A DNA stretch of 64,000 nucleotides from Bacillota bacterium. GTDB taxonomy: Bacteria > Bacillota > UBA994 > UBA5500. The notes beneath the pieces are model-generated. The model ran no database searches and was not told where the DNA came from. It saw only the letters and a list, made by a program, of their open reading frames with translations. Position 1 is the stretch's first letter. Each line of letters begins with the position of its first letter. Positions 1 through 64,000 of this stretch are shown here, piece by piece. The stretch covers positions 62,001 to 126,000 of the forward strand of contig JAKOXL010000032.1 in NCBI GenBank assembly GCA_029781045.1. The letters are read 5' to 3'. The position numbers and the translations under genes are program-made.

Positions 1-894
1 CAAGCGCTCTCCCCCCTTAATGAGGATGCCGCGACGGGCCGAGTTGCCTAGTCCGGCAACTATGGCCACGGGAGCAGCCACAACCAAAGCTCCGGGGCAG
101 CCAATCACGAGAAAGGTGAGAGCCAAGTGCACATTCTGGCTCCAAAGGTAAATCAGGAAAGCGGTTATTATCACTGCCGGTGTGTACCACTGGGCAAAGG
201 CGTCGAGGGTGCGCTGTACCTTTGGTTTCTGTTCCTGCGCCTCTGCCACCAGATAGACCAGTTGGCTAAAAGTGGTGTCTACGCCCACGCGCTCCGCTTC
301 GATTTCCAGGTACCCTCCTTGACAGATGGTGCCACTCAGCACCTGATCGTCAACGGCCACCTCCGCCGGAATTGGTTCCCCTGTCAAAGAGGAGGTGTCG
401 ACGGAGGCCCTGCCTGCTACTACCTTGCCATCTACCGGAATGGACTCTCCGGGTAAGACAACCACGATATCGCCGGGTTGCACTTCATAGGCGGAAACGG
501 TGACTAATTCTTCGCCCCGCTTAATCTTGGCCACTCGAGGCATGAGATCCACCAAGCCGCGCAGTGCCGAACGGGTATGCGCCAGGGTCAGCCCTTCCAG
601 GAATCCGCCAAGAACGTAAAGCCAAGTAACGGCGGCTGCTTCCCAGACCTCGCCGATTACGGCGGCTCCTACGGCGGCTATAGTCACCAAGAGAGAAATA
701 CTGAACTGGCCAGCTAGGAGGCGTTGAAGAGCCTCCTTTGCTACGCCATAGCCGGCGATTACAGCGGCCAGCGTCATTCCCCACAAATAGTAGGCTACAC
801 CTAGGGGGCGTAATAACCATGCCCCCACAATGAGCCCGCCAGAAATAGCAATCACAACTCTGTCCCGGTTACGCTGCCACCATTGGAAAAGCAC
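1..894 (-). CDS. heavy-metal P-type ATPase, N-terminal 298 residues (truncated by window edge)
   Basis: This is a P1B-type ATPase that would pump a metal cation across the membrane at the cost of ATP. The frame is open from a GTG at 894 (preceded by a GGGGG-rich ribosome site) to the window edge. It has four hydrophobic segments in the first 100 residues, the actuator-domain TGE motif near residues 171-173, and a membrane motif CPGAL near residues 266-270. The DKTG phosphorylation site lies beyond the window. The membrane motif reads CPG instead of the commoner CPC or SPC, so the metal cannot be assigned from it. It follows the HMA-domain gene by about 30 bases and probably shares its promoter. 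Family assignment is secure; the substrate is unknown. Confidence 0.9.
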   Translation of the reverse strand, partial: MLFQWWQRNRDRVVIAISGGLIVGAWLLRPLGVAYYLWGMTLAAVIAGYGVAKEALQRLLAGQFSISLLVTIAAVGAAVIGEVWEAAAVTWLYVLGGFLEGLTLAHTRSALRGLVDLMPRVAKIKRGEELVTVSAYEVQPGDIVVVLPGESIPVDGKVVAGRASVDTSSLTGEPIPAEVAVDDQVLSGTICQGGYLEIEAERVGVDTTFSQLVYLVAEAQEQKPKVQRTLDAFAQWYTPAVIITAFLIYLWSQNVHLALTFLVIGCPGALVVAAPVAIVAGLGNSARRGILIKGGERL

Positions 895-925
895 GGTAAC
901 GCCCCCTTTCTCAGCGGAAGTCGGT

Positions 926-1156
926 CTAGGAGTTGCGTCCGGGGACCACGGCCACCACGTCAACGCCCATTTGCCTGCAAAGGTTTCGGATTTTCTCTTG
1001 GCTGAGAATGTGGGGATCGTACTCCACATTCAGGCTGCCGGCACCAAACACAACGCGGGCCGACTTCATGCCGGGAAGGGCCTGAGCTGCCTTTTCCAGC
1101 TTGGCAGCACAAGTGGGGCAGTTAAGGTTGCCTAGCATTAGCATCTCATTGATCAA
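926..1156 (-). CDS. small heavy-metal-associated (HMA) domain protein
   Basis: A 76-residue protein with one HMA fold: the metal-binding CPTC motif lies near residue 13, followed by the usual helix and beta strands. Such proteins bind a soft metal ion and pass it to a P-type ATPase; here the ATPase lies immediately downstream. I chose the TTG at 1156 because AAGGAG lies 9 bases upstream of it; a TTG at 1165 would have no room for a ribosome site. It acts in the cytoplasm, presumably as chaperone or as a detached metal-binding domain of the pump. A Crp/Fnr-type palindrome lies upstream. Confidence 0.85.
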   Translation of the reverse strand: MINEMLMLGNLNCPTCAAKLEKAAQALPGMKSARVVFGAGSLNVEYDPHILSQEKIRNLCRQMGVDVVAVVPGRNS

Positions 1157-1201
1157 GACATCCAACTCCTTTCCTGGACAGCGAGTAGTGCCCAGTCCTT
1201 T

Positions 1202-1254
1202 TTCTAGCTATATAATGCCATGCTCTGCCCTACCAAATCCTTGACCTAGGTCAA
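1202..1254 (-). promoter_or_regulatory. promoter of the HMA/ATPase operon with Crp/Fnr-type palindrome
   Basis: A perfect palindrome TTGACCTAGGTCAA (1241-1254) resembles the Fnr/HcpR class of operators. On the minus strand a -10-like element (CATTATATA, 1217-1209) follows it. No -35 hexamer is seen at normal spacing. The palindrome centre is about 42 bases upstream of the predicted start, the usual position of a class II activator site. A Crp/Fnr gene lies next door at 1276-1980. Confidence 0.6.
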
Positions 1255-1275
1255 GGGTCTGCTGATTCTTGGAAT

Positions 1276-1980
1276 CTACATCCCCGCCATCGCTTCCAGC
1301 TTTTCTAGATCCAAGATAACGAGAGTACGGGAACCCTCAGTCCTTTGGATTACACCAGCGTCAGTCAAGCTTTTTAAACGCCGGCTTAAGCTTTCCGGGG
1401 TAGCCCCCAGCTTGTTGGCCAAATCGGCCCAGCTGCCACTGATTTCGATCTGGATGCGATTGCCTTCCAAGCGGCGACCAAAGGGTGCCATGCGACAGAG
1501 CTCGGCAGCCAGCCGTTGCCCCACATCCCGCAAACTAAGATCGCCGATCATCTGCTCGGCGAGGGCCAGCCGCTTAGCCAGGGATTCTATCAGACGCAGT
1601 GCAGCATCGGGATAATTACGCATAACACTTTGGACTGCCTCGCGGGGCAGAATGCAGACCTCAGTAGGTATGGCCGCCACCAGTTCACCCTCATAATGGG
1701 CGGGGGCCAAGAGGCCCAACTCGCCAATCAACTCCCCTGGTCCTACGATGCGTACTATCTGCTCGCGGCCGGAAGGATGGGTGTGCACGATGCGTAGCTG
1801 CCCAGAGGCCACCACCAGCAGCTCACTCACCCGATCCCCGGCCCGGTGAATGATCTCTCCGCGGGGAAAGCGCTTGTGCATCATGGCTTGTCCCAACTCG
1901 GCTAGAGCAGGGGTGGGAAGATCACGGAATATGGGCACGATAGATACACAGCCAGGTATGTTGTTTCCCATAGTGCTCAC
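1276..1980 (-). CDS. Crp/Fnr-family transcriptional regulator
   Basis: A 234-residue one-component regulator. Residues about 15-130 form a cyclic-nucleotide-binding-like beta barrel (GELIGELGLLAP matches the conserved turn), followed by a long dimer helix and a C-terminal winged helix (residues about 150-230, recognition helix around TPESLSRRLKSL). No Fnr-type N-terminal cysteine cluster is evident, so the effector is unknown; heme, a small ligand or NO are possibilities in this family. It lies just upstream of the HMA/ATPase operon, whose promoter carries a matching palindrome, which suggests it controls that operon. It resembles the regulator at 5736-6419 in architecture. Confidence 0.9.
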   Translation of the reverse strand: MSTMGNNIPGCVSIVPIFRDLPTPALAELGQAMMHKRFPRGEIIHRAGDRVSELLVVASGQLRIVHTHPSGREQIVRIVGPGELIGELGLLAPAHYEGELVAAIPTEVCILPREAVQSVMRNYPDAALRLIESLAKRLALAEQMIGDLSLRDVGQRLAAELCRMAPFGRRLEGNRIQIEISGSWADLANKLGATPESLSRRLKSLTDAGVIQRTEGSRTLVILDLEKLEAMAGM

Positions 1981-2003
1981 CTACCTATGAACGCTTAATA
2001 TTA

Positions 2004-2027
2004 AAGCGCACGGAATGGCGTGCGCTT
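2004..2027 (-). terminator. hairpin after the MarR gene
   Basis: A 9-bp inverted repeat (AAGCGCACG at 2004-2012, CGTGCGCTT at 2019-2027) lies between the MarR stop and the Crp/Fnr start. Read on the minus strand it is followed by a T-rich tract, so it probably ends the MarR transcript. Confidence 0.6.
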
Positions 2028-2040
2028 AGAGAGTGCTTGG

Positions 2041-2487
2041 TTAGACTATCTTATTGAGGATATCAACTACTATTCCCATTGCTTCGGCTAGGCGTGTTTG
2101 ATCTTCTTCCGATAACTCCGATGTTAGCAGCTGCAAGTTACGCATAAACTGTTGTCTGTTGGCATGTACCAAAGCTTCTCCAGCCTCGTTGAGTTTGACA
2201 ATTACAACACGGCGATCCAGCTGACTGCGGCTGCGATCCACAACGCCCGCCTCAATGAGACGATTAACCATGGTGGTTAGACTGCCGGCAGAAACCTGCA
2301 ACCGCTCTGATAAATCACTCATTCGCCATTCGGGCCGGGTGGCAATGGTATAGAGGGTGTCTATCTGAGCTGGGGTGAGGCGAACTGGAACCGGGTTATC
2401 AACTTTATTCTGCTTCGAGGTCTCGTGCATTCTCTTTCTTAAACGCGGAATAAGGTTTAAGAATTTATCCCATTCTTTAGCTAGCAC
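2041..2487 (-). CDS. MarR-family transcriptional regulator
   Basis: A MarR-type winged-helix protein of about 148 residues. The centre holds the helix-turn-helix (MSDLSERLQVSAGSLTTMV) and the wing (SQLDRRVVIVKL), flanked by dimerisation helices. I place the start at the GTG at 2487, which has GGAGG 8 bases upstream; an ATG at 2520 would lack a ribosome site. These proteins repress their own promoter and neighbours and are released by small phenolic or oxidising ligands. A dyad at 2559-2581 upstream may be its operator. The target is not known. Confidence 0.88.
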   Translation of the reverse strand: MLAKEWDKFLNLIPRLRKRMHETSKQNKVDNPVPVRLTPAQIDTLYTIATRPEWRMSDLSERLQVSAGSLTTMVNRLIEAGVVDRSRSQLDRRVVIVKLNEAGEALVHANRQQFMRNLQLLTSELSEEDQTRLAEAMGIVVDILNKIV

Positions 2488-2537
2488 ATCTCTCACCTCC
2501 AATGATAACAGGCCGTGCATAAGCCTAGGTTGTTTCC

Positions 2538-2581
2538 ATTATAACAGATTAAGAAATGATAGTTTATCTCGATCAAACTAT
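2538..2581 (-). promoter_or_regulatory. MarR-gene promoter with inverted repeat, in the MarR/LysR divergent region
   Basis: A perfect TATAAT -10 element for the minus strand lies at 2543-2538. Upstream, ATAGTTT (2559-2565) and AAACTAT (2575-2581) form a perfect 7-bp inverted repeat with a 9-base spacer. It could serve as operator for the MarR protein or for the divergently transcribed LysR protein. Confidence 0.5.
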
Positions 2582-2672
2582 TTTCCTCCAGTCCCTCATT
2601 GTATTAACTCATACCTTAGATATATAATTACAACGGTGGTAACTATAAATCGCTATTATAGGGGGTTTAGAA

Positions 2673-3587
2673 GTGAACCTAAATTACCTCCAAACGCTAT
2701 TGGCGGTACAGGAATATGGCAACTTCTCGGCAGCTGCTCGCCACATTGGCCTAACGCAACCAGCAGTCAGTCTGCAGATACAGGCACTAGAAGAAGATGT
2801 GGGCACCCAGCTGGTGATACGGGATGCACGAACTTGCGAACTAACTCCCGCAGGTTTGCTCTTAGCCGATTTTGCCCGTGACGTATTTGAGCGTCTACGT
2901 CAGACCCGAGTGTTACTAAGCCAGCTTACGGGCGAAGTCAGCGGTATGGTTAGCCTTGGTGCCAGCAACATACCAGGCGAGTATATACTGCCACCTATGC
3001 TTAAAAGCTTTCTACAGCTTTACCCTCAGGTTAGCTTCAACTTAGAGATCCGTGATAGTGAACAGATACACAATTGGTTGGATAACAAGCGCATTGATTT
3101 TGGCGTTGTTGGCCAGCGACAGACAGGAACGAAGTACGAGTATACGCCTTTGGTAGCCGACGAGTTGCTGATTGTGGTTCCTGCCACCCATCCTTGGGCA
3201 GGCCAGACGGTGGAACCAGAGCAGCTCTATGAGTATCCCTTTGTGAACCGTGAACCGGGCTCTGGGACTCGTGCCACTTACGAGAGGGCACTGCGGGCCA
3301 TCGGCATAGATCCAGAAGGATTGCAGACGGTCTTGAGTGGGGGCAGTACCAGTGCGGTCTTAACCGCTGTCTTAGCGGGTATGGGTTATGCCTTTTGCTC
3401 CAAATGGGCGCTACGGAATAGTTTGGCTATGAACCAGTTGGCCACTGCTCGGCTCAAGGGTTTGACCCTAGAGCGAGACTTCTATATTGTGTACGATCCT
3501 AACCGATTCCGCACTTTGGCTGCTGAAGAGTTGCTGAGATTTCTGCGACGGCAGGTCGCCCACGAAGGAGGAGAGATCCTTGACTAG
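2673..3587 (+). CDS. LysR-family regulator, selenium-metabolism-associated type
   Basis: A 304-residue LysR regulator: N-terminal helix-turn-helix (residues about 1-60, AAARHIGLTQPAVSLQIQAL), then a periplasmic-binding-protein-like effector domain. It begins at GTG 2673 with a GGGGG ribosome site. Its last codons overlap the start of selD by 8 bases, so the two are translated together. LysR regulators of this subfamily are frequently linked to selenium genes in Clostridia; the overlap with selD supports that here. The effector ligand is not known. Confidence 0.9.
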   Translation: MNLNYLQTLLAVQEYGNFSAAARHIGLTQPAVSLQIQALEEDVGTQLVIRDARTCELTPAGLLLADFARDVFERLRQTRVLLSQLTGEVSGMVSLGASNIPGEYILPPMLKSFLQLYPQVSFNLEIRDSEQIHNWLDNKRIDFGVVGQRQTGTKYEYTPLVADELLIVVPATHPWAGQTVEPEQLYEYPFVNREPGSGTRATYERALRAIGIDPEGLQTVLSGGSTSAVLTAVLAGMGYAFCSKWALRNSLAMNQLATARLKGLTLERDFYIVYDPNRFRTLAAEELLRFLRRQVAHEGGEILD

Positions 3588-4629
3588 ACAGCGCTTGACC
3601 GCAATGTCATCCACATCGGGCTGAGCCTCAAAGTTGGGGCCGGGGGCCCTGGAGAAAGTCCTGACTGATTTGCCCAAAGTGGAAGACCCTCGGGTTCTGG
3701 TGGGACCAGAGACCAGTGATGATGCGGGAGTCATTCTCATCGACGAGCATCGGGCTCTAGTTCAGACGGTGGACTTCTTCTCACCCATTGTCGATGATTG
3801 TTATCTCTTTGGTCAGATTGCCGCTGCCAACTCGCTGAGTGATATTTATGCCATGGGAGCCGAGCCCCTTACGGCTCTCAATATCGCCTGTTTCCCCACC
3901 TGCCTGACCGCGGAAGAGATGCGGGAGATTATGCGGGGCGGAGCCGACAAGCTACTGGAGGCGGGAGCCATCTTACTCGGGGGGCATACAGTTGAAAACC
4001 CAGAGCCTAAGTTTGGCATGGCTGTTACCGGTATCATTCCTCCGGAGGGCCTATGGACCAACAGGGGAGCGAAAGCAGGTGATGTGCTGCTGCTCACCAA
4101 ACCATTGGGTACCGGTGTTTTATCTACTGCCCTTAAGGCAGGCCTCTTGGAAGCAGAACAGGAAGCAGCGGCTGTTCAGGCCATGTGTATGCTGAATAAG
4201 GCGGCCGCCCAAGTTTTGCGGCAACATGCCACCGTCCATGCCTGTACCGATGTGACTGGATTTGGCTTCCTGGGCCACTTGGCTGAAATGATGCAGGACG
4301 ATCCTATTGCTGTCACTGTGGTAGCCCAAGAGATACCTCTACTGCCTGGTGCCTTGGAGTTTGCCCAGATGGGGTTGGTACCTGCTGGAGCCTATAGGAA
4401 CCGGGATCATTTTGGCCACCGGGTGTCATTTGCTGATAGTGTGCCTATGGCTTATCAGGATCTGATGTTTGATCCCCAGACGTCTGGGGGGCTGTTGGTG
4501 GCTATTCCGGAGGAGGAGGCATCGGCGGTGCTGACAGCGCTGTCAGCCGCCAAAGTGTCGGCACGACTAGTAGCCCGTGTCACAGGGAAGGAACCTTGGG
4601 GGAAAATAACTGTTGTCTTCGCGGAATGA
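3580..4629 (+). CDS. selD: selenide, water dikinase, a selenoprotein with in-frame UGA at 3622-3624
   Basis: SelD makes selenophosphate from selenide and ATP, the selenium donor for selenocysteine. A long open frame is obvious from 3634, but the true start is upstream: TTG 3580 has AAGGAGGAG before it, and reading on gives SGUASKLGPGALEKVL, with UGA at codon 15. This aligns with the catalytic Cys/Sec and Lys of SelD (GCGCK in E. coli). The rest carries the AIRS fold, including the glycine-rich GGHTVENPEPKFG and DVTGFGFLGH. A GC-rich hairpin (3636-3650) begins 11 bases after the UGA and could be the bacterial SECIS. The overlap with the LysR gene suggests co-expression. An automated caller would truncate the N-terminus. 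Confidence 0.93.
3622..3650 (+). promoter_or_regulatory. Sec UGA codon and candidate SECIS hairpin in selD
   Basis: The UGA at 3622-3624 is followed by a 6-bp stem (3636-3641 with 3645-3650) closed by a GGG loop, close to the spacing and small G-containing loop of bacterial SECIS elements. A fold prediction would test it. Confidence 0.65.
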
Positions 4630-4634
4630 GCACC

Positions 4635-4677
4635 AAAAAAGCCTCCCACCAGCTATAATCACGGTTGGCAGGAGGCT
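4635..4677 (-). terminator. hairpin with U-tract on the minus strand, after selD
   Basis: AGCCTCC (4640-4646) pairs with GGAGGCT (4671-4677), with an inner CCAGC/GTTGG stem. The run of six A lies on the left, so the T-tract is on the minus strand although selD and folD are both on the plus strand. It may act in both directions. Confidence 0.5.
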
Positions 4678-4739
4678 AGAGGGGGCATCAATTACTGATA
4701 ACATATATCAATGGTCTGATATTTGTCAATATGACACAT

Positions 4740-4768
4740 TTACCCCAGGCTTAGAGACAAGTTATAAT
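4740..4768 (+). promoter_or_regulatory. folD promoter
   Basis: A perfect TATAAT at 4763-4768 lies 17 bases after a weak -35 (TTACCC, 4740-4745). Upstream at 4696-4722 are overlapping inverted repeats built from TGATA/TATCA and ATATCA/TGATAT that may bind a regulator. Confidence 0.55.
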
Positions 4769-4805
4769 AGGTAGCGTACATTAAACGACATGGAGGTGCT
4801 TGCTC

Positions 4806-5663
4806 GTGGCAGCAACTATAATGGACGGGAAAAGGATCGCGGCTCAAATTCGGGAAGAACTGAAGGCAGAGGTAGAGGCTCTGCGCCAACGGGGCATCGT
4901 CCCGCGCTTAGATGTTATTCTGGTAGGCGAAGATCCGGCATCGGTTGTTTATGCCCAAGCTAAGGAAAAGGCCAGTAAACGTCTCGGCGTAGACTTTGTC
5001 TGGCATCGTTTGCCAGCTACAGTCACTGAGGAGGAAGTGCTTGCCTTGCTAGCCCAGCTGAGGGACGACGAGGCGGTTCATGGTATCATGGTCGAACTGC
5101 CGCTGCCTCCGGGGTTAAATAAAGACAGGATTCTTGAGTCGGTACCTCCTCTGAAAGATGTGGACGGAGTTAATCCCTTGAATCAGGGTTATGTGGCTTT
5201 AGAACTGGATGGGTTATCACCGGCTACTCCTCTAGCATGTATCGAAATGCTTGATCGGCATGATATTGACCTGAGTGGGAAAGAAGTCACTCTAGTGGGC
5301 TGGGGGGCAACGGTGGGTAAACCGCTGTTACCCATGCTTCTATCGCGGCGAGCCACGGTGACTACTACCCATTCCCGTACCCGCGATTTATCTATTCATA
5401 CTAAGCAAGCCGATATCGTAATTGCGGCTGCGGGCAGGCCCAACCTGATTACTGCCGACATGATAAAACCCGGTGCCGTAGTAATCGACGTGGCCATTAA
5501 TGAAACGCCCAACGGTATTGTGGGCGATGTGGATTTCGCTGCTGTCAGCGAGGTGGCAAGCTACATAACACCAGTACCGGGCGGAGTTGGTTCGGTGACA
5601 ACCATGCTTCTCTTCCGCAATCTGTTAAAAGGAATTGAAATGCAGCGGCGCAACAAACGGTAG
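4806..5663 (+). CDS. folD: methylenetetrahydrofolate dehydrogenase / methenyltetrahydrofolate cyclohydrolase
   Basis: FolD is a bifunctional cytoplasmic enzyme that interconverts 5,10-methylene-, 5,10-methenyl- and 10-formyl-tetrahydrofolate using NADP. The 285-residue length is normal. The N-terminal catalytic domain has the YAQAKEKASKRLG segment with the catalytic lysine and HGIMVELPLPPG; the C-terminal Rossmann domain has GWGATVGKPLLPML and PVPGGVGSVTTML. I chose GTG 4806, 8 bases after GGAGGT, over the TTG at 4800 with only 2 bases of spacing. It stands alone between a promoter and a terminator. In acetogens and glycine fermenters this enzyme is central to one-carbon flow. Confidence 0.97.
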   Translation: MAATIMDGKRIAAQIREELKAEVEALRQRGIVPRLDVILVGEDPASVVYAQAKEKASKRLGVDFVWHRLPATVTEEEVLALLAQLRDDEAVHGIMVELPLPPGLNKDRILESVPPLKDVDGVNPLNQGYVALELDGLSPATPLACIEMLDRHDIDLSGKEVTLVGWGATVGKPLLPMLLSRRATVTTTHSRTRDLSIHTKQADIVIAAAGRPNLITADMIKPGAVVIDVAINETPNGIVGDVDFAAVSEVASYITPVPGGVGSVTTMLLFRNLLKGIEMQRRNKR

Positions 5664-5679
5664 ATTGGTGTAAGTAAGG

Positions 5680-5708
5680 ACGGCAGCAGAGTTATGCTGC
5701 CGTTTTTC
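5680..5708 (+). terminator. folD terminator
   Basis: CGGCAGCA (5681-5688) and TGCTGCCG (5695-5702) form a strong stem followed by a T-run (5703-5707), a standard intrinsic terminator. Confidence 0.88.
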
Positions 5709-5735
5709 TGAGTTTCTGCGAGGGGAGGGTATTTT

Positions 5736-6419
5736 GTGCTAACCATTTCCGACCTGAGAAAGGTTAGTGTATTCCAAGAATTATCTCAGGTGCAGTTGCA
5801 GATGCTCTATGACTTAGTTACCCTGCGTAGTTTTCAGGCAGGTGAGATCATCTTCACGCAAGGACAGCAGGGAGATGCTATTTTCTTTGTGGTCGGTGGC
5901 CGAGTTAAGATTATGGTTACGTCACCCGATGGCCGGGAGAAAATAATCAAAGTTATGGAACCGGGCCAGGTTTTTGGCGAGGTGGTCCTGTTTGACGGCG
6001 GTCCCTATCCAGCTACCGCTCAGGCGCTGGATGAATGCCAAGTTGGTGTGCTGCGTAACGCCGATGTGTATGCGCTCTTGCGACAGAACTCGGAGTTGGC
6101 TATAAGCTTACTGCAGCTTTTGGCCAGGCGTTTGAAGATGGCGCAACGTCAGTTGCATGACCTGGCCTTAAAAGATGTGTTTACTCGTGTGACCCAGCTG
6201 GTCTGTGAGCTGGCGGAAAGCGAGGGCACCGTTCTACCTTGTGGATCGGTTCAACTTAACTTGCGTTTGACGCGGGAAGAGCTGGCCCAGTTGGTGGGTA
6301 CATCTCGCGAAACTCTGACTCGCGTGCTCAGCGAGCTGAGGCAGATGGGTCTGCTAAATGTAGAACGCAACTTGGTGCTTATCCCTAGTTTGGCTAGATT
6401 GCGGGAAGTCATTGACTAG
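5736..6419 (+). CDS. Crp/Fnr-family transcriptional regulator
   Basis: A 227-residue Crp/Fnr protein that starts at GTG 5736 after a GGGGAGGG ribosome site. Residues about 10-125 form the cNMP-binding-like barrel (GEIIFTQGQQGDAIFFVVGG, then GQVFGEVVLFDGGPYPATA); the phosphate-binding region lacks a clear match to cAMP-binding Crp. The C-terminal winged helix includes LTREELAQLVGTSRETLTRV. No cysteine cluster of the Fnr type is present. It is followed 19 bases later by an OPRT-like gene, so the two probably form an operon. Effector and targets are unknown. Confidence 0.9.
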   Translation: MLTISDLRKVSVFQELSQVQLQMLYDLVTLRSFQAGEIIFTQGQQGDAIFFVVGGRVKIMVTSPDGREKIIKVMEPGQVFGEVVLFDGGPYPATAQALDECQVGVLRNADVYALLRQNSELAISLLQLLARRLKMAQRQLHDLALKDVFTRVTQLVCELAESEGTVLPCGSVQLNLRLTREELAQLVGTSRETLTRVLSELRQMGLLNVERNLVLIPSLARLREVID

Positions 6420-6438
6420 GTATGGAGGTGGAGCAGAC

Positions 6439-7299
6439 ATGGCTACGATTGTAGATTGGCTTTTTGAAACGGGTGCGATCCGTGTTTCACCGGCAGAGCA
6501 GCCCTTTTGGTATACGTCCGGATTAATCGGTCCCTATTATGTGAACACCCATTTCCTCATTGGTAGTGAGCAGGTGGCCAATGAACTCTTGGCCCTCATT
6601 GATAACACGCGGGAGCAACCGATGCTTTGCGTGTCACAGGTGCGAGATTTCTTGCGTCGACAATATAAAGCAAGCTCCATATTTCAACAGGTGACGGATA
6701 CGATAATAGCGACTGTAGAAAAACAATATAACATGAACGAACTGGACTATGTTTCTGGTGGAGAACGCCGTGACTGGTTCTTCTCGCTGCTGCCTGCGGA
6801 GCAGTTGGACAAGCCCCATTTGACCATTTTCAAAGACCAACAGGTGGTTTTGGCGACTTGTCAGACGGTCAGCCCTTGTACTAGCGCGACCGAAGGCCGG
6901 GTATTACACATCTCCGACTTGATTACTGAAGCATCCAGTTACTTACGGGCTTGGATACCGGCTCTCTCTGGCTTGGGAGCCACTATGAAGGGGACTATCA
7001 CCGTAGTGGATCGCTGCCAAGGCGGTGCCGCCGCCCTCGCACAAGCAAATGTGCCGATGACCGCATTAGTGCAGATCGATGTAAACTTGTTCCAAGAAGC
7101 GGCAGCTCGTGGGTACTTGACGGGGGAGCAACTGGAACTAGTTGCCGCTTATCTAACTGATCCCTACGAAAGCATGCGCCAGTTCCTATTGGCTAATCCG
7201 GAGTTCTTGCAGAAGGCCCTGTCAGCCGATAAACGAACTGCAGAACGCGCTCAGCGCATGCTGGCCGAGAACTTATACAATCTTAGTCAAAAGGGGTAG
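6439..7299 (+). CDS. orotate phosphoribosyltransferase-like protein
   Basis: A 286-residue protein related to OPRT (PyrE): the N-terminal FWYTSGLIGPYYVNTHFLIG recalls the hood and substrate region of that family. The place where the PRPP-binding loop would sit reads LHISDLITEASS instead of an acidic pair followed by TTGGS, so transferase activity is doubtful. It is larger than typical PyrE, with an extra C-terminal helical part of about 70 residues. The start is ATG 6439 with GGAGG in front. It sits directly behind a Crp/Fnr gene and is not in a pyrimidine operon. It may be a ligand-sensing or otherwise repurposed relative; function is not established. Confidence 0.65.
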   Translation: MATIVDWLFETGAIRVSPAEQPFWYTSGLIGPYYVNTHFLIGSEQVANELLALIDNTREQPMLCVSQVRDFLRRQYKASSIFQQVTDTIIATVEKQYNMNELDYVSGGERRDWFFSLLPAEQLDKPHLTIFKDQQVVLATCQTVSPCTSATEGRVLHISDLITEASSYLRAWIPALSGLGATMKGTITVVDRCQGGAAALAQANVPMTALVQIDVNLFQEAAARGYLTGEQLELVAAYLTDPYESMRQFLLANPEFLQKALSADKRTAERAQRMLAENLYNLSQKG

Positions 7300-7370
7300 T
7301 TAATGGTTTAATAATAACTCCTGTGCCCGACGAATAATAGTTGTGGAATCTAATAAGGAGGGTGATGCAG

Positions 7371-7811
7371 GTGACCGTTGGGAGCAAAGTGCATCAAGCT
7401 CTAGCCTCGCTGCGTAGTCTAGAGGGGCAGTTTGAGATGTTTGCTCTGGAGACACAGGACCAGCAGGCTAAGCAGATGTACAACCAGTGTCGCCAACAGT
7501 TGGCGCAGATAAGTCAGCAGTTGGCTAGCCGCGTCAACTATATGGAGCAGGAAGAACCCACTTATAAGATTTCCAACAGCACCTCTGGTACTGGTGGGGT
7601 ACAGGGTAACCAGCAGACCACTTCTGGCTTGACTGGTACTACTTCAATGACCAACATGAATGAGATGACGAGACCGGTTAGCCAGAGCACTTTTGGCACC
7701 GACAGATCCATTGGGTCTACGGCCAGCACTGGCGCAACTGGTCAGGGCAAGTGGTCCAGCCCCACCAATAATACAGGGGGCAACAAGTCTACCAAGAAGA
7801 AATCGCGGTAG
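7371..7811 (+). CDS. DUF1657 protein with a Gly/Ser/Thr/Asn-rich tail
   Basis: The first 65 residues (MTVGSKVHQALASLRSLEGQ onward, through ALETQDQQAKQMY to MEQEEPTY) match the DUF1657 family, short helical proteins common in spore-forming Bacillota, where they often lie near SpoVA-like genes. The following 80 residues are low-complexity (rich in G, S, T, N and Q) and end in a basic KSTKKKSR. GTG 7371 was chosen because AGGAGG lies 8 bases upstream. A function is not known; a role at the spore or membrane surface is a guess from the family's distribution. It is followed by a strong terminator. Confidence 0.8.
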   Translation: MTVGSKVHQALASLRSLEGQFEMFALETQDQQAKQMYNQCRQQLAQISQQLASRVNYMEQEEPTYKISNSTSGTGGVQGNQQTTSGLTGTTSMTNMNEMTRPVSQSTFGTDRSIGSTASTGATGQGKWSSPTNNTGGNKSTKKKSR

Positions 7812-7820
7812 CACTTATTA

Positions 7821-7860
7821 AGCAAGAGCTGGCAGGTCATTCCTGCCAGCCCTTGCTTTT
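7821..7860 (+). terminator. terminator of the DUF1657 gene, overlapping the 3' end of the convergent gene
   Basis: GCTGGCAGG (7828-7836) pairs with CCTGCCAGC (7842-7850), extended by AGCAAG/CTTGCT outside, followed by TTTT. The hairpin covers the last codons of the minus-strand gene ending at 7837. Confidence 0.85.
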
Positions 7861-8877
7861 CATATTCGCAAGTAACTCATTTAAAGTCTGTATCTGTTGT
7901 ACTTTTCTCTGATCTCGTCGCTGACAGTGGAGCTGGAAAAGGTCGCGGGCAATCTCCCGCATCAGCGACGGAATGCGACTGGGCGCACCTTTGGTCAATA
8001 GAACTAATACAAATTCATTCTCCGGTAGACGGACTAGGGCCGCATCGTTGTATACGAAACTCTTTGTGCCCGTCTTGTGAGCTACTGGCACGGCGAAGTT
8101 GATGGCCTGCGGGATGCGGCTATTGTAGATAGTGTTGCTAAGAGCCGTGAGGAAGAGTTGATTGTTCTCTTCGGAAAGCACACTCTGGCGGGCTAGGCTG
8201 CCCAGCAGCCTACCCAGGTCTGCCGGAGTTGTGCGGGGAGCTTCTAGGGTGCCATACCGTTGGAGGCAGGTGACATCGGAGGTTCCGGGAGCTGGTGCCA
8301 GTTCCCGACTCAAGGTGCTGCCGGTTAATCCCAGTTTGCGCAGAGTCTCTGTGGCTAGTCTGGAGCCCAAGAAGCGCAGTATAATATTATGGTTTAAGTT
8401 GACCGAATGGGTGATCATGCGGTGGATGAGGGGCTGCCATTGCTGGCGCAGGCCTACCACCGGATCGGTATGTTCAACCCAAATATCTACCTGTTCCAGA
8501 TCATCTAGGTGGTAGAAGACATAGGCGATAAGCAACTTAGCAACTGAAGCGGTATGATAGTAACCCACATAGCGACCATCGGGCCTTCGCTCCAAGCGCT
8601 CCGCATCGTACCCCAAGGAGAAGCCAGTTGCAATCTCCTCCACATAGATGCCAATTTCCCCGTATCCCCCTGATTGCCGATACTCGCCTAGGCGCTGGGC
8701 TATCAGCTGGAATACCTGGGTCTGGTACTGCTGCTTGGCCTGTCCCTGGCATAGTTCCAAAAGATTGACTACATCCATCATATTGCTGCAGGGTGCAGCT
8801 GGTACAAGCGGCGTGAAGTAGTGGGACAAGAAGGCGAGAATCAACAGCAGGATCAGTCCCCAGTTGAAGTTTGGCAA
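7837..8877 (-). CDS. class A beta-lactamase-fold serine hydrolase, membrane-anchored or secreted
   Basis: A 346-residue protein of the serine beta-lactamase/transpeptidase superfamily. A hydrophobic N-terminal segment (residues about 5-27) serves as signal or anchor. The catalytic motifs are in order: SVAK (SxxK), SVN (SxN) in ITHSVNLNHN, and KTG in AHKTGTKSFVYNDA. The Omega-loop glutamate of true class A lactamases is not obvious, so it may be a wall-related esterase or peptidase rather than an antibiotic-resistance enzyme. TTG 8877 is placed 7 bases after AGGAGG. It stands alone and is convergent with the DUF1657 gene. Confidence 0.82.
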   Translation of the reverse strand: MPNFNWGLILLLILAFLSHYFTPLVPAAPCSNMMDVVNLLELCQGQAKQQYQTQVFQLIAQRLGEYRQSGGYGEIGIYVEEIATGFSLGYDAERLERRPDGRYVGYYHTASVAKLLIAYVFYHLDDLEQVDIWVEHTDPVVGLRQQWQPLIHRMITHSVNLNHNIILRFLGSRLATETLRKLGLTGSTLSRELAPAPGTSDVTCLQRYGTLEAPRTTPADLGRLLGSLARQSVLSEENNQLFLTALSNTIYNSRIPQAINFAVPVAHKTGTKSFVYNDAALVRLPENEFVLVLLTKGAPSRIPSLMREIARDLFQLHCQRRDQRKVQQIQTLNELLANMKSKGWQE

Positions 8878-8929
8878 GACCACCCCTCCTTTGCTACATT
8901 TCTATGCGCAAAGAAGGTTTAATTTGCTC

Positions 8930-8958
8930 TTGCATATTTAGTCTTTGTGGTGTATATG
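8930..8958 (+). promoter_or_regulatory. candidate promoter of the dpp operon
   Basis: TTGCAT (8930-8935) and TATATG (8953-8958) are separated by 17 bases, about 80 bases upstream of the peptide-binding protein gene. Confidence 0.45.
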
Positions 8959-9041
8959 TATGCCTAGTATCCGATTCCTAACTTTGAGCTCTTGTGGGAG
9001 AGCAGGGAGGGAGCGGCATTATCAATTGAGGAGGAGACAAC

Positions 9042-10592
9042 ATGAAGCGGTTAGTAGTACTACTCATTGCCCTCAGCCTGTTGCTTACTGGTTGTGGGGG
9101 CGGCGGCGCTAAGACTAGTGACACCTTCATCTACGCTCTCGACGCCGATATAGTAAACCTATTACCAGTTAAACTGACTAATGTGGTATCGACCACTGTA
9201 AGTACGCAAATCCATGAGCCTTTGGTTAAATACGAAGATACCTATGATGAATTTGTGCCGAAACTGGCAACCGAATGGAGTATGGATCCTAGCGGCTTAA
9301 GCTGGACCTTTAAACTCCGCACCGGTGTTACGTGGCACGATGGAGAACCCTTTACTTCCGAAGACGTGAAGTACACCTATGAAACCTTGTTGGATCCGGC
9401 TACTAAGTCGGTGCGTCGGGCCAACTACCAGATCATCAAGAGCATTGAGACCCCCGATGAGCATACGGTAGTTTTCCATTTGAGTGAACCTCACGGTCCT
9501 TTTCTGGATAAGATGAGCCAGGTTCCCATTATGGCTAAGCATCATGTTTCCAAGGTAGGCTTGGACGACTATAATAGTAAGGCTATCGGTACCGGTCCCT
9601 TCATGATGGTTGAGTGGATTCCCGATGACCATGTGACTCTAAAAGCTAACCCCAACTACTGGGGCGGAAAACCGGCTATTGAGAATGTCATCTTCAAGCC
9701 GATTCCTGAGGCTTCCGTTCGGGCCATGGCTTTGCAGAAGGGCGAAGTACACTTTGCTAGCGGCCTGACGGCAGAAGACTTTGAAAAAGTGCTGGATAAG
9801 GGCAATGTGCAGGGGATCGTCGTTGACAGTCTGGCCTTCGCCTATTTTGGCCATAACAATCGCAACCCGCTATTCGCTGACAAGCGAGTTCGTCAGGCTT
9901 TGGCATATGCCATTGATGGCGAGTCCATCGTCAACGATGTGCGTAAAGGAGCTGCCATTGTGTCTGTCGGCCCTATCTCACCTACGAACGCGGTCTGGTT
10001 TAACCCGAATGTGAAGCAGTATCCTTATGATCCGGAAAAGGCCAAGGAGCTATTAGCTCAGGCTGGTTGGCAGGTTGGTAGCGATGGTTTCCTGACTAAA
10101 GATGGAAAGACCTTTAGCTTTAGTGTTATTCTTGCTGCTGGTGATGAAGTAATGCGCAATCAGGCGGTACTCATTCAGAAGTGGCTAAAGGATGTGGGTG
10201 TTGACCTGAAGCTAGAGTTCCTCGACTGGTCGGTAATGAACGATCGTCTGGACAATCGGGAGTACGAGGCGATGATGCTCTCTATGACGCCTAGCCCCGA
10301 TCCAGATCAGTTCAACTATTGGCACAGCACTGCCATTGACAACGGTTTCAATGACTGGTGCTACAGTAATGTCCAGGTCGACAGGCTACTGGAGCAAGGA
10401 AGAAGGGAAACTGATCCGGCCGCCCGCAAAGCCATTTATGACGAAGTGCAAGCCATACTAGCAGAAGATGTGGCCGCCGTTTTCCTCTATCACCCGAAAG
10501 TATTGGGTGGATTGAACAAGAACTTCACTGGTATGACGGAAGGCCCTGCAGGGCAGGCTCCGCTGCTCTACAAGGTAAAACCAGTAAAGTAG
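9042..10592 (+). CDS. dppA: peptide ABC transporter substrate-binding lipoprotein (family 5)
   Basis: A 516-residue extracytoplasmic solute-binding protein of family 5 (DppA/OppA). It has a lipoprotein signal peptide ending in the lipobox LTGC at residues 15-18, so it is tethered to the outer face of the membrane. Family hallmarks are WTFKLRTGVTWHDGEPFTSEDV and the FNYWHSTAIDNGFN region near the C-terminus. It captures di- or oligopeptides and delivers them to the permeases encoded downstream. A strong hairpin separates it from the permease genes, which would make this component the most abundant. The gene symbol is by family; the exact ligand is unknown. Confidence 0.93.
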   Translation: MKRLVVLLIALSLLLTGCGGGGAKTSDTFIYALDADIVNLLPVKLTNVVSTTVSTQIHEPLVKYEDTYDEFVPKLATEWSMDPSGLSWTFKLRTGVTWHDGEPFTSEDVKYTYETLLDPATKSVRRANYQIIKSIETPDEHTVVFHLSEPHGPFLDKMSQVPIMAKHHVSKVGLDDYNSKAIGTGPFMMVEWIPDDHVTLKANPNYWGGKPAIENVIFKPIPEASVRAMALQKGEVHFASGLTAEDFEKVLDKGNVQGIVVDSLAFAYFGHNNRNPLFADKRVRQALAYAIDGESIVNDVRKGAAIVSVGPISPTNAVWFNPNVKQYPYDPEKAKELLAQAGWQVGSDGFLTKDGKTFSFSVILAAGDEVMRNQAVLIQKWLKDVGVDLKLEFLDWSVMNDRLDNREYEAMMLSMTPSPDPDQFNYWHSTAIDNGFNDWCYSNVQVDRLLEQGRRETDPAARKAIYDEVQAILAEDVAAVFLYHPKVLGGLNKNFTGMTEGPAGQAPLLYKVKPVK

Positions 10593-10611
10593 TTTAACTA
10601 ATAAGGTGGCT

Positions 10612-10642
10612 CAAAATGGGCGCCACGGCGGCGCCCGTTTTG
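10612..10642 (+). terminator. intercistronic hairpin between dppA and dppB
   Basis: GGGCGCC (10618-10624) pairs with GGCGCCC (10630-10636), flanked by CAAAA and TTTTG. It looks like a leaky terminator that lets only part of the transcription enter the permease genes. Confidence 0.75.
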
Positions 10643-10667
10643 ATTTGTGTGAAGGAGGGGGAGAGCC

Positions 10668-11588
10668 ATGCTCAAATATGTGGTGCGCCGCATTCTCTTG
10701 GCCATACCTTTGGTTCTAGGAATTAGTCTCTTGGTATTCGGCCTCATGCATTTGGCTCCCGGTGACCCGGTGCGCATGCTGGCTGGTCGGGAGGCGCCGC
10801 AAGAGGTAATCGACTCTATCCGCCGGGAATGGGGCTTTGATAAGCCTTTTCTCGTGCAGTACTTCACTTGGTTGAGCAAGGTACTGCGGGGAGATATGGG
10901 ACGCTCTGTCATCTCCCAGCTACCCGTTTCTTATCTGATCAAATCACGCCTACCCTATACGTTAAAGCTCAACTTCTGGGCAACCCTGCTAGGCCTGGCC
11001 ATTGCCTTCCCTCTGGGGGTGATAGCCGCAGCCAAGCGTCAGACGTGGGTAGACTATGCAGCCAGTGCCTTTGCCCTGGTGGGTATGTCTATGCCTGGGT
11101 TCTGGTTGGCTCTAGTGCTGATCATAGTGTTTGCGGTACAGCTAAACTGGTTCCCTACGAGCGGTACTGGCACCTGGGCCCACTATGTACTACCCACAGC
11201 CACACTGGGCTTTAGCTGGGCTGCCGGATTGATGCGGATGGTGCGTACCAGTCTGTTAGAGGTTTTGAAAGAAGACTATGTGCGTACGGCCCGCGCTAAG
11301 GGCTTACGCGAGAAAGTGGTCTTGGTCAAGCACGCCTTACGTAATGCCCTCATACCTATCGTCACTGTGCTGGGTACTTGGTTGGCATACATGGTAGTGG
11401 GTACGGTGGTAATCGAAACCATCTTTGCTTGGCCGGGGTTGGGACGTCTGCTGACAACGGCCCTGTTGCAACGGGACTTCTTCCTAGTGCAAGCCATAAT
11501 TCTTATGATTTCTGTTGCGGTTGTGGCCGCGAACCTGCTGGTTGACGTGTTGTATGCTGTCATCGACCCGCGGGTACGGTTGAGTTAG
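10668..11588 (+). CDS. dppB: peptide ABC transporter permease (DppB type)
   Basis: A 306-residue inner-membrane permease of the binding-protein-dependent transport family. It has the DppB-type N-terminal helix (VVRRILLAIPLVLGISLLVF), the conserved APGDPVRML motif, about six membrane helices, and the EAA loop (YVRTARAKGLREKVVLVKHA) that contacts the ATPase. ATG 10668 follows AAGGAGGGGG. It pairs with the DppC homologue downstream to form the channel. Confidence 0.95.
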   Translation: MLKYVVRRILLAIPLVLGISLLVFGLMHLAPGDPVRMLAGREAPQEVIDSIRREWGFDKPFLVQYFTWLSKVLRGDMGRSVISQLPVSYLIKSRLPYTLKLNFWATLLGLAIAFPLGVIAAAKRQTWVDYAASAFALVGMSMPGFWLALVLIIVFAVQLNWFPTSGTGTWAHYVLPTATLGFSWAAGLMRMVRTSLLEVLKEDYVRTARAKGLREKVVLVKHALRNALIPIVTVLGTWLAYMVVGTVVIETIFAWPGLGRLLTTALLQRDFFLVQAIILMISVAVVAANLLVDVLYAVIDPRVRLS

Positions 11589-11605
11589 TAAGGGGAGGGA
11601 GAAGG

Positions 11606-12442
11606 ATGCCTTCAGTACTTCAGCGCCTATTTCAGCATAAACTAGCAACAGTCGGTGCTATTGTGCTCTTGCTGTTGGTCTTTGCTGCCCTTTTTGCTCC
11701 CTGGCTGGCGCCCAATAATCCAGAGGATGTGCATCCAGAAGCCAGTCTGCGAGGGCCCAGTCGGCAATTTCCGCTAGGGCAAGATCCTTCGGGGAGATGT
11801 ATCCTTAGCCGTATGCTTTATGGTGCTCGCGCCTCGTTGTCCGTTGGCTTCCTGGCCGGAGTTATCTCCTTAGGGGTAGGTATCATTATGGGCTCTCTCG
11901 CCGGCTATTTTGGTGGCTGGGTCGATCTTTTGATCATGCGTGTTGCTGAAGTTTTCATGACCATACCCCAGTTTCTACTGGTCATTGCGGCAGTAGCCAT
12001 CGTTGGACCCAGCTTTACTAGCGTACTAGTGATAATCGGCCTATCGTCCTGGACTGGCTATGCTCGCGTCTTGCGGGGCGAGATTCTGAGTATTAAGCAG
12101 AAACCCTTTGTAGAGGCGGCTCGCGCTTATGGTTCCAGTAGCTGGCGCATTCTCCTGCGCCATGTGCTGCCCAACTGTCTGTCGCCCTTGATCGTCATGG
12201 TAACTCTGAACGTTGCCAGTGTTATTCTGTTGGAGTCGTCCCTCAGCTTCTTGGGTTTTGGAATACAAGAACCCCAGGCTAGTTGGGGCAGTATTCTCAG
12301 CCAAGGTCGAGCCTACTTTCAATCGGCACCGCATGTGGCTACCTTCCCTGGGATAGCAATTATGCTGGCTGTTCTGGCTTTCAACTTGCTGGGCGATGGT
12401 CTCCGTGATGCACTAGACCCCAAATTGGTGGAAGGAGAGTGA
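11606..12442 (+). CDS. dppC: peptide ABC transporter permease (DppC type)
   Basis: A 278-residue permease, partner of DppB. It has a cytoplasmic N-terminus, a first helix at about residues 12-32, the typical GPSRQFPLGQDPSGRCILSR segment of the DppC/OppC group, and an EAA loop (FVEAARAYGSSSWRILLRHV). A ribosome site (GGGGAGGGAG) precedes ATG 11606. The stop overlaps or abuts the start of the ATPase gene, which supports coupled translation. Confidence 0.95.
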   Translation: MPSVLQRLFQHKLATVGAIVLLLLVFAALFAPWLAPNNPEDVHPEASLRGPSRQFPLGQDPSGRCILSRMLYGARASLSVGFLAGVISLGVGIIMGSLAGYFGGWVDLLIMRVAEVFMTIPQFLLVIAAVAIVGPSFTSVLVIIGLSSWTGYARVLRGEILSIKQKPFVEAARAYGSSSWRILLRHVLPNCLSPLIVMVTLNVASVILLESSLSFLGFGIQEPQASWGSILSQGRAYFQSAPHVATFPGIAIMLAVLAFNLLGDGLRDALDPKLVEGE

Positions 12443-12447
12443 GCCAG

Positions 12448-13428
12448 GTGCAACCGCTACTTGAAGTACAAGACTTAGAAGTGTGTTTTGCACGTCGCCA
12501 GGTTTTGCGCCGGGTATCATTCTCCATTGCTCCAGGTGAGACCCTGGGTATCGTTGGCGAAAGTGGTTCGGGCAAGAGTGTAACGGCCCTCTCGATTATG
12601 GGGCTGCTAAGTCGGCCAGGCCGTGTTACCGGTGGCCGGGTGCTCTGGCATGGGGAAGATCTGTTGCAGCTACCGCCCGACAGTCATCGTCAGCTACGGG
12701 GTAAGGCCATGGCCATGATCTTCCAGGAACCTATGACGTGTCTAAACCCGGTCTATACAGTAGAAAAGCAGATTTCTGAAGTACTGATGCTGCACCGAGG
12801 AATGAGCAAGAAAGAGGCTGCAGAAGCAGCTGCCGATTACTTGGAACAAGTAGGAATTGCAGAGCCGATGGCTCGCTTGCGCAACTACCCCCATGAGCTG
12901 TCAGGCGGGATGCGCCAGCGGGTGATGATTGCCATGGCCTTAGCTGGAGAGCCGGAACTGCTCATCGCCGATGAGCCGACCACAGCCTTGGATGTGACGG
13001 TACAGGCTCAAATCTTAGACTTGCTGAAACAACTGCAGGCCAAGACTGGCATGGCTATGATCCTTATCACCCACGACCTAGGCTTGGTGGCCGAAAATGC
13101 CGAGCGGGGTGTTGTCATGTATGCCGGTGAAGTAGTAGAGGAGGGCAGCGTGGAAGAGCTGTTTACCAATCCTGCCCATCCCTACACGCAAGGGCTTTTG
13201 CGTTCCTTGCCTCGTTGGGGTGAGCAGCAAGATATGCTTTACACCATTCCTGGCACTGTACCCCGTCGTTTGGAGGGTATAGCAGGGTGTGCCTTCGCCG
13301 AGCGCTGTCCTCTAGCTGAGGAACGATGTGCCGAGCCTCAGTCTATGCATCGTTTCAGTGCCACGCAAGCAGCCCGGTGTTGGCGAACGAAAGACAAGGT
13401 AGGTGATGCGGAATGGCAGAGCAGGTAG
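12448..13428 (+). CDS. dppD: peptide ABC transporter ATP-binding protein (DppD type)
   Basis: An ABC ATPase of about 326 residues that energises peptide import. It shows Walker A ([13 protein letters not shown]), signature ([15 protein letters not shown]), Walker B ([12 protein letters not shown]) and the C-terminal oligopeptide-transporter extension with a cysteine cluster ([14 protein letters not shown]), which binds an iron-sulfur cluster in some homologues. GTG 12448 lies 10 bases after AAGGAG; GTG 12439 is too close to it. Confidence 0.94.
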
Positions 13429-14384
13429 CACTTACAGTTAAAGACCTGGAAAAGGTTTTTCCTCTGCGGCGGGGACTCTTCGCTCGCCCCCAAGGTGGAG
13501 TACGGGCCGTAGATAAGGTCAGTTTTCAGTTAAAGAGTGGTGAGACGCTGGCTCTGGTAGGAGAGAGTGGCTGTGGCAAGACGACTGTCGCCCGCATATT
13601 GGCCGGATTAGAGCAGCCTACTGGGGGAACAGTAGTACTCAGTGGTAAGGAACTGGATTTTGCCAGCAAAGAGACCCCCCATATCCTGCGGCAGACGAAC
13701 CAGATGGTATTTCAAGATCCGTATGCTACCCTTAATCCACGCATGACGGTGGGTCAAAGCGTGGAGGAGCCGTTGATCGTGCGCCGCTATGCAGGTGATC
13801 GCAAGCAGCGGGTAAGGGAGCTGTTTGCGGCTGTAAGTCTCGGCGAAGAGATGATTGACCGCTACCCCCATCAGTTTAGTGGGGGGCAGCGACAGCGCAT
13901 TGGCATTGCCCGAGCTCTGGCTTCTGACCCGAAAATACTGCTGTGCGATGAGCCCACTTCCGCCCTCGACGTGTCGGTGCAAGGGCAAGTATTGAACCTT
14001 CTGAAAGACCTGCAACAGGAGCGTGGTATTTCCTATCTATTCATTTCCCACAACTTGTCGGTGGTTTGGCATATTAGCCAACAGGTGGCCGTAATGTATC
14101 TGGGCAAGATTGTGGAGATTGGCAGTCGGGAGGCAGTTTTCTTAGAGACAGCCCACCCCTATACTAAAGCCCTTTTGGCGGCCAGCCCCAAGGTGGCACC
14201 AGGGCAAAGCAGAGAACGCATAGTGCTATCGGGTGAGGTGCCCAGTCCCTTAAACCCGCCTAGTGGTTGTCGTTTTCACACCCGCTGCCCTTTTGCTAAG
14301 GATATCTGCAGAGAAGCGGAGCCATCCTTACAAGACTTGGGCGCCGGTCATCACGTTGCCTGCCATTTTGCTGGTAAGATGTAA
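13413..14384 (+). CDS. dppF: peptide ABC transporter ATP-binding protein (DppF type)
   Basis: The second ATPase of the importer, 323 residues, overlapping the end of dppD by 16 bases. Walker A (GESGCGKTTVAR), signature (FSGGQRQRIGIARAL) and Walker B (ILLCDEPTSALD) are intact, and the C-terminal domain has a cysteine cluster (CRFHTRCPFAKDIC) like that of DppD. Together with DppD it forms the ATPase heterodimer below the DppBC channel. The D-aminopeptidase gene follows after a hairpin. Confidence 0.95.
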   Translation: MAEQVALTVKDLEKVFPLRRGLFARPQGGVRAVDKVSFQLKSGETLALVGESGCGKTTVARILAGLEQPTGGTVVLSGKELDFASKETPHILRQTNQMVFQDPYATLNPRMTVGQSVEEPLIVRRYAGDRKQRVRELFAAVSLGEEMIDRYPHQFSGGQRQRIGIARALASDPKILLCDEPTSALDVSVQGQVLNLLKDLQQERGISYLFISHNLSVVWHISQQVAVMYLGKIVEIGSREAVFLETAHPYTKALLAASPKVAPGQSRERIVLSGEVPSPLNPPSGCRFHTRCPFAKDICREAEPSLQDLGAGHHVACHFAGKM

Positions 14385-14490
14385 GCGGGTTTATTTCCCG
14401 GGCATTGACAGGAAAATTGCATTTTTGCCCTCTATCTGCGCTTGCTAAGCAGAATTATGACGCATTATGACAAGAGAAGGACTTTTTAGG

Positions 14491-14536
14491 AGCGGGCCCT
14501 TGCTTCCCACGCCAGTGCAGGAAGGGGCCCGCTTTT
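14491..14536 (+). terminator. terminator between dppF and the D-aminopeptidase gene
   Basis: AGCGGGCCC (14491-14499) pairs with GGGCCCGCT (14525-14533) and is followed by TTTT. It may end the transporter transcript or reduce readthrough into the peptidase gene. Confidence 0.75.
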
Positions 14537-14576
14537 GTCGAAGAGTTTTATTAACAATAGCTTTGGAGGTGTTTAT

Positions 14577-15407
14577 ATGAAGGTCTATATTTCCGTTGAC
14601 ATGGAAGGCGGCACGGGCGTGGCTAGCGCCAAGCATATGAGTGATGCTGGCTATGCCCGCATGTGCAAGCTGTTGACCCAAGATGTCAATGCGGCCATTG
14701 CTGGAGCTTTCGAGGCTGGTGCTACAGAAGTTCTGGTCAATGATGCCCATGGCAGCATGACTAACATTCTAATCGAGGAGTTGGATGAGCGGGCCACCCT
14801 GATCAGCGGCAGCAACAAACCGCTGTTACAGATGGAAGGTATCGATGAGACCTTTGACGCCGTGTTTTTCATTGGTTACCACGCCCATGAGGGTAACGAG
14901 GACGCCGTAATGAACCACACCATCTATGGTACCGTCATTACCGAAATCAAGCGTAATGGAGTAGTGGTGGGAGAAACCGGAATCAACGCGGGAATTGCCG
15001 GTGCTTATGGTGTTCCTGTGGTCTTAGTGGTGGGAGACGATGTGGTCTGCCGCGAAGCCAAGAGCATTCTGGGGGAAGAGGTGGAAACGGTGACCGTGAA
15101 GCAAGCAATAGACCGTTACGCCGCCAAGCTGTTGCCACCCAAGCGTAGCTATGATCTGATCAAGGCAGCTGCGAAACGGTCCTTAGAGCGTCTCTCTGAG
15201 ATCAAGCCCCACCGCGTAGCGGGACCCGTTGAGTTTGAAATAACTACCAAACTCACTAGCATGGCCCACATGTGCACCCTGTTCCCCAGCGTGGAGCGTC
15301 GTGGGCCCAAAGTGATTGCTGTGAAAGACGATTGCTACTTAGCAGCTTACAAGCAACTACTGGGGTGCCTGATTATCAGCGGAGCCACTGCCCGCGGTTG
15401 GCTCTAG
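14577..15407 (+). CDS. M55 family D-aminopeptidase (DppA-peptidase type)
   Basis: A 276-residue zinc aminopeptidase of family M55, which removes N-terminal D-amino acids from short peptides such as those released from the cell wall. Metal-binding motifs are visible: DMEGGTG near residue 8, NDAHG near residue 60 and GYHAHEGN near residue 103. ATG 14577 follows GGAGGTG; upstream codons lack a ribosome site. In B. subtilis the related DppA peptidase is encoded with a dipeptide transporter, and the same pairing is seen here, suggesting use of D-amino-acid peptides. Its last 51 bases overlap the end of the convergent GGDEF/HD-GYP gene. Confidence 0.93.
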   Translation: MKVYISVDMEGGTGVASAKHMSDAGYARMCKLLTQDVNAAIAGAFEAGATEVLVNDAHGSMTNILIEELDERATLISGSNKPLLQMEGIDETFDAVFFIGYHAHEGNEDAVMNHTIYGTVITEIKRNGVVVGETGINAGIAGAYGVPVVLVVGDDVVCREAKSILGEEVETVTVKQAIDRYAAKLLPPKRSYDLIKAAAKRSLERLSEIKPHRVAGPVEFEITTKLTSMAHMCTLFPSVERRGPKVIAVKDDCYLAAYKQLLGCLIISGATARGWL

Positions 15408-17606
15408 TTCCTGTTCAATTAAGCTAATAAAGAGAGGTACTAGCTGGGGATCGAACTGGGTGCCGGCATAACGTCTGAGCTCTGCTATGGCTTCTTCCTT
15501 TGGCATGGCTGATCGATAGGGACGGTTGCTGGTCATAGCGTCGTAGGCATCTACGATGGCCAAGATACGGCATGCCAGTGGGATTTCTTGTCCCTTGAGA
15601 CCCAAAGGATAACCGGCTCCATTCCACCATTCATGATGCTTGAGAATCAGGTCGGCAATGGGTGCCAAATCCGGAGACGCCAAGGCGATGCGGTGACCGA
15701 TCTCGGGATGGCGCTGCATCTCTTGGCGTTCTGTTTCAGTGAGAGGCCCCGGTTTATGCAGAATATGGTCAGGAGTGCCTACCTTGCCGATGTCATGGAA
15801 CTGAGCCAGAAGGCGTAAATCGTTTTGACTTGAACCCGGTATTCCCAGCTTCTTGGCCAGCATGATGGCCAGCTCTTGCACTCTCTTGGTATGGCCTTCG
15901 GTGCCGAAGTCCCGAGCTTCCAGAGCCAAGCTGAGGGCCTGGACCAGAGAGTTGCGCACGCTATGGCTGCGGTTTAGCTTCTCGCGGTACATACGGTCGT
16001 CGGCCCTCTTTACCACAGCGGCTATAGGTTCATTAGCATCGATCCTGAGAGCAATGCCGATAGAAACGTTTAAAGGTAGAGTGGGATTCTCATTGTTGTA
16101 GCGTTCCACATCCTGGCGTATGGCTTGAGAAAGGGATAAGACCCTTTCTCTGTTGCCTCCGGGCAAGAGGATGGCAAACTCATCGCCGCCAATGCGTGCA
16201 GCTATCTCCTTTTCCTCGCAGTGCTTGACCAGGATGTTGGCCACTTGAGTTAGAACTCGGTCGCCCGCATCATGCCCCATAGTATCATTGACTATCTTCA
16301 GACCGTCTACGTCGCAGAGCAGAACACTGACAGGAGCGATCCGAGCGTCTTCCATCATTTGCAGTTGGCCCTGCCAGTAACGCCGGTTATAGAGGCCGGT
16401 CAGGCTATCGTGCCAGCTTAAATAGGTGAGGCGCTCCTCCAGATGCTTGCGATCGGAAACATTCCGTACGGCCACGATTACTTGTTGCAGTTGCCGTTGC
16501 TCATTGTGCACACAATTGGCAACGGCCTCGGCCCAGAAGAAGGCTCCTTGGGCCGTAGCACACCTAAATTCTATCCGGCTGTGGTCTTCTCGGGTTGGCG
16601 AAAGCAATACCCTTTTCACATGCTTACGGTCTTCAGGGTGAATCAGGTCAAAGGCGCAACGCCCCAGCAGTTCATCAGGTCGATAGCCCAACAGTTTTTG
16701 GACTGGGGGGCTGATATATAGGATTCTACCTCGGGGATCGATCTCAGCAATGATGTCCAGCAGATTGTCGGTTATGTGCCTTAGCCGCTGCTCACTGGTC
16801 TGTAGAGCTAACAGAGCCTTACGATTCTCGGTAATATCACGGACCGTCTCGATGGCACCTATAAGATTGCCAGCACTGTCGTAGAGGGGAGCTGCCTTGA
16901 TCCAGACATAGGCTCCTTGGCCTTCATTGAGGGCGGTAGCGAAACACTCGGCATAGAGGGTATGCCCGTCCCAGTGCATCTCCCGATAGGGACCATCTAG
17001 AGGAAGAACGGGTTCGCCTTTGAGTAGCATATCAACCACCGTGAGACGACGTTCACCCCAGAAGGGGATGCTATGGGCTAGGTTACCTTGCCCCAACATT
17101 TTTTCCTTGGGGATTTTGGTCAGTTGTTCCATGGCCCGATTCCAAATGGTGACACGCCCCGCGTTATCAATGGCAAAGGTGGGATCGGGCAGGAAATCGA
17201 TAAAATCCAGGAGCCGTTGTTGTGTAGCTAAGAGTGCAGCCTCTATCTCCTTCTGCTCCGTTTCATCATGGAGGGTAATCAGATAGTAGTTCTCCCCTGC
17301 CTGTGCCAAGGCAGCTACTCGCACCGCCGCGTGACGCTCGCCTTCCACTGTAGTAATAACACACTTGAAATCAACGATACTCTGGCTGCCCATGTTCAGC
17401 CGACCAGCCAGCCAAGGCAAGACTTGGGCAGCGTCTTGGCCCAAATGGGTAGCCTGCTCCAGCTGAAACACGTCCTGCGCGTACTGGTTGAACTTGATAA
17501 GGCGTTGCTGGCTATCCAACAGAAGAATGGGCAGCTTGAGACCAGCAAAAATGGCCTGAAAGCCAACATCATCTATATTAGTATGTAAAGAGCCTTTACC
17601 CATCAT
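15357..17606 (-). CDS. PAS-PAS-PAS-GGDEF-HD-GYP signalling protein
   Basis: A soluble 749-residue cyclic-di-GMP protein. Three PAS sensor domains (about residues 20-120, 130-250 and 260-380) precede a GGDEF domain with intact IGGDEF and an HD-GYP domain with HDIGKVGTPDHI and HHEWWNGAGYPLGLKG. It therefore has both potential synthesis and breakdown activities, presumably switched by signals on the PAS domains. No membrane segment is seen. The start has an AAAGGAG ribosome site. The last 51 bases overlap the convergent D-aminopeptidase gene. Whether both catalytic domains are active cannot be told from sequence alone. Confidence 0.93.
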   Translation of the reverse strand: MMGKGSLHTNIDDVGFQAIFAGLKLPILLLDSQQRLIKFNQYAQDVFQLEQATHLGQDAAQVLPWLAGRLNMGSQSIVDFKCVITTVEGERHAAVRVAALAQAGENYYLITLHDETEQKEIEAALLATQQRLLDFIDFLPDPTFAIDNAGRVTIWNRAMEQLTKIPKEKMLGQGNLAHSIPFWGERRLTVVDMLLKGEPVLPLDGPYREMHWDGHTLYAECFATALNEGQGAYVWIKAAPLYDSAGNLIGAIETVRDITENRKALLALQTSEQRLRHITDNLLDIIAEIDPRGRILYISPPVQKLLGYRPDELLGRCAFDLIHPEDRKHVKRVLLSPTREDHSRIEFRCATAQGAFFWAEAVANCVHNEQRQLQQVIVAVRNVSDRKHLEERLTYLSWHDSLTGLYNRRYWQGQLQMMEDARIAPVSVLLCDVDGLKIVNDTMGHDAGDRVLTQVANILVKHCEEKEIAARIGGDEFAILLPGGNRERVLSLSQAIRQDVERYNNENPTLPLNVSIGIALRIDANEPIAAVVKRADDRMYREKLNRSHSVRNSLVQALSLALEARDFGTEGHTKRVQELAIMLAKKLGIPGSSQNDLRLLAQFHDIGKVGTPDHILHKPGPLTETERQEMQRHPEIGHRIALASPDLAPIADLILKHHEWWNGAGYPLGLKGQEIPLACRILAIVDAYDAMTSNRPYRSAMPKEEAIAELRRYAGTQFDPQLVPLFISLIEQELEPTAGSGSADNQAPQ

Positions 17607-17858
17607 AGGTTTCTCCTTTGTTCACAATGGATTATTATATGTAAAATTACAGAGAAAAGGTCAAAATCCTGCCGGCGGCAGTTCTGAAAAAGTGTTTTCT
17701 TGGCAAAACCTGTCGTTGACATGATAATAGTAGTCATTTGCAATTAAGTTAAGGATTTGTTAACAACAGTTACGAAAACGTTAATACGGTTGCAGGCGGC
17801 CAGCTGACGGCATAGACTAAGGTTAAACAAAGGTTGGACCTGCAAGGGGTTGATAATA

Positions 17859-18131
17859 GTGAAGCGAATTGGTCTAATTGTTTGTACTCTGTCGTTAGTG
17901 GTTGTAGGCCTGGGCCGCGTTTGGCTTGCTGTTCTTGCCTAAAATCTGTTGATAGGGGCTCTTCTGCTGCGTAATGTGGTAGTTGAGCCCTCTAGTTTTG
18001 CTTTGACTGAGAGTGGGACGCACAAGGCGGACAAAGTGAGAAACAGGGAGCCGTCGCAAAGATCTGGAATATCTGGAGCGGCCATTGCCTTAGGGCCGTT
18101 GCTCATACCTACAGCGTATGGGTCCCTATAA
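17859..18131 (+). pseudogene. possible remnant of a small membrane or secreted protein gene
   Basis: A frame begins at GTG 17859 with a hydrophobic N-terminus (KRIGLIVCTLSLVVVGLG), meets a TAA at 17940-17942, and continues open in the same frame to 18131. It has no recognisable family. The in-frame stop in an otherwise open, protein-like stretch suggests a decaying gene, but it may be chance. The 17607-18294 region holds nothing else I can support. Confidence 0.3.
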
Positions 18132-18253
18132 CTGGTGGAACGAGGGAGCCAAAAGAGGCAGCGACAACAGGCTGGGCTGCCCTTGGCGAACCCGGCTCAT
18201 TCGGATCGAGGCTGGGGACTAGTGCTCTAGAATGTGGTATCCATAACGAAAAG

Positions 18254-18277
18254 GGGGGCGGTCTTGTGACAGCCCCC
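18254..18277 (-). terminator. GGGGCTGTC-family hairpin, copy 1
   Basis: The stem is an imperfect copy of the repeat family, with a TTGT loop that reads as the minus-strand orientation. It directly follows the aminotransferase remnant and precedes TTTT on that strand. Confidence 0.6.
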
Positions 18278-18294
18278 TGTATTCTTCTAGTCCT

Positions 18295-18470
18295 TTACAA
18301 TAGTTGCTCTACACTGGCCAGCAATCGCATCCCCACCTGAATCTTATGCATACACAGTTTTCGGCAGTAGGGAGGACGGTAAACCTGTAGCCCGGGAAGA
18401 TTTGCACCCCCCGTTTTGCACAGAGGGAGCGCAGGCGTTGATTCTCACGTAATCGGGCGCGGTGATAGCG
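18295..18470 (-). pseudogene. 3' remnant of a PLP-aminotransferase (possibly MocR-type) gene
   Basis: On the minus strand one frame reads RLRENQRLRSLCAKRGVQIF and then PGYRF, which resembles the C-terminal region of fold-I aminotransferases and MocR regulators (a residue run ending in RGV-F-PG-F). After about 25 more residues the frame must shift to continue as VGMRLLASVEQLL and a stop at 18295-18297, a plausible native C-terminus. No upstream part of the gene survives. It appears to be a truncated and frameshifted relic that kept its terminator. Confidence 0.45.
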
Positions 18471-18499
18471 CTCTCAGGATTGAGCAGACATTCCATTTG

Positions 18500-19318
18500 C
18501 TAAGCAACAAAGAGTAATAGGCTAACTGCCATAACGGCCATTCCGGCAACGAGACCGATTATGGCCACATGTTCCTCATCGTATTCGCGGGCTGCAGGCA
18601 ACAGCTCGTCAAGTGAAATAAACACCATAATGCCTGCTACAAAGGCGAAAAGCAGACCAAGAACAGTCTCACTGAAGAAGGGGGCCAGCAACAGGTAGCC
18701 AATAAAGGCCCCTAGCGGTTCCGACATTCCCGAGAGCAAGGAATAGCTGAAGGCTCGGCGTTTATCATTTGAAGCGTAGAACAGGGGAACGGCTACGGCG
18801 ATACCCTCCGGTATGTTGTGAATGGCCACTGCCACGGCAATGGCGATACCCAACTTCGGATCCTTCAAGGCCGAGGCGAAGGTGGCCAGCCCCTCGGGGA
18901 AGTTGTGAATGGCGATGGCCAAGGCAGCCATCAGACCCATGCGAGCCAGACTCTTCTCGTCTTTTCTCGGCTCTTCACAATCAACGCCATCGGGACAAGG
19001 CATGTTGTGGTGTGGATTCGTCTCTTCAGGGACCGAATGGTCGATGATGCCTATCACTATGATACCGGCAAAAAAGGCGGCTGTCGCCATCCAAGAACCA
19101 GCCACCAAGCCGTTGGCGCTGATCAGGGCTTCCCGTCCTTTCACTAGAATCTCGACAAAAGAAACGTAGACCATTACGCCAGCAGAAAAGCCCAAGGCGC
19201 CCGCCAAAAAGCGGGTATTTGTTCTCCTGCTAACTAAAGCTATAGCTCCTCCCAAACCGGTTGATAACCCTGCTATGAGGGTAAGCAGTAAGGCAAACCA
19301 CACGTTACTCTCAAACAT
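18500..19318 (-). CDS. zupT: ZIP-family metal transporter (ZupT type)
   Basis: A 272-residue integral membrane protein of the ZIP family, which brings zinc and other divalent metals into the cytoplasm. About eight helices are evident. The signature helices contain HNFPEGLATF and HNIPEGIAVAVPLF, the binuclear metal site of ZupT-type members. A loop rich in His, Cys and acidic residues (near HHNMPCPDGVDCEEP) is typical of the variable metal-binding loop. ATG 19318 has a GAGGTG ribosome site; codons upstream are not membrane-like. It is a single-gene unit. Confidence 0.93.
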   Translation of the reverse strand: MFESNVWFALLLTLIAGLSTGLGGAIALVSRRTNTRFLAGALGFSAGVMVYVSFVEILVKGREALISANGLVAGSWMATAAFFAGIIVIGIIDHSVPEETNPHHNMPCPDGVDCEEPRKDEKSLARMGLMAALAIAIHNFPEGLATFASALKDPKLGIAIAVAVAIHNIPEGIAVAVPLFYASNDKRRAFSYSLLSGMSEPLGAFIGYLLLAPFFSETVLGLLFAFVAGIMVFISLDELLPAAREYDEEHVAIIGLVAGMAVMAVSLLLFVA

Positions 19319-19515
19319 TATAGGTCTTTCACCTCGCTCCCGCTTGACTCCTTGAGTGTTTACACATATTAGCATAACTCTAGTAACTAGATAAAGCTAG
19401 ATATAGATAGGGGAAGTATGAGCTATGGCGAATACTAAAATGGTAAGATAAGCACGTCTGCTCTTTACTGGAGAAAAAGCATCAGCTCGGCTGATAGTTT
19501 CGGGGAGAGAAGCAA

Positions 19516-20454
19516 ATGGAGAGGACAGAATACATCGATTCTTTGGTGCAGCGGATTGGCACCAACTTCCCTGCGCGCTATACCGAGAGGCAGAAGCAGG
19601 CTTTTAGGGCTTTTCTGCTGCAGGAGTTGGCCCAACTCGGTTGGGGAGCGGAAATTGTCACCGACGGGCATCTGTTCAAGTCGCGTAACGTGATTACTAA
19701 GAATTCTCGAGCCGACGTGCTAATTCTGGCCCATTACGATACCATCGGTTATGACCTCTTGAGCGGTTCCTTGAGCCGGATTTTCGGGAGTAGCCTTTTC
19801 GGGCAGTTGGTATCAGGGACGATAGTGGGGCTCATTTTGGTTCGATTGGGTGGTTGGCTGCAAGGGGCATTGGCGGCCAGCCTGCCCCAGCTACTGATAT
19901 GGCTTCTTGAGCTTGCGATACCGTTACTCATCTTTGCTCCTTTGTTTATACCTAACAAAAACTGTTTAAATGACAACACCAGTGGCGTGATAGCCTTGCT
20001 CAATATAGCTCGTTCATTGAACGCTCACCCGGAACTTAAGCAAAGGGTCCGGTTGGCTTTCGTAGATTTGGAGGAGGTAGGGCTATTTGGGTCCAGACAC
20101 TTGCGCCGCCATTTGCTTAAGTCAGGAGTTGATCTGTGCCAGATGATGATCATCAACTTTGACTGTGTGGGTTGGGGGCAGGTTCCAGTAGTTTGTGCTG
20201 CCGGAAAGGGGACGAAGGCCCAGCAACTCTTTAGACACTTGCGCGTTAGTCGCCCCGATGTTGTGTTGAGCAAGATGCCGTCGGACCACTTGAGTTTTCG
20301 CCGCGAAGGGGCTGTAGGCGTTCTCTTTGGCAGCCCGAGCTTGCTTGGTCGATCCTATTACGTTCCTAATGCGCATTCCCCGCGAGACGTTCATCTAGAG
20401 CCGGAGAAGATATCTTGGCTCACAAGGGAGATCGTGAGTTTTCTGCGCGAATGA
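19516..20454 (+). CDS. M28-like zinc peptidase with an inserted membrane segment
   Basis: A 312-residue protein with the metal-site motifs of M28 aminopeptidases: AHYDT (near residue 75), NDNTSGV (near 154), DLEEVGLFGS (near 184), NFDCVG, and a final NAHSPRD. Between AHYDT and NDNTSGV, residues about 95-145 are strongly hydrophobic and look like two or three membrane helices, so the catalytic halves would be joined by a membrane anchor. There is no signal peptide, so the active site may face the cytoplasm. It starts at ATG 19516 after GGGGAGAG. Substrate unknown; M28 members cleave N-terminal residues from peptides. Confidence 0.75.
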   Translation: MERTEYIDSLVQRIGTNFPARYTERQKQAFRAFLLQELAQLGWGAEIVTDGHLFKSRNVITKNSRADVLILAHYDTIGYDLLSGSLSRIFGSSLFGQLVSGTIVGLILVRLGGWLQGALAASLPQLLIWLLELAIPLLIFAPLFIPNKNCLNDNTSGVIALLNIARSLNAHPELKQRVRLAFVDLEEVGLFGSRHLRRHLLKSGVDLCQMMIINFDCVGWGQVPVVCAAGKGTKAQQLFRHLRVSRPDVVLSKMPSDHLSFRREGAVGVLFGSPSLLGRSYYVPNAHSPRDVHLEPEKISWLTREIVSFLRE

Positions 20455-20565
20455 GGATACGGTGCAGTTTTTGGCTACCCTCTGGTCTTGCCTTTGGTAA
20501 CCATCGTTGCCCCCTAGGCCTTTAGGATGCTGGTTCTGTAGGAGTGCTGGATAGATGAAGCGGAG

Positions 20566-20793
20566 TTGTTGGCCCCGCCATCTCCGGCGGCAGAAATACC
20601 AGAGCTGTTGTTTATGCCGCCAGCGGCCCTATTGCGGCTATTACATGAACTCATGGATCTAGGTGCCTTGCAAGAGCTGGGGGTGGAGTATCTCGGAAAA
20701 CAGCTGCCTCAGACGACAGTGTTTAGGTTGCAAGGAACGGCCTTGTTTGTCGCTCAGTACTGGGAGCAGTTGAAAAGAGGGGCGAGCAGTTAA
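20566..20793 (+). CDS. small hypothetical protein downstream of the M28-like gene
   Basis: A 75-residue frame rich in Leu, Ala and Glu with predicted helices. The start is uncertain: TTG 20566 is offered, but no good ribosome site is seen. It is on the same strand as the M28-like gene, about 110 bases downstream, and its stop falls inside the palindrome shared with the convergent exonuclease gene. No family is recognised. Confidence 0.35.
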   Translation: MLAPPSPAAEIPELLFMPPAALLRLLHELMDLGALQELGVEYLGKQLPQTTVFRLQGTALFVAQYWEQLKRGASS

Positions 20794-20803
20794 CTGCTCG
20801 CCC
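20780..20803. terminator. perfect palindrome between convergent genes
   Basis: A 24-base perfect palindrome centred on GTTAAC contains both convergent stop codons, overlapping as TTAA. It should act as a terminator or transcriptional barrier in both directions. Confidence 0.7.
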
Positions 20804-21989
20804 TTAGTCTTTGCTTGTTTCTAATTCTACGCAAACGGTGTTCCAGAGCGGCTGCCCGTGCCGATCCGGTTTGCCATGCTATGGCTAGGGCGCGGCGGGT
20901 GATTTGCTCCGCGGTCGCCAAGTCCTTGGCCCGGTGCTCGTAATACTTGGCCAGTTCCTCGTAGGCATCCAAGTCGTCATAGGCTAGGCGTAAAGTCTCT
21001 TGCCACAGGGCGCAGGCTCTGTCGTAGTTGCCAAGGCGTTTATGGATGAGGGCTGTAGTTCGCAGCAACCGCAGGTATTGGTTGCGGTTATGGCAAAGCT
21101 GCCGAGCGGCCTCCAGATAGAGCAACCCTCGGGTATAGTCGCTTTGCCTTAAGGCCCCATAAGCTAGGGCTTCCGCCTCCCACGGACATTCACATTCTTC
21201 TGGCTGCAGTTGCAGTGTGATCTGAATGCGGTAGAGAAGGGTGGCCATGGAGATGATGTCCAGTGCATTGTGCTCGACAATACCCTGCAGTAGCTGACCG
21301 CAGCCCGTTTGTAAGAACTCAAAGTAGCGGCCCGGGATTTCAGCGCCAGGAATATCATTGATACGCCGTACTCCTAGAATGCTGGTCTCCAGGCTACCTA
21401 GAGTGCAGCTGTTTAGCTTCTGACGCCAAATCCTGCGAGATAGGTGGAGCAAATCCAGCTGCTCCTTTTCGGCACATCCCTGTAATCCGAGACGGGCCAG
21501 AGCGAAGCGGGTTTGGAGCAAGGGTATATCAAAGGTCTTGCCATTGAAAGAGATGATGGAGTTCTTGCTCTTTAGCTCTTGTTCCAGCAGGTAGAGCATG
21601 GCCAGCTCCTCGTCATAGTCGCGCATCAGGAGCTGTCTGACAAGAAAATGACTGTCGGTAAAACTCCCTAGGCCTATGAGAAAGGCATAGGTGCCGGTGC
21701 CGCCGGCTAGGCCGGTGGTTTCTGTATCTAAGAACAGAGCCTTTCCGATTTCCAGTGGCTCTGGTTGGCCCAAGTTGCCATAAGCAGTGGTAAAGGCTGC
21801 CCGCAAGGGCCAGTGGCCGTGCTTTTCCTCCAGCGATATAGCTTTTTCCACAACGTAACAGGTTCCAAAGGGAGTGTCTACTTCCTGGCCGTGTAAGATG
21901 GGATCCAGGTTCACCTGACGTTTCGCAGTTGAGCTAACTGTGGTATGCGCCGGGCCAATCAGTTGCCGTAACTTGCTGGCTAGACTCAT
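20790..21989 (-). CDS. mrfB: MrfB (YprB) exonuclease with C-terminal TPR-like region
   Basis: A 399-residue RNase H-fold (DnaQ/DEDD-type) exonuclease. FLDTETTG carries the first two acidic ligands, SFNGKTFDIPLL the third, and HNALDIISMATL the fourth. Residues about 270-390 are helical and TPR-like, as in B. subtilis YprB. In B. subtilis MrfA and MrfB together repair mitomycin C adducts outside the UvrABC route. Here mrfB overlaps the end of mrfA by 56 bases, the same arrangement, so I infer the same role. The start ATG at 21989 has AAAGGGGG upstream. Confidence 0.92.
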   Translation of the reverse strand: MSLASKLRQLIGPAHTTVSSTAKRQVNLDPILHGQEVDTPFGTCYVVEKAISLEEKHGHWPLRAAFTTAYGNLGQPEPLEIGKALFLDTETTGLAGGTGTYAFLIGLGSFTDSHFLVRQLLMRDYDEELAMLYLLEQELKSKNSIISFNGKTFDIPLLQTRFALARLGLQGCAEKEQLDLLHLSRRIWRQKLNSCTLGSLETSILGVRRINDIPGAEIPGRYFEFLQTGCGQLLQGIVEHNALDIISMATLLYRIQITLQLQPEECECPWEAEALAYGALRQSDYTRGLLYLEAARQLCHNRNQYLRLLRTTALIHKRLGNYDRACALWQETLRLAYDDLDAYEELAKYYEHRAKDLATAEQITRRALAIAWQTGSARAAALEHRLRRIRNKQRLRASS

Positions 21990-24246
21990 TCTGCAGAACC
22001 CCCTTTAGCAGCCAAGAGGCGTAAATCTTGCCTTCTAATCCCACTTCTTCCACTGGCCCCACACAGGAAGGGCAGCCAGAAGGGCAGGGGCAGCGCTCTA
22101 TAATGCTCAGTGCCCTTTGAATAAGGCGTTCATGGGCGGAGAAGAGTTGCTCGCTAAAGCCTACGCCTCCTGGATATTTCTCATATATGTAGATGGTAGG
22201 AGCGCTTGTGAAGGGAGAGCGGACGTGAGCTGCCACTCCCAAGTCACTGGGCTCGCACATTAACTCCAAAGAGGCGATGTTCCCCAGCAGGTTAGCAAGG
22301 CCTAGCAGGGCACTCTGCAAAGCATCGCGGGAGGCATTGGCCACAGTGGCTTCTGGGATACTAAACCAGTAAGCGGTGGTATGCATCTCCTGCTCCGGCA
22401 CTGAAATCTGTCCCCAGCCGATGTTCTCATGGGTGTAAAACTTAATCTTCTTATACATGTGGGTTTTAGCTACCACCATCACCTCACCCCAGTTGCGCCG
22501 ACAACTGGGCGATTCTTCCTCAGCAAACACGTCTAACACCTTCAGATCCACGTCTAGATTGGCGTCAGTATAATAATCCACATTTACCTGACGAGCGTAG
22601 GCTTTCTGCCGCTCCCAATCCAGCTTGTCGATATGGTACTGGTTGCTCTCGTGTATATAAATGGCACCCTCATGGACCAGCATAGCAGCGCTGAAGCGAT
22701 CCACTTCACCAATTACCCTGGTTTGTCCTCCCGTAGTGTCTATGATGGCGAAGTTTTCCGTTGAGGCGCTGCGTAGAGATATATCGACGGCTGGGTAGTT
22801 GTCGCTCATCCAATGCCAGCGGTCTCCTACCCGACGCAAGATCATCTGCTCTGCCAAATAATCTAGTATCTCCGTCGGATCCGTGTCACCAAAGCGTTCT
22901 CCCGCCACAAAAGGCAGCTCAAAAGCAGCACACTTAAGATGGGATACCAAAATGTAGAGGTTATTGGGATTTATGCGGGCGTACTCGGCCCCTCGCCCCA
23001 AAAAGTATTCGGGATTTTGGATCATGAACTGGTTGAGGGGGCTTGAGTTGGCCACTAGAACGGCGACCGAGGGTGTATTACTGCGTCCCGCCCTTCCGAA
23101 TTGCTGCCAAGTACTGGCTATGGTTCCCGGATACCCTGTCAAAACGGCAGCCTGTAAAGAGCCGATGTCGATACCGAGTTCTAGGGCATTAGTGCTGACC
23201 ACGCCCATGACTTTACCGTCGCGCAGGTCTTTCTCTATTTGCCTTCGTTGTTTGGGTAAGTAGCCGCCCCTGTATGCGCGAATGGTTTCGGGTTTGCCTA
23301 GCTTGTGGAAGGCTTGGCGCAAATAGGTAACAAGCACTTCTGTGTCCAGGCGGCTACGGGCAAAGATGATAGTGGGAATCTGGGCCTTAATAAACTCGCG
23401 AGCCACCGCTTCCGCTTCTAGGAGGGCGCTGCGACGGATGCCTAAGGGTTGGTTAACGACAGGTGGATTATAGAAAATAATTTCTTTGGGTCCACTGGGG
23501 GCGCCGTTTTGATCTATTACGGTGACGGGCCGACCTAGTAGAGCTGCACCATGTTCACCGGGGTTGGCAATGGTGGCAGATGTGCAGATGAATTGGGGGT
23601 TGGCACCATAGAACTGACAAATGCGCTGCAGGCGGCGCAACACGTTGGCTACGTGGGATCCAAATACTCCTCGGTAGATATGTAACTCGTCGATAACCAC
23701 ATACTTGAGGTTCTCAAACAGCCGCATCCATTTGGTGTGGTGGGGTAAGATGCCAGAATGGAGCATGTCCGGATTGGTAACAACGATACTCCCCGCCGAA
23801 CGCACAGCAATGCGGGCATCCCCAGGCGTATCGCCGTCGTAGGTGTAGGTTTTTATCTTACCACCTAGCTGGTCACTCCAAGCCATCAACTCGGCCACCT
23901 GATCTTGGGCTAGAGCTTTTGTGGGGAACAAGTAGAGAGCTCGCGCCGTCTCATCCTCTAAGAGGGCTCTTATTACCGGTAAGTTATAGCAGAGGGTTTT
24001 ACCGGAGGCAGTGGGGGTTACTACTACAATGTCTTCACCCTTTTCCACCGCCGAGAGGGCGGCAGCCTGATGACTGTAGAGCTTCGTAATCCCCTGTTTC
24101 TGTAAGAGTTCGACCAACTCCCTTGGTAAGAAATCGGGAATAGCTTCGTGGATTCCCTCCCGTGCTGGGATTCTATGAACGAAGGTTATGTTATTGTGGA
24201 AACGCGGATTGGCCTTTAGACCTTTTAGCACATTTTCCAGACTCAT
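21934..24246 (-). CDS. mrfA: MrfA (YprA) DEAD/DEAH-box helicase with DUF1998 domain
   Basis: A 770-residue SF2 helicase. The N-terminal RecA domain contains Walker A (TPTASGKTLCYN, near residue 77) and the Walker B variant DELH; the second RecA domain has the GRAGR motif (FGRAGRSNTP). The C-terminal DUF1998 region ends in a four-cysteine cluster (CPCPSGCPSC) that probably binds zinc. It is the partner of MrfB downstream, with overlapping genes, and acts in repair of mitomycin-type lesions in B. subtilis. No regulatory site for SOS (LexA box) was recognised in the upstream region. Confidence 0.93.
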   Translation of the reverse strand: MSLENVLKGLKANPRFHNNITFVHRIPAREGIHEAIPDFLPRELVELLQKQGITKLYSHQAAALSAVEKGEDIVVVTPTASGKTLCYNLPVIRALLEDETARALYLFPTKALAQDQVAELMAWSDQLGGKIKTYTYDGDTPGDARIAVRSAGSIVVTNPDMLHSGILPHHTKWMRLFENLKYVVIDELHIYRGVFGSHVANVLRRLQRICQFYGANPQFICTSATIANPGEHGAALLGRPVTVIDQNGAPSGPKEIIFYNPPVVNQPLGIRRSALLEAEAVAREFIKAQIPTIIFARSRLDTEVLVTYLRQAFHKLGKPETIRAYRGGYLPKQRRQIEKDLRDGKVMGVVSTNALELGIDIGSLQAAVLTGYPGTIASTWQQFGRAGRSNTPSVAVLVANSSPLNQFMIQNPEYFLGRGAEYARINPNNLYILVSHLKCAAFELPFVAGERFGDTDPTEILDYLAEQMILRRVGDRWHWMSDNYPAVDISLRSASTENFAIIDTTGGQTRVIGEVDRFSAAMLVHEGAIYIHESNQYHIDKLDWERQKAYARQVNVDYYTDANLDVDLKVLDVFAEEESPSCRRNWGEVMVVAKTHMYKKIKFYTHENIGWGQISVPEQEMHTTAYWFSIPEATVANASRDALQSALLGLANLLGNIASLELMCEPSDLGVAAHVRSPFTSAPTIYIYEKYPGGVGFSEQLFSAHERLIQRALSIIERCPCPSGCPSCVGPVEEVGLEGKIYASWLLKGVLQNESSQQVTATDWPGAYHS

Positions 24247-24417
24247 TCACTGACACCCACCCTTCTCTACCCATCTTAAACGAACGTAGGTTTGAGGTCA
24301 ATGAGGTGAGAAGACGAAAAGGGGCAATGAAGGGAGCAGTAAGGATAAGATGCTTGGCTGTCCAAGGCGGGGCACCGGCGTGCCAGTGTAACCATGGCCT
24401 TATCGGAAGACAAAGCA

Positions 24418-24445
24418 AAAGGGGCTGTCTTGCGACAGCCCCTTT
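24418..24445 (-). terminator. GGGGCTGTC-family hairpin, copy 2
   Basis: A perfect stem of 12 bp with a TTGC loop on the plus strand, which is GCAA on the minus strand. It lies just downstream of the minus-strand triple-repeat gene and should end its transcript. Confidence 0.85.
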
Positions 24446-24453
24446 GCGTGCCA

Positions 24454-25860
24454 TTATAAACGGCCAAAGATGATGTTATCTACGTGCAAAGCGCCATTGG
24501 TGGCGAATGGCTTGGTGATTCGTATTCTGGCAGCGGATGCACCTGATGGAGCTCTATCAGTTATACCCATATAAACCTGCCATACGGAACCGATTGTGGT
24601 TAAGGAGAAAGGTCTGGCCACAAGGCTCAGTCCTAAGCCAATCTCTCTACCTCGCCTATCTAGCCAGATGACCTTTATCAACCCATGGGTAACGGCAGTA
24701 CCCGGATCAGTAAATCCGGCCTTGAGGGCGCAGCCAAACAGGAAACAGCTACCAGCCCCACGGCCAAGCGAGATATCCTGCCAAAGGGCCCCTCCTTCGT
24801 TGTCAATATAGGCCACCGCATTGCCCTCATAGGCTGAGGTGCTGATTTCGATATTCACCTGATCTGTAGTCCAACCATTAAGGCCATCTTCAAAGCTTGG
24901 GTTCTGTACCAGGTTGGAGGTTCTAACCCGTAGAAAGACAACTTGATCGACCAGGAGATCGCTTTCTGACACAGTGGTTTCGAAGGTTATGCGGGCGGTG
25001 ACAGCCCCTCTGGGGGCAGGTCCCGTTAAGGCCAAGTAGGTCAAGAATGCATACTGGGAAGGTAGAGTATTGGCGGGAATCGTCAGATCCAACCCCGGAG
25101 AGCCGATAATAGTCCCGGATGCGTCTACCCATTGCACTGTTACCCTCACGGTGACTTCGTTCTCGCATTTGAGCGCGAAGGAAAGCAGATAAGATGAACC
25201 AGGTGGTTGATTGGTAAGGGGAACACTCTGAGTTAGGTACCCGGCTTCCGTGGAAATGGCGCTGGCGCCGCCTTCCAGATGCGACTGATAGTCAGTGCTA
25301 AAGGCATTTGTTGACCAGCTCAGCAAATCGGCTTCAAAACTGGGGTTCTGTATCAGATTCAACGTTCTTACCGGGGTCAGTATTACCTGATCGATTTGCA
25401 GGAACGAACCCTCCTGCCCGTCTGCCTTGCTGAACAGCACGCGGGCGCAGGCAGTGTTTTTGGGAGGAGTATCGGTGACTGCCAAAAAGGAAATGCGAGT
25501 GCTAAAGTCACCGCCCAACGTACCTTCACCGATAAACAGGCGTTGACCTTGCCCAATGATGTTGTGGCGCGAATCTAGCCAAAGCACCTCCACAGTTGTA
25601 TCAGGTGTAGGGGCGCCTAAGGAGCCAAAGAGATTGAAGCTGAGAAGCAGAGGGGAACGAGCTGCCCCCGCCAACGAGACATCTTGCCAGAGGCTGGCTG
25701 GGTCTTGGTGCATTTGGGCCACATGCATGCCTTCGTAAAGCTCAACTCCGATTATTATGTCACCAGCTTTCTCCCAGTTGGCAAAACCCGCTTCAAAGCT
25801 GGGGTTCTGTACCAGGTTAACGCATCTCAGTTGCGGTCGAGTACTACGCCTTCTATACAT
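24454..25860 (-). CDS. triple-repeat protein (three NLVQNPSFE-type domains), possible spore or surface protein
   Basis: A 468-residue protein made almost wholly of three tandem domains of about 150 residues. Each begins with a similar block: NLVQNPSFEAGFANW, NLIQNPSFEADLLSW and NLVQNPSFEDGLNGW, and continues with beta-strand-rich sequence like carbohydrate-binding modules or the NTTRR-F1 domain of spore-surface proteins. There is no signal peptide or catalytic motif. ATG 25860 follows AAAGGAGGG. The short basic N-terminus (YRRRSTRPQLR) is also typical of spore-coat proteins. A lectin-like or structural surface role is an inference. It forms a single-gene unit. Confidence 0.7.
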   Translation of the reverse strand: MYRRRSTRPQLRCVNLVQNPSFEAGFANWEKAGDIIIGVELYEGMHVAQMHQDPASLWQDVSLAGAARSPLLLSFNLFGSLGAPTPDTTVEVLWLDSRHNIIGQGQRLFIGEGTLGGDFSTRISFLAVTDTPPKNTACARVLFSKADGQEGSFLQIDQVILTPVRTLNLIQNPSFEADLLSWSTNAFSTDYQSHLEGGASAISTEAGYLTQSVPLTNQPPGSSYLLSFALKCENEVTVRVTVQWVDASGTIIGSPGLDLTIPANTLPSQYAFLTYLALTGPAPRGAVTARITFETTVSESDLLVDQVVFLRVRTSNLVQNPSFEDGLNGWTTDQVNIEISTSAYEGNAVAYIDNEGGALWQDISLGRGAGSCFLFGCALKAGFTDPGTAVTHGLIKVIWLDRRGREIGLGLSLVARPFSLTTIGSVWQVYMGITDRAPSGASAARIRITKPFATNGALHVDNIIFGRL

Positions 25861-26167
25861 ATCTTTCCCTCCTTTCCTCACAGGTGGGAAGAACTATGGT
25901 CCCCCAGTCATCTTATGAAGATCGGGACTAGAAGGTGAGCGGCAAGGGAGATAAGGAGTACTGGGCCAGAGCGATAGCGCACCTGTCGTTTGAGGGAACT
26001 GGCCACGCTAGCCTAATCGGAGTTCTACCAGATGGCATTGGTTTTTGCCTCACTATCCTTTAGGGCGGCAGTAGGTTAATCTACGTTTGTGGTCACTTTG
26101 TTCAATCATTGACAAATATCAAAGATAGATGTTAGGATGAGAAAAACAGGTTGCTGGAGGTGATGCG
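25861..26167. other. divergent intergenic region between the triple-repeat gene and the ArsR-type gene
   Basis: About 300 bases without a supportable gene. The only clear element is the promoter of the ArsR-type gene near 26109; the rest shows no recognised family. Confidence 0.5.
26109..26138 (+). promoter_or_regulatory. promoter of the ArsR-type regulator and ABC exporter operon
   Basis: TTGACA (26109-26114) is followed after 18 bases by TAGGAT (26133-26138), about 30 bases before the ATG at 26168. Confidence 0.6.
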
Positions 26168-27298
26168 ATGCTAGTCCAACTGCAAAGTGATTACAACCAT
26201 TTGTCGGAAGCAGTAGCTCTAGCTGTGAGATTGTTTTCCCGACAGGAGGGGGAAGAGGTTCGCCTCGTAGAGCGGCGCCATCTGTTTCTGCATGACGGCG
26301 TGGATGCGGATATGCGTTTTGCCGACTATAAACGTTTCTTGGAGCGGATATTTGCCCAAGGCGAGCCACTGGCGGCTCAGTTTTCTACTTTGCGCCCCTT
26401 CTTTGTGGGTGATGCAGGCGAACCAGGTATTGTAGAGGTTTTACTGACACACATACCAGTCACTTCCATTCATGACTGCTCCCTGGCCCATTTCCAGCGG
26501 GCTGTTCGCCTCGCCCTATGGCAGATGGACCTAATGTTGAGGGAAGGATCACCGGAGCCAGCAGAAGTAAACCGGATAGTGAGGGAGGAGCTTTCTCTTG
26601 CCGAAGCTTTTCGTATAGTGGAGGCCAGCGAGATGGAGGCAGATCAAAAGCTGCTCTACCTAAAACTGATTCAGGATAGTACCACCCATTATGAAATGGT
26701 GCGAGAACTCCTTGGCCAACTGGAGGCTGTTCTTCAGCAAGAGTTGCCTAGCCTTGCTGCCTACTTGCAAGACTTCTTGCAGTCCTCGGCCGAGAAGGGG
26801 GCAGAGGAGTTTTGGCAAGATGCGGTAGGAGATTACCTGCGGCTGGAGGAAATACCCATTCCGGGACCGGTGAACGTCTTTCCTTCTGCTGTAAACTACA
26901 ACAGGGCCGTTCTCCGGATTTCTGTTGATCAGCAAGTAGGGAGTCGACTGTTTTTGGGTCTTCTGTTCCAGCCTTTGAATCGTTTAAAGCAAAAGGCGGC
27001 ACGCCTGCAGGATGTTGTCTTGGGGCAACTCAAAGCCATCAGCGATCCTACCCGATTTGAGATCTTGCGCTTGCTGGCAGAGCGCACCCGTTACACCAAA
27101 GAGCTGGCGGAACATCTTAATCTGACTTCTTCCACCTTGTCCCACCATATGGCATTGCTGATGGGGGAAGACCTGGTTGACATCAGGCTCAAAGGTCGGC
27201 GATCCTACTACTCGTTGCGTGTGGCTGAACTCATGAAGTTGGCGGACGTTCTGCAGACCTTGGCTAGGCAGGCGGCCCAGAGCCAACTGGAAGACTAG
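26168..27298 (+). CDS. ArsR-family regulator with a large N-terminal domain
   Basis: A 376-residue protein whose last 95 residues are an ArsR winged helix (ISDPTRFEILRLLAERT, then HLNLTSSTLSHHMALLMGED and the wing RLKGRRSYYSL). The first 280 residues are an uncharacterised helical domain without a cysteine metal site, so the signal is probably not arsenic. It lies 11 bases upstream of two ABC exporter genes, which it presumably controls, and is preceded by a good promoter. Large ArsR relatives next to ABC exporters occur in Bacillota, but the ligand is unknown. Confidence 0.85.
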   Translation: MLVQLQSDYNHLSEAVALAVRLFSRQEGEEVRLVERRHLFLHDGVDADMRFADYKRFLERIFAQGEPLAAQFSTLRPFFVGDAGEPGIVEVLLTHIPVTSIHDCSLAHFQRAVRLALWQMDLMLREGSPEPAEVNRIVREELSLAEAFRIVEASEMEADQKLLYLKLIQDSTTHYEMVRELLGQLEAVLQQELPSLAAYLQDFLQSSAEKGAEEFWQDAVGDYLRLEEIPIPGPVNVFPSAVNYNRAVLRISVDQQVGSRLFLGLLFQPLNRLKQKAARLQDVVLGQLKAISDPTRFEILRLLAERTRYTKELAEHLNLTSSTLSHHMALLMGEDLVDIRLKGRRSYYSLRVAELMKLADVLQTLARQAAQSQLED

Positions 27299-27309
27299 GG
27301 GGAAAGGGA

Positions 27310-29116
27310 ATGCGAAAGTTCATTCAGGACTGTCCAGCTCCCGTGGCACGACGCAAGATGTGGAATGCCTTGGCCTGGCCCCAGAAAGTGCAGTTGGTGT
27401 TGCACTCGCTGGCAGGGGGAGCACTGGCAGCAATTGAGGTTTTTGCCTTGCGTTATGTGACCAGGCTGTTGTCGGGAAGTAATTCGGAGCTGCAGCCGAT
27501 TTTCTTCGTGATAGGAGGTTATGCGGCAATTGCAAGTCTCTACAAGGTGCTGCATAACCAGAGCCGGGCTCTAAGCTATGCCTCCGTAAATGCTATCCGC
27601 ATGGATGAGATGACCAATCTTGTCTCCCAAGTAATGACCATGGATCTAAAGTACTATGAGAATCCGGCTTTCATGGATGAGATGGAGGCGGCAATGGACG
27701 CACTGCGGTCCACCGACAGCGGGCTGGAGGGGATTTACCATCGGCTCTTTTCCATCGCTTCCGATCTGGCTGCTTGGCTGGCCTTGTCCTTGATTATGGT
27801 GAGCCTCTCACCCTGGTTGTTGGTATTCTTGGTTCTTGCTGTTCTTGCCCACATCTACGCTGCCCAACTGGTGGCCAACTTCCGGGGGAAGATTAGGGAA
27901 GAGCTTAACTCCTGTGAGCGTCGTATTCGTGTCTATGGCGAGAGGGCTACTGACTTTTCTTACGGCAAAGACACCCGTCTCTTCGGCATGACGGCTCTAA
28001 TCAGCCGCTACTTCAAAGATGAAATCCAGAGGTTTTTGAAGTTGGCCAAGTTCTATTTCGGTGTAGATAGCCGCGTCAATCTTCTGCGAGCCTTAGCTCT
28101 GGTGGCCGGCGATGCCTTTGCTTTTCTGTTATTAGTAAGGCGGGTACAGGCAGGAATGCCTCTAGATTGGTTTGTTCTCTACCTGAGTACTATGGCATCG
28201 CTTACCCTTATTATCATGCGGTTGGGGAACGATCTCAGTTTTGTGCTGCGAGAGTTTAAAGATGTGCAGACCACATATGGTTTCCTTTCCATGTCTTTGA
28301 TAAGCGCCTCCAGTAGCAATCGCTTTCAGACTGATGTTCCACCTTCCATTACCTTTGAGAATGTTTCCTTCCGCTATCCTAATACGGAGCAGAATGTATT
28401 GGAGGGGCTGAGCTTTCATCTGGATGCGGGTAAGAGACTAGCCTTAGTAGGGGTTAATGGGGCTGGAAAAACCACTTTGATAAAACTCTTAACTGGCCTT
28501 TACCGGCCCGACAGTGGTCGGATTCTGATCAACGGCATCGATTACAGGGAGTTTTCATTGGAGGACCTAAGGCGCCTTTTCGCCGTAGTCTTTCAAGAAG
28601 TGGAACCAATTGCGGTCACGGTGGCGTAAAATGTGGCCGGTTGCCTGGAGGGATTTGATCGCCAGCTGGGTGCAGCACTGTCTAGAACAGGTGGGCCTAT
28701 GGGAAAAGGTGGCTTCTCTGCCGCAGGGAATGGATACCCAAGTGCTGAAGATCGTGGTGCCCGATGGCGTTGTCTTCTCGGGCGGTGAAAACCAAAAGCT
28801 GATGATCGCTCGCGCCCTCTACCGCACCCATGCTCGTATCATGATCATGGATGAACCTACAGCGGCGCTGGATGCTTTGGCGGAAGCCAAGATCTATGAA
28901 GAGTTTGATCAGTTGCTGGACAACCGCACGGCAATTTTTATCTCCCACCGTCTCGCCAGTACCCGTTTTTGTGATGAAATCATGTTGCTGAACGGCGGGA
29001 CCATTGCTGAGCGGGGCACCCATGAAGAACTGATGGCCCGCAATGGACTTTATGCCGAAATGTTCCGCGAGCAGAGTAAGTACTACCGCTTGCAGGAGGT
29101 GGGTGCAAATGACTGA
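27310..29116 (+). pseudogene. ABC exporter half-transporter, broken by a nonsense codon and a frameshift
   Basis: The gene encodes a membrane domain plus ATPase (Walker A GVNGAGKTT; later signature FSGGENQKLMIARAL and Walker B IMIMDEPTAALD). Two lesions split it. At 28627-28629 a TAA replaces a sense codon; reading through gives VTVAENVAGCLEGFDRQL if it were GAA. Then at 28668-28670 a GGG run holds one G too many; removing it restores DRQLVQHCLEQVGLWEKV. All other domains look intact, so the damage is recent or a sequencing error. Its last bases overlap the start of the second half-transporter, its likely partner. Confidence 0.85.
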
Positions 29117-30917
29117 GGGCAAACAGCTGACAAAAGGTCAAGTCTTCGCCAGCTTTTTACGCCTTATTTGGCAGTTGCAGCCTATGATCTTGTTCTGGCT
29201 TGTGCTGGGCTCGTTAATCGGTGCACTGCAGGTGGTATTCACTGCCGCTATTCCCAAGCTCCTCATCGACGCTTATCAACAGGGCTATGAGGCTAACCGC
29301 TTTCTGCAGCTAATTGGCGCCATAGTGCTCGGGAAACTCATCTTGCTGCAGCTGTCAAAGGTGCACGCTAGTCGTCAAGAGCTGCAGAACGTGCTACTTA
29401 ACGAGCGAGTGGTGTTAGCTTTGGCTGAGAAAATTTCTCGTATCGATTACGCCAATTTGGAGGATCCCCGGGTCCTAGATTTGAAAGAACGGGGTGAGTT
29501 TGCTCTAGTCAACTATGGTGCGCTACATCAGCTCTTTGATTCGGGCTTACGGGGCACCACTGGCATATTGACGCTAACAGGAGTAACCGTGCTGATAGCA
29601 AGGTTTAGCGTACCCATGCTATTACTTATATCGTTTCTGACTTTGCTTTCTACCGCCCTTGCGGCGAATTCGTTAAAACGCCTGCAAGAACTGACGCAGA
29701 ATCTGATTCCAGTTAATCGCGTGTACAACTACTTCTTCGGCAAGACCTTTCGTCCCCAATTACAGAAGGAGTTCCGCGTTTTAGGTATGCACCAATTGAT
29801 GGAAAAGCGGATTCGCCAGTTGAATCAAGAGACCTTCCATTGGTTGGAGCGGATGCGACTGCTGGAGGCTCGTACCAGCAGCTTACAGGCGGGCTTGCAG
29901 TACTTGACGGCAGCCCTGGCCATGGCCTTCGGGGCATCGCGGGTGTTGGGCAGAGGTGCGAGCCATCCTATCGGCATTGGCGACTTCACTTTCTATGTGG
30001 GGCTCACTCTCCAGTTCTCTACCGCCGTCTTCAATGCCGGGCAAGCCATCCTGCGAGTGGCGCAGGCCCTAGATATGTTGTCACCTCTGGCGGCCTTCAT
30101 GGCTATCTCCGACAGTAGGCAGAAGAGCGGCCGGTTAGATGTTCCTGTCTTCGAGAGCCTGGCCTTTCATAATGTCACCTTCCGTTACCCGGGCAGTGAA
30201 CGCCCCGTGTTGGAGAACGTAAGCTTCGAGATAAGGCGGGGAGAGCATGTTTCCATTGTGGGTTTGAACAATGCGGGCAAGACCACGATCGTCAAGTTGA
30301 TCTGTAGATTCTTTGAACCAGAAAGCGGAGAAATCCTGTATAATGGTGTGCCCATCGCGACCTACGATTACGATCAGTACATGGCTCGCCTTTCCGCCGT
30401 CTTCCAGGACTTTAAGTTTTACCCCTTTACCTTGAGGGATAATCTGGACCCGGCGAATCACTACTCGAATGAAGAGGAGATTATGCAGGTCTTGGATGCG
30501 GCCGGTGTGGGAGAAAAGGTGCGCAGTTTTCCAGGTCAACTAAATAGTTACTTAGATAAGAGTCTGCGAGACGATGCCGTGGAGTGCTCAGGAGGCGAGA
30601 TGCAGAAATTGGCAATAGCTAGGGCAATGCTGAAGCAAAGCGACTTACTTATTCTTGATGAGCCAACAGCTGCTCTCGATCCTTTGGCTGAAAGCGAGAT
30701 TTATAGGCGCTTCGGCACCCTCACGGAAGGGCGTACAGCCATCTTTATTTCACACCGCATGAGTTCTTCCGTCTTCTGCGATAGAATCCTAGTTATAGAT
30801 CAGGGAAGAGTGGTGGCCTTTGATACACATCAGAATTTAATGGCCAGTGATAACTTGTATCGCCGACTGTTCCTGACGCAGGCGGCGGGGCTTCTAGGAG
30901 ACTCCTTTTCTAGTTGA
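29109..30917 (+). CDS. ABC exporter half-transporter (membrane domain plus ATPase)
   Basis: A 602-residue half-transporter: about six membrane helices in residues 15-330, then a full nucleotide-binding domain with Walker A (GLNNAGKTTIVK), signature (CSGGEMQKLAIARAM), Walker B (LLILDEPTAALD) and the switch histidine (FISHRM). ATG 29109, with CAGGAGGTG upstream, was chosen over longer starts that would run inside the previous gene. It would pair with the broken half-transporter to export an unknown substrate; the pairing implies it may be non-functional alone. No catalytic residue is missing here. Confidence 0.92.
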   Translation: MTEGKQLTKGQVFASFLRLIWQLQPMILFWLVLGSLIGALQVVFTAAIPKLLIDAYQQGYEANRFLQLIGAIVLGKLILLQLSKVHASRQELQNVLLNERVVLALAEKISRIDYANLEDPRVLDLKERGEFALVNYGALHQLFDSGLRGTTGILTLTGVTVLIARFSVPMLLLISFLTLLSTALAANSLKRLQELTQNLIPVNRVYNYFFGKTFRPQLQKEFRVLGMHQLMEKRIRQLNQETFHWLERMRLLEARTSSLQAGLQYLTAALAMAFGASRVLGRGASHPIGIGDFTFYVGLTLQFSTAVFNAGQAILRVAQALDMLSPLAAFMAISDSRQKSGRLDVPVFESLAFHNVTFRYPGSERPVLENVSFEIRRGEHVSIVGLNNAGKTTIVKLICRFFEPESGEILYNGVPIATYDYDQYMARLSAVFQDFKFYPFTLRDNLDPANHYSNEEEIMQVLDAAGVGEKVRSFPGQLNSYLDKSLRDDAVECSGGEMQKLAIARAMLKQSDLLILDEPTAALDPLAESEIYRRFGTLTEGRTAIFISHRMSSSVFCDRILVIDQGRVVAFDTHQNLMASDNLYRRLFLTQAAGLLGDSFSS

Positions 30918-30927
30918 AAACTCGTGC

Positions 30928-30958
30928 TTGACCTTTACGCAACGTGAAGGTGTAGGCT
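30928..30958 (+). promoter_or_regulatory. MerR-type promoter with 19-base spacer and dyad operator
   Basis: TTGACC (30928-30933) and TAGGCT (30953-30958) are 19 bases apart, the overlong spacer used by MerR activators. A near-perfect dyad CCTTTACG / CGTGAAGG (30932-30939, 30943-30950) sits in the spacer. It should be the operator of the MerR gene just downstream. Confidence 0.8.
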
Positions 30959-30976
30959 GGTTTTGGAGGTGAGCAG

Positions 30977-31741
30977 ATGGAGTACACTGTGCAGAGGTTA
31001 GCCAGTCTGGCCGGAGTAAGTGCCCGGACTCCACGCTATTACGACGAAATAGGCCTGCTCAAGCCGGCCCGAGTCAGTTCGGCGGGGTATCGCATCTATG
31101 GTACGGCCGAAGTTGATCGCCTGCAGCAGATCATGTTTTATCGGGAGCTGGGGGTAGGTCTAGGCGAGATAAAGCAAATCCTGGAGAGCCCAGGTTTCGA
31201 TGCCCTACAGGCCCTGAGGGAGCACAGGCGCCAGTTGCTAGCCAAGCGGGAACAGTTGGACCAGCTGATCGCCAACTTGGAGAAGACCATAGCCCAAGCA
31301 GAGGGGGGAAGAACAATGAGTGACCGGGAGAAATTTGAAGGCTTTAAGCAGAAGATGATAGCAGAAAACGAGGCCAGATATGGGGAAGAGGTCAGAGCGA
31401 AGTTTGGTCGAGAAGCACTGGAGCGCTCCAACAAAATGCTGGCCAACATGACGGAAGAGCAAGCTAAAGCCCTGCAGGAGCTCAGCCGGGAGGTCATCGA
31501 AACGCTGAAAGCTGCCTATGCCACCGGTGATCCCAAAGGAGAACTGGCCCAGAAGGCGGCCGATCTGCACCGTCAGTGGCTGTGCTTCTTCTGGCCCCAG
31601 TATGACAAAGAAGCCCATGCTGGTCTGGCTCGAATGTATGTGCAAGATGAGCGATTCACCGCCTATTACGACCAAGACCAGCCCGGATTGGCCCAGTTTC
31701 TTTGCGACGCGATTCTGGCCTATACTGGCCAGGAGAACTAG
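30977..31741 (+). CDS. MerR-family regulator with TipA-like effector domain
   Basis: A 254-residue MerR regulator. Residues 1-70 form the winged HTH (YTVQRLASLAGVSARTPRYY then the SAGYRIYG wing), residues about 75-110 a coiled coil, and residues 115-250 a TipAS-type antibiotic-recognition domain (FEGFKQKMIAENEARYG, WLCFFWPQYDKEAHAGLARM). Such proteins bind drug-like peptides and activate exporters by untwisting promoters with 19-base spacers; one such promoter lies upstream. Neighbouring genes are an ABC exporter pair, which fits a drug-response role, but direct control is not shown. Confidence 0.93.
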   Translation: MEYTVQRLASLAGVSARTPRYYDEIGLLKPARVSSAGYRIYGTAEVDRLQQIMFYRELGVGLGEIKQILESPGFDALQALREHRRQLLAKREQLDQLIANLEKTIAQAEGGRTMSDREKFEGFKQKMIAENEARYGEEVRAKFGREALERSNKMLANMTEEQAKALQELSREVIETLKAAYATGDPKGELAQKAADLHRQWLCFFWPQYDKEAHAGLARMYVQDERFTAYYDQDQPGLAQFLCDAILAYTGQEN

Positions 31742-31757
31742 GAACAACTGTAAAGAA

Positions 31758-31792
31758 GGAGACCGATCCCGTTTGGGATAGGTCCCTTTTTT
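31758..31792 (+). terminator. terminator of the MerR gene
   Basis: A hairpin with a GATCCC/GGGATA core and flanking pairing bases is followed by six T at 31787-31792. Confidence 0.78.
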
Positions 31793-31870
31793 GCTTTGGA
31801 AAGAGGTAGACGAGGCGGGAGGAGCGAAGATTAGAGACAACAGACGATGATCTTCTGAGGGGGCGTTAAG

Positions 31871-33064
31871 ATGGATAAACTACCACTAACATGGGAAACG
31901 ATGGCAGCACGGGCGGGAAAGGGAGCCGCCCCGCTGGCTACCACCCCGACTGTCAACCCCATTTACCAGACTTCCGTGTTTACTTTTGAAAGCCTAGACC
32001 AGGTGGACGCGGCCTTCGCCGGCCAGCCAGGCGGCTATGTCTACTCGCGCATCCATAATCCCAATCATGCGGTCTTGGAAACCACCTTGGCTGAACTGGA
32101 AGGGGGAGAGGCCGCCGTGGTGGTGGCTTCGGGCATGGCAGCCATTCAGATAACCTGCTTAGCCCATCTGCAGGCGGGAGATCGTATGCTGGTGACCCGC
32201 GATTGCTACGGGGGCACGCAAGTCCAGTTTTTGCAGGAGTTTACCCGCTTTGGCATTAAGGTTGATCTCGTTGATTTCTCTGACCTGGAAATGGTGGCCA
32301 AAGAACTGGACGCGGGAGCCAGATTGGTTTACTTGGAGACCATCTCCAATCCGTTAATGAAACTGGTGGACATCAAAGCCATCAGCAAGTTGGCCCATGA
32401 CTACGGGGCCCTAGTGGTGGTGGATAATACCTTTGCTAGCCCCTATGTGTGCCAACCTTTGCAGTTAGGGGCAGATCTGGTAGTTCACAGCCTGACGAAG
32501 TACATTAATGGTCACTCAGACGTAATGGGCGGTGTGGTTATCGGTAGTGGGGAACTGCTGCAATCCATTAGACGAGTGGCTACCAATTTGGGACCCACGC
32601 CTTCACCTTTTGATAACTGGCTAATATTGAGGGGAGTTAAGACCTTAGCCTTGCGTATGGAGCGTCACTGCGCCAATGCCCAGGAGCTGGCTGAGATGTT
32701 GGCCGCCCATCCCGCCGTATTAAGCGTCCATTACCCAGGATTGACAACGGCGGTGGACCATGAGCCGGCGTTGCGACAATTCTGTCAAGGCTTTGGCGGT
32801 ATGCTAAGTTTTGAAGTGACTGGCGGAACAGAGGGAGCAGAAGAGGTCATGCGAGCCTTACGCTTGATAGATCTGGTGCCTAGTTTGGCGGGAGTGACTA
32901 CCACCGTATCTCATCCGGCCAAGACTTCCCATCGCGGTTTATCAGAGACCGAGCGGGCAGCGCTAGGTATTGGCGACGGTTTGATTCGCCTTTCCGTTGG
33001 AATTGAGGCAGTCAGTGATCTAAAGGCCGACTTGGGGCAGGCTTTAGACCTATTACTGGCTTAG
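31871..33064 (+). CDS. Cys/Met-metabolism PLP enzyme (cystathionine gamma-synthase/lyase type)
   Basis: A 397-residue PLP enzyme of the Cys/Met family, which handles sulfur amino acids such as cystathionine or methionine. The PLP lysine lies in SLTKYINGHSDVMGG, and the conserved tyrosine and aspartate regions (VYSRIHNPNH, VVDNTFASPY) are present. ATG 31871 follows a GGGGG ribosome site. Sequence alone does not separate cystathionine gamma-synthase, gamma-lyase and methionine gamma-lyase. A nitroreductase gene follows about 80 bases downstream; no clear operon is needed. Confidence 0.9.
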   Translation: MDKLPLTWETMAARAGKGAAPLATTPTVNPIYQTSVFTFESLDQVDAAFAGQPGGYVYSRIHNPNHAVLETTLAELEGGEAAVVVASGMAAIQITCLAHLQAGDRMLVTRDCYGGTQVQFLQEFTRFGIKVDLVDFSDLEMVAKELDAGARLVYLETISNPLMKLVDIKAISKLAHDYGALVVVDNTFASPYVCQPLQLGADLVVHSLTKYINGHSDVMGGVVIGSGELLQSIRRVATNLGPTPSPFDNWLILRGVKTLALRMERHCANAQELAEMLAAHPAVLSVHYPGLTTAVDHEPALRQFCQGFGGMLSFEVTGGTEGAEEVMRALRLIDLVPSLAGVTTTVSHPAKTSHRGLSETERAALGIGDGLIRLSVGIEAVSDLKADLGQALDLLLA

Positions 33065-33142
33065 CTTGCTAGATAGCAGTCTGTATCGGGGGCAGGAGTA
33101 GGTGGCAGGCAGCGCGAATAGAATGGCATAAGGAGGTTGATG

Positions 33143-33646
33143 ATGATGGAGAATGCTTTGCAGTTGCTACATCAGCGACGCAGTATTCGTAAGTTCACGG
33201 ATCAACCAGTATCAGAGGAACAGATTCGTAGTATGCTTAGTGCGGCCATGGCGGCACCCACAGCCCATAATCGGCAGCATTGGCAATTTGTGGTAGTTAG
33301 CCAGCGAGAGCGTCTGGATCAGCTTTCGGAGGTACATCAGTACGCCAAGATGCTAAAACAGGCTACCCTCTGTATAGCTGTCTGTGGCGATCGCACCCAG
33401 ACGTTCTGGGAACAGGATTGCGCTGCTGCCACCCAGAACATCTTGTTAGCTGCCACCGGGCTAGGCTTGGGTTCCGTTTGGTTAGGTATTCACCCTAAGC
33501 CGGAAGCGGTACAAAATGTACGTCGACTCTTGGCTATCCCTGAACCCTATGTGCCCCTATGCCTCATCGCCATAGGACACCCGGCGGAAGAGAAGCCACC
33601 TGCGGAGCGTTACGATGAGGCTAAAGTCCATTATGAACAATGGTGA
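33143..33646 (+). CDS. nitroreductase-family protein
   Basis: A 167-residue FMN-binding nitroreductase fold protein: N-terminal RRSIRKFTDQPV binds the FMN phosphate, followed by AAPTAHNRQHWQFVVV and the GLGSVWLGIHPKPE region. Members reduce nitro compounds, quinones or flavins. ATG 33143 is 6 bases after AGGAGG; several adjacent ATG codons make the exact start uncertain by one or two residues. The physiological substrate is not known. Confidence 0.9.
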   Translation: MMENALQLLHQRRSIRKFTDQPVSEEQIRSMLSAAMAAPTAHNRQHWQFVVVSQRERLDQLSEVHQYAKMLKQATLCIAVCGDRTQTFWEQDCAAATQNILLAATGLGLGSVWLGIHPKPEAVQNVRRLLAIPEPYVPLCLIAIGHPAEEKPPAERYDEAKVHYEQW

Positions 33647-33677
33647 AAAAAGAGTCCATCCGACGAGGATGGACTCT
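33646..33677 (-). terminator. hairpin after the nitroreductase gene with the T-tract on the minus strand
   Basis: AGAGTCCATCC (33651-33661) pairs perfectly with GGATGGACTCT (33667-33677). A run of six A precedes it, so the T-tract is on the minus strand, as in the hairpin after selD. Confidence 0.55.
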
Positions 33678-33733
33678 CTGTCTGTGGTAATATAAACTTG
33701 TGTTTTGCGATGAACTAGTAGAGGAGGTTTGCT

Positions 33734-34828
33734 ATGCTCACAAAACAAATGGCGCCTGGCCCCACCGAGCTAAGCCAAGATGTAAGGGAAGCCATGGCGC
33801 GTCAGTTAATCAATCCCGATCTGGATCCCAGTTATGTGGAATTTTACGCCAATATGTGCCGCAAGATACAGAGGCTACTACATACCAAGTCCGATTGCTT
33901 GGTATTAGCGGGCGAAGGTATTTTGGGCTTGGAGGCCGCCTGTGCCAGCCTGATAGAGCCAGGTACCAAGGTGCTTTGTTTGGCTAATGGCGTTTTCGGA
34001 GCCGGTTTCGTTGATTTCGTTGCCGCCTACGGCGGTGTGCCGGTAGTAATCGAGAAGGACTATCGACAAGCTATTACCGCTGCCGAAGTGGAAGCTGCCT
34101 TGGCGGCCAACCCTGATATCAAGCTGGCCACGATGGTCCATTGCGATACACCCTCCGGCTTGCTTAACCCAATACAGGAAATAGGTCCGGTGCTCAGAGA
34201 GCACGGCGTCATCTCAATCGTTGATGCGGTGGCTTCTATCGCTGGCGACCCGCTTCGCGCCGACGAATGGGGCTTAGATGTGGTACTAGGCGGGTCACAG
34301 AAGGCTCTATCAGCTCCTCCTGGGCTCACCTTCATAAGTGTGTCGCAAGCGGCCTGGAGCTTCATGCTGGCACGAAAGAGCAAACCCCAAGGTTTCTATC
34401 TTAATCTCCTCTCCTGGAAGGATAGTTGGCTCAAGGATGGCAGCTTCCCCTATACCCAGCCAGTCAATGACCACTACGCCCTGGATGCGGCCCTCGATGC
34501 TGCTTTGACAGAAGGGGAAGCCTTATATGAACGACATCGCCGGGTGGCTGCTTTCACACGCCAGGCTGTGCAAGAGGCCGGCTTCCGTCTTTATCCGGAA
34601 GCCGAGTATGCGGCGAGCACGGTTACCGCCATTGAAGTTCCCGCCGGAGTGCCTGATGTCGAGTATCGTCTCCGTTTGCTGCAGAAATACGGTTGGCAAA
34701 TCGCTGGTAGTTACGGTCCTTTAGCCGGTAGAGTATGGCGCATTGGGCATATGGGTACCCAGTGCCGGGAGCAGAGAGTGCAAGAGTGCCTAGATGCCAT
34801 GTTGGCATGTCTAGCCGAGTTCCGCTAA
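33734..34828 (+). CDS. class V aminotransferase (alanine/serine-glyoxylate type)
   Basis: A 364-residue PLP enzyme of the class V group. It shows the N-terminal MAPGPTELS motif, VLAGEGILGLEAACASLI, the aspartate region ISIVDAVASIAGDPL, and the PLP lysine in LGGSQKALSAPPGL. Such enzymes move amino groups between alanine or serine and glyoxylate, or act in purine breakdown (PucG). The GAGGAGG ribosome site precedes ATG 33734. No purine genes are nearby, so the pathway is not resolved. Confidence 0.9.
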   Translation: MLTKQMAPGPTELSQDVREAMARQLINPDLDPSYVEFYANMCRKIQRLLHTKSDCLVLAGEGILGLEAACASLIEPGTKVLCLANGVFGAGFVDFVAAYGGVPVVIEKDYRQAITAAEVEAALAANPDIKLATMVHCDTPSGLLNPIQEIGPVLREHGVISIVDAVASIAGDPLRADEWGLDVVLGGSQKALSAPPGLTFISVSQAAWSFMLARKSKPQGFYLNLLSWKDSWLKDGSFPYTQPVNDHYALDAALDAALTEGEALYERHRRVAAFTRQAVQEAGFRLYPEAEYAASTVTAIEVPAGVPDVEYRLRLLQKYGWQIAGSYGPLAGRVWRIGHMGTQCREQRVQECLDAMLACLAEFR

Positions 34829-34875
34829 ATAGCTGACAGCGGGCCACCCAGTCTGTCAACGAATGAATACAATTT

Positions 34876-34901
34876 GGGGCTGTCGCAAGACAGCCCCTTT
34901 T
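34876..34901 (+). terminator. GGGGCTGTC-family hairpin, copy 3
   Basis: A perfect 9-bp stem with a GCAA tetraloop followed by TTTT, in plus orientation after the class V aminotransferase gene. Confidence 0.87.
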
Positions 34902-35000
34902 AAGTACGGACAGTGGCCATAATAGAACGCTAGCATCCAACCTCCGGCGGAATGAGCTCATTTGTTAAGGTTACCGACGACTGCGTTCCTAAGGTACCTG

Positions 35001-35495
35001 CTATTGACCCCGAGACACTTGCTCCTGGTACATGGCGTGTAGCTCATGCCATCGTTCCCACGGCCATTCCACCTGCTGGCCTGCAATTGCCCGCTCCAAT
35101 CCTTCTAGATGGGCGTGCCAGCCAGCCAACATGGCAGCCAGATCCTCGCAGGTCTGAAGACTGTGGCTAAGGGTCAGGCAGGTGCCGTGCCTCTCTGGTC
35201 TAAGCTGCCAACGAACCCGACTATCGGGGGCTGCCCCTGTAGTGCTATTCCAGGTGAACTCCAGCGCGTATGGTGGTTGGATTTCTGTTATGCGTCCAGT
35301 GACCACTGAGCCCGAATTACTATAGCGCAATTCTACTGGTCCGCCCGGCCTGAGATCTATAGCAGCGTCCGCTAACCAGCGGGACAAGATTGTCGGTTTG
35401 GTGAGGGCATCCCACACTTGTTGCACTTCATGATCTAAAAGGAGCTGCAAGAGACAGCGGTAGCCGTCGGCGGTCTTGATTACCTTTCCTTGCAT
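35001..35495 (-). CDS. SRPBCC-family protein (AHSA1/START type)
   Basis: A 164-residue SRPBCC/AHSA1-like protein with a hydrophobic ligand-binding cup. The core block VQQVWDALTKPTILSRWLAD followed by ITEIQPPYALEFTW is typical. Members range from toxin-like ligand binders to Hsp90 activator homologues; the function here is not predictable. ATG 35495 has AGGGG upstream at 8 bases. It lies divergently from the class V aminotransferase gene and next to proS. Confidence 0.85.
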   Translation of the reverse strand: MQGKVIKTADGYRCLLQLLLDHEVQQVWDALTKPTILSRWLADAAIDLRPGGPVELRYSNSGSVVTGRITEIQPPYALEFTWNSTTGAAPDSRVRWQLRPERHGTCLTLSHSLQTCEDLAAMLAGWHAHLEGLERAIAGQQVEWPWERWHELHAMYQEQVSRGQ

Positions 35496-35623
35496 CCGTT
35501 TCACCCCTAAGTTTCTCTTGGTTAGAGCATAGTTCTCTCAGAATAGACAAATCTATCCACTCCCTAGGTGGGAAGTTCGAAAAGATTCAAATAAGACCAC
35601 CACCGTCGGTCCAGTGGTGAAAG

Positions 35624-35650
35624 AAAGGGCTGTTTTGCGACAGCCCCTTT
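35624..35650 (-). terminator. GGGGCTGTC-family hairpin, copy 4
   Basis: Stem AAAGGGCTGT / ACAGCCC with the remaining TTT, in the minus-strand orientation, about 90 bases after the proS stop codon. Confidence 0.75.
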
Positions 35651-35736
35651 GATACCTGCAGTTTCATCAAACGGCTTTCTGATCCGCTTCCATCATCCAA
35701 CTTCAAGTTCCTAACTTCTAGCTACTAACCTCAAGA

Positions 35737-37203
35737 CTAGTAGGCCCGTGCGTACCAGACGCTATGCTGGGCCGGCTTGCCACACACAGCACAGACCTTC
35801 TTTTGTACGGGCGCTTCGAAAGGAATTACGCGGGCGGTGAACTTGGTTGTTTCCTTGATCTGGGCCTCACAGGCGTTATCACCACACCAGCCCAAAAGCG
35901 CCCACCCGACCACTTCATCGGCAGCCTGTTTGGCGGCGATGTGCTTTTCCAAATCAGACAAAGTCTCCAGGTCCAGATGGGAGTGTTGGTTGCGGAAAGC
36001 CACTGCTTTTTCAAACATGTTCTTCTGAATATCTTTAAGTAGCTCCTGGACTCGGCTTACGGCTTCATCTAGACCTACGCTAATCTTTTCACCCGTGTCT
36101 CGGCGGGCCAGGACGCACTGGTTATTTTGCACGTCCCGCGGCCCCAGTTCCAACCGTAGCGGTACACCACGCATTTCCCACTCATTGAACTTCCAGCCCG
36201 GCGTCTCTTCTCGTAGGTCGGTCTTAACCCTTGCCCCGGCGGCCTTAAGGTCAGCAAACAACGGATCAAACTTCTCCATCACTTGCTCTCGCATCTTAGG
36301 TGGACCCACTGGAATCATGATGACCTGTATCGGTGCCAGGGTGGGAGGAAGGGCCAGACCCCGATCATCTCCATGGGTCATGATCAAAGCTCCGATCAAA
36401 CGGGTAGATACGCCCCAACTGGTGGTGTAGACGTACTTCAGTTGGTTATCTTTGTCCAGAAACTTGATATCAAAGCCTTTGGCGAAGTTCTGCCCCAAGT
36501 AATGGGAGGTGCCCGATTGTAGGGCGCGGCCATCTTTCATCATGGCTTCGATAGAATAGGTATCGACGGCACCAGGAAAGCGTTCCAAAGGCGTTTTCTG
36601 CCCTTTGATAACGGGCACAGCCATCTCCGTTTCAACAAACTCGGCGTAGATATCCAGCATTTGCAGGGTTTCTGCCCGCGCTTCCTCTTCCGTCGCATGA
36701 GCCGTATGGCCTTCCTGCCAAAGAAACTCGGAGGTACGCAGGAAGGGAAGAGTGCGCTTTTCCCAGCGGAAGACATTGGCCCACTGGTTGATTAGCACCG
36801 GCAGATCGCGATAGCTCTGGATCCATTGGCTATACATATGGCCAATCATTGTTTCCGAGGTGGGACGAATAGCCAGACGCTCCTCCAATTTCTCACCCGC
36901 GGCTTCCGTGACCCAGGGTAACTCAGGGTTAAATCCCTCCACGTGTTCCTTTTCCCTTTGGAAGAAACTCTCAGGAATCAGCATTGGAAAATAGGCGTTA
37001 CGGTGCCCCGTCTCTTTGAAACGACGATCTAGCCCCGCTTGAATCCGTTCCCAGATTTCATAACCGTCAGGCTTAAAGACGATGCACCCTCGTACCGGTG
37101 AGTAGTCCATCAGATCGGCCTTCTGAATGGTGTCTAAATACCAGCGGGAGAAATCTACCGCTTGTGGTGTTATCTCCTTCACAAACTCCTTATTACCTGA
37201 CAT
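35737..37203 (-). CDS. proS: prolyl-tRNA synthetase (archaeal/eukaryote-like type)
   Basis: A 488-residue class II prolyl-tRNA synthetase of the short ProS type found in archaea, eukaryotes and some bacteria, which lacks the editing insertion of the E. coli enzyme. Class II motifs are present: FRWEKRTLPFLRTSEFLWQE (motif 2) and TRLIGALIMTHGDDRGL (motif 3). The C-terminal domain has a zinc-type cysteine set (WCGDNAC, CAVCGKP). ATG 37203 follows AAGGAGTG; codons further upstream belong to the leader. A proline-specific T-box precedes it. It charges tRNA(Pro) in the cytoplasm. Confidence 0.97.
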   Translation of the reverse strand: MSGNKEFVKEITPQAVDFSRWYLDTIQKADLMDYSPVRGCIVFKPDGYEIWERIQAGLDRRFKETGHRNAYFPMLIPESFFQREKEHVEGFNPELPWVTEAAGEKLEERLAIRPTSETMIGHMYSQWIQSYRDLPVLINQWANVFRWEKRTLPFLRTSEFLWQEGHTAHATEEEARAETLQMLDIYAEFVETEMAVPVIKGQKTPLERFPGAVDTYSIEAMMKDGRALQSGTSHYLGQNFAKGFDIKFLDKDNQLKYVYTTSWGVSTRLIGALIMTHGDDRGLALPPTLAPIQVIMIPVGPPKMREQVMEKFDPLFADLKAAGARVKTDLREETPGWKFNEWEMRGVPLRLELGPRDVQNNQCVLARRDTGEKISVGLDEAVSRVQELLKDIQKNMFEKAVAFRNQHSHLDLETLSDLEKHIAAKQAADEVVGWALLGWCGDNACEAQIKETTKFTARVIPFEAPVQKKVCAVCGKPAQHSVWYARAY

Positions 37204-37212
37204 GAATCTCAC

Positions 37213-37500
37213 TCCTTGCAACAAAATAAGCCCCGTCCGAAAGGGACGGGGCATATGCCCGTGGTACCACCCTGCTTGGCCAGCCCTATGGGCTTGCCCG
37301 CTTTCCTTCTTGCTAACGGTAGAAAACCGGATGATTCATCATCACCAGCTCCGGGGTGGGAACAGGAATGCGAACGGTACCGACCTCACAGCATTACGGC
37401 CAGCTCTCTGAACCTTCACAGACATGTATTCCCCTTCATTGCCTTTGCCCATAACATTACCATGGTCATGGGCGAGAGTCAAGATTGGACATATGTATGG
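37213..37500 (-). ncRNA. T-box riboswitch of proS (specifier CCC)
   Basis: On the minus strand the conserved T-box GGGTGGTACCACGGG lies at 37272-37258, followed by a terminator hairpin GCCCCGTCCC / GGGACGGGGC with a T-rich end just before the ribosome site. Upstream are stem I-like elements and a CCC codon at 37360-37358, followed by A, consistent with a proline specifier. Uncharged tRNA(Pro) would pair there and allow readthrough into proS. Confidence 0.92.
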
Positions 37501-37644
37501 AGACAAGCCTTTCTGATGTAAGTAACCGCTCAAGGAATGTGAAGTTGTGATTAAGCAAAAGAACAGGAAAAACCAAGTTGCATGTCCCGCCGCTTCAAGG
37601 AGAAAGCTAGAAATGATATCTTAATGTAAAGGAGCTGTGGTCAC

Positions 37645-38337
37645 TTGTTCAAGCACGACAAAGCCCTCTTACATCAGGTGCGTGTTGAACGTCCCAATCC
37701 CCAATATGCCGCCATGCTGCAGGAGCAACTGGGCGGAGCACAGGGTGAGTTGAAGGCGGCAATGCAGTATCTATCTCAGTCATTCCGCATCAAGGATCCG
37801 GCGATCAAAGACTTGTTCCTTGATATAGCGGCGGAAGAGCTAAGTCATATGGAAATGGTGGCGACGACAATCAATCTGCTCAATGGTCATGATGTTGATG
37901 CCACCAAGCAGCAAACAGGCACCATTGAAAGTCATACGCTATATGGTCTCGGCCCGGGATTGACGAATGCCTCTGGTCAGCTTTGGACGGCGGCCTATGT
38001 CAACTCCACTGGTGATTTGGTAGCTGACCTGCTTTCCAACGTGGCGGCTGAGCAACGGGCCAAAGTGGTATATGAATACTTGTACCGTCAGATCAATGAT
38101 AAGGGAGTCCGCGAGACCATTGACTTCCTGTTGAACCGGGAAGAAGCACATAATGCCCTATTCCGAGAGGCTCTGGAAAAGGTGCGGGATACCGGTTCCA
38201 ATCGGGATTTTGGGACTACGCTTGATGCCCAGCAGTATTTTGACCTGTCCTCTCCCGGCCGCTACTTTGCCAACCCCAACACGTCTCCAGAAAGGCGCCT
38301 TGACGGTGAACAGCCTCGCTATCCGCAAGATCGCTAA
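37645..38337 (+). CDS. manganese catalase (CotJC-like)
   Basis: A 230-residue dimanganese catalase, which splits hydrogen peroxide into water and oxygen. The four-helix bundle carries metal ligands E35, E65 and H68 (AAEELSHMEM), and E and H in AAEQRAKVVYEYL and NREEAHNALF. The C-terminal 40 residues are extended and basic. TTG 37645 follows AAAGGAG. Homologues include CotJC in spores of Bacillus. In this presumed anaerobe it would defend against oxygen together with the flavo-diiron protein. Confidence 0.94.
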   Translation: MFKHDKALLHQVRVERPNPQYAAMLQEQLGGAQGELKAAMQYLSQSFRIKDPAIKDLFLDIAAEELSHMEMVATTINLLNGHDVDATKQQTGTIESHTLYGLGPGLTNASGQLWTAAYVNSTGDLVADLLSNVAAEQRAKVVYEYLYRQINDKGVRETIDFLLNREEAHNALFREALEKVRDTGSNRDFGTTLDAQQYFDLSSPGRYFANPNTSPERRLDGEQPRYPQDR

Positions 38338-38725
38338 TGGACTGACCACTCATGGGCCGTTGGTTAGAGGCGCGTCGGGCAACTAGCAGAGTAAGCAGAC
38401 AAAGGCCAAGCTGCACTTGGCAAAGTGTGCTCATTCCGAGAGAGATCAAGAACCAGAGCTCTTGTATGACCACGGCCGGGGTACTGTAGAGAAACGGGGC
38501 TGCTTTGCGACAGCCCCTTTTGTTGTGCCAATGCCAGCCTGTGCTGGAGTGACGCTTAAAATACCTCCATGCTTTCTTGACGTTTATGTGCTTCCCTTAC
38601 CTCGGGTCTTCCCTCCATGAGCATCCTCAGTCCTGCTTGCTAATACTACAAGAATCGCAGGCAGGATTTGCCTTAGTGTTGTGGAAAGCAGTAGTAACAG
38701 CAAGCATTAGAGAGGGGTAGGTAGT
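38338..38725. other. intergenic region with two hairpins
   Basis: About 390 bases without a supportable gene. It holds the family hairpin at 38496-38521 and a second hairpin (TCCTGCTTGC 38631-38640 with GCAGGCAGGA 38657-38666). The promoter of the M42 gene is expected here but is not clear. Confidence 0.5.
38496..38521 (-). terminator. GGGGCTGTC-family hairpin, copy 5
   Basis: GGGGCTG and CAGCCCC enclose an unpaired CTTTGCGA, then TTTT. The loop reads as the minus orientation, yet no minus-strand gene lies nearby, so this copy is orientation-odd. Confidence 0.7.
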
Positions 38726-39766
38726 ATGTTCTTCGACCTAATTAAAGAGTACACAGAAATACCTGGGCCAGTGGGACATGAAGATTTGGTGGCTGCTCGC
38801 ATGGTGGCCGATTGGACTCCTTTATGTGAAGAGGTGTGGCAGAATAGAATTGGCAACGTTTTTGCCAAAGTGGGCGGCAGCGGCCCCAAACTGCTGATAA
38901 CAGCTCACTTGGATGAGATAAACTTGCTGGTGAAGAGTATAACAGAGGAAGGATTCTGTTGGTTAACCCATGGCACGGGGGGCAGCGAACCGACAGTGGC
39001 TCCTAACACCACCTATGTGGGCCAGCCAGTGTTGGTTAAGGGGGCCCGTGGTTATCATCCGGGGCAGATTGGTATGGCTACGGGGCATGTGCGCACGGCT
39101 GCCCAGCGCAGCAAAGGCGCGGTCGACTGGGACGACTTCTTCTTGGATCTGGGGCTAACCAGCCGGGCAGAAGTAGAGTCTTTAGGCATTCGACCAGGGA
39201 GCCCAGTTATTTTCGGTGCCGAAACTCGGCGTCTGGGCAAATACATTGTGGGCAAGGCCATGGATGACCGGGTTGGTTTAGCCCTTATGACCCAACTGGC
39301 CCGGGAGTTGAAGGGGAGGAATCTGCAGTATGAGCTCTACTTCGCCGCCACCATTCAGGAAGAGGTAGGCTTAGGTGGTTCCTTGAACCTACCGCAAGAG
39401 GTGAACTTCGATTTAGCCATTGCCTTAGAAATCGGGCTAGTGGGGGACATTCCTACTGTGAAGGATAGCTATATGCCTACCAGTTTGGGCAAAGGCCCTA
39501 TAGTGGCCCATAAGGACGCCCGCATTCATTACAGTGAGGCGGTGGCGGAGCGGCTCGTAGCTGCAGCCCAGCGAGTAGAACAGCCACTGCAGCATGCGGT
39601 GTTTCATGGGTTCGGAAGCGACGGCGATTCGCTAATTCGCATGGGTGTGCCCACAGCGCTATTCACATTCCCCACCCGTTATACCCACAGCCCCTATGAG
39701 ATGATAAGCGAGCAGGACGTGGCAGGCATGTACAACGTCCTGCGGGAGCTATTGCTTAACGGTTAA
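38726..39766 (+). CDS. M42 family aminopeptidase
   Basis: A 346-residue cytoplasmic M42 metallo-aminopeptidase (FrvX/PepA-type, forming large dodecamers). Metal and catalytic motifs are in order: LLITAHLDEI, GKAMDDRVGLAL, ATIQEEVGLGG, and a C-terminal HGFGSDGDS. It removes N-terminal residues from peptides. ATG 38726 has a GAGGGG ribosome site. No obvious operon partner is seen, and a terminator follows. Confidence 0.93.
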   Translation: MFFDLIKEYTEIPGPVGHEDLVAARMVADWTPLCEEVWQNRIGNVFAKVGGSGPKLLITAHLDEINLLVKSITEEGFCWLTHGTGGSEPTVAPNTTYVGQPVLVKGARGYHPGQIGMATGHVRTAAQRSKGAVDWDDFFLDLGLTSRAEVESLGIRPGSPVIFGAETRRLGKYIVGKAMDDRVGLALMTQLARELKGRNLQYELYFAATIQEEVGLGGSLNLPQEVNFDLAIALEIGLVGDIPTVKDSYMPTSLGKGPIVAHKDARIHYSEAVAERLVAAAQRVEQPLQHAVFHGFGSDGDSLIRMGVPTALFTFPTRYTHSPYEMISEQDVAGMYNVLRELLLNG

Positions 39767-39770
39767 ATGC

Positions 39771-39804
39771 AAGAAAAGGTGTGCTACGGCACACCTTTTT
39801 TCTT
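39771..39804 (+). terminator. terminator of the M42 gene
   Basis: AAGGTGTGC and GCACACCTT form the stem, followed by TTTTTT, with further pairing of AAGA and TCTT. Confidence 0.88.
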
Positions 39805-39872
39805 GACTATAGATGAAGTGAGGAATATACTAAATTAGTATTTTAGTAAGCTACTAACAGAAGGTCGTCAAG

Positions 39873-40352
39873 ATGAAGATTCCTACCACGCTACAGCATA
39901 AGCCGGTAGTTGTTGTGGAGAACTACGAGAACGTAGACGGCAGAAACGCATATAATTCTGAGGCTAAGGGGCTGTCTATTGGGCTAGCCCAGTGGAATGA
40001 CCGGGGAAGAGTGGACATTTCAGCCAAGGTTTGGCGACATAGTGGGGAGCGTTGGTCACGCCAGTCGGAGGAGTTGCCTTTGCACCGAGTTCTTGATTTG
40101 GCCATATTGGTCTGTCAAACCCGGTTACACTTCCGCGAAGCTTATCGCTATGAGAAACTATATGATCCACAGCAGCCAAGGTTGGCGCGGGTTCCTTTGC
40201 AGGGAGATGCAATGACGGTGGAAATCTGCACGGATAATCCGATGATTGATGAAGACATTAAACTGCTGCGTGACTGTATTAGCCGTGATGATGAGTTGAT
40301 TGGCGAGCGGTTACGGGTCTTAGCCTCGCTACTAAAGGAGATGGGCTATTGA
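39873..40352 (+). CDS. conserved hypothetical protein (possibly DUF6530 family)
   Basis: A 159-residue soluble protein with no known function. Conserved-looking blocks include VVVENYENVDGRNAYNSE and AKGLSIGLAQWNDRG; the latter half is helical with a paired-charge pattern. I recall this pattern from a family of unknown function but cannot confirm the name. Its stop codon TGA overlaps the ATG of the next gene (TGATG), so the genes are translationally coupled. Confidence 0.65.
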   Translation: MKIPTTLQHKPVVVVENYENVDGRNAYNSEAKGLSIGLAQWNDRGRVDISAKVWRHSGERWSRQSEELPLHRVLDLAILVCQTRLHFREAYRYEKLYDPQQPRLARVPLQGDAMTVEICTDNPMIDEDIKLLRDCISRDDELIGERLRVLASLLKEMGY

Positions 40353-40634
40353 TGCAAGTCCTAGAGTATGGGGGCATCATTCAGTCCAGTGAAGGATGGG
40401 AGGGAGAGGTCCTTGTTGCCTTCCCTTACGACCTGGAAAGGGCCTTTTAGAATAGCGGGTCGGGCCAAGGTGCAGAGGGAGTTTGGCGGCGTGCCCTATC
40501 GTGGTTCTACTGTCAACAGGGGAGAGGAGACCTGTCTAGGCATCTTGAAACTTGCTCGGCAGCGAATTGGCAAGCAACCGGGAGATGTGGTTCCCGTGGG
40601 GCTATGGCGAGAAGCTGAGGGTTATTCACAATGA
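40352..40634 (+). pseudogene. DUF1905 gene with a +1 frameshift at a T-run
   Basis: Beginning at ATG 40352 the first frame reads MQVLEYGGIIQSSEG and on to LERAF, then hits TAG at 40448-40450. The second frame continues as RIAGRAKVQREFGGVPYRGS through GKQPGDVVPVGLW to the stop at 40634. Deleting one T from the TTTT at 40445-40448 joins them into a DUF1905-type protein of about 93 residues. It overlaps the genes on both sides (TGATG before; ATGA after). Either a single-base indel, an assembly error, or recoding at a slippery T-run could explain it. Confidence 0.75.
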
Positions 40635-41365
40635 GGCTGGTTGATGCCCATACTCACATTAGTCTGTCGCAATCCCAGACTGCCACAGCCCTGGCTGACA
40701 GGGGGCTATGGCAATTGGTGGCTGCTAGCAGCCCGACCCAATGGACCCACGTGTGGGCTTTGGCCCGCACTTCTCCCCGCATTATACCCACCTGTGGTTG
40801 GCATCCCTGGGTTGCGGATACCTTTGATCCTGCAATCCTAGAACCTTGCCTCCGGCAGGCGCCTATTATTGGGGAGATTGGGCTGGACAAGGTATGGACT
40901 GAAGTTCCTCTGGTGCAACAACGGGCTGCTTTTATCTATCAACTGGAACGAGCCGTGGAGATGGGTAAGCCCGTAGTCTTGCATACAAAAGGTGCTGAAT
41001 CTGAAATCCTGCAGGAGTTGAGGCGTCTACGCCCCAGTAAGGTGATTGTCCATTGGTACTCGGGAGATGCCCAGCTCTTGCCAGCCTATAGCCAGCTTGG
41101 TTGCTATTTTACTCTTGGTCCCGATGTTCATGCCAATCCGGCAGTACAGGCTGTCTGCCGCCAAGTGCCGTTGGACAAGCTGCTTACTGAAACCGACGGC
41201 ATTGAGGCGGTAGAGTGGGCTCGGGGCCAATCATGCACAATGGAGGATGTGCCTGCAGTTCTACTCAGGATAATTGCCACCGCCGCAGCCCTGCGTGGTC
41301 TTCCCCCAGCTCAGATGCAGGAGCAGATCCATGCCAACTTTCTAGCCTTTCTTGGCGTAGTATAA
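40631..41365 (+). CDS. TatD-family metal-dependent hydrolase
   Basis: A 244-residue TIM-barrel metallohydrolase of the TatD family. Metal ligands are in order: DAHTHI, GEIGLDK, VVLHTK, IVHWYSG and LLTETDG. TatD enzymes have been proposed as nucleases or D-aminoacyl-type hydrolases; this is a somewhat divergent member, so the substrate is open. ATG 40631 overlaps the previous stop (ATGA), giving a chain of three coupled genes from 39873. Confidence 0.9.
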   Translation: MRLVDAHTHISLSQSQTATALADRGLWQLVAASSPTQWTHVWALARTSPRIIPTCGWHPWVADTFDPAILEPCLRQAPIIGEIGLDKVWTEVPLVQQRAAFIYQLERAVEMGKPVVLHTKGAESEILQELRRLRPSKVIVHWYSGDAQLLPAYSQLGCYFTLGPDVHANPAVQAVCRQVPLDKLLTETDGIEAVEWARGQSCTMEDVPAVLLRIIATAAALRGLPPAQMQEQIHANFLAFLGVV

Positions 41366-41398
41366 AACACGCCTGTCGCCTGACAGGCGTGTTTTATG
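41362..41398. terminator. bidirectional terminator after the TatD gene
   Basis: ACACGCCTGTC and GACAGGCGTGT form a perfect stem, with A-run before and T-run after, so it can end both the TatD gene and the convergent dehydrogenase gene. Confidence 0.85.
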
Positions 41399-41404
41399 TA
41401 TTTT

Positions 41405-42331
41405 CTAAGTCGTGGGAGCGGGATACAAGGGCTCTTGGCCCTGCAAAACTCGCCAAACATCCTCTACTACGGCTTGGCAGGTGCTGCGCTGGGCTTCAAT
41501 GGTCCAGCCAGCCAAATGTGGGGTCAAAATGACATTATCTAACAGGTTAAAACGATCATCGGCGGCTGGTGGCTCCTGCCTTCGTACGTCGAGGGCAGCG
41601 CCGGCGATACGCCTACTTTGTAAAGCGGCATAAAGGGCGTCTTCGTCGACCACTTCACCCCGGGAAGTGTTGATGAGCAAAGCTGAGTATTTCATGAGGG
41701 ACAGTTCACGCTCGCCTATCAGGTGACGTGTGTTGGTAGTAAGCGGAACATGAATGGAAACAAAATCGGCCTGAGCCAACAGCTCATCCAGGGGGACCTG
41801 GGCTATTCCTCGATAGGGACCTCGGTTAGTTGTGATTACTCGACAGCCGAGGCTGCTGCAAAGGGCAGCCAGGCGACTGCCAATCCTTCCCAAGCCAATG
41901 ATCCCTACAACTCGTCCGCGCAGTTCCTGACCTACGAAAGCGGTGCGTTGCCATTGGCCAGATCGGGTTGCCCTATCGGCCTGCAGTAGCCTGCGGCTGT
42001 GGGCTAGCATATACAGAAGACAGAGCTCGGCCACGGCGTTGGCATTTAGCCCAGGCGCATATACGACCGGTATACCCCTTTTTGCTAGTTCCTGACGATC
42101 AAGATTATCGAGGCCCGCTCCTAGGCGGCCAACCACTCGTAGCTGGGGCATTTTATCTAAGAGTTCTCCATTGACTTGCGTTTGGTTACGCACGATGATA
42201 CCTTTGGCCAGTTGCAACTCATTGCCGATTGTGGCCAAGCGGGTGTGCAGATTGGGGCTATAAAAGCATTCCACTCTGCGCCGCAACCAAGCTAGGGCAC
42301 CCGGTTCTATGTGTTCGGTTAGCAAAACCAT
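41405..42331 (-). CDS. D-2-hydroxyacid dehydrogenase (SerA-like)
   Basis: A 308-residue NAD-dependent D-2-hydroxyacid dehydrogenase. The Rossmann motif GIIGLGRIGSRL, the catalytic arginine in INTSRGEVV, the glutamate region in VRRQEPPAA, and the histidine in LTPHLAGWT are visible. Possible substrates include phosphoglycerate, glycerate and glyoxylate-type acids; there is no ACT domain as in longer SerA proteins. ATG 42331 lies 11 bases after GGGAGG. It is convergent with the TatD gene. Confidence 0.9.
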   Translation of the reverse strand: MVLLTEHIEPGALAWLRRRVECFYSPNLHTRLATIGNELQLAKGIIVRNQTQVNGELLDKMPQLRVVGRLGAGLDNLDRQELAKRGIPVVYAPGLNANAVAELCLLYMLAHSRRLLQADRATRSGQWQRTAFVGQELRGRVVGIIGLGRIGSRLAALCSSLGCRVITTNRGPYRGIAQVPLDELLAQADFVSIHVPLTTNTRHLIGERELSLMKYSALLINTSRGEVVDEDALYAALQSRRIAGAALDVRRQEPPAADDRFNLLDNVILTPHLAGWTIEAQRSTCQAVVEDVWRVLQGQEPLYPAPTT

Positions 42332-42518
42332 CTTGCCTGCCACCTCCCTTACGTACCAAGGTATGTTTTGGTGGCGGGAACGGTGTGGAGTGGCAGGCTA
42401 TCAGGATAGCAGGAAGAAATGTTCAACCCGAAAGCGAGCTTGCCTAGCCCAGGGGCAGCAATGGAGGAGGTAGAGTGTTTGCCCCGTCGAGCCCTGGGCC
42501 GGCTCACCCTTGTAGCTG

Positions 42519-42552
42519 GGTCCCAATTACAGTGTGGGGTGTAATAGGGACC
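42519..42552 (-). terminator. hairpin at the 3' end of the MFS gene
   Basis: GGTCCC (42519-42524) pairs with GGGACC (42547-42552), with an inner ATTACA/TGTAAT stem. It overlaps the stop codon of the minus-strand MFS gene and lacks a strong T-run. Confidence 0.4.
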
Positions 42553-43814
42553 TAATCATTGGCACCACTGAGAGCGGCTTGGGCCTGCATAGCCGACTCG
42601 TCCTGGCTGGCTAGATAGGAGCGCAGGTTAGGAATAAGACTGAAACGAATGCCGCAGAGGGCTTCCAAGGAGTTGGCAACTATATAGATGACGGGAATGC
42701 TAAAGAGGTCACCCAGATAGCCAGTTAATCCTTGTGATAGGGGCTGCAAAGCACCCGTCATGGTGTTTATTAGGCCAGCAACTCGCCCCAGCTGTTCGGG
42801 AGCAGTGGTACGCTGCACTACCACCCCGAAGTAAATGTTTGCGACCCCATTGAGAAAACCCATGAACAGAAACAGTGGGATGCGGGCAGCGTGCCAGCTG
42901 GTAGGCAACAGAGTGGCAATTATGAAGGCCAGGGCTTGAGGTGTAATGGAGTGAATGATCAGCCACAGGTTCCGCTCAACCACTTTGGTAAAAGCTATCA
43001 GCAAGCTGGCGCAGAGGGTACCCACGGTGAAAGCTGCCAATAGGTAACCGTAGAGTTCCGAGGAAGCACCCAAATACTCTTGTACAAACTTAGGCAGTAA
43101 GATAAAACTAGGGGCCCACACGAAGTTGAGTACGGCAGCTACTTTCATAATCTCAATCAGTACCCGGTTCTGGCGGGCGTAATAGAAACCTTCCTTCAAA
43201 TCCTGCCAGAAATGGCTTGTCTTGGCACCCACTCGCGCGGCGGTCTGGGGAACACTGATAAACATCTCTGAGAGAGCCGATAGGAGAAAGGCGGCCGCAT
43301 TGATAGCTAAGAGCATGGGGACCCCGAGAAGGGCTACTAAAACGCCTCCCGATGCGTAACCCACGATGGTGACTAGATTGGAGGTTATCTGTTGTAAAGA
43401 GTTGGCTCTGGGTAAGTCGGCTTTAGTCACCAACAGGGGTACTGTGGCAGTAACGGCTGGGTTGAAAAACGTTGTACAGATAGCATTGCAACCTACTACA
43501 GTCAAGAGAATCGCAGGGGTCAATTGATTAGTATACACTAACCAGCCCAGGGTGCCGTAAAACAGTCCACGAAAAACATCGCCCAATACGATGATGGCCT
43601 TTTTGCTAAATCGGTCAGCTACTACCCCGCTAAAGGGGCTTAGGACCACACTAACGATGGTACGTACCATTGCCATCGACCCTAGCAACAGGGCAGATCC
43701 GGTGGAGGACTGGATCCACCACATTAAGCCGATATTGCCGGCGCCCACGCCAAGCTGGGAAACAGCCATACCCAACCAGAGCAAGACGAAATCTTTGTTA
43801 AATAGTTTTTTCAT
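42552..43814 (-). CDS. MFS exporter (macrolide-efflux type)
   Basis: A 420-residue transporter of the major facilitator superfamily with about 12 hydrophobic helices. The loop between helices 2 and 3 carries GVVADRFSKKAIIVLGD, a variant of the MFS signature, and the overall form is of the MFS_3 group that exports macrolides and other drugs. ATG 43814 lies 8 bases after GAGG. Substrate unknown; no regulator is adjacent. Confidence 0.9.
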   Translation of the reverse strand: MKKLFNKDFVLLWLGMAVSQLGVGAGNIGLMWWIQSSTGSALLLGSMAMVRTIVSVVLSPFSGVVADRFSKKAIIVLGDVFRGLFYGTLGWLVYTNQLTPAILLTVVGCNAICTTFFNPAVTATVPLLVTKADLPRANSLQQITSNLVTIVGYASGGVLVALLGVPMLLAINAAAFLLSALSEMFISVPQTAARVGAKTSHFWQDLKEGFYYARQNRVLIEIMKVAAVLNFVWAPSFILLPKFVQEYLGASSELYGYLLAAFTVGTLCASLLIAFTKVVERNLWLIIHSITPQALAFIIATLLPTSWHAARIPLFLFMGFLNGVANIYFGVVVQRTTAPEQLGRVAGLINTMTGALQPLSQGLTGYLGDLFSIPVIYIVANSLEALCGIRFSLIPNLRSYLASQDESAMQAQAALSGAND

Positions 43815-44015
43815 TGGGCTCACCTCAAGGTTTTTGATGAGTAGCCTTAATAGATTAAAGCCGTCACTAAGAAACTAACAGCTGGGGTTGGCAAAGTCAA
43901 TAGGCGGCCTTATAAAAATTAATTTCAGACTAAATGAAGCTGAGGGGCAGGAAGTGGCGCTGGGGTGGCGAATTGAACTGTAAACTGCGGTATAAGGGGA
44001 AGGAGGGTGACGCTT

Positions 44016-44900
44016 GTGCAACGACAGTTCTACATTGTGGACGTGTTTGCAGAGAAGAAATATGCGGGCAATCAACTGGCGGTGATTCGCGATGGGGCAG
44101 GCTTGAGCGGTGAGGAAATGTTGGCTATTACAAGGGAGATGAATTACTCGGAAACCACCTTCTTGTTGGCGGAGGAGAGACGAAACGGTGGTTACGATGT
44201 ACGCATTTTTACACCGGGGGAAGAGATTCCCTTTGCCGGGCATCCGACCTTGGGTACGGCTTGGGTGATACAGCAGGAAATTATCCAGCAACCAGTACCG
44301 CGGGTAGTGCTCAATTATCAGGTTGGACAGATTCCCGTTGACTTTATCTATAAGAACGGACAGCCAGAAGAGCTTTGGATGCAACAACTGGAGCCGCAGT
44401 TTGGCTCCAGTTTCCCAGCGGAAGAAGTGGCCAGGGTCTTGGGCATATCTGTAGACCAAGTTGATGAGCGTTTCCCTTGCCAGGAGGTCTCCACCGGACT
44501 GCCATTTGTCATCGTGCCGCTAAAGAGCTTGGCTGCAGTAAGAGCCAGCCGTCCCCAAACGGCTGCGCTTCTAGAGCTGCTGGCAGACAGTAATGCCAAG
44601 AACATGTTGGTTTTTGCGGCAGAGACCTATCGGCCAGAAAACCACCTTAATGTGCGGGTCTTCACCGACTACTTAGGTATCCCCGAAGACCCGGCCACCG
44701 GTAGCGCCAACGGCTGTCTGGCTGGCTATCTGGCTAAGCACCGCTATTTCGGTTTGCCCCGAGTGAACGTGCGAGTGGAACAAGGGTATGAAATTAACCG
44801 CCCATCCCTATTGCTGCTGAAGGCGGAGGATACAGGCGAGAAAATAAGTATTCAAGTCGGGGGGCGGGTTGTTCTGGTAGCTAAAGGTGAGCTATTATAG
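44016..44900 (+). CDS. PhzF-family isomerase
   Basis: A 294-residue protein of the PhzF group, epimerase-like folds that catalyse isomerisation of small molecules (phenazine precursor in PhzF itself). It has the N-terminal FYIVDVFAEKKYAGNQLAVI, the acidic residue in NYSETTFLL, GEEIPFAGHPTLGTAWV, and PEDPATGSANGCLAGYL near the C-terminus. GTG 44016 follows AGGAGG by 9 bases. There are no phenazine genes nearby, so the reaction is unknown. Confidence 0.92.
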   Translation: MQRQFYIVDVFAEKKYAGNQLAVIRDGAGLSGEEMLAITREMNYSETTFLLAEERRNGGYDVRIFTPGEEIPFAGHPTLGTAWVIQQEIIQQPVPRVVLNYQVGQIPVDFIYKNGQPEELWMQQLEPQFGSSFPAEEVARVLGISVDQVDERFPCQEVSTGLPFVIVPLKSLAAVRASRPQTAALLELLADSNAKNMLVFAAETYRPENHLNVRVFTDYLGIPEDPATGSANGCLAGYLAKHRYFGLPRVNVRVEQGYEINRPSLLLLKAEDTGEKISIQVGGRVVLVAKGELL

Positions 44901-44910
44901 GTTGGCAAAG

Positions 44911-44948
44911 AAAGAGGGGGCTGTCGGAAAACAACCCCCTCTTTTTTT
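44911..44948 (+). terminator. GGGGCTGTC-family hairpin, copy 6
   Basis: A variant stem AGAGGGGG / CCCCCTCT followed by seven T, right after the PhzF gene. Confidence 0.87.
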
Positions 44949-45118
44949 ATGGTACCAACAGGCCGTGGTCATACTGGAGACCCATTTGTTAGTCGAGATC
45001 AGCTGAGTTCGTCAAGGGGAGCCAGGTCCCTGGTCTGTGGCAGCTACCTTGATTGCTGGCCGAATGCGTTATGCCTGTGGCCAGGCCTTATAGCTATCTT
45101 AGATCCCACTGCTGCCAC

Positions 45119-46039
45119 CTATTTCTTTCGTGCAATGTATAAACCAAAGATAATGAGCCCAGCACCGCCCAGCTGCGGTGGTGTTATCTGCTCGTCCAAC
45201 AAGAGCCAACCGCTGAGCATGGCCATCAAAGGGGAGAGATTGTTATAAAGAGCGGTCTTCGCTGCGCCTAGTTTCTGCACACCCGTATTCCAGATAACAT
45301 AACCCACCACTATGGCCAGAATACCCGAGTACACGAGCCTACCCCAAGCTTGAAGACTTACCGAGCTAAGATCTTGTTGCCGTAGGGCGGGGAAAGCTAG
45401 GATAAAAAGGCCTAGGGTTCCGGGCACGATGGTGTAGGCCAAAAGTTGGAGAGGCGAATAGCGTTTTAAGACAGGTTTACTCATAATGGTATATACGGCC
45501 CAAACTAGAGTACCCGCTACTATGAGCAAATCACCTCTGCTGGTATTAGCAGCGAAACCGATTTCCTTGCCACTGCCGACAGTTACCAACAGTATGCCAA
45601 AGAACGAAAGAAGTAGGCCCAACCAGTTGCGAGGACGCAAGTGGTCGGAGCCCACCAGAGCCGAGAGCAGGCTCACCCACATAGGCGAAGTGGCCATCAA
45701 GAGTGAGGCGTTGCCAGCGCTGGTCAGACTGATGCCTTGGATGAAGAAGAACTGGTAAAGGGTGTGGGATAACAGACCCAGTCCGATGAAGATGGGTATA
45801 TCCCTACGCTGCAAACGGCTGCCGGGTTCCAGAATTCTCAGCAGGAGGTAGGCTAAGGATGCGGCCAATATAAAACGCAAGGCATTGTAAGGTAAGGGGG
45901 CCAGCTCCGCCAGAGAGGCTTTGACCAGGGCCGCATTCAGCCCCCATACTAGAGCCACTGTGATTAACAAGATATCTGTAAGTCCAAACTTGCTGGGTGT
46001 CACGGCGGATTCTGCTTTAACTATCTCTTTTGCATTCAT
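45119..46039 (-). CDS. EamA/DMT-family transporter
   Basis: A 306-residue drug/metabolite transporter with ten predicted helices made of two EamA repeats (VALVWGLNAALVKASLAEL in the first, VAGTLVWAVYTIMSKPVL in the second). Members export amino acids or small metabolites. ATG 46039 was chosen for the GAGAGGAAGG ribosome site; upstream codons are basic and not membrane-like. It lies divergent from thrC. Confidence 0.9.
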   Translation of the reverse strand: MNAKEIVKAESAVTPSKFGLTDILLITVALVWGLNAALVKASLAELAPLPYNALRFILAASLAYLLLRILEPGSRLQRRDIPIFIGLGLLSHTLYQFFFIQGISLTSAGNASLLMATSPMWVSLLSALVGSDHLRPRNWLGLLLSFFGILLVTVGSGKEIGFAANTSRGDLLIVAGTLVWAVYTIMSKPVLKRYSPLQLLAYTIVPGTLGLFILAFPALRQQDLSSVSLQAWGRLVYSGILAIVVGYVIWNTGVQKLGAAKTALYNNLSPLMAMLSGWLLLDEQITPPQLGGAGLIIFGLYIARKK

Positions 46040-46155
46040 GTTGTCCTTCCTCTCTATAGCTACCAATAGCATTCTAACATAGAAAAAGGGAAAGGTATTT
46101 GGTCCTAGGCAGCGAATGAGAGATTAAACTAAACACTGAAAGAGAAGGTGAAGAA

Positions 46156-47244
46156 ATGCCAAGTCGACCACAGGACACTAATAAAGCGTGTAAAGCGTGG
46201 CCAGGACTAATTCACCGCTACGCCGATCATCTACCGGTGAGCGTGACAACGCCGGTAGTATCATTGCTTGAAGGTAATACCCCTCTGCTGCCCTTACCCT
46301 GGTTTGAGCGGCAGCTGCCGGGTTTAAGACTCTACGCCAAATATGAAGGCGCCAACCCCACTGGTTCCTTCAAAGATAGAGGCATGACCTTGGCAGTGAG
46401 TAAGGCGAAAGAAGCGGGGGCGAAGGCGGTCATCTGTGCTTCTACGGGCAATACGTCGGCTTCCGCGGCTGCCTATGCTGCCCGAGCAGGCCTAGATTGC
46501 GTTGTACTCATACCTGAAGGGAAAATAGCCCTAGGTAAGCTGTCGCAAGCCATTCATTACGGGGCCAAGGTAATCTCAATTCCAGGAAACTTCGATGAGG
46601 CGTTGGCTATTGCCCGTGAAATAGTGGAGGAACATCCGCTGGCGTTGGTCAACTCCATTAATCCCTACCGACTCCAGGGTCAGCAGACGGCTGCTTGGGA
46701 GATAATTGAGCAATTGGGGCAAGTGCCTGATTGTGTAGCTTTGCCCGTGGGAAACGCTGGTAATATAACGGCCTATTGGATGGGCTTCACATCGGCAGCG
46801 AGCCGTGACCCTGATCTCAGTAAGCCTCGTATGCTAGGTTTTGAGGCCTGGGGTGCTGCCGCTATTGTCCGAGGTGAACCCATAAAGGAACCAGAGACTA
46901 TTGCCACAGCCATTCGCATAGGCAATCCTGCCAGCTGGCAGTCGGCAGTTAGGGCAGCCCAAGAGTCGGGTGGTCTCATAGATGCTGTCACTGATGAGGA
47001 GATTCTGGAGGCCTATCGGCAATTGGGCCGCCATGAGGGCATTTTCTGTGAGCCTGCGTCAGCCGCATCTCTAGCAGGAGTCCGGAAGTTGTATCACCAA
47101 GGATACTTTGAGCAACCAACCACCGTTGTCTGTGTTCTGACAGGCAACGGCTTAAAAGACCCGGATAACGCCCTGACTGGTGCCGCTGCACCAGTGCATA
47201 CGGCCGCCAAGAAAGAGGCGATTCTGCAAGCAATTTGGGGGTGA
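46156..47244 (+). CDS. thrC: threonine synthase
   Basis: A 362-residue PLP enzyme that makes threonine from O-phosphohomoserine. The PLP lysine lies in NPTGSFKDRGM, the glycine-rich phosphate loop in CASTGNTSASAAAYA, and the second half matches the short (bacterial/archaeal) ThrC class. ATG 46156 follows AGAAGGTG. Only 8 bases separate it from thrB, so it forms a thrCB operon. Confidence 0.96.
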   Translation: MPSRPQDTNKACKAWPGLIHRYADHLPVSVTTPVVSLLEGNTPLLPLPWFERQLPGLRLYAKYEGANPTGSFKDRGMTLAVSKAKEAGAKAVICASTGNTSASAAAYAARAGLDCVVLIPEGKIALGKLSQAIHYGAKVISIPGNFDEALAIAREIVEEHPLALVNSINPYRLQGQQTAAWEIIEQLGQVPDCVALPVGNAGNITAYWMGFTSAASRDPDLSKPRMLGFEAWGAAAIVRGEPIKEPETIATAIRIGNPASWQSAVRAAQESGGLIDAVTDEEILEAYRQLGRHEGIFCEPASAASLAGVRKLYHQGYFEQPTTVVCVLTGNGLKDPDNALTGAAAPVHTAAKKEAILQAIWG

Positions 47245-47252
47245 AATAAGAC

Positions 47253-48161
47253 ATGTCCGCATTCCAGGTAAGGGTGCCAGCCACGACGGCCAATCTGGGG
47301 CCTGGCTTTGATTGTCTGGGTCTGGCGCTAGCCCTCTATAACACTGTAGTTGTAAGGCCAGCCACCCGGTGTCACGTGGAGATAAGGGGGGAGGGGGAAG
47401 GGATGCTGGCCACGGATGAGACCAATCTAGTATGGCGGGCGGCCTCCCATTTGTGGCGACAGGTAGGGCACCCGGAGCCCAAGCTCTCACTGACAATGCA
47501 CAATGCTATTCCCCTCAGTCGAGGTTTGGGCAGCAGCTCGGCGGCGATTGTGGCCGGTCTGCTGCTGGCCAACCGCGTTGCCGGAGAACCTTGCCGGCTG
47601 TCAGATCTGGTGGCAATGGCGACGGATATAGAAGGTCATCCCGACAATGTGGCCCCAGCCCTTTTAGGTGGTCTGGTAGTAGCTGGGATCGCCGACCAGC
47701 GGGTGTTAACCGCTGGTTTCCCCTGGCCCGCCGAACTGCAAGTGGTAGTTGCGGTGCCAGATTTTGAATTGGCAACCCAGCTGGCCCGCCAAGCATTGCC
47801 GTCTCAGGTTCCTCATGTGGATGCGGTATTCAACACTTCACGTGTGGCGCTTCTCTTGGCTGCGTTAAGGGCACAAGATTATGATCTGCTACGCCATGTG
47901 GTGGACGATCGTTTGCATCAACCCTACCGAATACCGCTCATCCCGGGAGCGGCTGAGGCCAGAGAAGGAGCAGTAGAGGCGGGGGCACTAGCCACTGCCA
48001 TTTCCGGGGCTGGACCCACTTTACTTGCTTTGGTTGGGCCTCAACAAGACCCCGAGGCAGTGGGTGAGGCTATGCAAACTGGTTTTGCTAAAGCTGGCGT
48101 AGGTTCCCGTTATTTGATGCTGAGACCGGATCTGCAGGGGGCTTGCGTGCAAAGCTGTTAG
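47253..48161 (+). CDS. thrB: homoserine kinase
   Basis: A 302-residue GHMP kinase that phosphorylates homoserine, supplying the substrate of ThrC. The ATP-binding motif PLSRGLGSSSAAIVAGLLL and the second motif GHPDNVAPALLGG are intact, as is the C-terminal AISGAGPTLLALV. It follows thrC closely and ends 6 bases before the convergent methyltransferase gene, with no clear terminator between them. Confidence 0.96.
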   Translation: MSAFQVRVPATTANLGPGFDCLGLALALYNTVVVRPATRCHVEIRGEGEGMLATDETNLVWRAASHLWRQVGHPEPKLSLTMHNAIPLSRGLGSSSAAIVAGLLLANRVAGEPCRLSDLVAMATDIEGHPDNVAPALLGGLVVAGIADQRVLTAGFPWPAELQVVVAVPDFELATQLARQALPSQVPHVDAVFNTSRVALLLAALRAQDYDLLRHVVDDRLHQPYRIPLIPGAAEAREGAVEAGALATAISGAGPTLLALVGPQQDPEAVGEAMQTGFAKAGVGSRYLMLRPDLQGACVQSC

Positions 48162-48167
48162 GACTAA

Positions 48168-49064
48168 CTAGTTTTCGGCTGTCCCCACCAGAATGCGGGC
48201 ATCAACAGTTATCTGCGGTAGGCCTCTTTGCCGCACGGCCTCAAGAGCTGCCTCGCCAGCGCTCCAAGCCAAGGGAGTCATTTGTAGAAGCAGCTCTAGG
48301 GAGGAAGGTAGCATTTCCCACTGATAGTTAACCCGCTCTTCGCCTAACAGCGTAAACTGCTGGGCAAACTGTTGGCGACTACCATCATTCTTGTAGGTTG
48401 CTTTCGCGGTATCGCCAAAGAGGGCGCTGCGCAGTTCCTGCAAATAGTGGGGGCCGGGGATGACTTTAACCACTATCCCGTGGGGTTTTAGTAAACGGCG
48501 GAACTCAGCATAGTTGGCGGGGGAGAAAATGTTGAGAATTACATCCCATTGATTCGCCCGCAAAGGGCAACGGGCCAGATCGGCCACGCACCAAAGTACT
48601 CCTGGATAGGAGGCAGCCGCCAGACGTATGCCGTCTTTTGCCAGATCTAATCCTACCGCAACCACTTCTAGCGAGTTGGAGTCAAGGGCTGCCGCCAAAT
48701 GGGCCAGATGGGAGCCTTCGCCGCAACCTGCATCCAGAAGCCGGAGAGGGTGGGCGCCCTGCTGGGAGCTATGTGCAACTACGCTGGCATACAGTGCCGC
48801 CAACAAGGGAGAGAAGAACCCGCTTTGGTTTAGGGCAAGGCGTGCTGCAAATAGCTGACGATCATACTTACCGGCTTTGACTCGTCCAGTTAACAAGTTG
48901 ACATACCCTTGGCGGGCCAGATCGAAGTTGTGGCGGTTGTAGCACTGAAAGATGGCTGGTTCCGTCATGTACATATTGGCGTTGCAGATGGGGCAAGCAA
49001 ATAGGTGACTATGCTTAGCGAACAGGTCCTTGACCACATCGATTTTCTTCCGACTCTTGTCCAT
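48168..49064 (-). CDS. 23S rRNA guanine methyltransferase RlmA-like protein
   Basis: A 298-residue SAM-dependent methyltransferase with the RlmA-type N-terminal zinc finger (FACPICNANMYM with the C and H in FQCYNRHNFD) and a Rossmann domain (LLDAGCGEGSHLAHL). The family modifies a guanine in 23S rRNA (RlmA-I/II) and in some antibiotic-resistant species protects against macrolides. Start ATG 49064 has GAGGAACG upstream. It is convergent with thrB. Confidence 0.9.
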   Translation of the reverse strand: MDKSRKKIDVVKDLFAKHSHLFACPICNANMYMTEPAIFQCYNRHNFDLARQGYVNLLTGRVKAGKYDRQLFAARLALNQSGFFSPLLAALYASVVAHSSQQGAHPLRLLDAGCGEGSHLAHLAAALDSNSLEVVAVGLDLAKDGIRLAAASYPGVLWCVADLARCPLRANQWDVILNIFSPANYAEFRRLLKPHGIVVKVIPGPHYLQELRSALFGDTAKATYKNDGSRQQFAQQFTLLGEERVNYQWEMLPSSLELLLQMTPLAWSAGEAALEAVRQRGLPQITVDARILVGTAEN

Positions 49065-49185
49065 ACTCTCACGTTCCTCTGTAGGAGTTTCGCTTGCTAG
49101 GCAGGAATGACTACTATTAACAAAGAAGTATCTGGATAGGGGCTGATTCCAGCCATCTCCAGCTTAACACAAGGAGGGGTATTTT

Positions 49186-50373
49186 TTGAACGTACGCCAA
49201 ATCGCGCCCAACATCTATTGGGTTGGAGTCATCGATTGGGACACCCGCTACTTCCATGGCCACTCACTTAGTACCCATCGCGGAACCACTTACAACGCCT
49301 ATCTCATCTTAGATGAGAAGGTTGCCCTGGTTGATACGGTTTATACTCCGGTGGCTGACAAGCTGTTAGAGAACATCCGACAAATAGTGGATCCAGCTCA
49401 GATTGATTATATTATCTGCAATCACAGTGAGGTCGACCACTCTGGTGCCATCCCCCATGTCTTAGCTGCAGCGCCCAAAGCACAGATCTACTGCACTCAG
49501 AAGGGGGCCGAATTCTTGGAGGCCCAGTTCCACGGCGGCTGGGACTATCATGTGGTTAAGACTTTCGATGAACTAAGCTTGGGCAAACGTACTCTAACCT
49601 TCTTGGAAGCACCTATGCTGCACTGGCCCGACAGCATGTTCACTTACATCAAAGAAGACGCGATCCTCATGCCCAACGATGCTTTTGGCCAGCACTATGC
49701 CAGCTCTGGTCGTTTCGACGACGAAGTAGATGTAGATGAGATGATGGAAGAGGCCAGCAAATACTATGCCAATATCCTTACCCCCTTCTCATCTCTAGTG
49801 GCTAAGAAGCTAAAGGAAGTGGCTGATCTAGGCTTACCAATCAAGATGATTTGTCCCAGTCACGGAGTCATGTTCCGGCAGAATCCGGGACTCATTCTAG
49901 AAGCCTATCAGCGTTGGTCTACTGCTCCGGCAGAAGGCGGTGTGGTCATTGTCTACGATACCATGTGGGGCAGTACTAAGATGATGGCTGAGGCTATCGC
50001 CAGCGGAGTGGATGCAGCTGGCGTCCCCTACAAGATTTTCCATCTACCGGTGAGCGATCGCAATGATGTGATTGAGGAGATCATGCGTGCAGGGGCCGTA
50101 GCCATCGGCTCAGCCACAATCAACCGCGGTGTTTTGCCTGCCATTGCTCCTTTGTTGGATGAGCTAGTAGGTTTGCGCGTGGCTGGCAAGAAGGCCCTCG
50201 CCTTTGGTTCCGACGGTTGGGGTGGGGGGGCTGTTAAGGTCATCAATGAATACCTGGACAAAGCGGGTATGCAGCGCATTTCCGAAGGCGTGGCCATGCG
50301 CTGGCGCCCGGATGAGGCGGCTCGCAAAGCTCTGCAGGAGATTGGTCGTCAGCTGGCGGAGAGTATTGAATAG
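49186..50373 (+). CDS. fprA: flavo-diiron protein (FprA type)
   Basis: A 395-residue soluble flavoprotein: residues 1-245 form a beta-lactamase-fold domain with a diiron site (NHSEVDHSG, MLHWPDSM, PNDAFGQH, CPSHGVMF), and residues about 250-395 a flavodoxin domain (VIVYDTMWGSTKMMAEAIA). It reduces oxygen or NO to water or N2O, a standard anaerobe defence. TTG 49186 is preceded by AAGGAGGGG. No rubredoxin gene is adjacent, so the electron donor is elsewhere. Confidence 0.96.
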   Translation: MNVRQIAPNIYWVGVIDWDTRYFHGHSLSTHRGTTYNAYLILDEKVALVDTVYTPVADKLLENIRQIVDPAQIDYIICNHSEVDHSGAIPHVLAAAPKAQIYCTQKGAEFLEAQFHGGWDYHVVKTFDELSLGKRTLTFLEAPMLHWPDSMFTYIKEDAILMPNDAFGQHYASSGRFDDEVDVDEMMEEASKYYANILTPFSSLVAKKLKEVADLGLPIKMICPSHGVMFRQNPGLILEAYQRWSTAPAEGGVVIVYDTMWGSTKMMAEAIASGVDAAGVPYKIFHLPVSDRNDVIEEIMRAGAVAIGSATINRGVLPAIAPLLDELVGLRVAGKKALAFGSDGWGGGAVKVINEYLDKAGMQRISEGVAMRWRPDEAARKALQEIGRQLAESIE

Positions 50374-50382
50374 GGTAGAAGA

Positions 50383-50408
50383 AAGGGGCTGTCTAGGAAC
50401 AGCCCCTT
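50383..50408 (+). terminator. GGGGCTGTC-family hairpin, copy 7
   Basis: AAGGGGCTGT and ACAGCCCCTT form a perfect stem just after the flavo-diiron gene, in plus orientation. Confidence 0.85.
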
Positions 50409-50468
50409 CATCTTCATGCTACAGAGGTTTGTGGCCCTACTAGATTGCCAGTGCCCGACCTCTACGCC

Positions 50469-52991
50469 CTAAGTCCTATCAAGCCACACATTTTCCAGTC
50501 GGATTATCCCTAGTGGGTGGAGCGCGAAGCCCTTCACGTGGGGTTGAGTGATTATCAACTGGTCGTCATGGCAAAGGAAGACCCACGGTGCCAGTTCGGC
50601 GATCAAGCGGTTAAGTTTGGCATAGTGTCTTCTACGCTGCTCTGGGTCACGAATGGCTTGCCCCTGTTCCAGGAGACGATCCACTTCAGGATGACTAAAG
50701 AAGGTGCGATTACCCATGTCGCCGTGATTACTGCTATTGAATAATGGCTGGAGGAAGTTGTCCGGGTCCCCTGTGTCTCCAATCCAAGTCAACATGTGCA
50801 TGTCACAACGGCGCATGGCATCAGTAGTAACCATTTCGGCCCAAGGTAACTCTCTTACTTCCAAGCGAATCCCAATTTCTCCTAGCCACTGTTTGAACAT
50901 ATTGGCCTGTCGCTGCTGGGCCTGATTGCCTTGCCGGATATGCAAGACCAGTGGGTCGGGTAGTCCATTGGGATAGCCGGCTTCTCGCAGTTTGGCCGCA
51001 GCAGCCCTTAGGTCAAAGGGGTAAGGTGCCTGACTTTCATCATAGCCTAGGCAGCCAGGAGGCAAAGGTCCAGCAGCGATACGGGCGTTGCCATTGTAGA
51101 TTTCGTCCACGATCATCTGCTTGTTGATTGCCAAGTTGATGGCCTGACGCACTAGGGGATTGCTTAGCGGCCCACCTTTGCCGCAATTAAGACCGATATG
51201 GGCTGTTCGCAACACGCTGCCCCTCTGTATGCGTTTGCTGTATTCTGGATGGTTTTGGATTGCGGTAATGTTGCGAGCTGACAACTGCAGTAGGTCGATG
51301 GTTTGGTTATCCAACGCCTCCACGTCAGTCATGTTATCGGGGAGTTGCATTAAGACCTGGATTTCATCGATGAAGGGGCGACCACCGTAGAAGTCGGTAA
51401 AGGCTTTGAGGACAGCCTTCTCGCCCGGCTCATAGGAAGCAAAGGTAAAGGGTCCGGCTCCGATGGGGCTAGTCAAATGTCTGCCACTTTCCACAACTTC
51501 TTGCGGCATTATGCTAGTACCCGTATAAGCCAAGTTGGCCAAGAAAGGATGGTAGGGCTTTTCTAATGTTATTTGTACAGTATAGTCTCCTTTAATAACG
51601 ATACCCTTTAGGTCACGGGTCCGTCCGGCCATCACATCTTTGGCTCCTTCAATCATCTCCACCAGCCAAGTGTTGGGAGAGCCAGTCTCGGGCCACAAAA
51701 TGCGTTCCAGACTGTATTTTACGTCACGCGCCTTTACTTCTCGCCCGTGATGGAATTTAGCACCCCGCCGTAACTGAAAGGTCCAAGTGCGACCATCGGC
51801 GGATAGATCCCAGGCCTGAGCCAGTCCGGGCACCACGCCTGTATCGGGACCAAAACGGGTTAGGCCCACAAAGACTTCGCTGAGCAAATAGGTGGTGGAC
51901 ATATCATTGCTCAGCTGGGGATCGAGCGTGATGGGGTCGCTACCAACACACCAGCAGAAACGTTGTGGCGGTCGAGAGGACTCTTTTGGTCGCGGTAAAC
52001 TAGCACAAATGGCCCCTAGTTGTTCCGTAAGCATAGCCAGTTGAGTGAGAGCGGCCTGCTGCTGGGTGGCATCCATGATGGCTTTATCAATGGAATAACT
52101 CACCCGTGCGCTTAGGTCAGCCAGAGAGTTGGAAACCAATACAATCTGTTGGCTGCCTTGCGCCTGCTCTCCGGCCGCATCCGATATTTGTGCCACCATT
52201 TCACTAACTTGCCCAGCAGCTTCTACGATTTCTTTTAATGCTTGTCCAGCCTGTTCTACCACGGCGTTGCCAGCGGCAACGGCCTGAAGGCTCTCCTCCA
52301 TGTGAGCAGTCACTTGGTCAATCTCCCGAGTTATCTCGTCAACTACGGCCGCTATTTGTCGCGCTTGGGCTGCCGATTGCTCCGAAAGCTTGCGCACTTC
52401 ATCGGCCACCACCGCGAATCCGCGGCCTGCTTCGCCGGCTCTGGCTGCCTCAATGGCAGCGTTCAAAGATAGTAAATTGGTCTGACTGGCGATTTCTTGA
52501 ATGATGTCTACGATGCGGTTAATGGCCGATGCTCGTTGCCCCAGCTTTACAACTGTGTCACCAGTCTTTTGTACAGTGACGGCGATGCGCGCCATTTGAT
52601 TATGGGCTTCTTCCACTGCATGGCGACCTTGTTCCGCCAAGGCATCGGCCTGTTGCGCTGCACTGGCCGATTCTTCTGCTGATGCTGCCACTTCCTGGGT
52701 GGTGGCTGACAGCATTTCCACAGTTGCTAGGGTCTGATCCAGTCCGGCCAGGTGCTGCATTTGCCCCTCCTGGATTTCTCTTAAGCCCGTCTCAAGTTGC
52801 CTGATGGCGCCCTGTAATTCCTGAACCGCATGCTTGAGCCGATTGAAAGCCACGTCATGCTGGAAAATGACAACGGCTTGAGTGATCTCCTCTTGCGATA
52901 TCGGCTTTTCCCCGGGGGTAGTAACAGTAACTGTAGACTGCGTGTCCGATTCCTCTTGATTGCTGCGCAGACGATTCCAGATACTTCTCAT
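50469..52991 (-). CDS. soluble chemoreceptor-like signalling domain fused to a family 5 peptide-binding domain
   Basis: An 840-residue protein that joins two normally separate modules. Residues about 50-330 are a coiled-coil MCP signalling domain with the highly conserved tip ([20 protein letters not shown] then [18 protein letters not shown]). After a short linker, residues about 345-840 form a complete SBP family 5 (DppA/OppA) domain ([18 protein letters not shown]). There is no signal peptide, lipobox or transmembrane segment, so both halves should be cytoplasmic. Precedent for a cytoplasmic SBP sensor exists in SgrR. The likely idea is a soluble receptor that senses a peptide or related ligand and signals to CheA. 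No other chemotaxis genes are in the window. Start ATG 52991 has GAGGGTG upstream. Confidence 0.92.
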
Positions 52992-53108
52992 TACTTCACC
53001 CTCTGTTCTCTTAATTTTGCCGTAAACAGCCAGTCGCGGCTGTCTTCCTGTCTTGTCTTACCAAAATTCGACGATAAGAGATGACAATCCTGCTTTATTT
53101 TTCACAAA

Positions 53109-53405
53109 TTAGCGGTTACGCTTATGATTCCGACGTTTTTCTCTGACGCAACTACATTCCAGCCGTTGGCAGCCCTTTAGTTGGTGCTGCAAGATGATGG
53201 TTCCTTTAGCACCAGTTACTGAGTTGCTAGGAAGAATACGCACATGGTCATCAGGGGAGAGCGAGACAACAGTGGGCAGAAAAATGGTGGCAAACCAGGT
53301 GAGCTCGTGGGAAGCTGGCTGAAACAGAGGGCGGGAAAAGGTACCCCCGGTAGGACCGATTTCTACCAGGGCCAAATACCGATTGGCCGCGCCTGCGTCT
53401 AACAC
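53109..53405 (-). CDS. hypothetical 98-residue protein
   Basis: A frame with protein-like composition and a basic, cysteine-containing C-terminus (RLECSCVREKRRNHKRNR). GTG 53405 has AGAGG directly before it, which is too close for a normal ribosome site, so the start is doubtful. It is divergent from the GntR-operon promoter. No family is recognised. Confidence 0.4.
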   Translation of the reverse strand: MLDAGAANRYLALVEIGPTGGTFSRPLFQPASHELTWFATIFLPTVVSLSPDDHVRILPSNSVTGAKGTIILQHQLKGCQRLECSCVREKRRNHKRNR

Positions 53406-53419
53406 CCTCTGCTAATATC

Positions 53420-53475
53420 TTGACAGGGACAACTATAGCAGGTTAGAATCAATGTGTATTAATGAATTAGTACAC
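53420..53475 (+). promoter_or_regulatory. promoter and palindromic operator of the GntR/ABC operon
   Basis: TTGACA (53420-53425) and TAGAAT (53444-53449) with an 18-base spacer form a good promoter. Directly downstream a 22-base dyad runs from GTGTA (53454-53458) to TACAC (53471-53475), matching except at one pair and the centre. It covers the expected start site, so a bound GntR protein would block transcription. Confidence 0.82.
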
Positions 53476-53509
53476 TAGGACTTTGGTACACCGCAGCTTT
53501 AGAGACGGG

Positions 53510-53935
53510 GTGATAAAACTGTTCTATTTGGACCACCGCAGTCCTATTCCCATATACGTCCAGCTACAAAACCAGGTCAAACAGGCGATAGCAGGCGGAG
53601 TCTTAGCGCCAGGGGAGCAACTACCTTCGGTCAGGGAGCTGGCAGGGCGGTTGGCTGTTAATCCGAACACTATTGCTAGGGCCTACCAGGAGTTGGAGCG
53701 TGAGGGCCTAATTGCAACCTTGCGCGGCCGCGGCACCTTTGTGACGGAGGTTAAAGCCCTTACCCCACTGGCTCGTCGTCTCAGAGTTAGTGAGGGGCTG
53801 GATAATGTACTGCGGGAGGCCCGGCGTCTAGGCATGGGGCAGCAGGAGCTAACGGACGTATTTGTGGAGAGGCTGTCGCTAGTTTTCGACAATGGGGAAG
53901 GAAGGAGTGGGGAAGATGGGCGTGATCATAACTAA
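53510..53935 (+). CDS. GntR-family regulator (YtrA type)
   Basis: A 141-residue YtrA-type GntR repressor: winged helix (IPIYVQLQNQVKQAIAGGVL, PSVRELAGRLAVNPNTIARA, wing TLRGRGTFVTE) with a short helical C-terminal tail that mediates dimerisation. GTG 53510 was chosen as the start by family length and a preceding GACGGG. It overlaps the ATPase gene by 20 bases. YtrA proteins control ABC transporter operons and often respond to cell-envelope stress; the dyad upstream should be its site. Confidence 0.9.
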   Translation: MIKLFYLDHRSPIPIYVQLQNQVKQAIAGGVLAPGEQLPSVRELAGRLAVNPNTIARAYQELEREGLIATLRGRGTFVTEVKALTPLARRLRVSEGLDNVLREARRLGMGQQELTDVFVERLSLVFDNGEGRSGEDGRDHN

Positions 53936-54815
53936 AGGCTTGAGTAAAGTCTACGGTACAAAGGAAGCTGTCGCGGATCTTAGTTTGCATGTTCAGCAGG
54001 GCAGCGTTTTCGGATTCTTGGGCCCCAACGGCTCGGGCAAGAGCACGACGGTAAAAATGCTCCTAGGGTTACGAGCACCTTCCCGGGGCACTGCCCAAGT
54101 GTTAGGCTTCGATAGCAGCAGAGAAGGTCACTTGATCGGGCAGCGGGTGGGGTACGTGCCAGAACTAGGCAATCTTTACCCCCAGCTAACAGTACAGGCC
54201 TGTATTGACTTGGTTAGGGGCTTACGGCCCACGTGGGACGAGGCTTATGCCCGGCATTTGCTCAACATGTTTGAGTTACCGCTTAAGCAACGAGTTGGCA
54301 GACTGTCTAAAGGCATGCAACGTCAACTGGCTCTGCTTCTGGCTATGGCTCCGAGGCCCGAGTTGCTTATTCTAGACGAACCGACTTCAGGGCTTGACCC
54401 GATTAAGAGGCAAGAGTTTCTGCAAGTCTTAATGGACGGGGTCGCTGATACAGGGCAAACCGTCTTCTTTTCCTCCCATAATATGACCGAAGTAGAACGG
54501 GTAGCCGATACAGTTGGCATTTTGTACAACGGTCGCCTCGCTGTAGCTGGAGCCCTGGATGACCTTAAACGTAATGTAAAGCGGATTCGGGTGGTCCTAC
54601 CTAACAAAGAGTCGCTCCAGTTAAAGCAACCACTGCGCAGCATTGAGGGAAGTAACGGCCAGTGGATAGTGACAGTAGAACAGGGAGTTGACATGGTATT
54701 GGCTGAGCTCCGGGCTATGCAACCGGTAGCACTCGAAGTATATGACTTGTCATTGGAAGATATCTTCATGATCTATGCGGGAGGTGAGGGGTGTGAACCG
54801 GGCGCTAATCAGTAA
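53916..54815 (+). CDS. ABC transporter ATP-binding protein
   Basis: A 299-residue ABC ATPase of the export type, with Walker A (GPNGSGKSTTVKM), signature (LSKGMQRQLALLLAM) and Walker B (LLILDEPTSGLD). The C-terminal 70 residues are an extra domain of unknown role common in this group. ATG 53916 follows GGAGTGGGG. It is linked to GntR above and the permease gene below, giving a YtrA-like transporter operon. Confidence 0.95.
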   Translation: MGVIITKGLSKVYGTKEAVADLSLHVQQGSVFGFLGPNGSGKSTTVKMLLGLRAPSRGTAQVLGFDSSREGHLIGQRVGYVPELGNLYPQLTVQACIDLVRGLRPTWDEAYARHLLNMFELPLKQRVGRLSKGMQRQLALLLAMAPRPELLILDEPTSGLDPIKRQEFLQVLMDGVADTGQTVFFSSHNMTEVERVADTVGILYNGRLAVAGALDDLKRNVKRIRVVLPNKESLQLKQPLRSIEGSNGQWIVTVEQGVDMVLAELRAMQPVALEVYDLSLEDIFMIYAGGEGCEPGANQ

Positions 54816-55557
54816 AGAGGTAAGGGATCTGAGGTGGAAATTGCTGGTTGGATTTTTGGTGCTACTGGGTGCAGTCTTATTAATGATTGTGTTGTACGAA
54901 AAGCTACTAGAAGTTATCCCGCAGGATACTAGCCAACTACCACCCTTCATAACCGCCGAAATGCTTCAAGGTTTTAGTGATTACACTACTGCCATGTGGT
55001 CCAATTTCAATGACAAAAACCTACCGCAAATTGGAACCTTACTGGCTATAGTGTTAGGCATTGGCCTGCTGGCACCAGAAATTGAAAGCGGGACCATTAC
55101 CCTGTTGTTGACCAACGGAGCTTGTCGTAGGCGGGTGTTTTGGATAAAAGCTTCTCTAGCTATAGTTGCCTTGATCCTATTACCCATGGTTATTAGCCTA
55201 CTAATACCGCCCTTTAGCCGGGTATTCGGCTATTCCTTAGGCCATCTACGGCTGGTGCCTGCTACCCTAGTGGGTTGTCTGGGCCTGTCTTTTGTCTTGG
55301 CGGTAAGCCTCTTTATCTCCTTGTTGGTAAAAGATCGGATCTGGAGCGGAATTACCAGTGCTACTCTCTTTGGATTATGGTCGGTATTAGGATTGTGGAA
55401 ATCTACCCGTGTCTTCAGCCCCTTTTATCACATGCGGGCCGCCGACTATTTCTTCGGAGAATCCGGCTTCCCCTGGATGACGGCTCTTAGCTATCTGCTA
55501 GCCACTGTAGCGGTACTGCTGTTAGCCGAGCGTCGTTTTGTAAACGAAGAATTATAG
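54793..55557 (+). CDS. ABC-2 type membrane permease
   Basis: A 254-residue membrane protein with about six helices of the ABC-2 type, whose large loop after helix 1 (residues about 35-75) resembles the extracytoplasmic part of NatB/YtrC-like permeases. GTG 54793 follows GGGAGGTGAGG and overlaps the ATPase gene. It would pair with that ATPase to export an unknown compound. The next 500 bases hold a decayed gene. Confidence 0.88.
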   Translation: MNRALISKEVRDLRWKLLVGFLVLLGAVLLMIVLYEKLLEVIPQDTSQLPPFITAEMLQGFSDYTTAMWSNFNDKNLPQIGTLLAIVLGIGLLAPEIESGTITLLLTNGACRRRVFWIKASLAIVALILLPMVISLLIPPFSRVFGYSLGHLRLVPATLVGCLGLSFVLAVSLFISLLVKDRIWSGITSATLFGLWSVLGLWKSTRVFSPFYHMRAADYFFGESGFPWMTALSYLLATVAVLLLAERRFVNEEL

Positions 55558-55571
55558 AAGGAAGTGGCACC

Positions 55572-55980
55572 ACTGAGAAAGCGGTTGTGCGGGCTTTCTG
55601 TTTAAATTGGCGTAGCCCTAGTGTTGACAGGCTGCTCTATAGGTGTTTGGCTGGGCAGGTTCGGCGGAGATAGCATTGCTTCCATGCGGGCGTGCTATAG
55701 CCTTTGGATATGACCGATGACATTAATGTTTCTCTGCTGTGCATCGGAACCAGGCATAAGGCAGGCTGGGCTGTCAATGAATTAGCAGTCGGCATAGCTT
55801 ATGGCCGTTTTCAAACGGTTGTTCAGTGAGTAATGGAGACCATCAATATTATGGATTCCAATGAGAAGAAAACAGTGATAGAGCAGAAGCTGAAGGAGGC
55901 GGGTCTTGCTTATCCCCAGATTCAGTACGACTGCAACTATTACATGGGCAACCACTAGAGCAAGTATGACGTTCGCAATA
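55572..55980 (+). pseudogene. decayed lipoprotein gene
   Basis: On the plus strand an initial frame reads LRKRLCGLSV, stop, IGVALVLTGCSIGVWLG, which is a lipoprotein signal peptide with lipobox LTGC broken by a TAA. It ends after about 55 codons; a different frame then reads MTDDINVSLLCIGTRHKAGW on to QTVVQ, stop, and METINIMDSNEKKTVIEQKL through CNYYMGNH, stop. At least one frameshift and two further in-frame stops are needed, so the gene is degraded. No family is recognised. Bases 55981-56073 hold no gene. Confidence 0.6.
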
Positions 55981-56073
55981 CTTCGTCAGAGACGTCATGC
56001 AGGGATAGTGGCTGAGTTGGCGTATAAGTGTGTAAAAGGGAGTTCTTTGCCCAAGGAAAGGTGGTGATCATGT

Positions 56074-56898
56074 ATGCTGCAGATAGTAACTGATAGCTCT
56101 TGTGACCTGCCAGAGGAGCTGGTGAAGCAACATAACATCCGCGTAATACCCCTTACTATTAGAGTTGGTGGACGTGACTATTTGGAAAGGGTGGATATTA
56201 CTCCCGAAGCCTTTTACGCACGCATGGCCGAAAGTAGTGAACTGCCGAAGACATCGCAGCCACCACCGGCGGCCTTTGCCGACGCTTTCCGACAGCTGTC
56301 CGATTATGGTCCGGTAATTTGCCTAACCATTTCCTCCGGTCTAAGCGGAACCTATGAATCGGCCTGCTTAGGGCGGGACTTGTCAGGTGTGGATGCGACC
56401 GTCTTTGACACCAAGGCCGGTTCTTTAGGCCACGGTTTACAAGTACTGCGAGCCTGCAAAATGGCGGCTGCTGGGTGCAGCATCAGTGATGTGGTTGCAG
56501 AGCTGACCGCGTATCGCCAGCGGATGAAAATCTTGATATTACTACATACCTTAGAGAACATAGTCAAAGGTGGGCGTTTGAGCAAGTTTAAAGGGGCGTT
56601 AGCCAACATCCTGAATATCAAAGTGCTCTTACATAATGTGGATGGAAAAGTAGAGTTATTAGAAAAGGTGCGGGGAAGCAAGAAGTTCTACCGCAGGGCA
56701 CTGGAACTGATGCAAGAATTCTGCCCTGACATGAGTGGGCGCGACGTAGGTATAACCCATTTCTTGAATCCCGAGGGCCTGGAGACTATCAAGCAGGCCA
56801 TGGCTGAACAGTTTTCGCCGCGCAGTGTTATTAGCAATTACATGGGCGCTACTATGGCCACTTACGCTGGCAAAGGTGGCATGATCATATCGTTCTAG
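56074..56898 (+). CDS. DegV-family fatty-acid-binding protein
   Basis: A 274-residue DegV protein; members bind fatty acids between two domains and present them to fatty-acid kinase (FakA). The family blocks VTDSSCDLPEEL, PKTSQPPP, SSGLSGTYESA and the C-terminal VISNYMGATMATYAGKGGM are present. ATG 56074 is preceded by an AAGGTGG region. No FakA gene is next to it. A strong terminator follows. Confidence 0.93.
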   Translation: MLQIVTDSSCDLPEELVKQHNIRVIPLTIRVGGRDYLERVDITPEAFYARMAESSELPKTSQPPPAAFADAFRQLSDYGPVICLTISSGLSGTYESACLGRDLSGVDATVFDTKAGSLGHGLQVLRACKMAAAGCSISDVVAELTAYRQRMKILILLHTLENIVKGGRLSKFKGALANILNIKVLLHNVDGKVELLEKVRGSKKFYRRALELMQEFCPDMSGRDVGITHFLNPEGLETIKQAMAEQFSPRSVISNYMGATMATYAGKGGMIISF

Positions 56899-56910
56899 CG
56901 AGAAAACTAC

Positions 56911-56938
56911 CGCGTCCGGTCTACCGGACGCGTGTATT
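56911..56938 (+). terminator. terminator of the DegV gene
   Basis: CGCGTCCGGT and ACCGGACGCG are perfect complements around a 2-base gap, followed by a T-rich end (GTATTTT). Confidence 0.85.
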
Positions 56939-56940
56939 TT

Positions 56941-57819
56941 CTATCTTTCCAATCTATCCATGGCTGTTGTTATGAAGTGCTGGAGTTTGGCCTGCATCCT
57001 TCCCTGGGTAGTTTTCTCCACCCCCCAGTCTTTCATCTTAGGCGCAACCCGTAGGGCGGTCAGCAAATCGTAGTAGGGCAGATCAGCGGTGTTCACTGGG
57101 TTTGCTTGGCAATAGAGGGTGGTGAACTGCTCCATTGCCTCGGCGTGTAAACTCCAGAGCAGTTCTAGGCGAGCGGAGGCCAGATCAGCCAAAGGGTCTC
57201 CCAAAGCCGCGTCCTCCCAATCAATGACCCCCACCAGTCGCTCATCTTGCCAGAGTAAGTGACTAGGCCAGTAATCGCCATGGAGCAAGGCGGTTTTGTT
57301 CCTTTGTCTCCAAGGCCAGGCCTTCTGTAAAAGGGTTAGGGTTTTATCTTCTGTCCCAGCCTGACTTAGCCAGTAGGCTATTTCTTCTGCTCTCCTAGGC
57401 AAGAAGGAGAGCTCGGATATAGAAACCCGGTGAATGAGGGCAAGTGTTTCCGCCATTTGCTTGAGATAGAGGGATAAATCAGCAGGAGTGGACAAGGTGT
57501 GGCCAGGTATATAGGAATATACTAGACAAGGGCGCGCGAGAAAGACCCCGTCTTGATCTACCAACTGTGGCCTAGGTACAGGCAGACCGGCATCATAGAG
57601 ATGGCTAAGTAGTCGAAACTCGTGGCTGGCGATATAGGGGTTGAGCTCCAGATCCTTCTGGCCATGGCAGCGAACCACCAGTTTTCTGGTATTGCCCTGG
57701 TCATCTTGGATGGTGACGAGGCTTGTTTGGGCCGAGACTCCGCCAGCAAGGGCTCGCACTTGCAGCATCTTGCTGTCAGGGGCTATGGCTGTCACCAAAC
57801 TGGCAAATCTATCCTGCAA
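56941..57819 (-). CDS. aminoglycoside phosphotransferase-family kinase
   Basis: A 292-residue APH/choline-kinase-fold protein. The catalytic loop LLHGDYWPSHLLW and the metal-binding motif VIDWEDAALGDPLADLA are intact. Members phosphorylate antibiotics or small hydroxylated compounds (choline, homoserine, methylthioribose), so the substrate is open. TTG 57819 is suggested because GAGGTG lies 6 bases upstream; longer starts are possible. It follows the M20 gene by about 80 bases on the same strand. Confidence 0.85.
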   Translation of the reverse strand: MQDRFASLVTAIAPDSKMLQVRALAGGVSAQTSLVTIQDDQGNTRKLVVRCHGQKDLELNPYIASHEFRLLSHLYDAGLPVPRPQLVDQDGVFLARPCLVYSYIPGHTLSTPADLSLYLKQMAETLALIHRVSISELSFLPRRAEEIAYWLSQAGTEDKTLTLLQKAWPWRQRNKTALLHGDYWPSHLLWQDERLVGVIDWEDAALGDPLADLASARLELLWSLHAEAMEQFTTLYCQANPVNTADLPYYDLLTALRVAPKMKDWGVEKTTQGRMQAKLQHFITTAMDRLER

Positions 57820-57897
57820 AATGATCACCTCGAAGAAAAGGCGGGGGAGGTGGTCTTGGCTCTTGCCCTCTTGCCACCTGATCCCCCACACTTGTGT

Positions 57898-59085
57898 CTA
57901 CTTACGATATTCCTCCGGTACCTGATTGCGATGGTATTCCTTGATCTTCTCTTGCAACTCAGTGCTGGAGAAGATATCGATGGCGGTCATTGCCAATCCT
58001 TTGGCACCTTTAATACAGATCTCATCGGCTCTCTGCGAAATGGACTCGACTGTGAACTCGGCGTTGTGGGAGGCCACGCCAGCCGGAGCAATCCAGAGGT
58101 ATTCGTGGATAGCAGGAATCTTGATGGAAACATTACCTATATCGGATGAGCCGTACAAGCCGGTTGGGTTAGCATACTCCATTTCTTCACCCAGCTGAGC
58201 CATATTAGCCTTAAAGGCTTCACCCATGGGTAGGTTGGGATAGCGTTCCGCGTACATAGGATGAACCTTGATTTCTACTTGTGCACCTGTCAGTTGGGCT
58301 GCTGTATTGGCTGCCAGCTTTACCTTCTCCGCCAACCTTTCCAGATCAATGAGAGTGCGGGCGCGAAGACTAAACTTGCAGGCTGCCTCACCGGGTATGA
58401 TGTTCGCCGCCAGCCCACCATTGGTGATTATGCCGTTGACATTATCTTCCATTTCAAAGGTTGGACGCAACATATCGATATGTTGGAAGGTGGCGATTAC
58501 GGCGCTGAGGGCATTGATTCCCCGACCTGGAGCTGACGAGTGGACTGCTTTGCCGATAAAGTTGATCTCGATACTGGTTGCTGCTCGTCCGCCCCGGTTA
58601 ATCAAGGAGCGGCCGGAAGATGGATGGATCATGAGGGCGAAATCCACATCATCAAAGACTCCCGCATCTAGCAGAATGACTTTGCCCCCGCCTGCCTCTT
58701 CAGCGGGAGTGCCAATAATGGACACCCGTCCGGCGAAATTCTCCATAACCGCACTGGTGCCCAGAAAGGCTCCAACCGCGCAAGTGGCGATCACATTGTG
58801 ACCACAGGCGTGGCCAACTCCTGGGAGAGCATCGTACTCTGCTAAAAAGGCCACATGGGGCCCCTCACCCTTGCCATCTTTACTGGCAATTAACGCCGTA
58901 TCTAGACCAGCGATACCAACCTGCACCTCAAACCCTTGTTGGCGTAGGGTCTGGGCAATGAAGGCCACCGCTTTGTGTTCCTCAAAGGCCGTTTCCGGGT
59001 TGGCATGAATGTTGTGTGACAATGTCAGAAGCTCTGTTTGCAGTTTGTCAATGGCTTCCTGGGCTTGACGCTTGAGTTGATCCAT
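57898..59085 (-). CDS. M20 family amidohydrolase
   Basis: A 395-residue M20D-type zinc amidohydrolase. The metal motifs YDALPGVGHACGHN and GTPAEEAGGGK and the interface block VHSSAPGRGINALSA are intact. It resembles p-aminobenzoyl-glutamate hydrolase (AbgB) and N-acyl-amino-acid amidohydrolases, so it probably cleaves an amide bond of a small acyl amino acid or dipeptide. ATG 59085 lies 9 bases after GGGGGG. No neighbour fixes the substrate. Confidence 0.92.
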   Translation of the reverse strand: MDQLKRQAQEAIDKLQTELLTLSHNIHANPETAFEEHKAVAFIAQTLRQQGFEVQVGIAGLDTALIASKDGKGEGPHVAFLAEYDALPGVGHACGHNVIATCAVGAFLGTSAVMENFAGRVSIIGTPAEEAGGGKVILLDAGVFDDVDFALMIHPSSGRSLINRGGRAATSIEINFIGKAVHSSAPGRGINALSAVIATFQHIDMLRPTFEMEDNVNGIITNGGLAANIIPGEAACKFSLRARTLIDLERLAEKVKLAANTAAQLTGAQVEIKVHPMYAERYPNLPMGEAFKANMAQLGEEMEYANPTGLYGSSDIGNVSIKIPAIHEYLWIAPAGVASHNAEFTVESISQRADEICIKGAKGLAMTAIDIFSSTELQEKIKEYHRNQVPEEYRK

Positions 59086-59163
59086 ATTATCAGTCCCCCC
59101 TAAGTGATTCACTCAATACAGGGTTCAACAGACAGTATCATATACCTGCAAGCAGAAGGCAGG

Positions 59164-59718
59164 TTAGTTCAGGGTGTGAGCAGTAGGTGCGTAATCCGCC
59201 AGCTTACCTTCATAGATTAGGGTAAGTCGTCCACTCTCAGCGAAGTCGGAGGGTTTGACCAGCCCTGGTGGCTTATCTACCAGCTCTATGCCAGCGCGAG
59301 CCAACACGGTGGCCACAAACTGGGAACAGAAGAAGGCATAACGTCGCTCTATAGGTTGGCCAGCTGCCAAGCCAGCAAAGCCCAGCAGGTTGAATCGATA
59401 GCTATCTTGCTCCTTCTTAAACTCGGCGATGATCTCACGAATGGCCAGATATTGGCTTTCAGTGACTTCCAACCGGTAGATGGCACAAATGGTTCTTCGG
59501 AAGAGGGCAAAGGTGCCCTCTTTTTGCATTTCCTGTACAAAGCCGCCGGGCAGTGCCCAATGGGGGTAGCGGCGTCCGAAACTGTACATTTCGAGGAGAT
59601 GCTCGTCTAAGGCGAGAGAAACGTGGTTGTAACGAGCCCTTGTGTACAGGCCGATAGCCCGCGTAGTCCACGAGTAGGTATTTGATAGCATAATATAAAT
59701 GTATTTAGGCTGCCCCAT
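59164..59718 (-). CDS. permuted NlpC/P60-family hydrolase (YiiX-like)
   Basis: A 184-residue papain-like protein in which the histidine (RYNHVSLALDE) comes before the cysteine (YAFFCSQFVATVLARAG), the circularly permuted order of the YiiX/LRAT-related NlpC/P60 group. The fold may cleave amides or act on lipids. ATG 59718 follows CAGGGGG; longer frames upstream are not protein-like. It has no signal peptide. It is divergent from a small conserved gene. Confidence 0.8.
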   Translation of the reverse strand: MGQPKYIYIMLSNTYSWTTRAIGLYTRARYNHVSLALDEHLLEMYSFGRRYPHWALPGGFVQEMQKEGTFALFRRTICAIYRLEVTESQYLAIREIIAEFKKEQDSYRFNLLGFAGLAAGQPIERRYAFFCSQFVATVLARAGIELVDKPPGLVKPSDFAESGRLTLIYEGKLADYAPTAHTLN

Positions 59719-59842
59719 AATAACCCCCTGAGAAATGTATATACCACTAAGTATAATGGGTGCACCTGTTTCACTCAACACCAGGCTCTTCCATGTGTAG
59801 GCGGCTAGGAAAATGCTTAAGCTAAGTGAGGAGGTGTTCTGC

Positions 59843-60055
59843 ATGCAGATAACGTACACCCTAAAACACAACAAGGAAGTGGAGCAGGGTGAATATGACC
59901 CTTCCACCAAAACCCTGACACTGGCGAGTGGCAGGGTGCTCAACTTGTCTGAGCCTGAAGATCTGAAGTTAGCCAAGAAACTCCTGTACTCCAAAGTTGT
60001 TGCTGCGCCGCAGATGGAGTTGATAACCCTTAATCAGTTGACTCAACTGCAGTAG
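59843..60055 (+). CDS. small hypothetical protein, 70 residues
   Basis: A 70-residue protein beginning MQITYTLKHNKEVEQGEYDP, mixed strands and helix, no recognised family. ATG 59843 has GGAGGTG 6-8 bases upstream, which makes it a credible gene. It is followed by a family hairpin in the same orientation. Role unknown. Confidence 0.65.
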   Translation: MQITYTLKHNKEVEQGEYDPSTKTLTLASGRVLNLSEPEDLKLAKKLLYSKVVAAPQMELITLNQLTQLQ

Positions 60056-60062
60056 TTATTCG

Positions 60063-60086
60063 AGGGGCTGTCGCAGGATAGCCCCT
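60063..60086 (+). terminator. GGGGCTGTC-family hairpin, copy 8
   Basis: GGGGCTGTC and GATAGCCCC close a GCAG loop, in the same orientation as the small gene before it. Confidence 0.8.
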
Positions 60087-60321
60087 TGTTCTTTGCGCTC
60101 AGGATGGCGGCAGCTATACGGCGGTGGTTATGCCATAGAGCCCAACCAAGAAGCAGCCAGGCCGTTGTCGCTACTCTTCTTTGGTTCTTCGCATTGGGCG
60201 ACGGTAGTTTGGGAGGGAGAAAGCCTTTGGTTTGCAGCTACTAGTGGCGGTGGAGTGAAGGCGAGGGCTATGCAACCGGGCTGTAGATGAACGCTGGGTT
60301 CGGAGCGATTCCTTCACCCCC

Positions 60322-60759
60322 TCAATGAAGCAGCTGCACAAAGAGGGAGGTAACCACGTAGAATATTACCAACGAAAGCAGCAGGCTTCCCAGGTTCACG
60401 TGCCTTTTAACCTCATTGTCTGGACAAATAAGAGCCTTGCCCAGAGCTTGCCTAGCGCAATAGAGCAGGATGGGAGAGGCCAAGGCGCCTAGGAAGCCGG
60501 CGTAAGAGTAGATGATGGCGACTGCACGAATGTTGCCATAGGCATAGCCTGATGTTGTCATGGTGACCACATAAATGCTGAGAAAGATGATGGTTGTGGA
60601 GAGGATGGAAACGACCCGAATGGTGCCGGGTATTTGGGGTAACTCCTGCCTACGTAGGGCTCTGACATACATTGCAGCCCCATATCTTGTTACTGGAACT
60701 ACCAATATCAACAATGCCAGTAGATAAAACAGCAGCCGCGAGTTCAAGTCATCAAGCAA
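60322..60759 (-). CDS. hypothetical membrane protein, four helices
   Basis: A roughly 145-residue protein with four clear membrane helices (around RLLFYLLALLILVVPV, VSILSTTIIFLSIYVV, IIYSYAGFLGALASPI, LGSLLLSLVIFYVV). No family is recognised. TTG 60759 with GAGGTG 9 bases upstream is proposed as start; GTG 60771 is the alternative. It lies downstream of the ABC exporter genes on the same strand, separated by a 330-base non-coding region. Confidence 0.65.
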   Translation of the reverse strand: MLDDLNSRLLFYLLALLILVVPVTRYGAAMYVRALRRQELPQIPGTIRVVSILSTTIIFLSIYVVTMTTSGYAYGNIRAVAIIYSYAGFLGALASPILLYCARQALGKALICPDNEVKRHVNLGSLLLSLVIFYVVTSLFVQLLH

Positions 60760-60779
60760 AGCTCCCCTCACCTCATCTG

Positions 60780-61070
60780 CTTGATTACTGGAGCAAGAGT
60801 TATGCGTGCTTACTTGTATTCTCTATGAGGCTTTGCTTTTCCTTGTAATTTGCCCTGATACTGAAGGGGCGCATCGCCCAGCGATGCGCCTCTGTGTGGT
60901 GACTAGCGCTAGAGCGCCAGCCACCTCCTGGTCCTAAACAAATAGACCACCCCCCTTTTTGGAGTGTTCGCTGGACAGGCGAACCTTTCCCAGCGTAGAG
61001 GCGACCCTTAACCGGTATCGGGCACCTCCCAACTCTACTATATAGCGAAAGGGGGCAATGAAATAGGGAA
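60780..61070 (-). other. non-coding region with several hairpins; possible structured RNA
   Basis: About 300 bases between two minus-strand genes with no frame of note. GGCGCATCGC (60868-60877) with GCGATGCGCC (60881-60890) forms a strong hairpin; GTTCGC/GCGAAC and GGTC/GACC form others. No known riboswitch or 6S/SRP consensus was recognised. It may be a leader, a small RNA or only a hairpin-rich spacer. Confidence 0.35.
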
Positions 61071-61099
61071 CAGACTAGTCAACCTGTTCTTTACCAGGC

Positions 61100-62773
61100 T
61101 TACACATCTAGGCTATGATAGCGCTTTTCCGCGGCAGCCACCGTAAGATAGAAGACGATCAAGCCGGTGATCGAGAATAGTGCGAGGAAAGTCGTATAGA
61201 TAAGATACACTGACCATTGGGCTGCAATTAACTTATAGGCTAGAAAGGCGGAGCCGCCTAGTACAGCCATTTCCAAGAACATGGGAATAACAGCGTTGAA
61301 ATTGTTTTTCACTGCATGTTGGGGGTTAGTCCAGTGAAGACGGGGCCAGCGCATGTCGATATACAAGCCGACAGCCAAGCCCAGCAGACTGCCCGAGAGT
61401 CCAATCAGCACTGCCGCAACCACGTTTATTAGGCTGGGCTTAATGAAAAAGATATAGAAAGCGGTAATAGGTACCGCACTAATTATGGTTCCGACAAAGG
61501 CATGGGTCAGTTTGGCCCGGGCCTGGGTTTCTGCAGGCACAGGGATCATCTTTGAAATATAAAAGAGTTTACCCTCGCGAGAAATACTGGTGCTAGCAAT
61601 CGTATTCATGGCACCTAGCAAGATTATTATGGCGGCTACGCCTAAGGTCAGAGCCGTAGAACCTGGTTCGGTATGCACCAGTACCATTAGTTCAGTGAGT
61701 TGACCGCCGCGGCCTTGTGCAAAAAAGGGCATGATTAAGGCAATAGGCATAACCAATGCCCCCAGGAAGCCATTGAGAGCAAAGATGGGGGTGCGGATAA
61801 ACAGCTTCCATTCGCGCCAAAACAGGGCGGCAAATACACTTCCGGGGCTGGTTTGTGCTTCCCATTGGACCTGGGACAATTGCTTGCTCTTGCGGCTTAC
61901 TTCGTCGCCACCAATTAGTCCGGCGTAGAACAGTTTCTCCGACAGGGCCATTAGTAGAAGCATGGCTACTGCGGTCATGGCTAAGAAGAGCCCCAAGTTG
62001 AGCCAGCCCTCCCCAGTACCGGCTAGGGCAATAGCTTTGGTTGCCCAAACCGAGCCCGGAAAGCGGCTACCGACAGTCTCGATGAGCCCAAAGCGACTGG
62101 CTAGTATTTCTTCTAGAGCGGCTGGGTTGTCTCCCACACTGGCTTGGATAAAGAAATTGAGGCCCAGCGACAATGAAACTATGATTAAGGAGCCAATCAC
62201 CATCAAAGTGTCGCGATGGCGTCGGTTGATGACTTTCATTAGCCCCAAGGCCAATACGGAGGCTATGGCCAATGGCAACATGGGCACTAGAAGGAATACA
62301 ATAAGCAAAGTAAGCCAGTAGACCAGATTGCCCCCGGCAAAGCGAGTGTAGGCAATCACCGTAGGTACAAAGAAGAAGGCGGCCGTTAGCAGCTCATTGA
62401 TTAACACTGTAGCCAGCTTACTGGTAAAGATGTAGGAAGGTCTTAGCGGTAAGGGGACTAGTATAGAAAGGTCACTAGAAAAATAGAAGGTCGAGATAAC
62501 TAAGAATAGCCCCATAATCAGTACCACCAGCTGTATAGCCACTATGGCAATGGTAAAGGCAATTTCCGGCTGTCCAAACTGCATGCCGGCCATAACCAGA
62601 CCCGAAGCCAGTCGGGAAAACATGAAGGAGAGCACGCCAAAGCTATAGAGCAGCAACAGGGCCATCAGCAGTGGCTGCCATATCTTTTCCCGCTTGCGGA
62701 TACGGTCGCGCAAGACGGAAAGGCCGAAGGTATTCTTGATATTAAGGACAACTAGCTTAAACAGCATGCTCAT
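61100..62773 (-). CDS. ABC exporter permease (12-helix type)
   Basis: A 557-residue membrane protein with many hydrophobic segments and a basic N-terminus, resembling two fused ABC-2 type halves (about 12 helices). Its start overlaps the ATPase gene by 4 bases (ATGA), so they form one transporter. It probably exports a hydrophobic or peptide-like substrate; nothing in the sequence fixes it. Confidence 0.88.
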   Translation of the reverse strand: MSMLFKLVVLNIKNTFGLSVLRDRIRKREKIWQPLLMALLLLYSFGVLSFMFSRLASGLVMAGMQFGQPEIAFTIAIVAIQLVVLIMGLFLVISTFYFSSDLSILVPLPLRPSYIFTSKLATVLINELLTAAFFFVPTVIAYTRFAGGNLVYWLTLLIVFLLVPMLPLAIASVLALGLMKVINRRHRDTLMVIGSLIIVSLSLGLNFFIQASVGDNPAALEEILASRFGLIETVGSRFPGSVWATKAIALAGTGEGWLNLGLFLAMTAVAMLLLMALSEKLFYAGLIGGDEVSRKSKQLSQVQWEAQTSPGSVFAALFWREWKLFIRTPIFALNGFLGALVMPIALIMPFFAQGRGGQLTELMVLVHTEPGSTALTLGVAAIIILLGAMNTIASTSISREGKLFYISKMIPVPAETQARAKLTHAFVGTIISAVPITAFYIFFIKPSLINVVAAVLIGLSGSLLGLAVGLYIDMRWPRLHWTNPQHAVKNNFNAVIPMFLEMAVLGGSAFLAYKLIAAQWSVYLIYTTFLALFSITGLIVFYLTVAAAEKRYHSLDV

Positions 62774-63495
62774 TGTTCAGTCAACTCCAGGAAGATGTTT
62801 TCCAGTGACTCCTGGTTTTTGGCCTGGTCGCGCAGTTCATCCATGGAGCCGCAGGCAATCAATTTTCCCTTTTTAATAATGCCAATGCGATCGCAGAGCT
62901 TTTCAGCTACCTCCAGGACGTGGGTGGAGAAAAACACGGTTTTGCCTCGATCGCAGTGCTCCCGCATCAGGTCTTTAAATAGATGGGCGGAGCGGGGGTC
63001 AAGGCCTACCATGGGTTCATCGAGGATCAATACATCGGGATCGTGCAGCCAAGCGCCCGTTAGGGCCAACTTTTGCTGCATACCATGGGAAAAGCTTTGT
63101 ATCAAATCGCCCACCGCATTAGTGAGTTCGAACATTTCTAGCATGCGGCTGATGCGTTGTCGGCGGACGTCGGCCGGTACTCGGTAGACATCGGCTATAA
63201 AATTTAAGTACTCGAGGCCGGTCAACCTTTCGTAGAGGTCCGGGTTATCGGGGACGTACCCTAGACAAGCTTTTGCTTTCAAGGGTTCCTTGGCTATATC
63301 ATAGCCACTGATGGTAATTCGCCCCGCATCGGCCCGGAGTAACCCTACGGCCATCTTTATGGATGTGGTTTTGCCCGCACCGTTAGGTCCCAGGAAGCCA
63401 AAAATCTCGCCGGGCCTGACTTCTAGGCTCAGGTCATCGACGGCCTTAACGGCCCCCTTCTTGTAACTCTTGGATACCTGATCAAACACTAGCAT
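62770..63495 (-). CDS. ABC transporter ATP-binding protein
   Basis: A 241-residue ABC ATPase with Walker A (GPNGAGKTTSIKM), signature (FSHGMQQKLALTGAW) and Walker B (VLILDEPMVGLD). ATG 63495 lies 9 bases after AGGAGG. It precedes and overlaps the permease gene. It belongs to the export-type group (NatA/EcsA-like). Confidence 0.94.
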   Translation of the reverse strand: MLVFDQVSKSYKKGAVKAVDDLSLEVRPGEIFGFLGPNGAGKTTSIKMAVGLLRADAGRITISGYDIAKEPLKAKACLGYVPDNPDLYERLTGLEYLNFIADVYRVPADVRRQRISRMLEMFELTNAVGDLIQSFSHGMQQKLALTGAWLHDPDVLILDEPMVGLDPRSAHLFKDLMREHCDRGKTVFFSTHVLEVAEKLCDRIGIIKKGKLIACGSMDELRDQAKNQESLENIFLELTEQ

Positions 63496-63498
63496 CAC

Positions 63499-63803
63499 AC
63501 TGGTCCTCCTTCCTCTGTAGGAAAAAACTGCATGGGCATTAGCACTACAATTCTATCATATTCGGTGCTTTTCTGCCTCTGCTCCACACTTCTTCCTACG
63601 TATAGAGGGACAATAGGTTTCAGTGCAGCCATGTCGAAAGGTGCAGAATTGTTGCCAAGTTGGTTTATTATTTGTAACCCTTTGGGTCTATTGCCAGAAC
63701 CAAGTCTTAGTGGTATGCTTTAGGTGCATGTAGTATACGGTATTTTCGTATCCAGTCCCCGTATTTGTGCGAAATAGAACGAACTTCATATGGACCTGGA
63801 TGA
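63499..63803. other. divergent intergenic region before the glycine riboswitch
   Basis: About 300 bases with the start region of the minus-strand transporter and the riboswitch promoter. A short plus-strand frame at 63532-63723 has no ribosome site and is not supported. Confidence 0.5.
63691..63719 (+). promoter_or_regulatory. promoter of the glycine riboswitch transcript
   Basis: TTGCCA (63691-63696) and TATGCT (63714-63719) are 17 bases apart, about 85 bases upstream of the first aptamer. Confidence 0.65.
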
Positions 63804-64000
63804 TTTACGCGGGAGAGACCGTTTTCAGTAACGGCGCCGAAGGAGCAAACTGGGCTGTGTTGCCGGCAGTCCATTAAACTCTCAGGCAAAAGGGGCCGCG
63901 TAAGGACAGAACTCTGGAAAGCTGCTGGGTGCAGCACCGAAGGAGCAATGAGCCATTCTTTTTGGTGGCTTTGAAAAATCTCTCAGGTATTAAAAGACAG
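63804..64000 (+). ncRNA. tandem glycine riboswitch (incomplete at window edge)
   Basis: Two aptamers in series: the first runs from GCGGGAGAGACC through GCGCCGAAGGAGCAAAC to AAACTCTCAGGCAAAAGG; the second has CTCTGGAAAGC, GCACCGAAGGAGCAAT and AAATCTCTCAGGTA. These are the hallmark blocks of the gcvT riboswitch class. The controlled gene, usually glycine cleavage or glycine transport, lies beyond the window. Confidence 0.95.

Follow-up and report, generated by a model that had tools for sequence, protein, structure and literature searches.

Tap, which acts together with DppA, is a case of a family 5 solute-binding protein (SBP) coupled to a chemoreceptor. SBP-assisted chemoreception is known as a general mechanism (PMC9602780). 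Cytosolic chemoreceptors whose sensor domain is C-terminal form a recognized, poorly characterized group, in which at least 17 types of sensor have been counted (PMC7390727). A full-length structure exists for one such receptor, Helicobacter pylori TlpD, which combines an MCP domain with a C-terminal CZB domain (PMC12871147), and cytoplasmic receptors have been found to form double-layered arrays (PMC3964821). SgrR and DsvR are cytoplasmic transcription factors in which SBP_bac_5 serves as the sensor, and SgrR reportedly binds glutamate (PMC13060122).

Here, we describe a gene that joins an MCP signalling domain to a family 5 SBP domain, found in a window of 64,000 nucleotides (the whole stretch of DNA that was analysed). 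Its product is probably a cytoplasmic chemoreceptor of the C-terminal-sensor kind, in which the family 5 domain reads an internal di- or oligopeptide-like ligand and sets the activity of CheA.

The fusion gene and its surroundings

A first-pass annotation of this DNA had reported a single 840-residue frame at 50469–52991 without stating its strand; the frame is intact at exactly these positions and lies on the minus strand (Table 1). Pfam confirmed the order of domains proposed there, both far above cut-off, with MCPsignal at residues 110–290 (E = 1.5e-44; 152.3 bits, cut-off 34.6) followed by SBP_bac_5 at residues 386–756 (E = 1.5e-86; 291 bits), and the conserved MCP tip is present. Both domains were found in 17 of 17 fusions scanned, and Pfam detected no other domain above cut-off in the fusions, including the N-terminal DNA-binding domain that marks SgrR-type proteins. 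The maximum Kyte–Doolittle mean over any 19 residues of the 840-residue fusion is 1.16, an in-frame stop lies 22 codons 5′ of the ATG, and the open stretch between stop and start contains no hydrophobic run. The claim that the protein has neither a signal peptide nor a membrane segment thus held up in the hydropathy scan and in the region upstream of the ATG. Export of the whole protein was considered and ruled out, as it carries no export signal.

Table 1. Positions of the fusion gene, of the parts of its product, and of the related tandem pairs in genus g6. Positions refer to the window unless a locus is named.
Feature	Position	Strand	Basis or remark
MCP signalling and family 5 solute-binding fusion gene	50469..52991	-	840 aa, ATG start, stands alone
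N-terminal tail, residues 1–31	52899..52991	-	disordered in model, variable sequence
Descending helix of receptor hairpin, residues 32–183 (152 residues)	52443..52898	-	model; register matches 2CH7
Two overlapping consensus methylation sites, residues 95–104 and 102–111	52659..52709	-	sequence consensus
Kinase-contact tip, residues 165–210	52362..52499	-	alignment
Ascending helix, residues 189–330 (142 residues)	52002..52427	-	model
Linker from coiled coil to sensor domain, residues 331–342	51966..52001	-	model
Solute-binding domain, residues 343–840, family 5, DppA/GbpA-like	50472..51965	-	Pfam, model, Foldseek; no signal peptide or lipobox
R686, aligned to DppA R355	50934..50936	-	alignment
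D739, aligned to DppA D408	50775..50777	-	alignment
Tandem fusion pairs of genus g6	L074 6571-11393; L073 2429-7278; L075 16-4838; L076 279-5101		

An artefactual joining of separate MCP and SBP genes during assembly or gene prediction might be suspected, as the genome is a draft of 57 contigs and the tandem copies in one related genome, G002, are broken by gaps. Against this suspicion, continuous fusion frames occur in 13 separate genomes, with up to three copies in each, and two GenBank records hold close orthologues. These orthologues, from the two other genomes of the same genus, are 78% and 76% identical to the window copy and run through in the same continuous frame, which excludes an interruption of the frame between MCP and SBP by a stop or frameshift, the outcome that the first-pass annotation had named as fatal to a fusion. 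The exception to continuity is a G002 paralogue, which assembly gaps interrupt. We therefore ruled out an artefact, to which we assign next to no probability.

The fusion gene stands alone because it is convergent with the flavodiiron protein gene on one side (49186–50373) and divergent from the GntR–ABC cluster on the other (from 53483). No chemotaxis or transporter gene adjoins the 50469–52991 fusion, and no Rfam family matched near it. A motif search found no good sigma-D site upstream of eleven fusion genes, and co-regulation of the fusions with flagella was therefore not seen. A clear sigma-D-type promoter (TAAA-N15-GCCGATA), which can serve as the genome's reference motif, precedes an apparent flgM gene at about 15198 of L078, minus strand. 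A Spo0A-box-like element, TTTTGTCGAA, precedes both orthologues (L009 and L086) by ~110–130 bases, possibly by chance; the window copy of this element, at 53067–53075 on the minus strand, is imperfect (ATCGTCGAA). The genome contains a Spo0A gene.

Spread, descent and selection

The first-pass annotation had proposed examining the phylogenetic spread of the fusion, and this analysis revealed two things absent from that annotation, namely a conserved family and three copies in the source genome. The two further copies are in tandem on contig C54 and are 36–37% identical to the copy at 50469–52991; the genus's two other genomes likewise have a tandem pair, in part-broken assemblies, in addition to the orthologues described above. 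At least one fusion is present in 11 of the 15 genomes of the class. Within family f2, genera g3 and g5 have single fusions and genus g6 has tandem pairs. Of 399 genomes drawn from across the phylum and searched with a profile, only 13 carried a fusion, and outside the class these belonged to one genus of another class, g117 (family f54), represented by two genomes. The fusion is conserved in a limited set of related, uncultured Firmicutes. Among plasmid records, none covered 80% of the query. The survey spanned one phylum, together with plasmids and one pattern-limited scan.

We placed the two halves in separate trees. The SBP halves of the fusions, counting the SBP piece of the assembly-split G002 fusion, lie together on the same side of a branch that has 97% support in a tree that includes 29 free-standing family 5 binding proteins, and the MCP halves do so with support of 100/98 in a tree that includes 19 other MCPs, from which the spurious match L082_11006 was left out. 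Both trees concur on branch A (the window gene), branch B (the tandem pair of its genus), and branches C, D and E together. One fusion event followed by duplication, with loss or a single transfer to genus g117, would fit these trees. Where dS was measurable, dN/dS was 0.04–0.13 in both halves of branches A, C and D, and this strong purifying selection in both halves indicates that both are in use.

A neighbourhood in genome G038 (family f27; L085, 3980–8773) has an unfused MCP gene directly upstream of genes that encode a secreted binding protein of family 5 along with two permeases, and is of the kind from which an MCP–SBP fusion could arise. By eye, the g6 tandem pair has a U32-type peptidase gene just upstream in three genomes; in the fourth, the contig ends there.

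The receptor half and its signalling context

Aligned to PDB 2CH7, a long receptor fragment of class 44H from Thermotoga maritima, the MCP half shows net-zero gaps over 222 residues. At the tip of the window copy, the residues equivalent to Tsr L380, N381, E385, R388, E391, R394 and F396 are all intact, numbered by alignment to Tsr. A structure model built from the alignment of 17 fusions had a mean pLDDT of 76.9 and a pTM of 0.61, at which the relative placement of the two halves is unreliable; the linker, for which the first-pass annotation had proposed a structure prediction, spans ~12 residues between coiled coil and sensor domain in this model.

The cheA and cheW genes, suggested at the same time as a search of the remaining genome, are both encoded elsewhere, in one cheB-cheA-cheW-cheC-cheD cluster that also contains a gene for a flagellar-type sigma factor, and the source genome encodes CheR and flagellin as well. 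Fusions make up three of the seven MCPs of this genome. In the genomes of genus g5, the fusion is one of only two MCPs, and its ligand would therefore define half of their sensing range. With an MCPsignal domain, the hairpin register, the tip and methylation sites, in a genome that has CheR and CheB, the fusion has the features of a chemoreceptor; with no transmembrane or export signal and a sensor domain placed after the signalling domain, it has those of the C-terminal-sensor cytosolic kind.

We propose that two copies of the fusion would dimerize through the long antiparallel coiled coil and that the hairpin tip would bind CheA and CheW, as the tips of other receptors do. The ascending helix would lead by way of the short linker to a cytoplasmic family 5 Venus flytrap domain at the far end. 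Closure of the flytrap on a cytoplasmic di- or oligopeptide-like ligand would shift the coiled coil, and this shift would change CheA activity and with it the bias of the flagellar motor, while CheR, CheB and CheD would adapt the signal at the methylation sites. The first-pass annotation had likewise envisaged a soluble receptor that reads an intracellular peptide or related ligand and drives CheA signalling. The soluble, full-length, receptor-type fusion, the complete chemotaxis system of the genome and the retained DppA-type Arg and Asp (R686 and D739) speak for that proposal; the cytoplasmic location, the class of ligand, the coupling to CheA and the direction of the response are what we infer.

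The tandem pair of genus g6 departs from this pattern. One member, D1, has Q, H and Q at the positions of Tsr E385, R388 and E391, and in the other, D2, a single residue is deleted close to the E391 equivalent, yet both are under purifying selection, and the g6 genomes retain CheA and CheW. The g6 branch at least may therefore not signal in the usual way. Changed tips under purifying selection would also be expected if the fusions were coiled-coil scaffolds or decoys that do not control CheA, with the SBP half in some other regulatory or storage role. We consider such a non-working receptor quite improbable, as the core tip residues are intact in the window copy and in branches B, C and E, the tip region is 91–96% identical among the branch A orthologues, which is above the average for the protein, and two consensus methylation sites are present.

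The N terminus raises another alternative to a freely soluble receptor. Most fusions begin with a short motif of Trp or Phe and Arg or Lys (MRSIWNRLR in the window copy, 52965–52991, minus strand), which resembles amphipathic anchors such as that of MreB, and which is kept despite an otherwise variable tail (30–36% identity). This start may be a membrane-tethering peptide, in which case the receptor would be held at the inner face of the membrane, in an ordinary polar array, with its sensor under the membrane near peptide importers. The length of the hairpin around the tip bears on this reading. The transmembrane receptors of the source genome, L007 and L078, have no deletion there relative to the fusions, so lengths could match and mixed arrays are possible. 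In family f2, by contrast, the transmembrane receptors have seven residues fewer per arm, which makes mixed arrays less likely there and points to separate clusters. As the motif is also short and absent from D1, we regard a membrane-associated receptor as rather unlikely and favour a freely soluble one.

The sensor half and its candidate ligands

The best Foldseek matches, at TM-scores to the target of ~0.8, are family 5 binding proteins, including 8upi, GbpA with glutathione (3m8u), DppA with Gly-Leu (1dpp) and OppA, among others; the TM-score to the target is 0.80–0.83 for ligand-bound DppA and GbpA. In mature-protein numbering, DppA R355 binds the peptide carboxylate and D408 the amino group of the peptide, and the window copy keeps both. 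PDB 8z1z, described as DppA R383D+D436R in precursor numbering, mutates exactly this pair. Our best guess is a di- or short-peptide-like ligand for the window copy. Family 5 proteins commonly carry such an Asp, however, which makes it weak evidence for a peptide ligand. Branch B keeps the Arg and has Gly in place of the Asp. In branches C and D, the Asp is conserved and so, probably, is the Arg, which a short gap offsets in the wide SBP alignment and which is in register when the fusions alone are aligned. Branch E, from genus g117, keeps the Asp and has lost the Arg. The paralogous tandem pairs presumably read other ligands, given the missing Asp in pair B.

These losses are also compatible with a cytoplasmic chemoreceptor whose sensor half reads a non-peptide small metabolite, such as an amino acid, opine, metal chelate or sugar-like compound, as SgrR-type domains may. 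The ligands of family 5 span nickel, opines, amino acids and glutathione, and the ligand class stays wide because SgrR, the cytoplasmic precedent in this family, is the one reported to bind glutamate (PMC13060122). Given that the window copy retains both ligand-gripping residues of DppA and that peptides or small peptide-like molecules are the ligands of several of the closest relatives with solved structures, we hold a non-peptide ligand to be doubtful but quite possible, and continue to prefer a peptide-like one.

A connection to the Dpp uptake system, which the first-pass annotation had offered as a possibility, did not gain support beyond coexistence in one genome. A dpp/opp-type import operon (9042–15407, plus strand), encoding a lipoprotein binding protein, two permeases and two ATPases, is 35 kb from the fusion, and its binding protein is not obviously the fusion's partner because it lacks the DppA-type Asp. 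In the neighbourhoods read, no fusion gene adjoins a peptide permease or a transporter of this type. An M55 D-aminopeptidase gene follows the operon. With the fold and profile of family 5, and with neither an export signal nor an importer beside it in the neighbourhoods read, the fusion would resemble a binding protein in its action, yet is not a component of an importer.

A broader reading is that the fusions represent a lineage-specific strategy in which an internalized family 5 flytrap measures imported or recycled cytoplasmic peptides, and in which the g6 pair, with its canonical tip residues lost, is a different and non-standard signalling device. We regard this combined reading as unlikely. 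If the fusion does act as a cytoplasmic peptide-reading chemoreceptor, chemotaxis would track the uptake or recycled content of the cell and not the medium. The protein also offers a compact, soluble and full-length system for structural work on long-range signalling, in which closure of a flytrap would bear directly on the coiled coil of a receptor.

The first-pass annotation had presented the architecture as without a well-characterized precedent. This view needs to be narrowed, as receptors with a C-terminal sensor are an established, if little-studied, kind (PMC7390727). A literature search, largely limited to open-access main texts, returned no paper describing an MCP–family 5 SBP fusion. 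Within the papers searchable, a family 5 binding domain as the C-terminal sensor of a cytosolic chemoreceptor is thus a new version of a recognized receptor group.

Like TlpD, the fusion has no membrane segment, has an MCP hairpin and carries its ligand-binding domain after the signalling domain. In contrast to TlpD, its sensor is a two-lobed SBP_bac_5 domain of ~500 residues and not a small CZB helical bundle, and its hairpin is full length, whereas that of TlpD is about half the length of the Tsr hairpin; the lack of an N-terminal PAS domain also counts as a difference from TlpD-type receptors. The SBP half shares its fold and its ligand-gripping Arg and Asp with DppA, OppA and GbpA/HbpA but has no signal peptide, lipobox or adjacent transporter, and is covalently part of a receptor. 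SgrR and DsvR are likewise cytoplasmic proteins with an SBP_bac_5 sensor, but their output is a DNA-binding domain, whereas that of the fusion is an MCP hairpin. In the Tap/DppA system, a separate periplasmic SBP docks on the external domain of the receptor, and importer-type binding proteins are known to brief chemoreceptors from outside the membrane; in the fusion, the binding protein would be on the cytoplasmic side, inside the cell, and is joined to the receptor itself.
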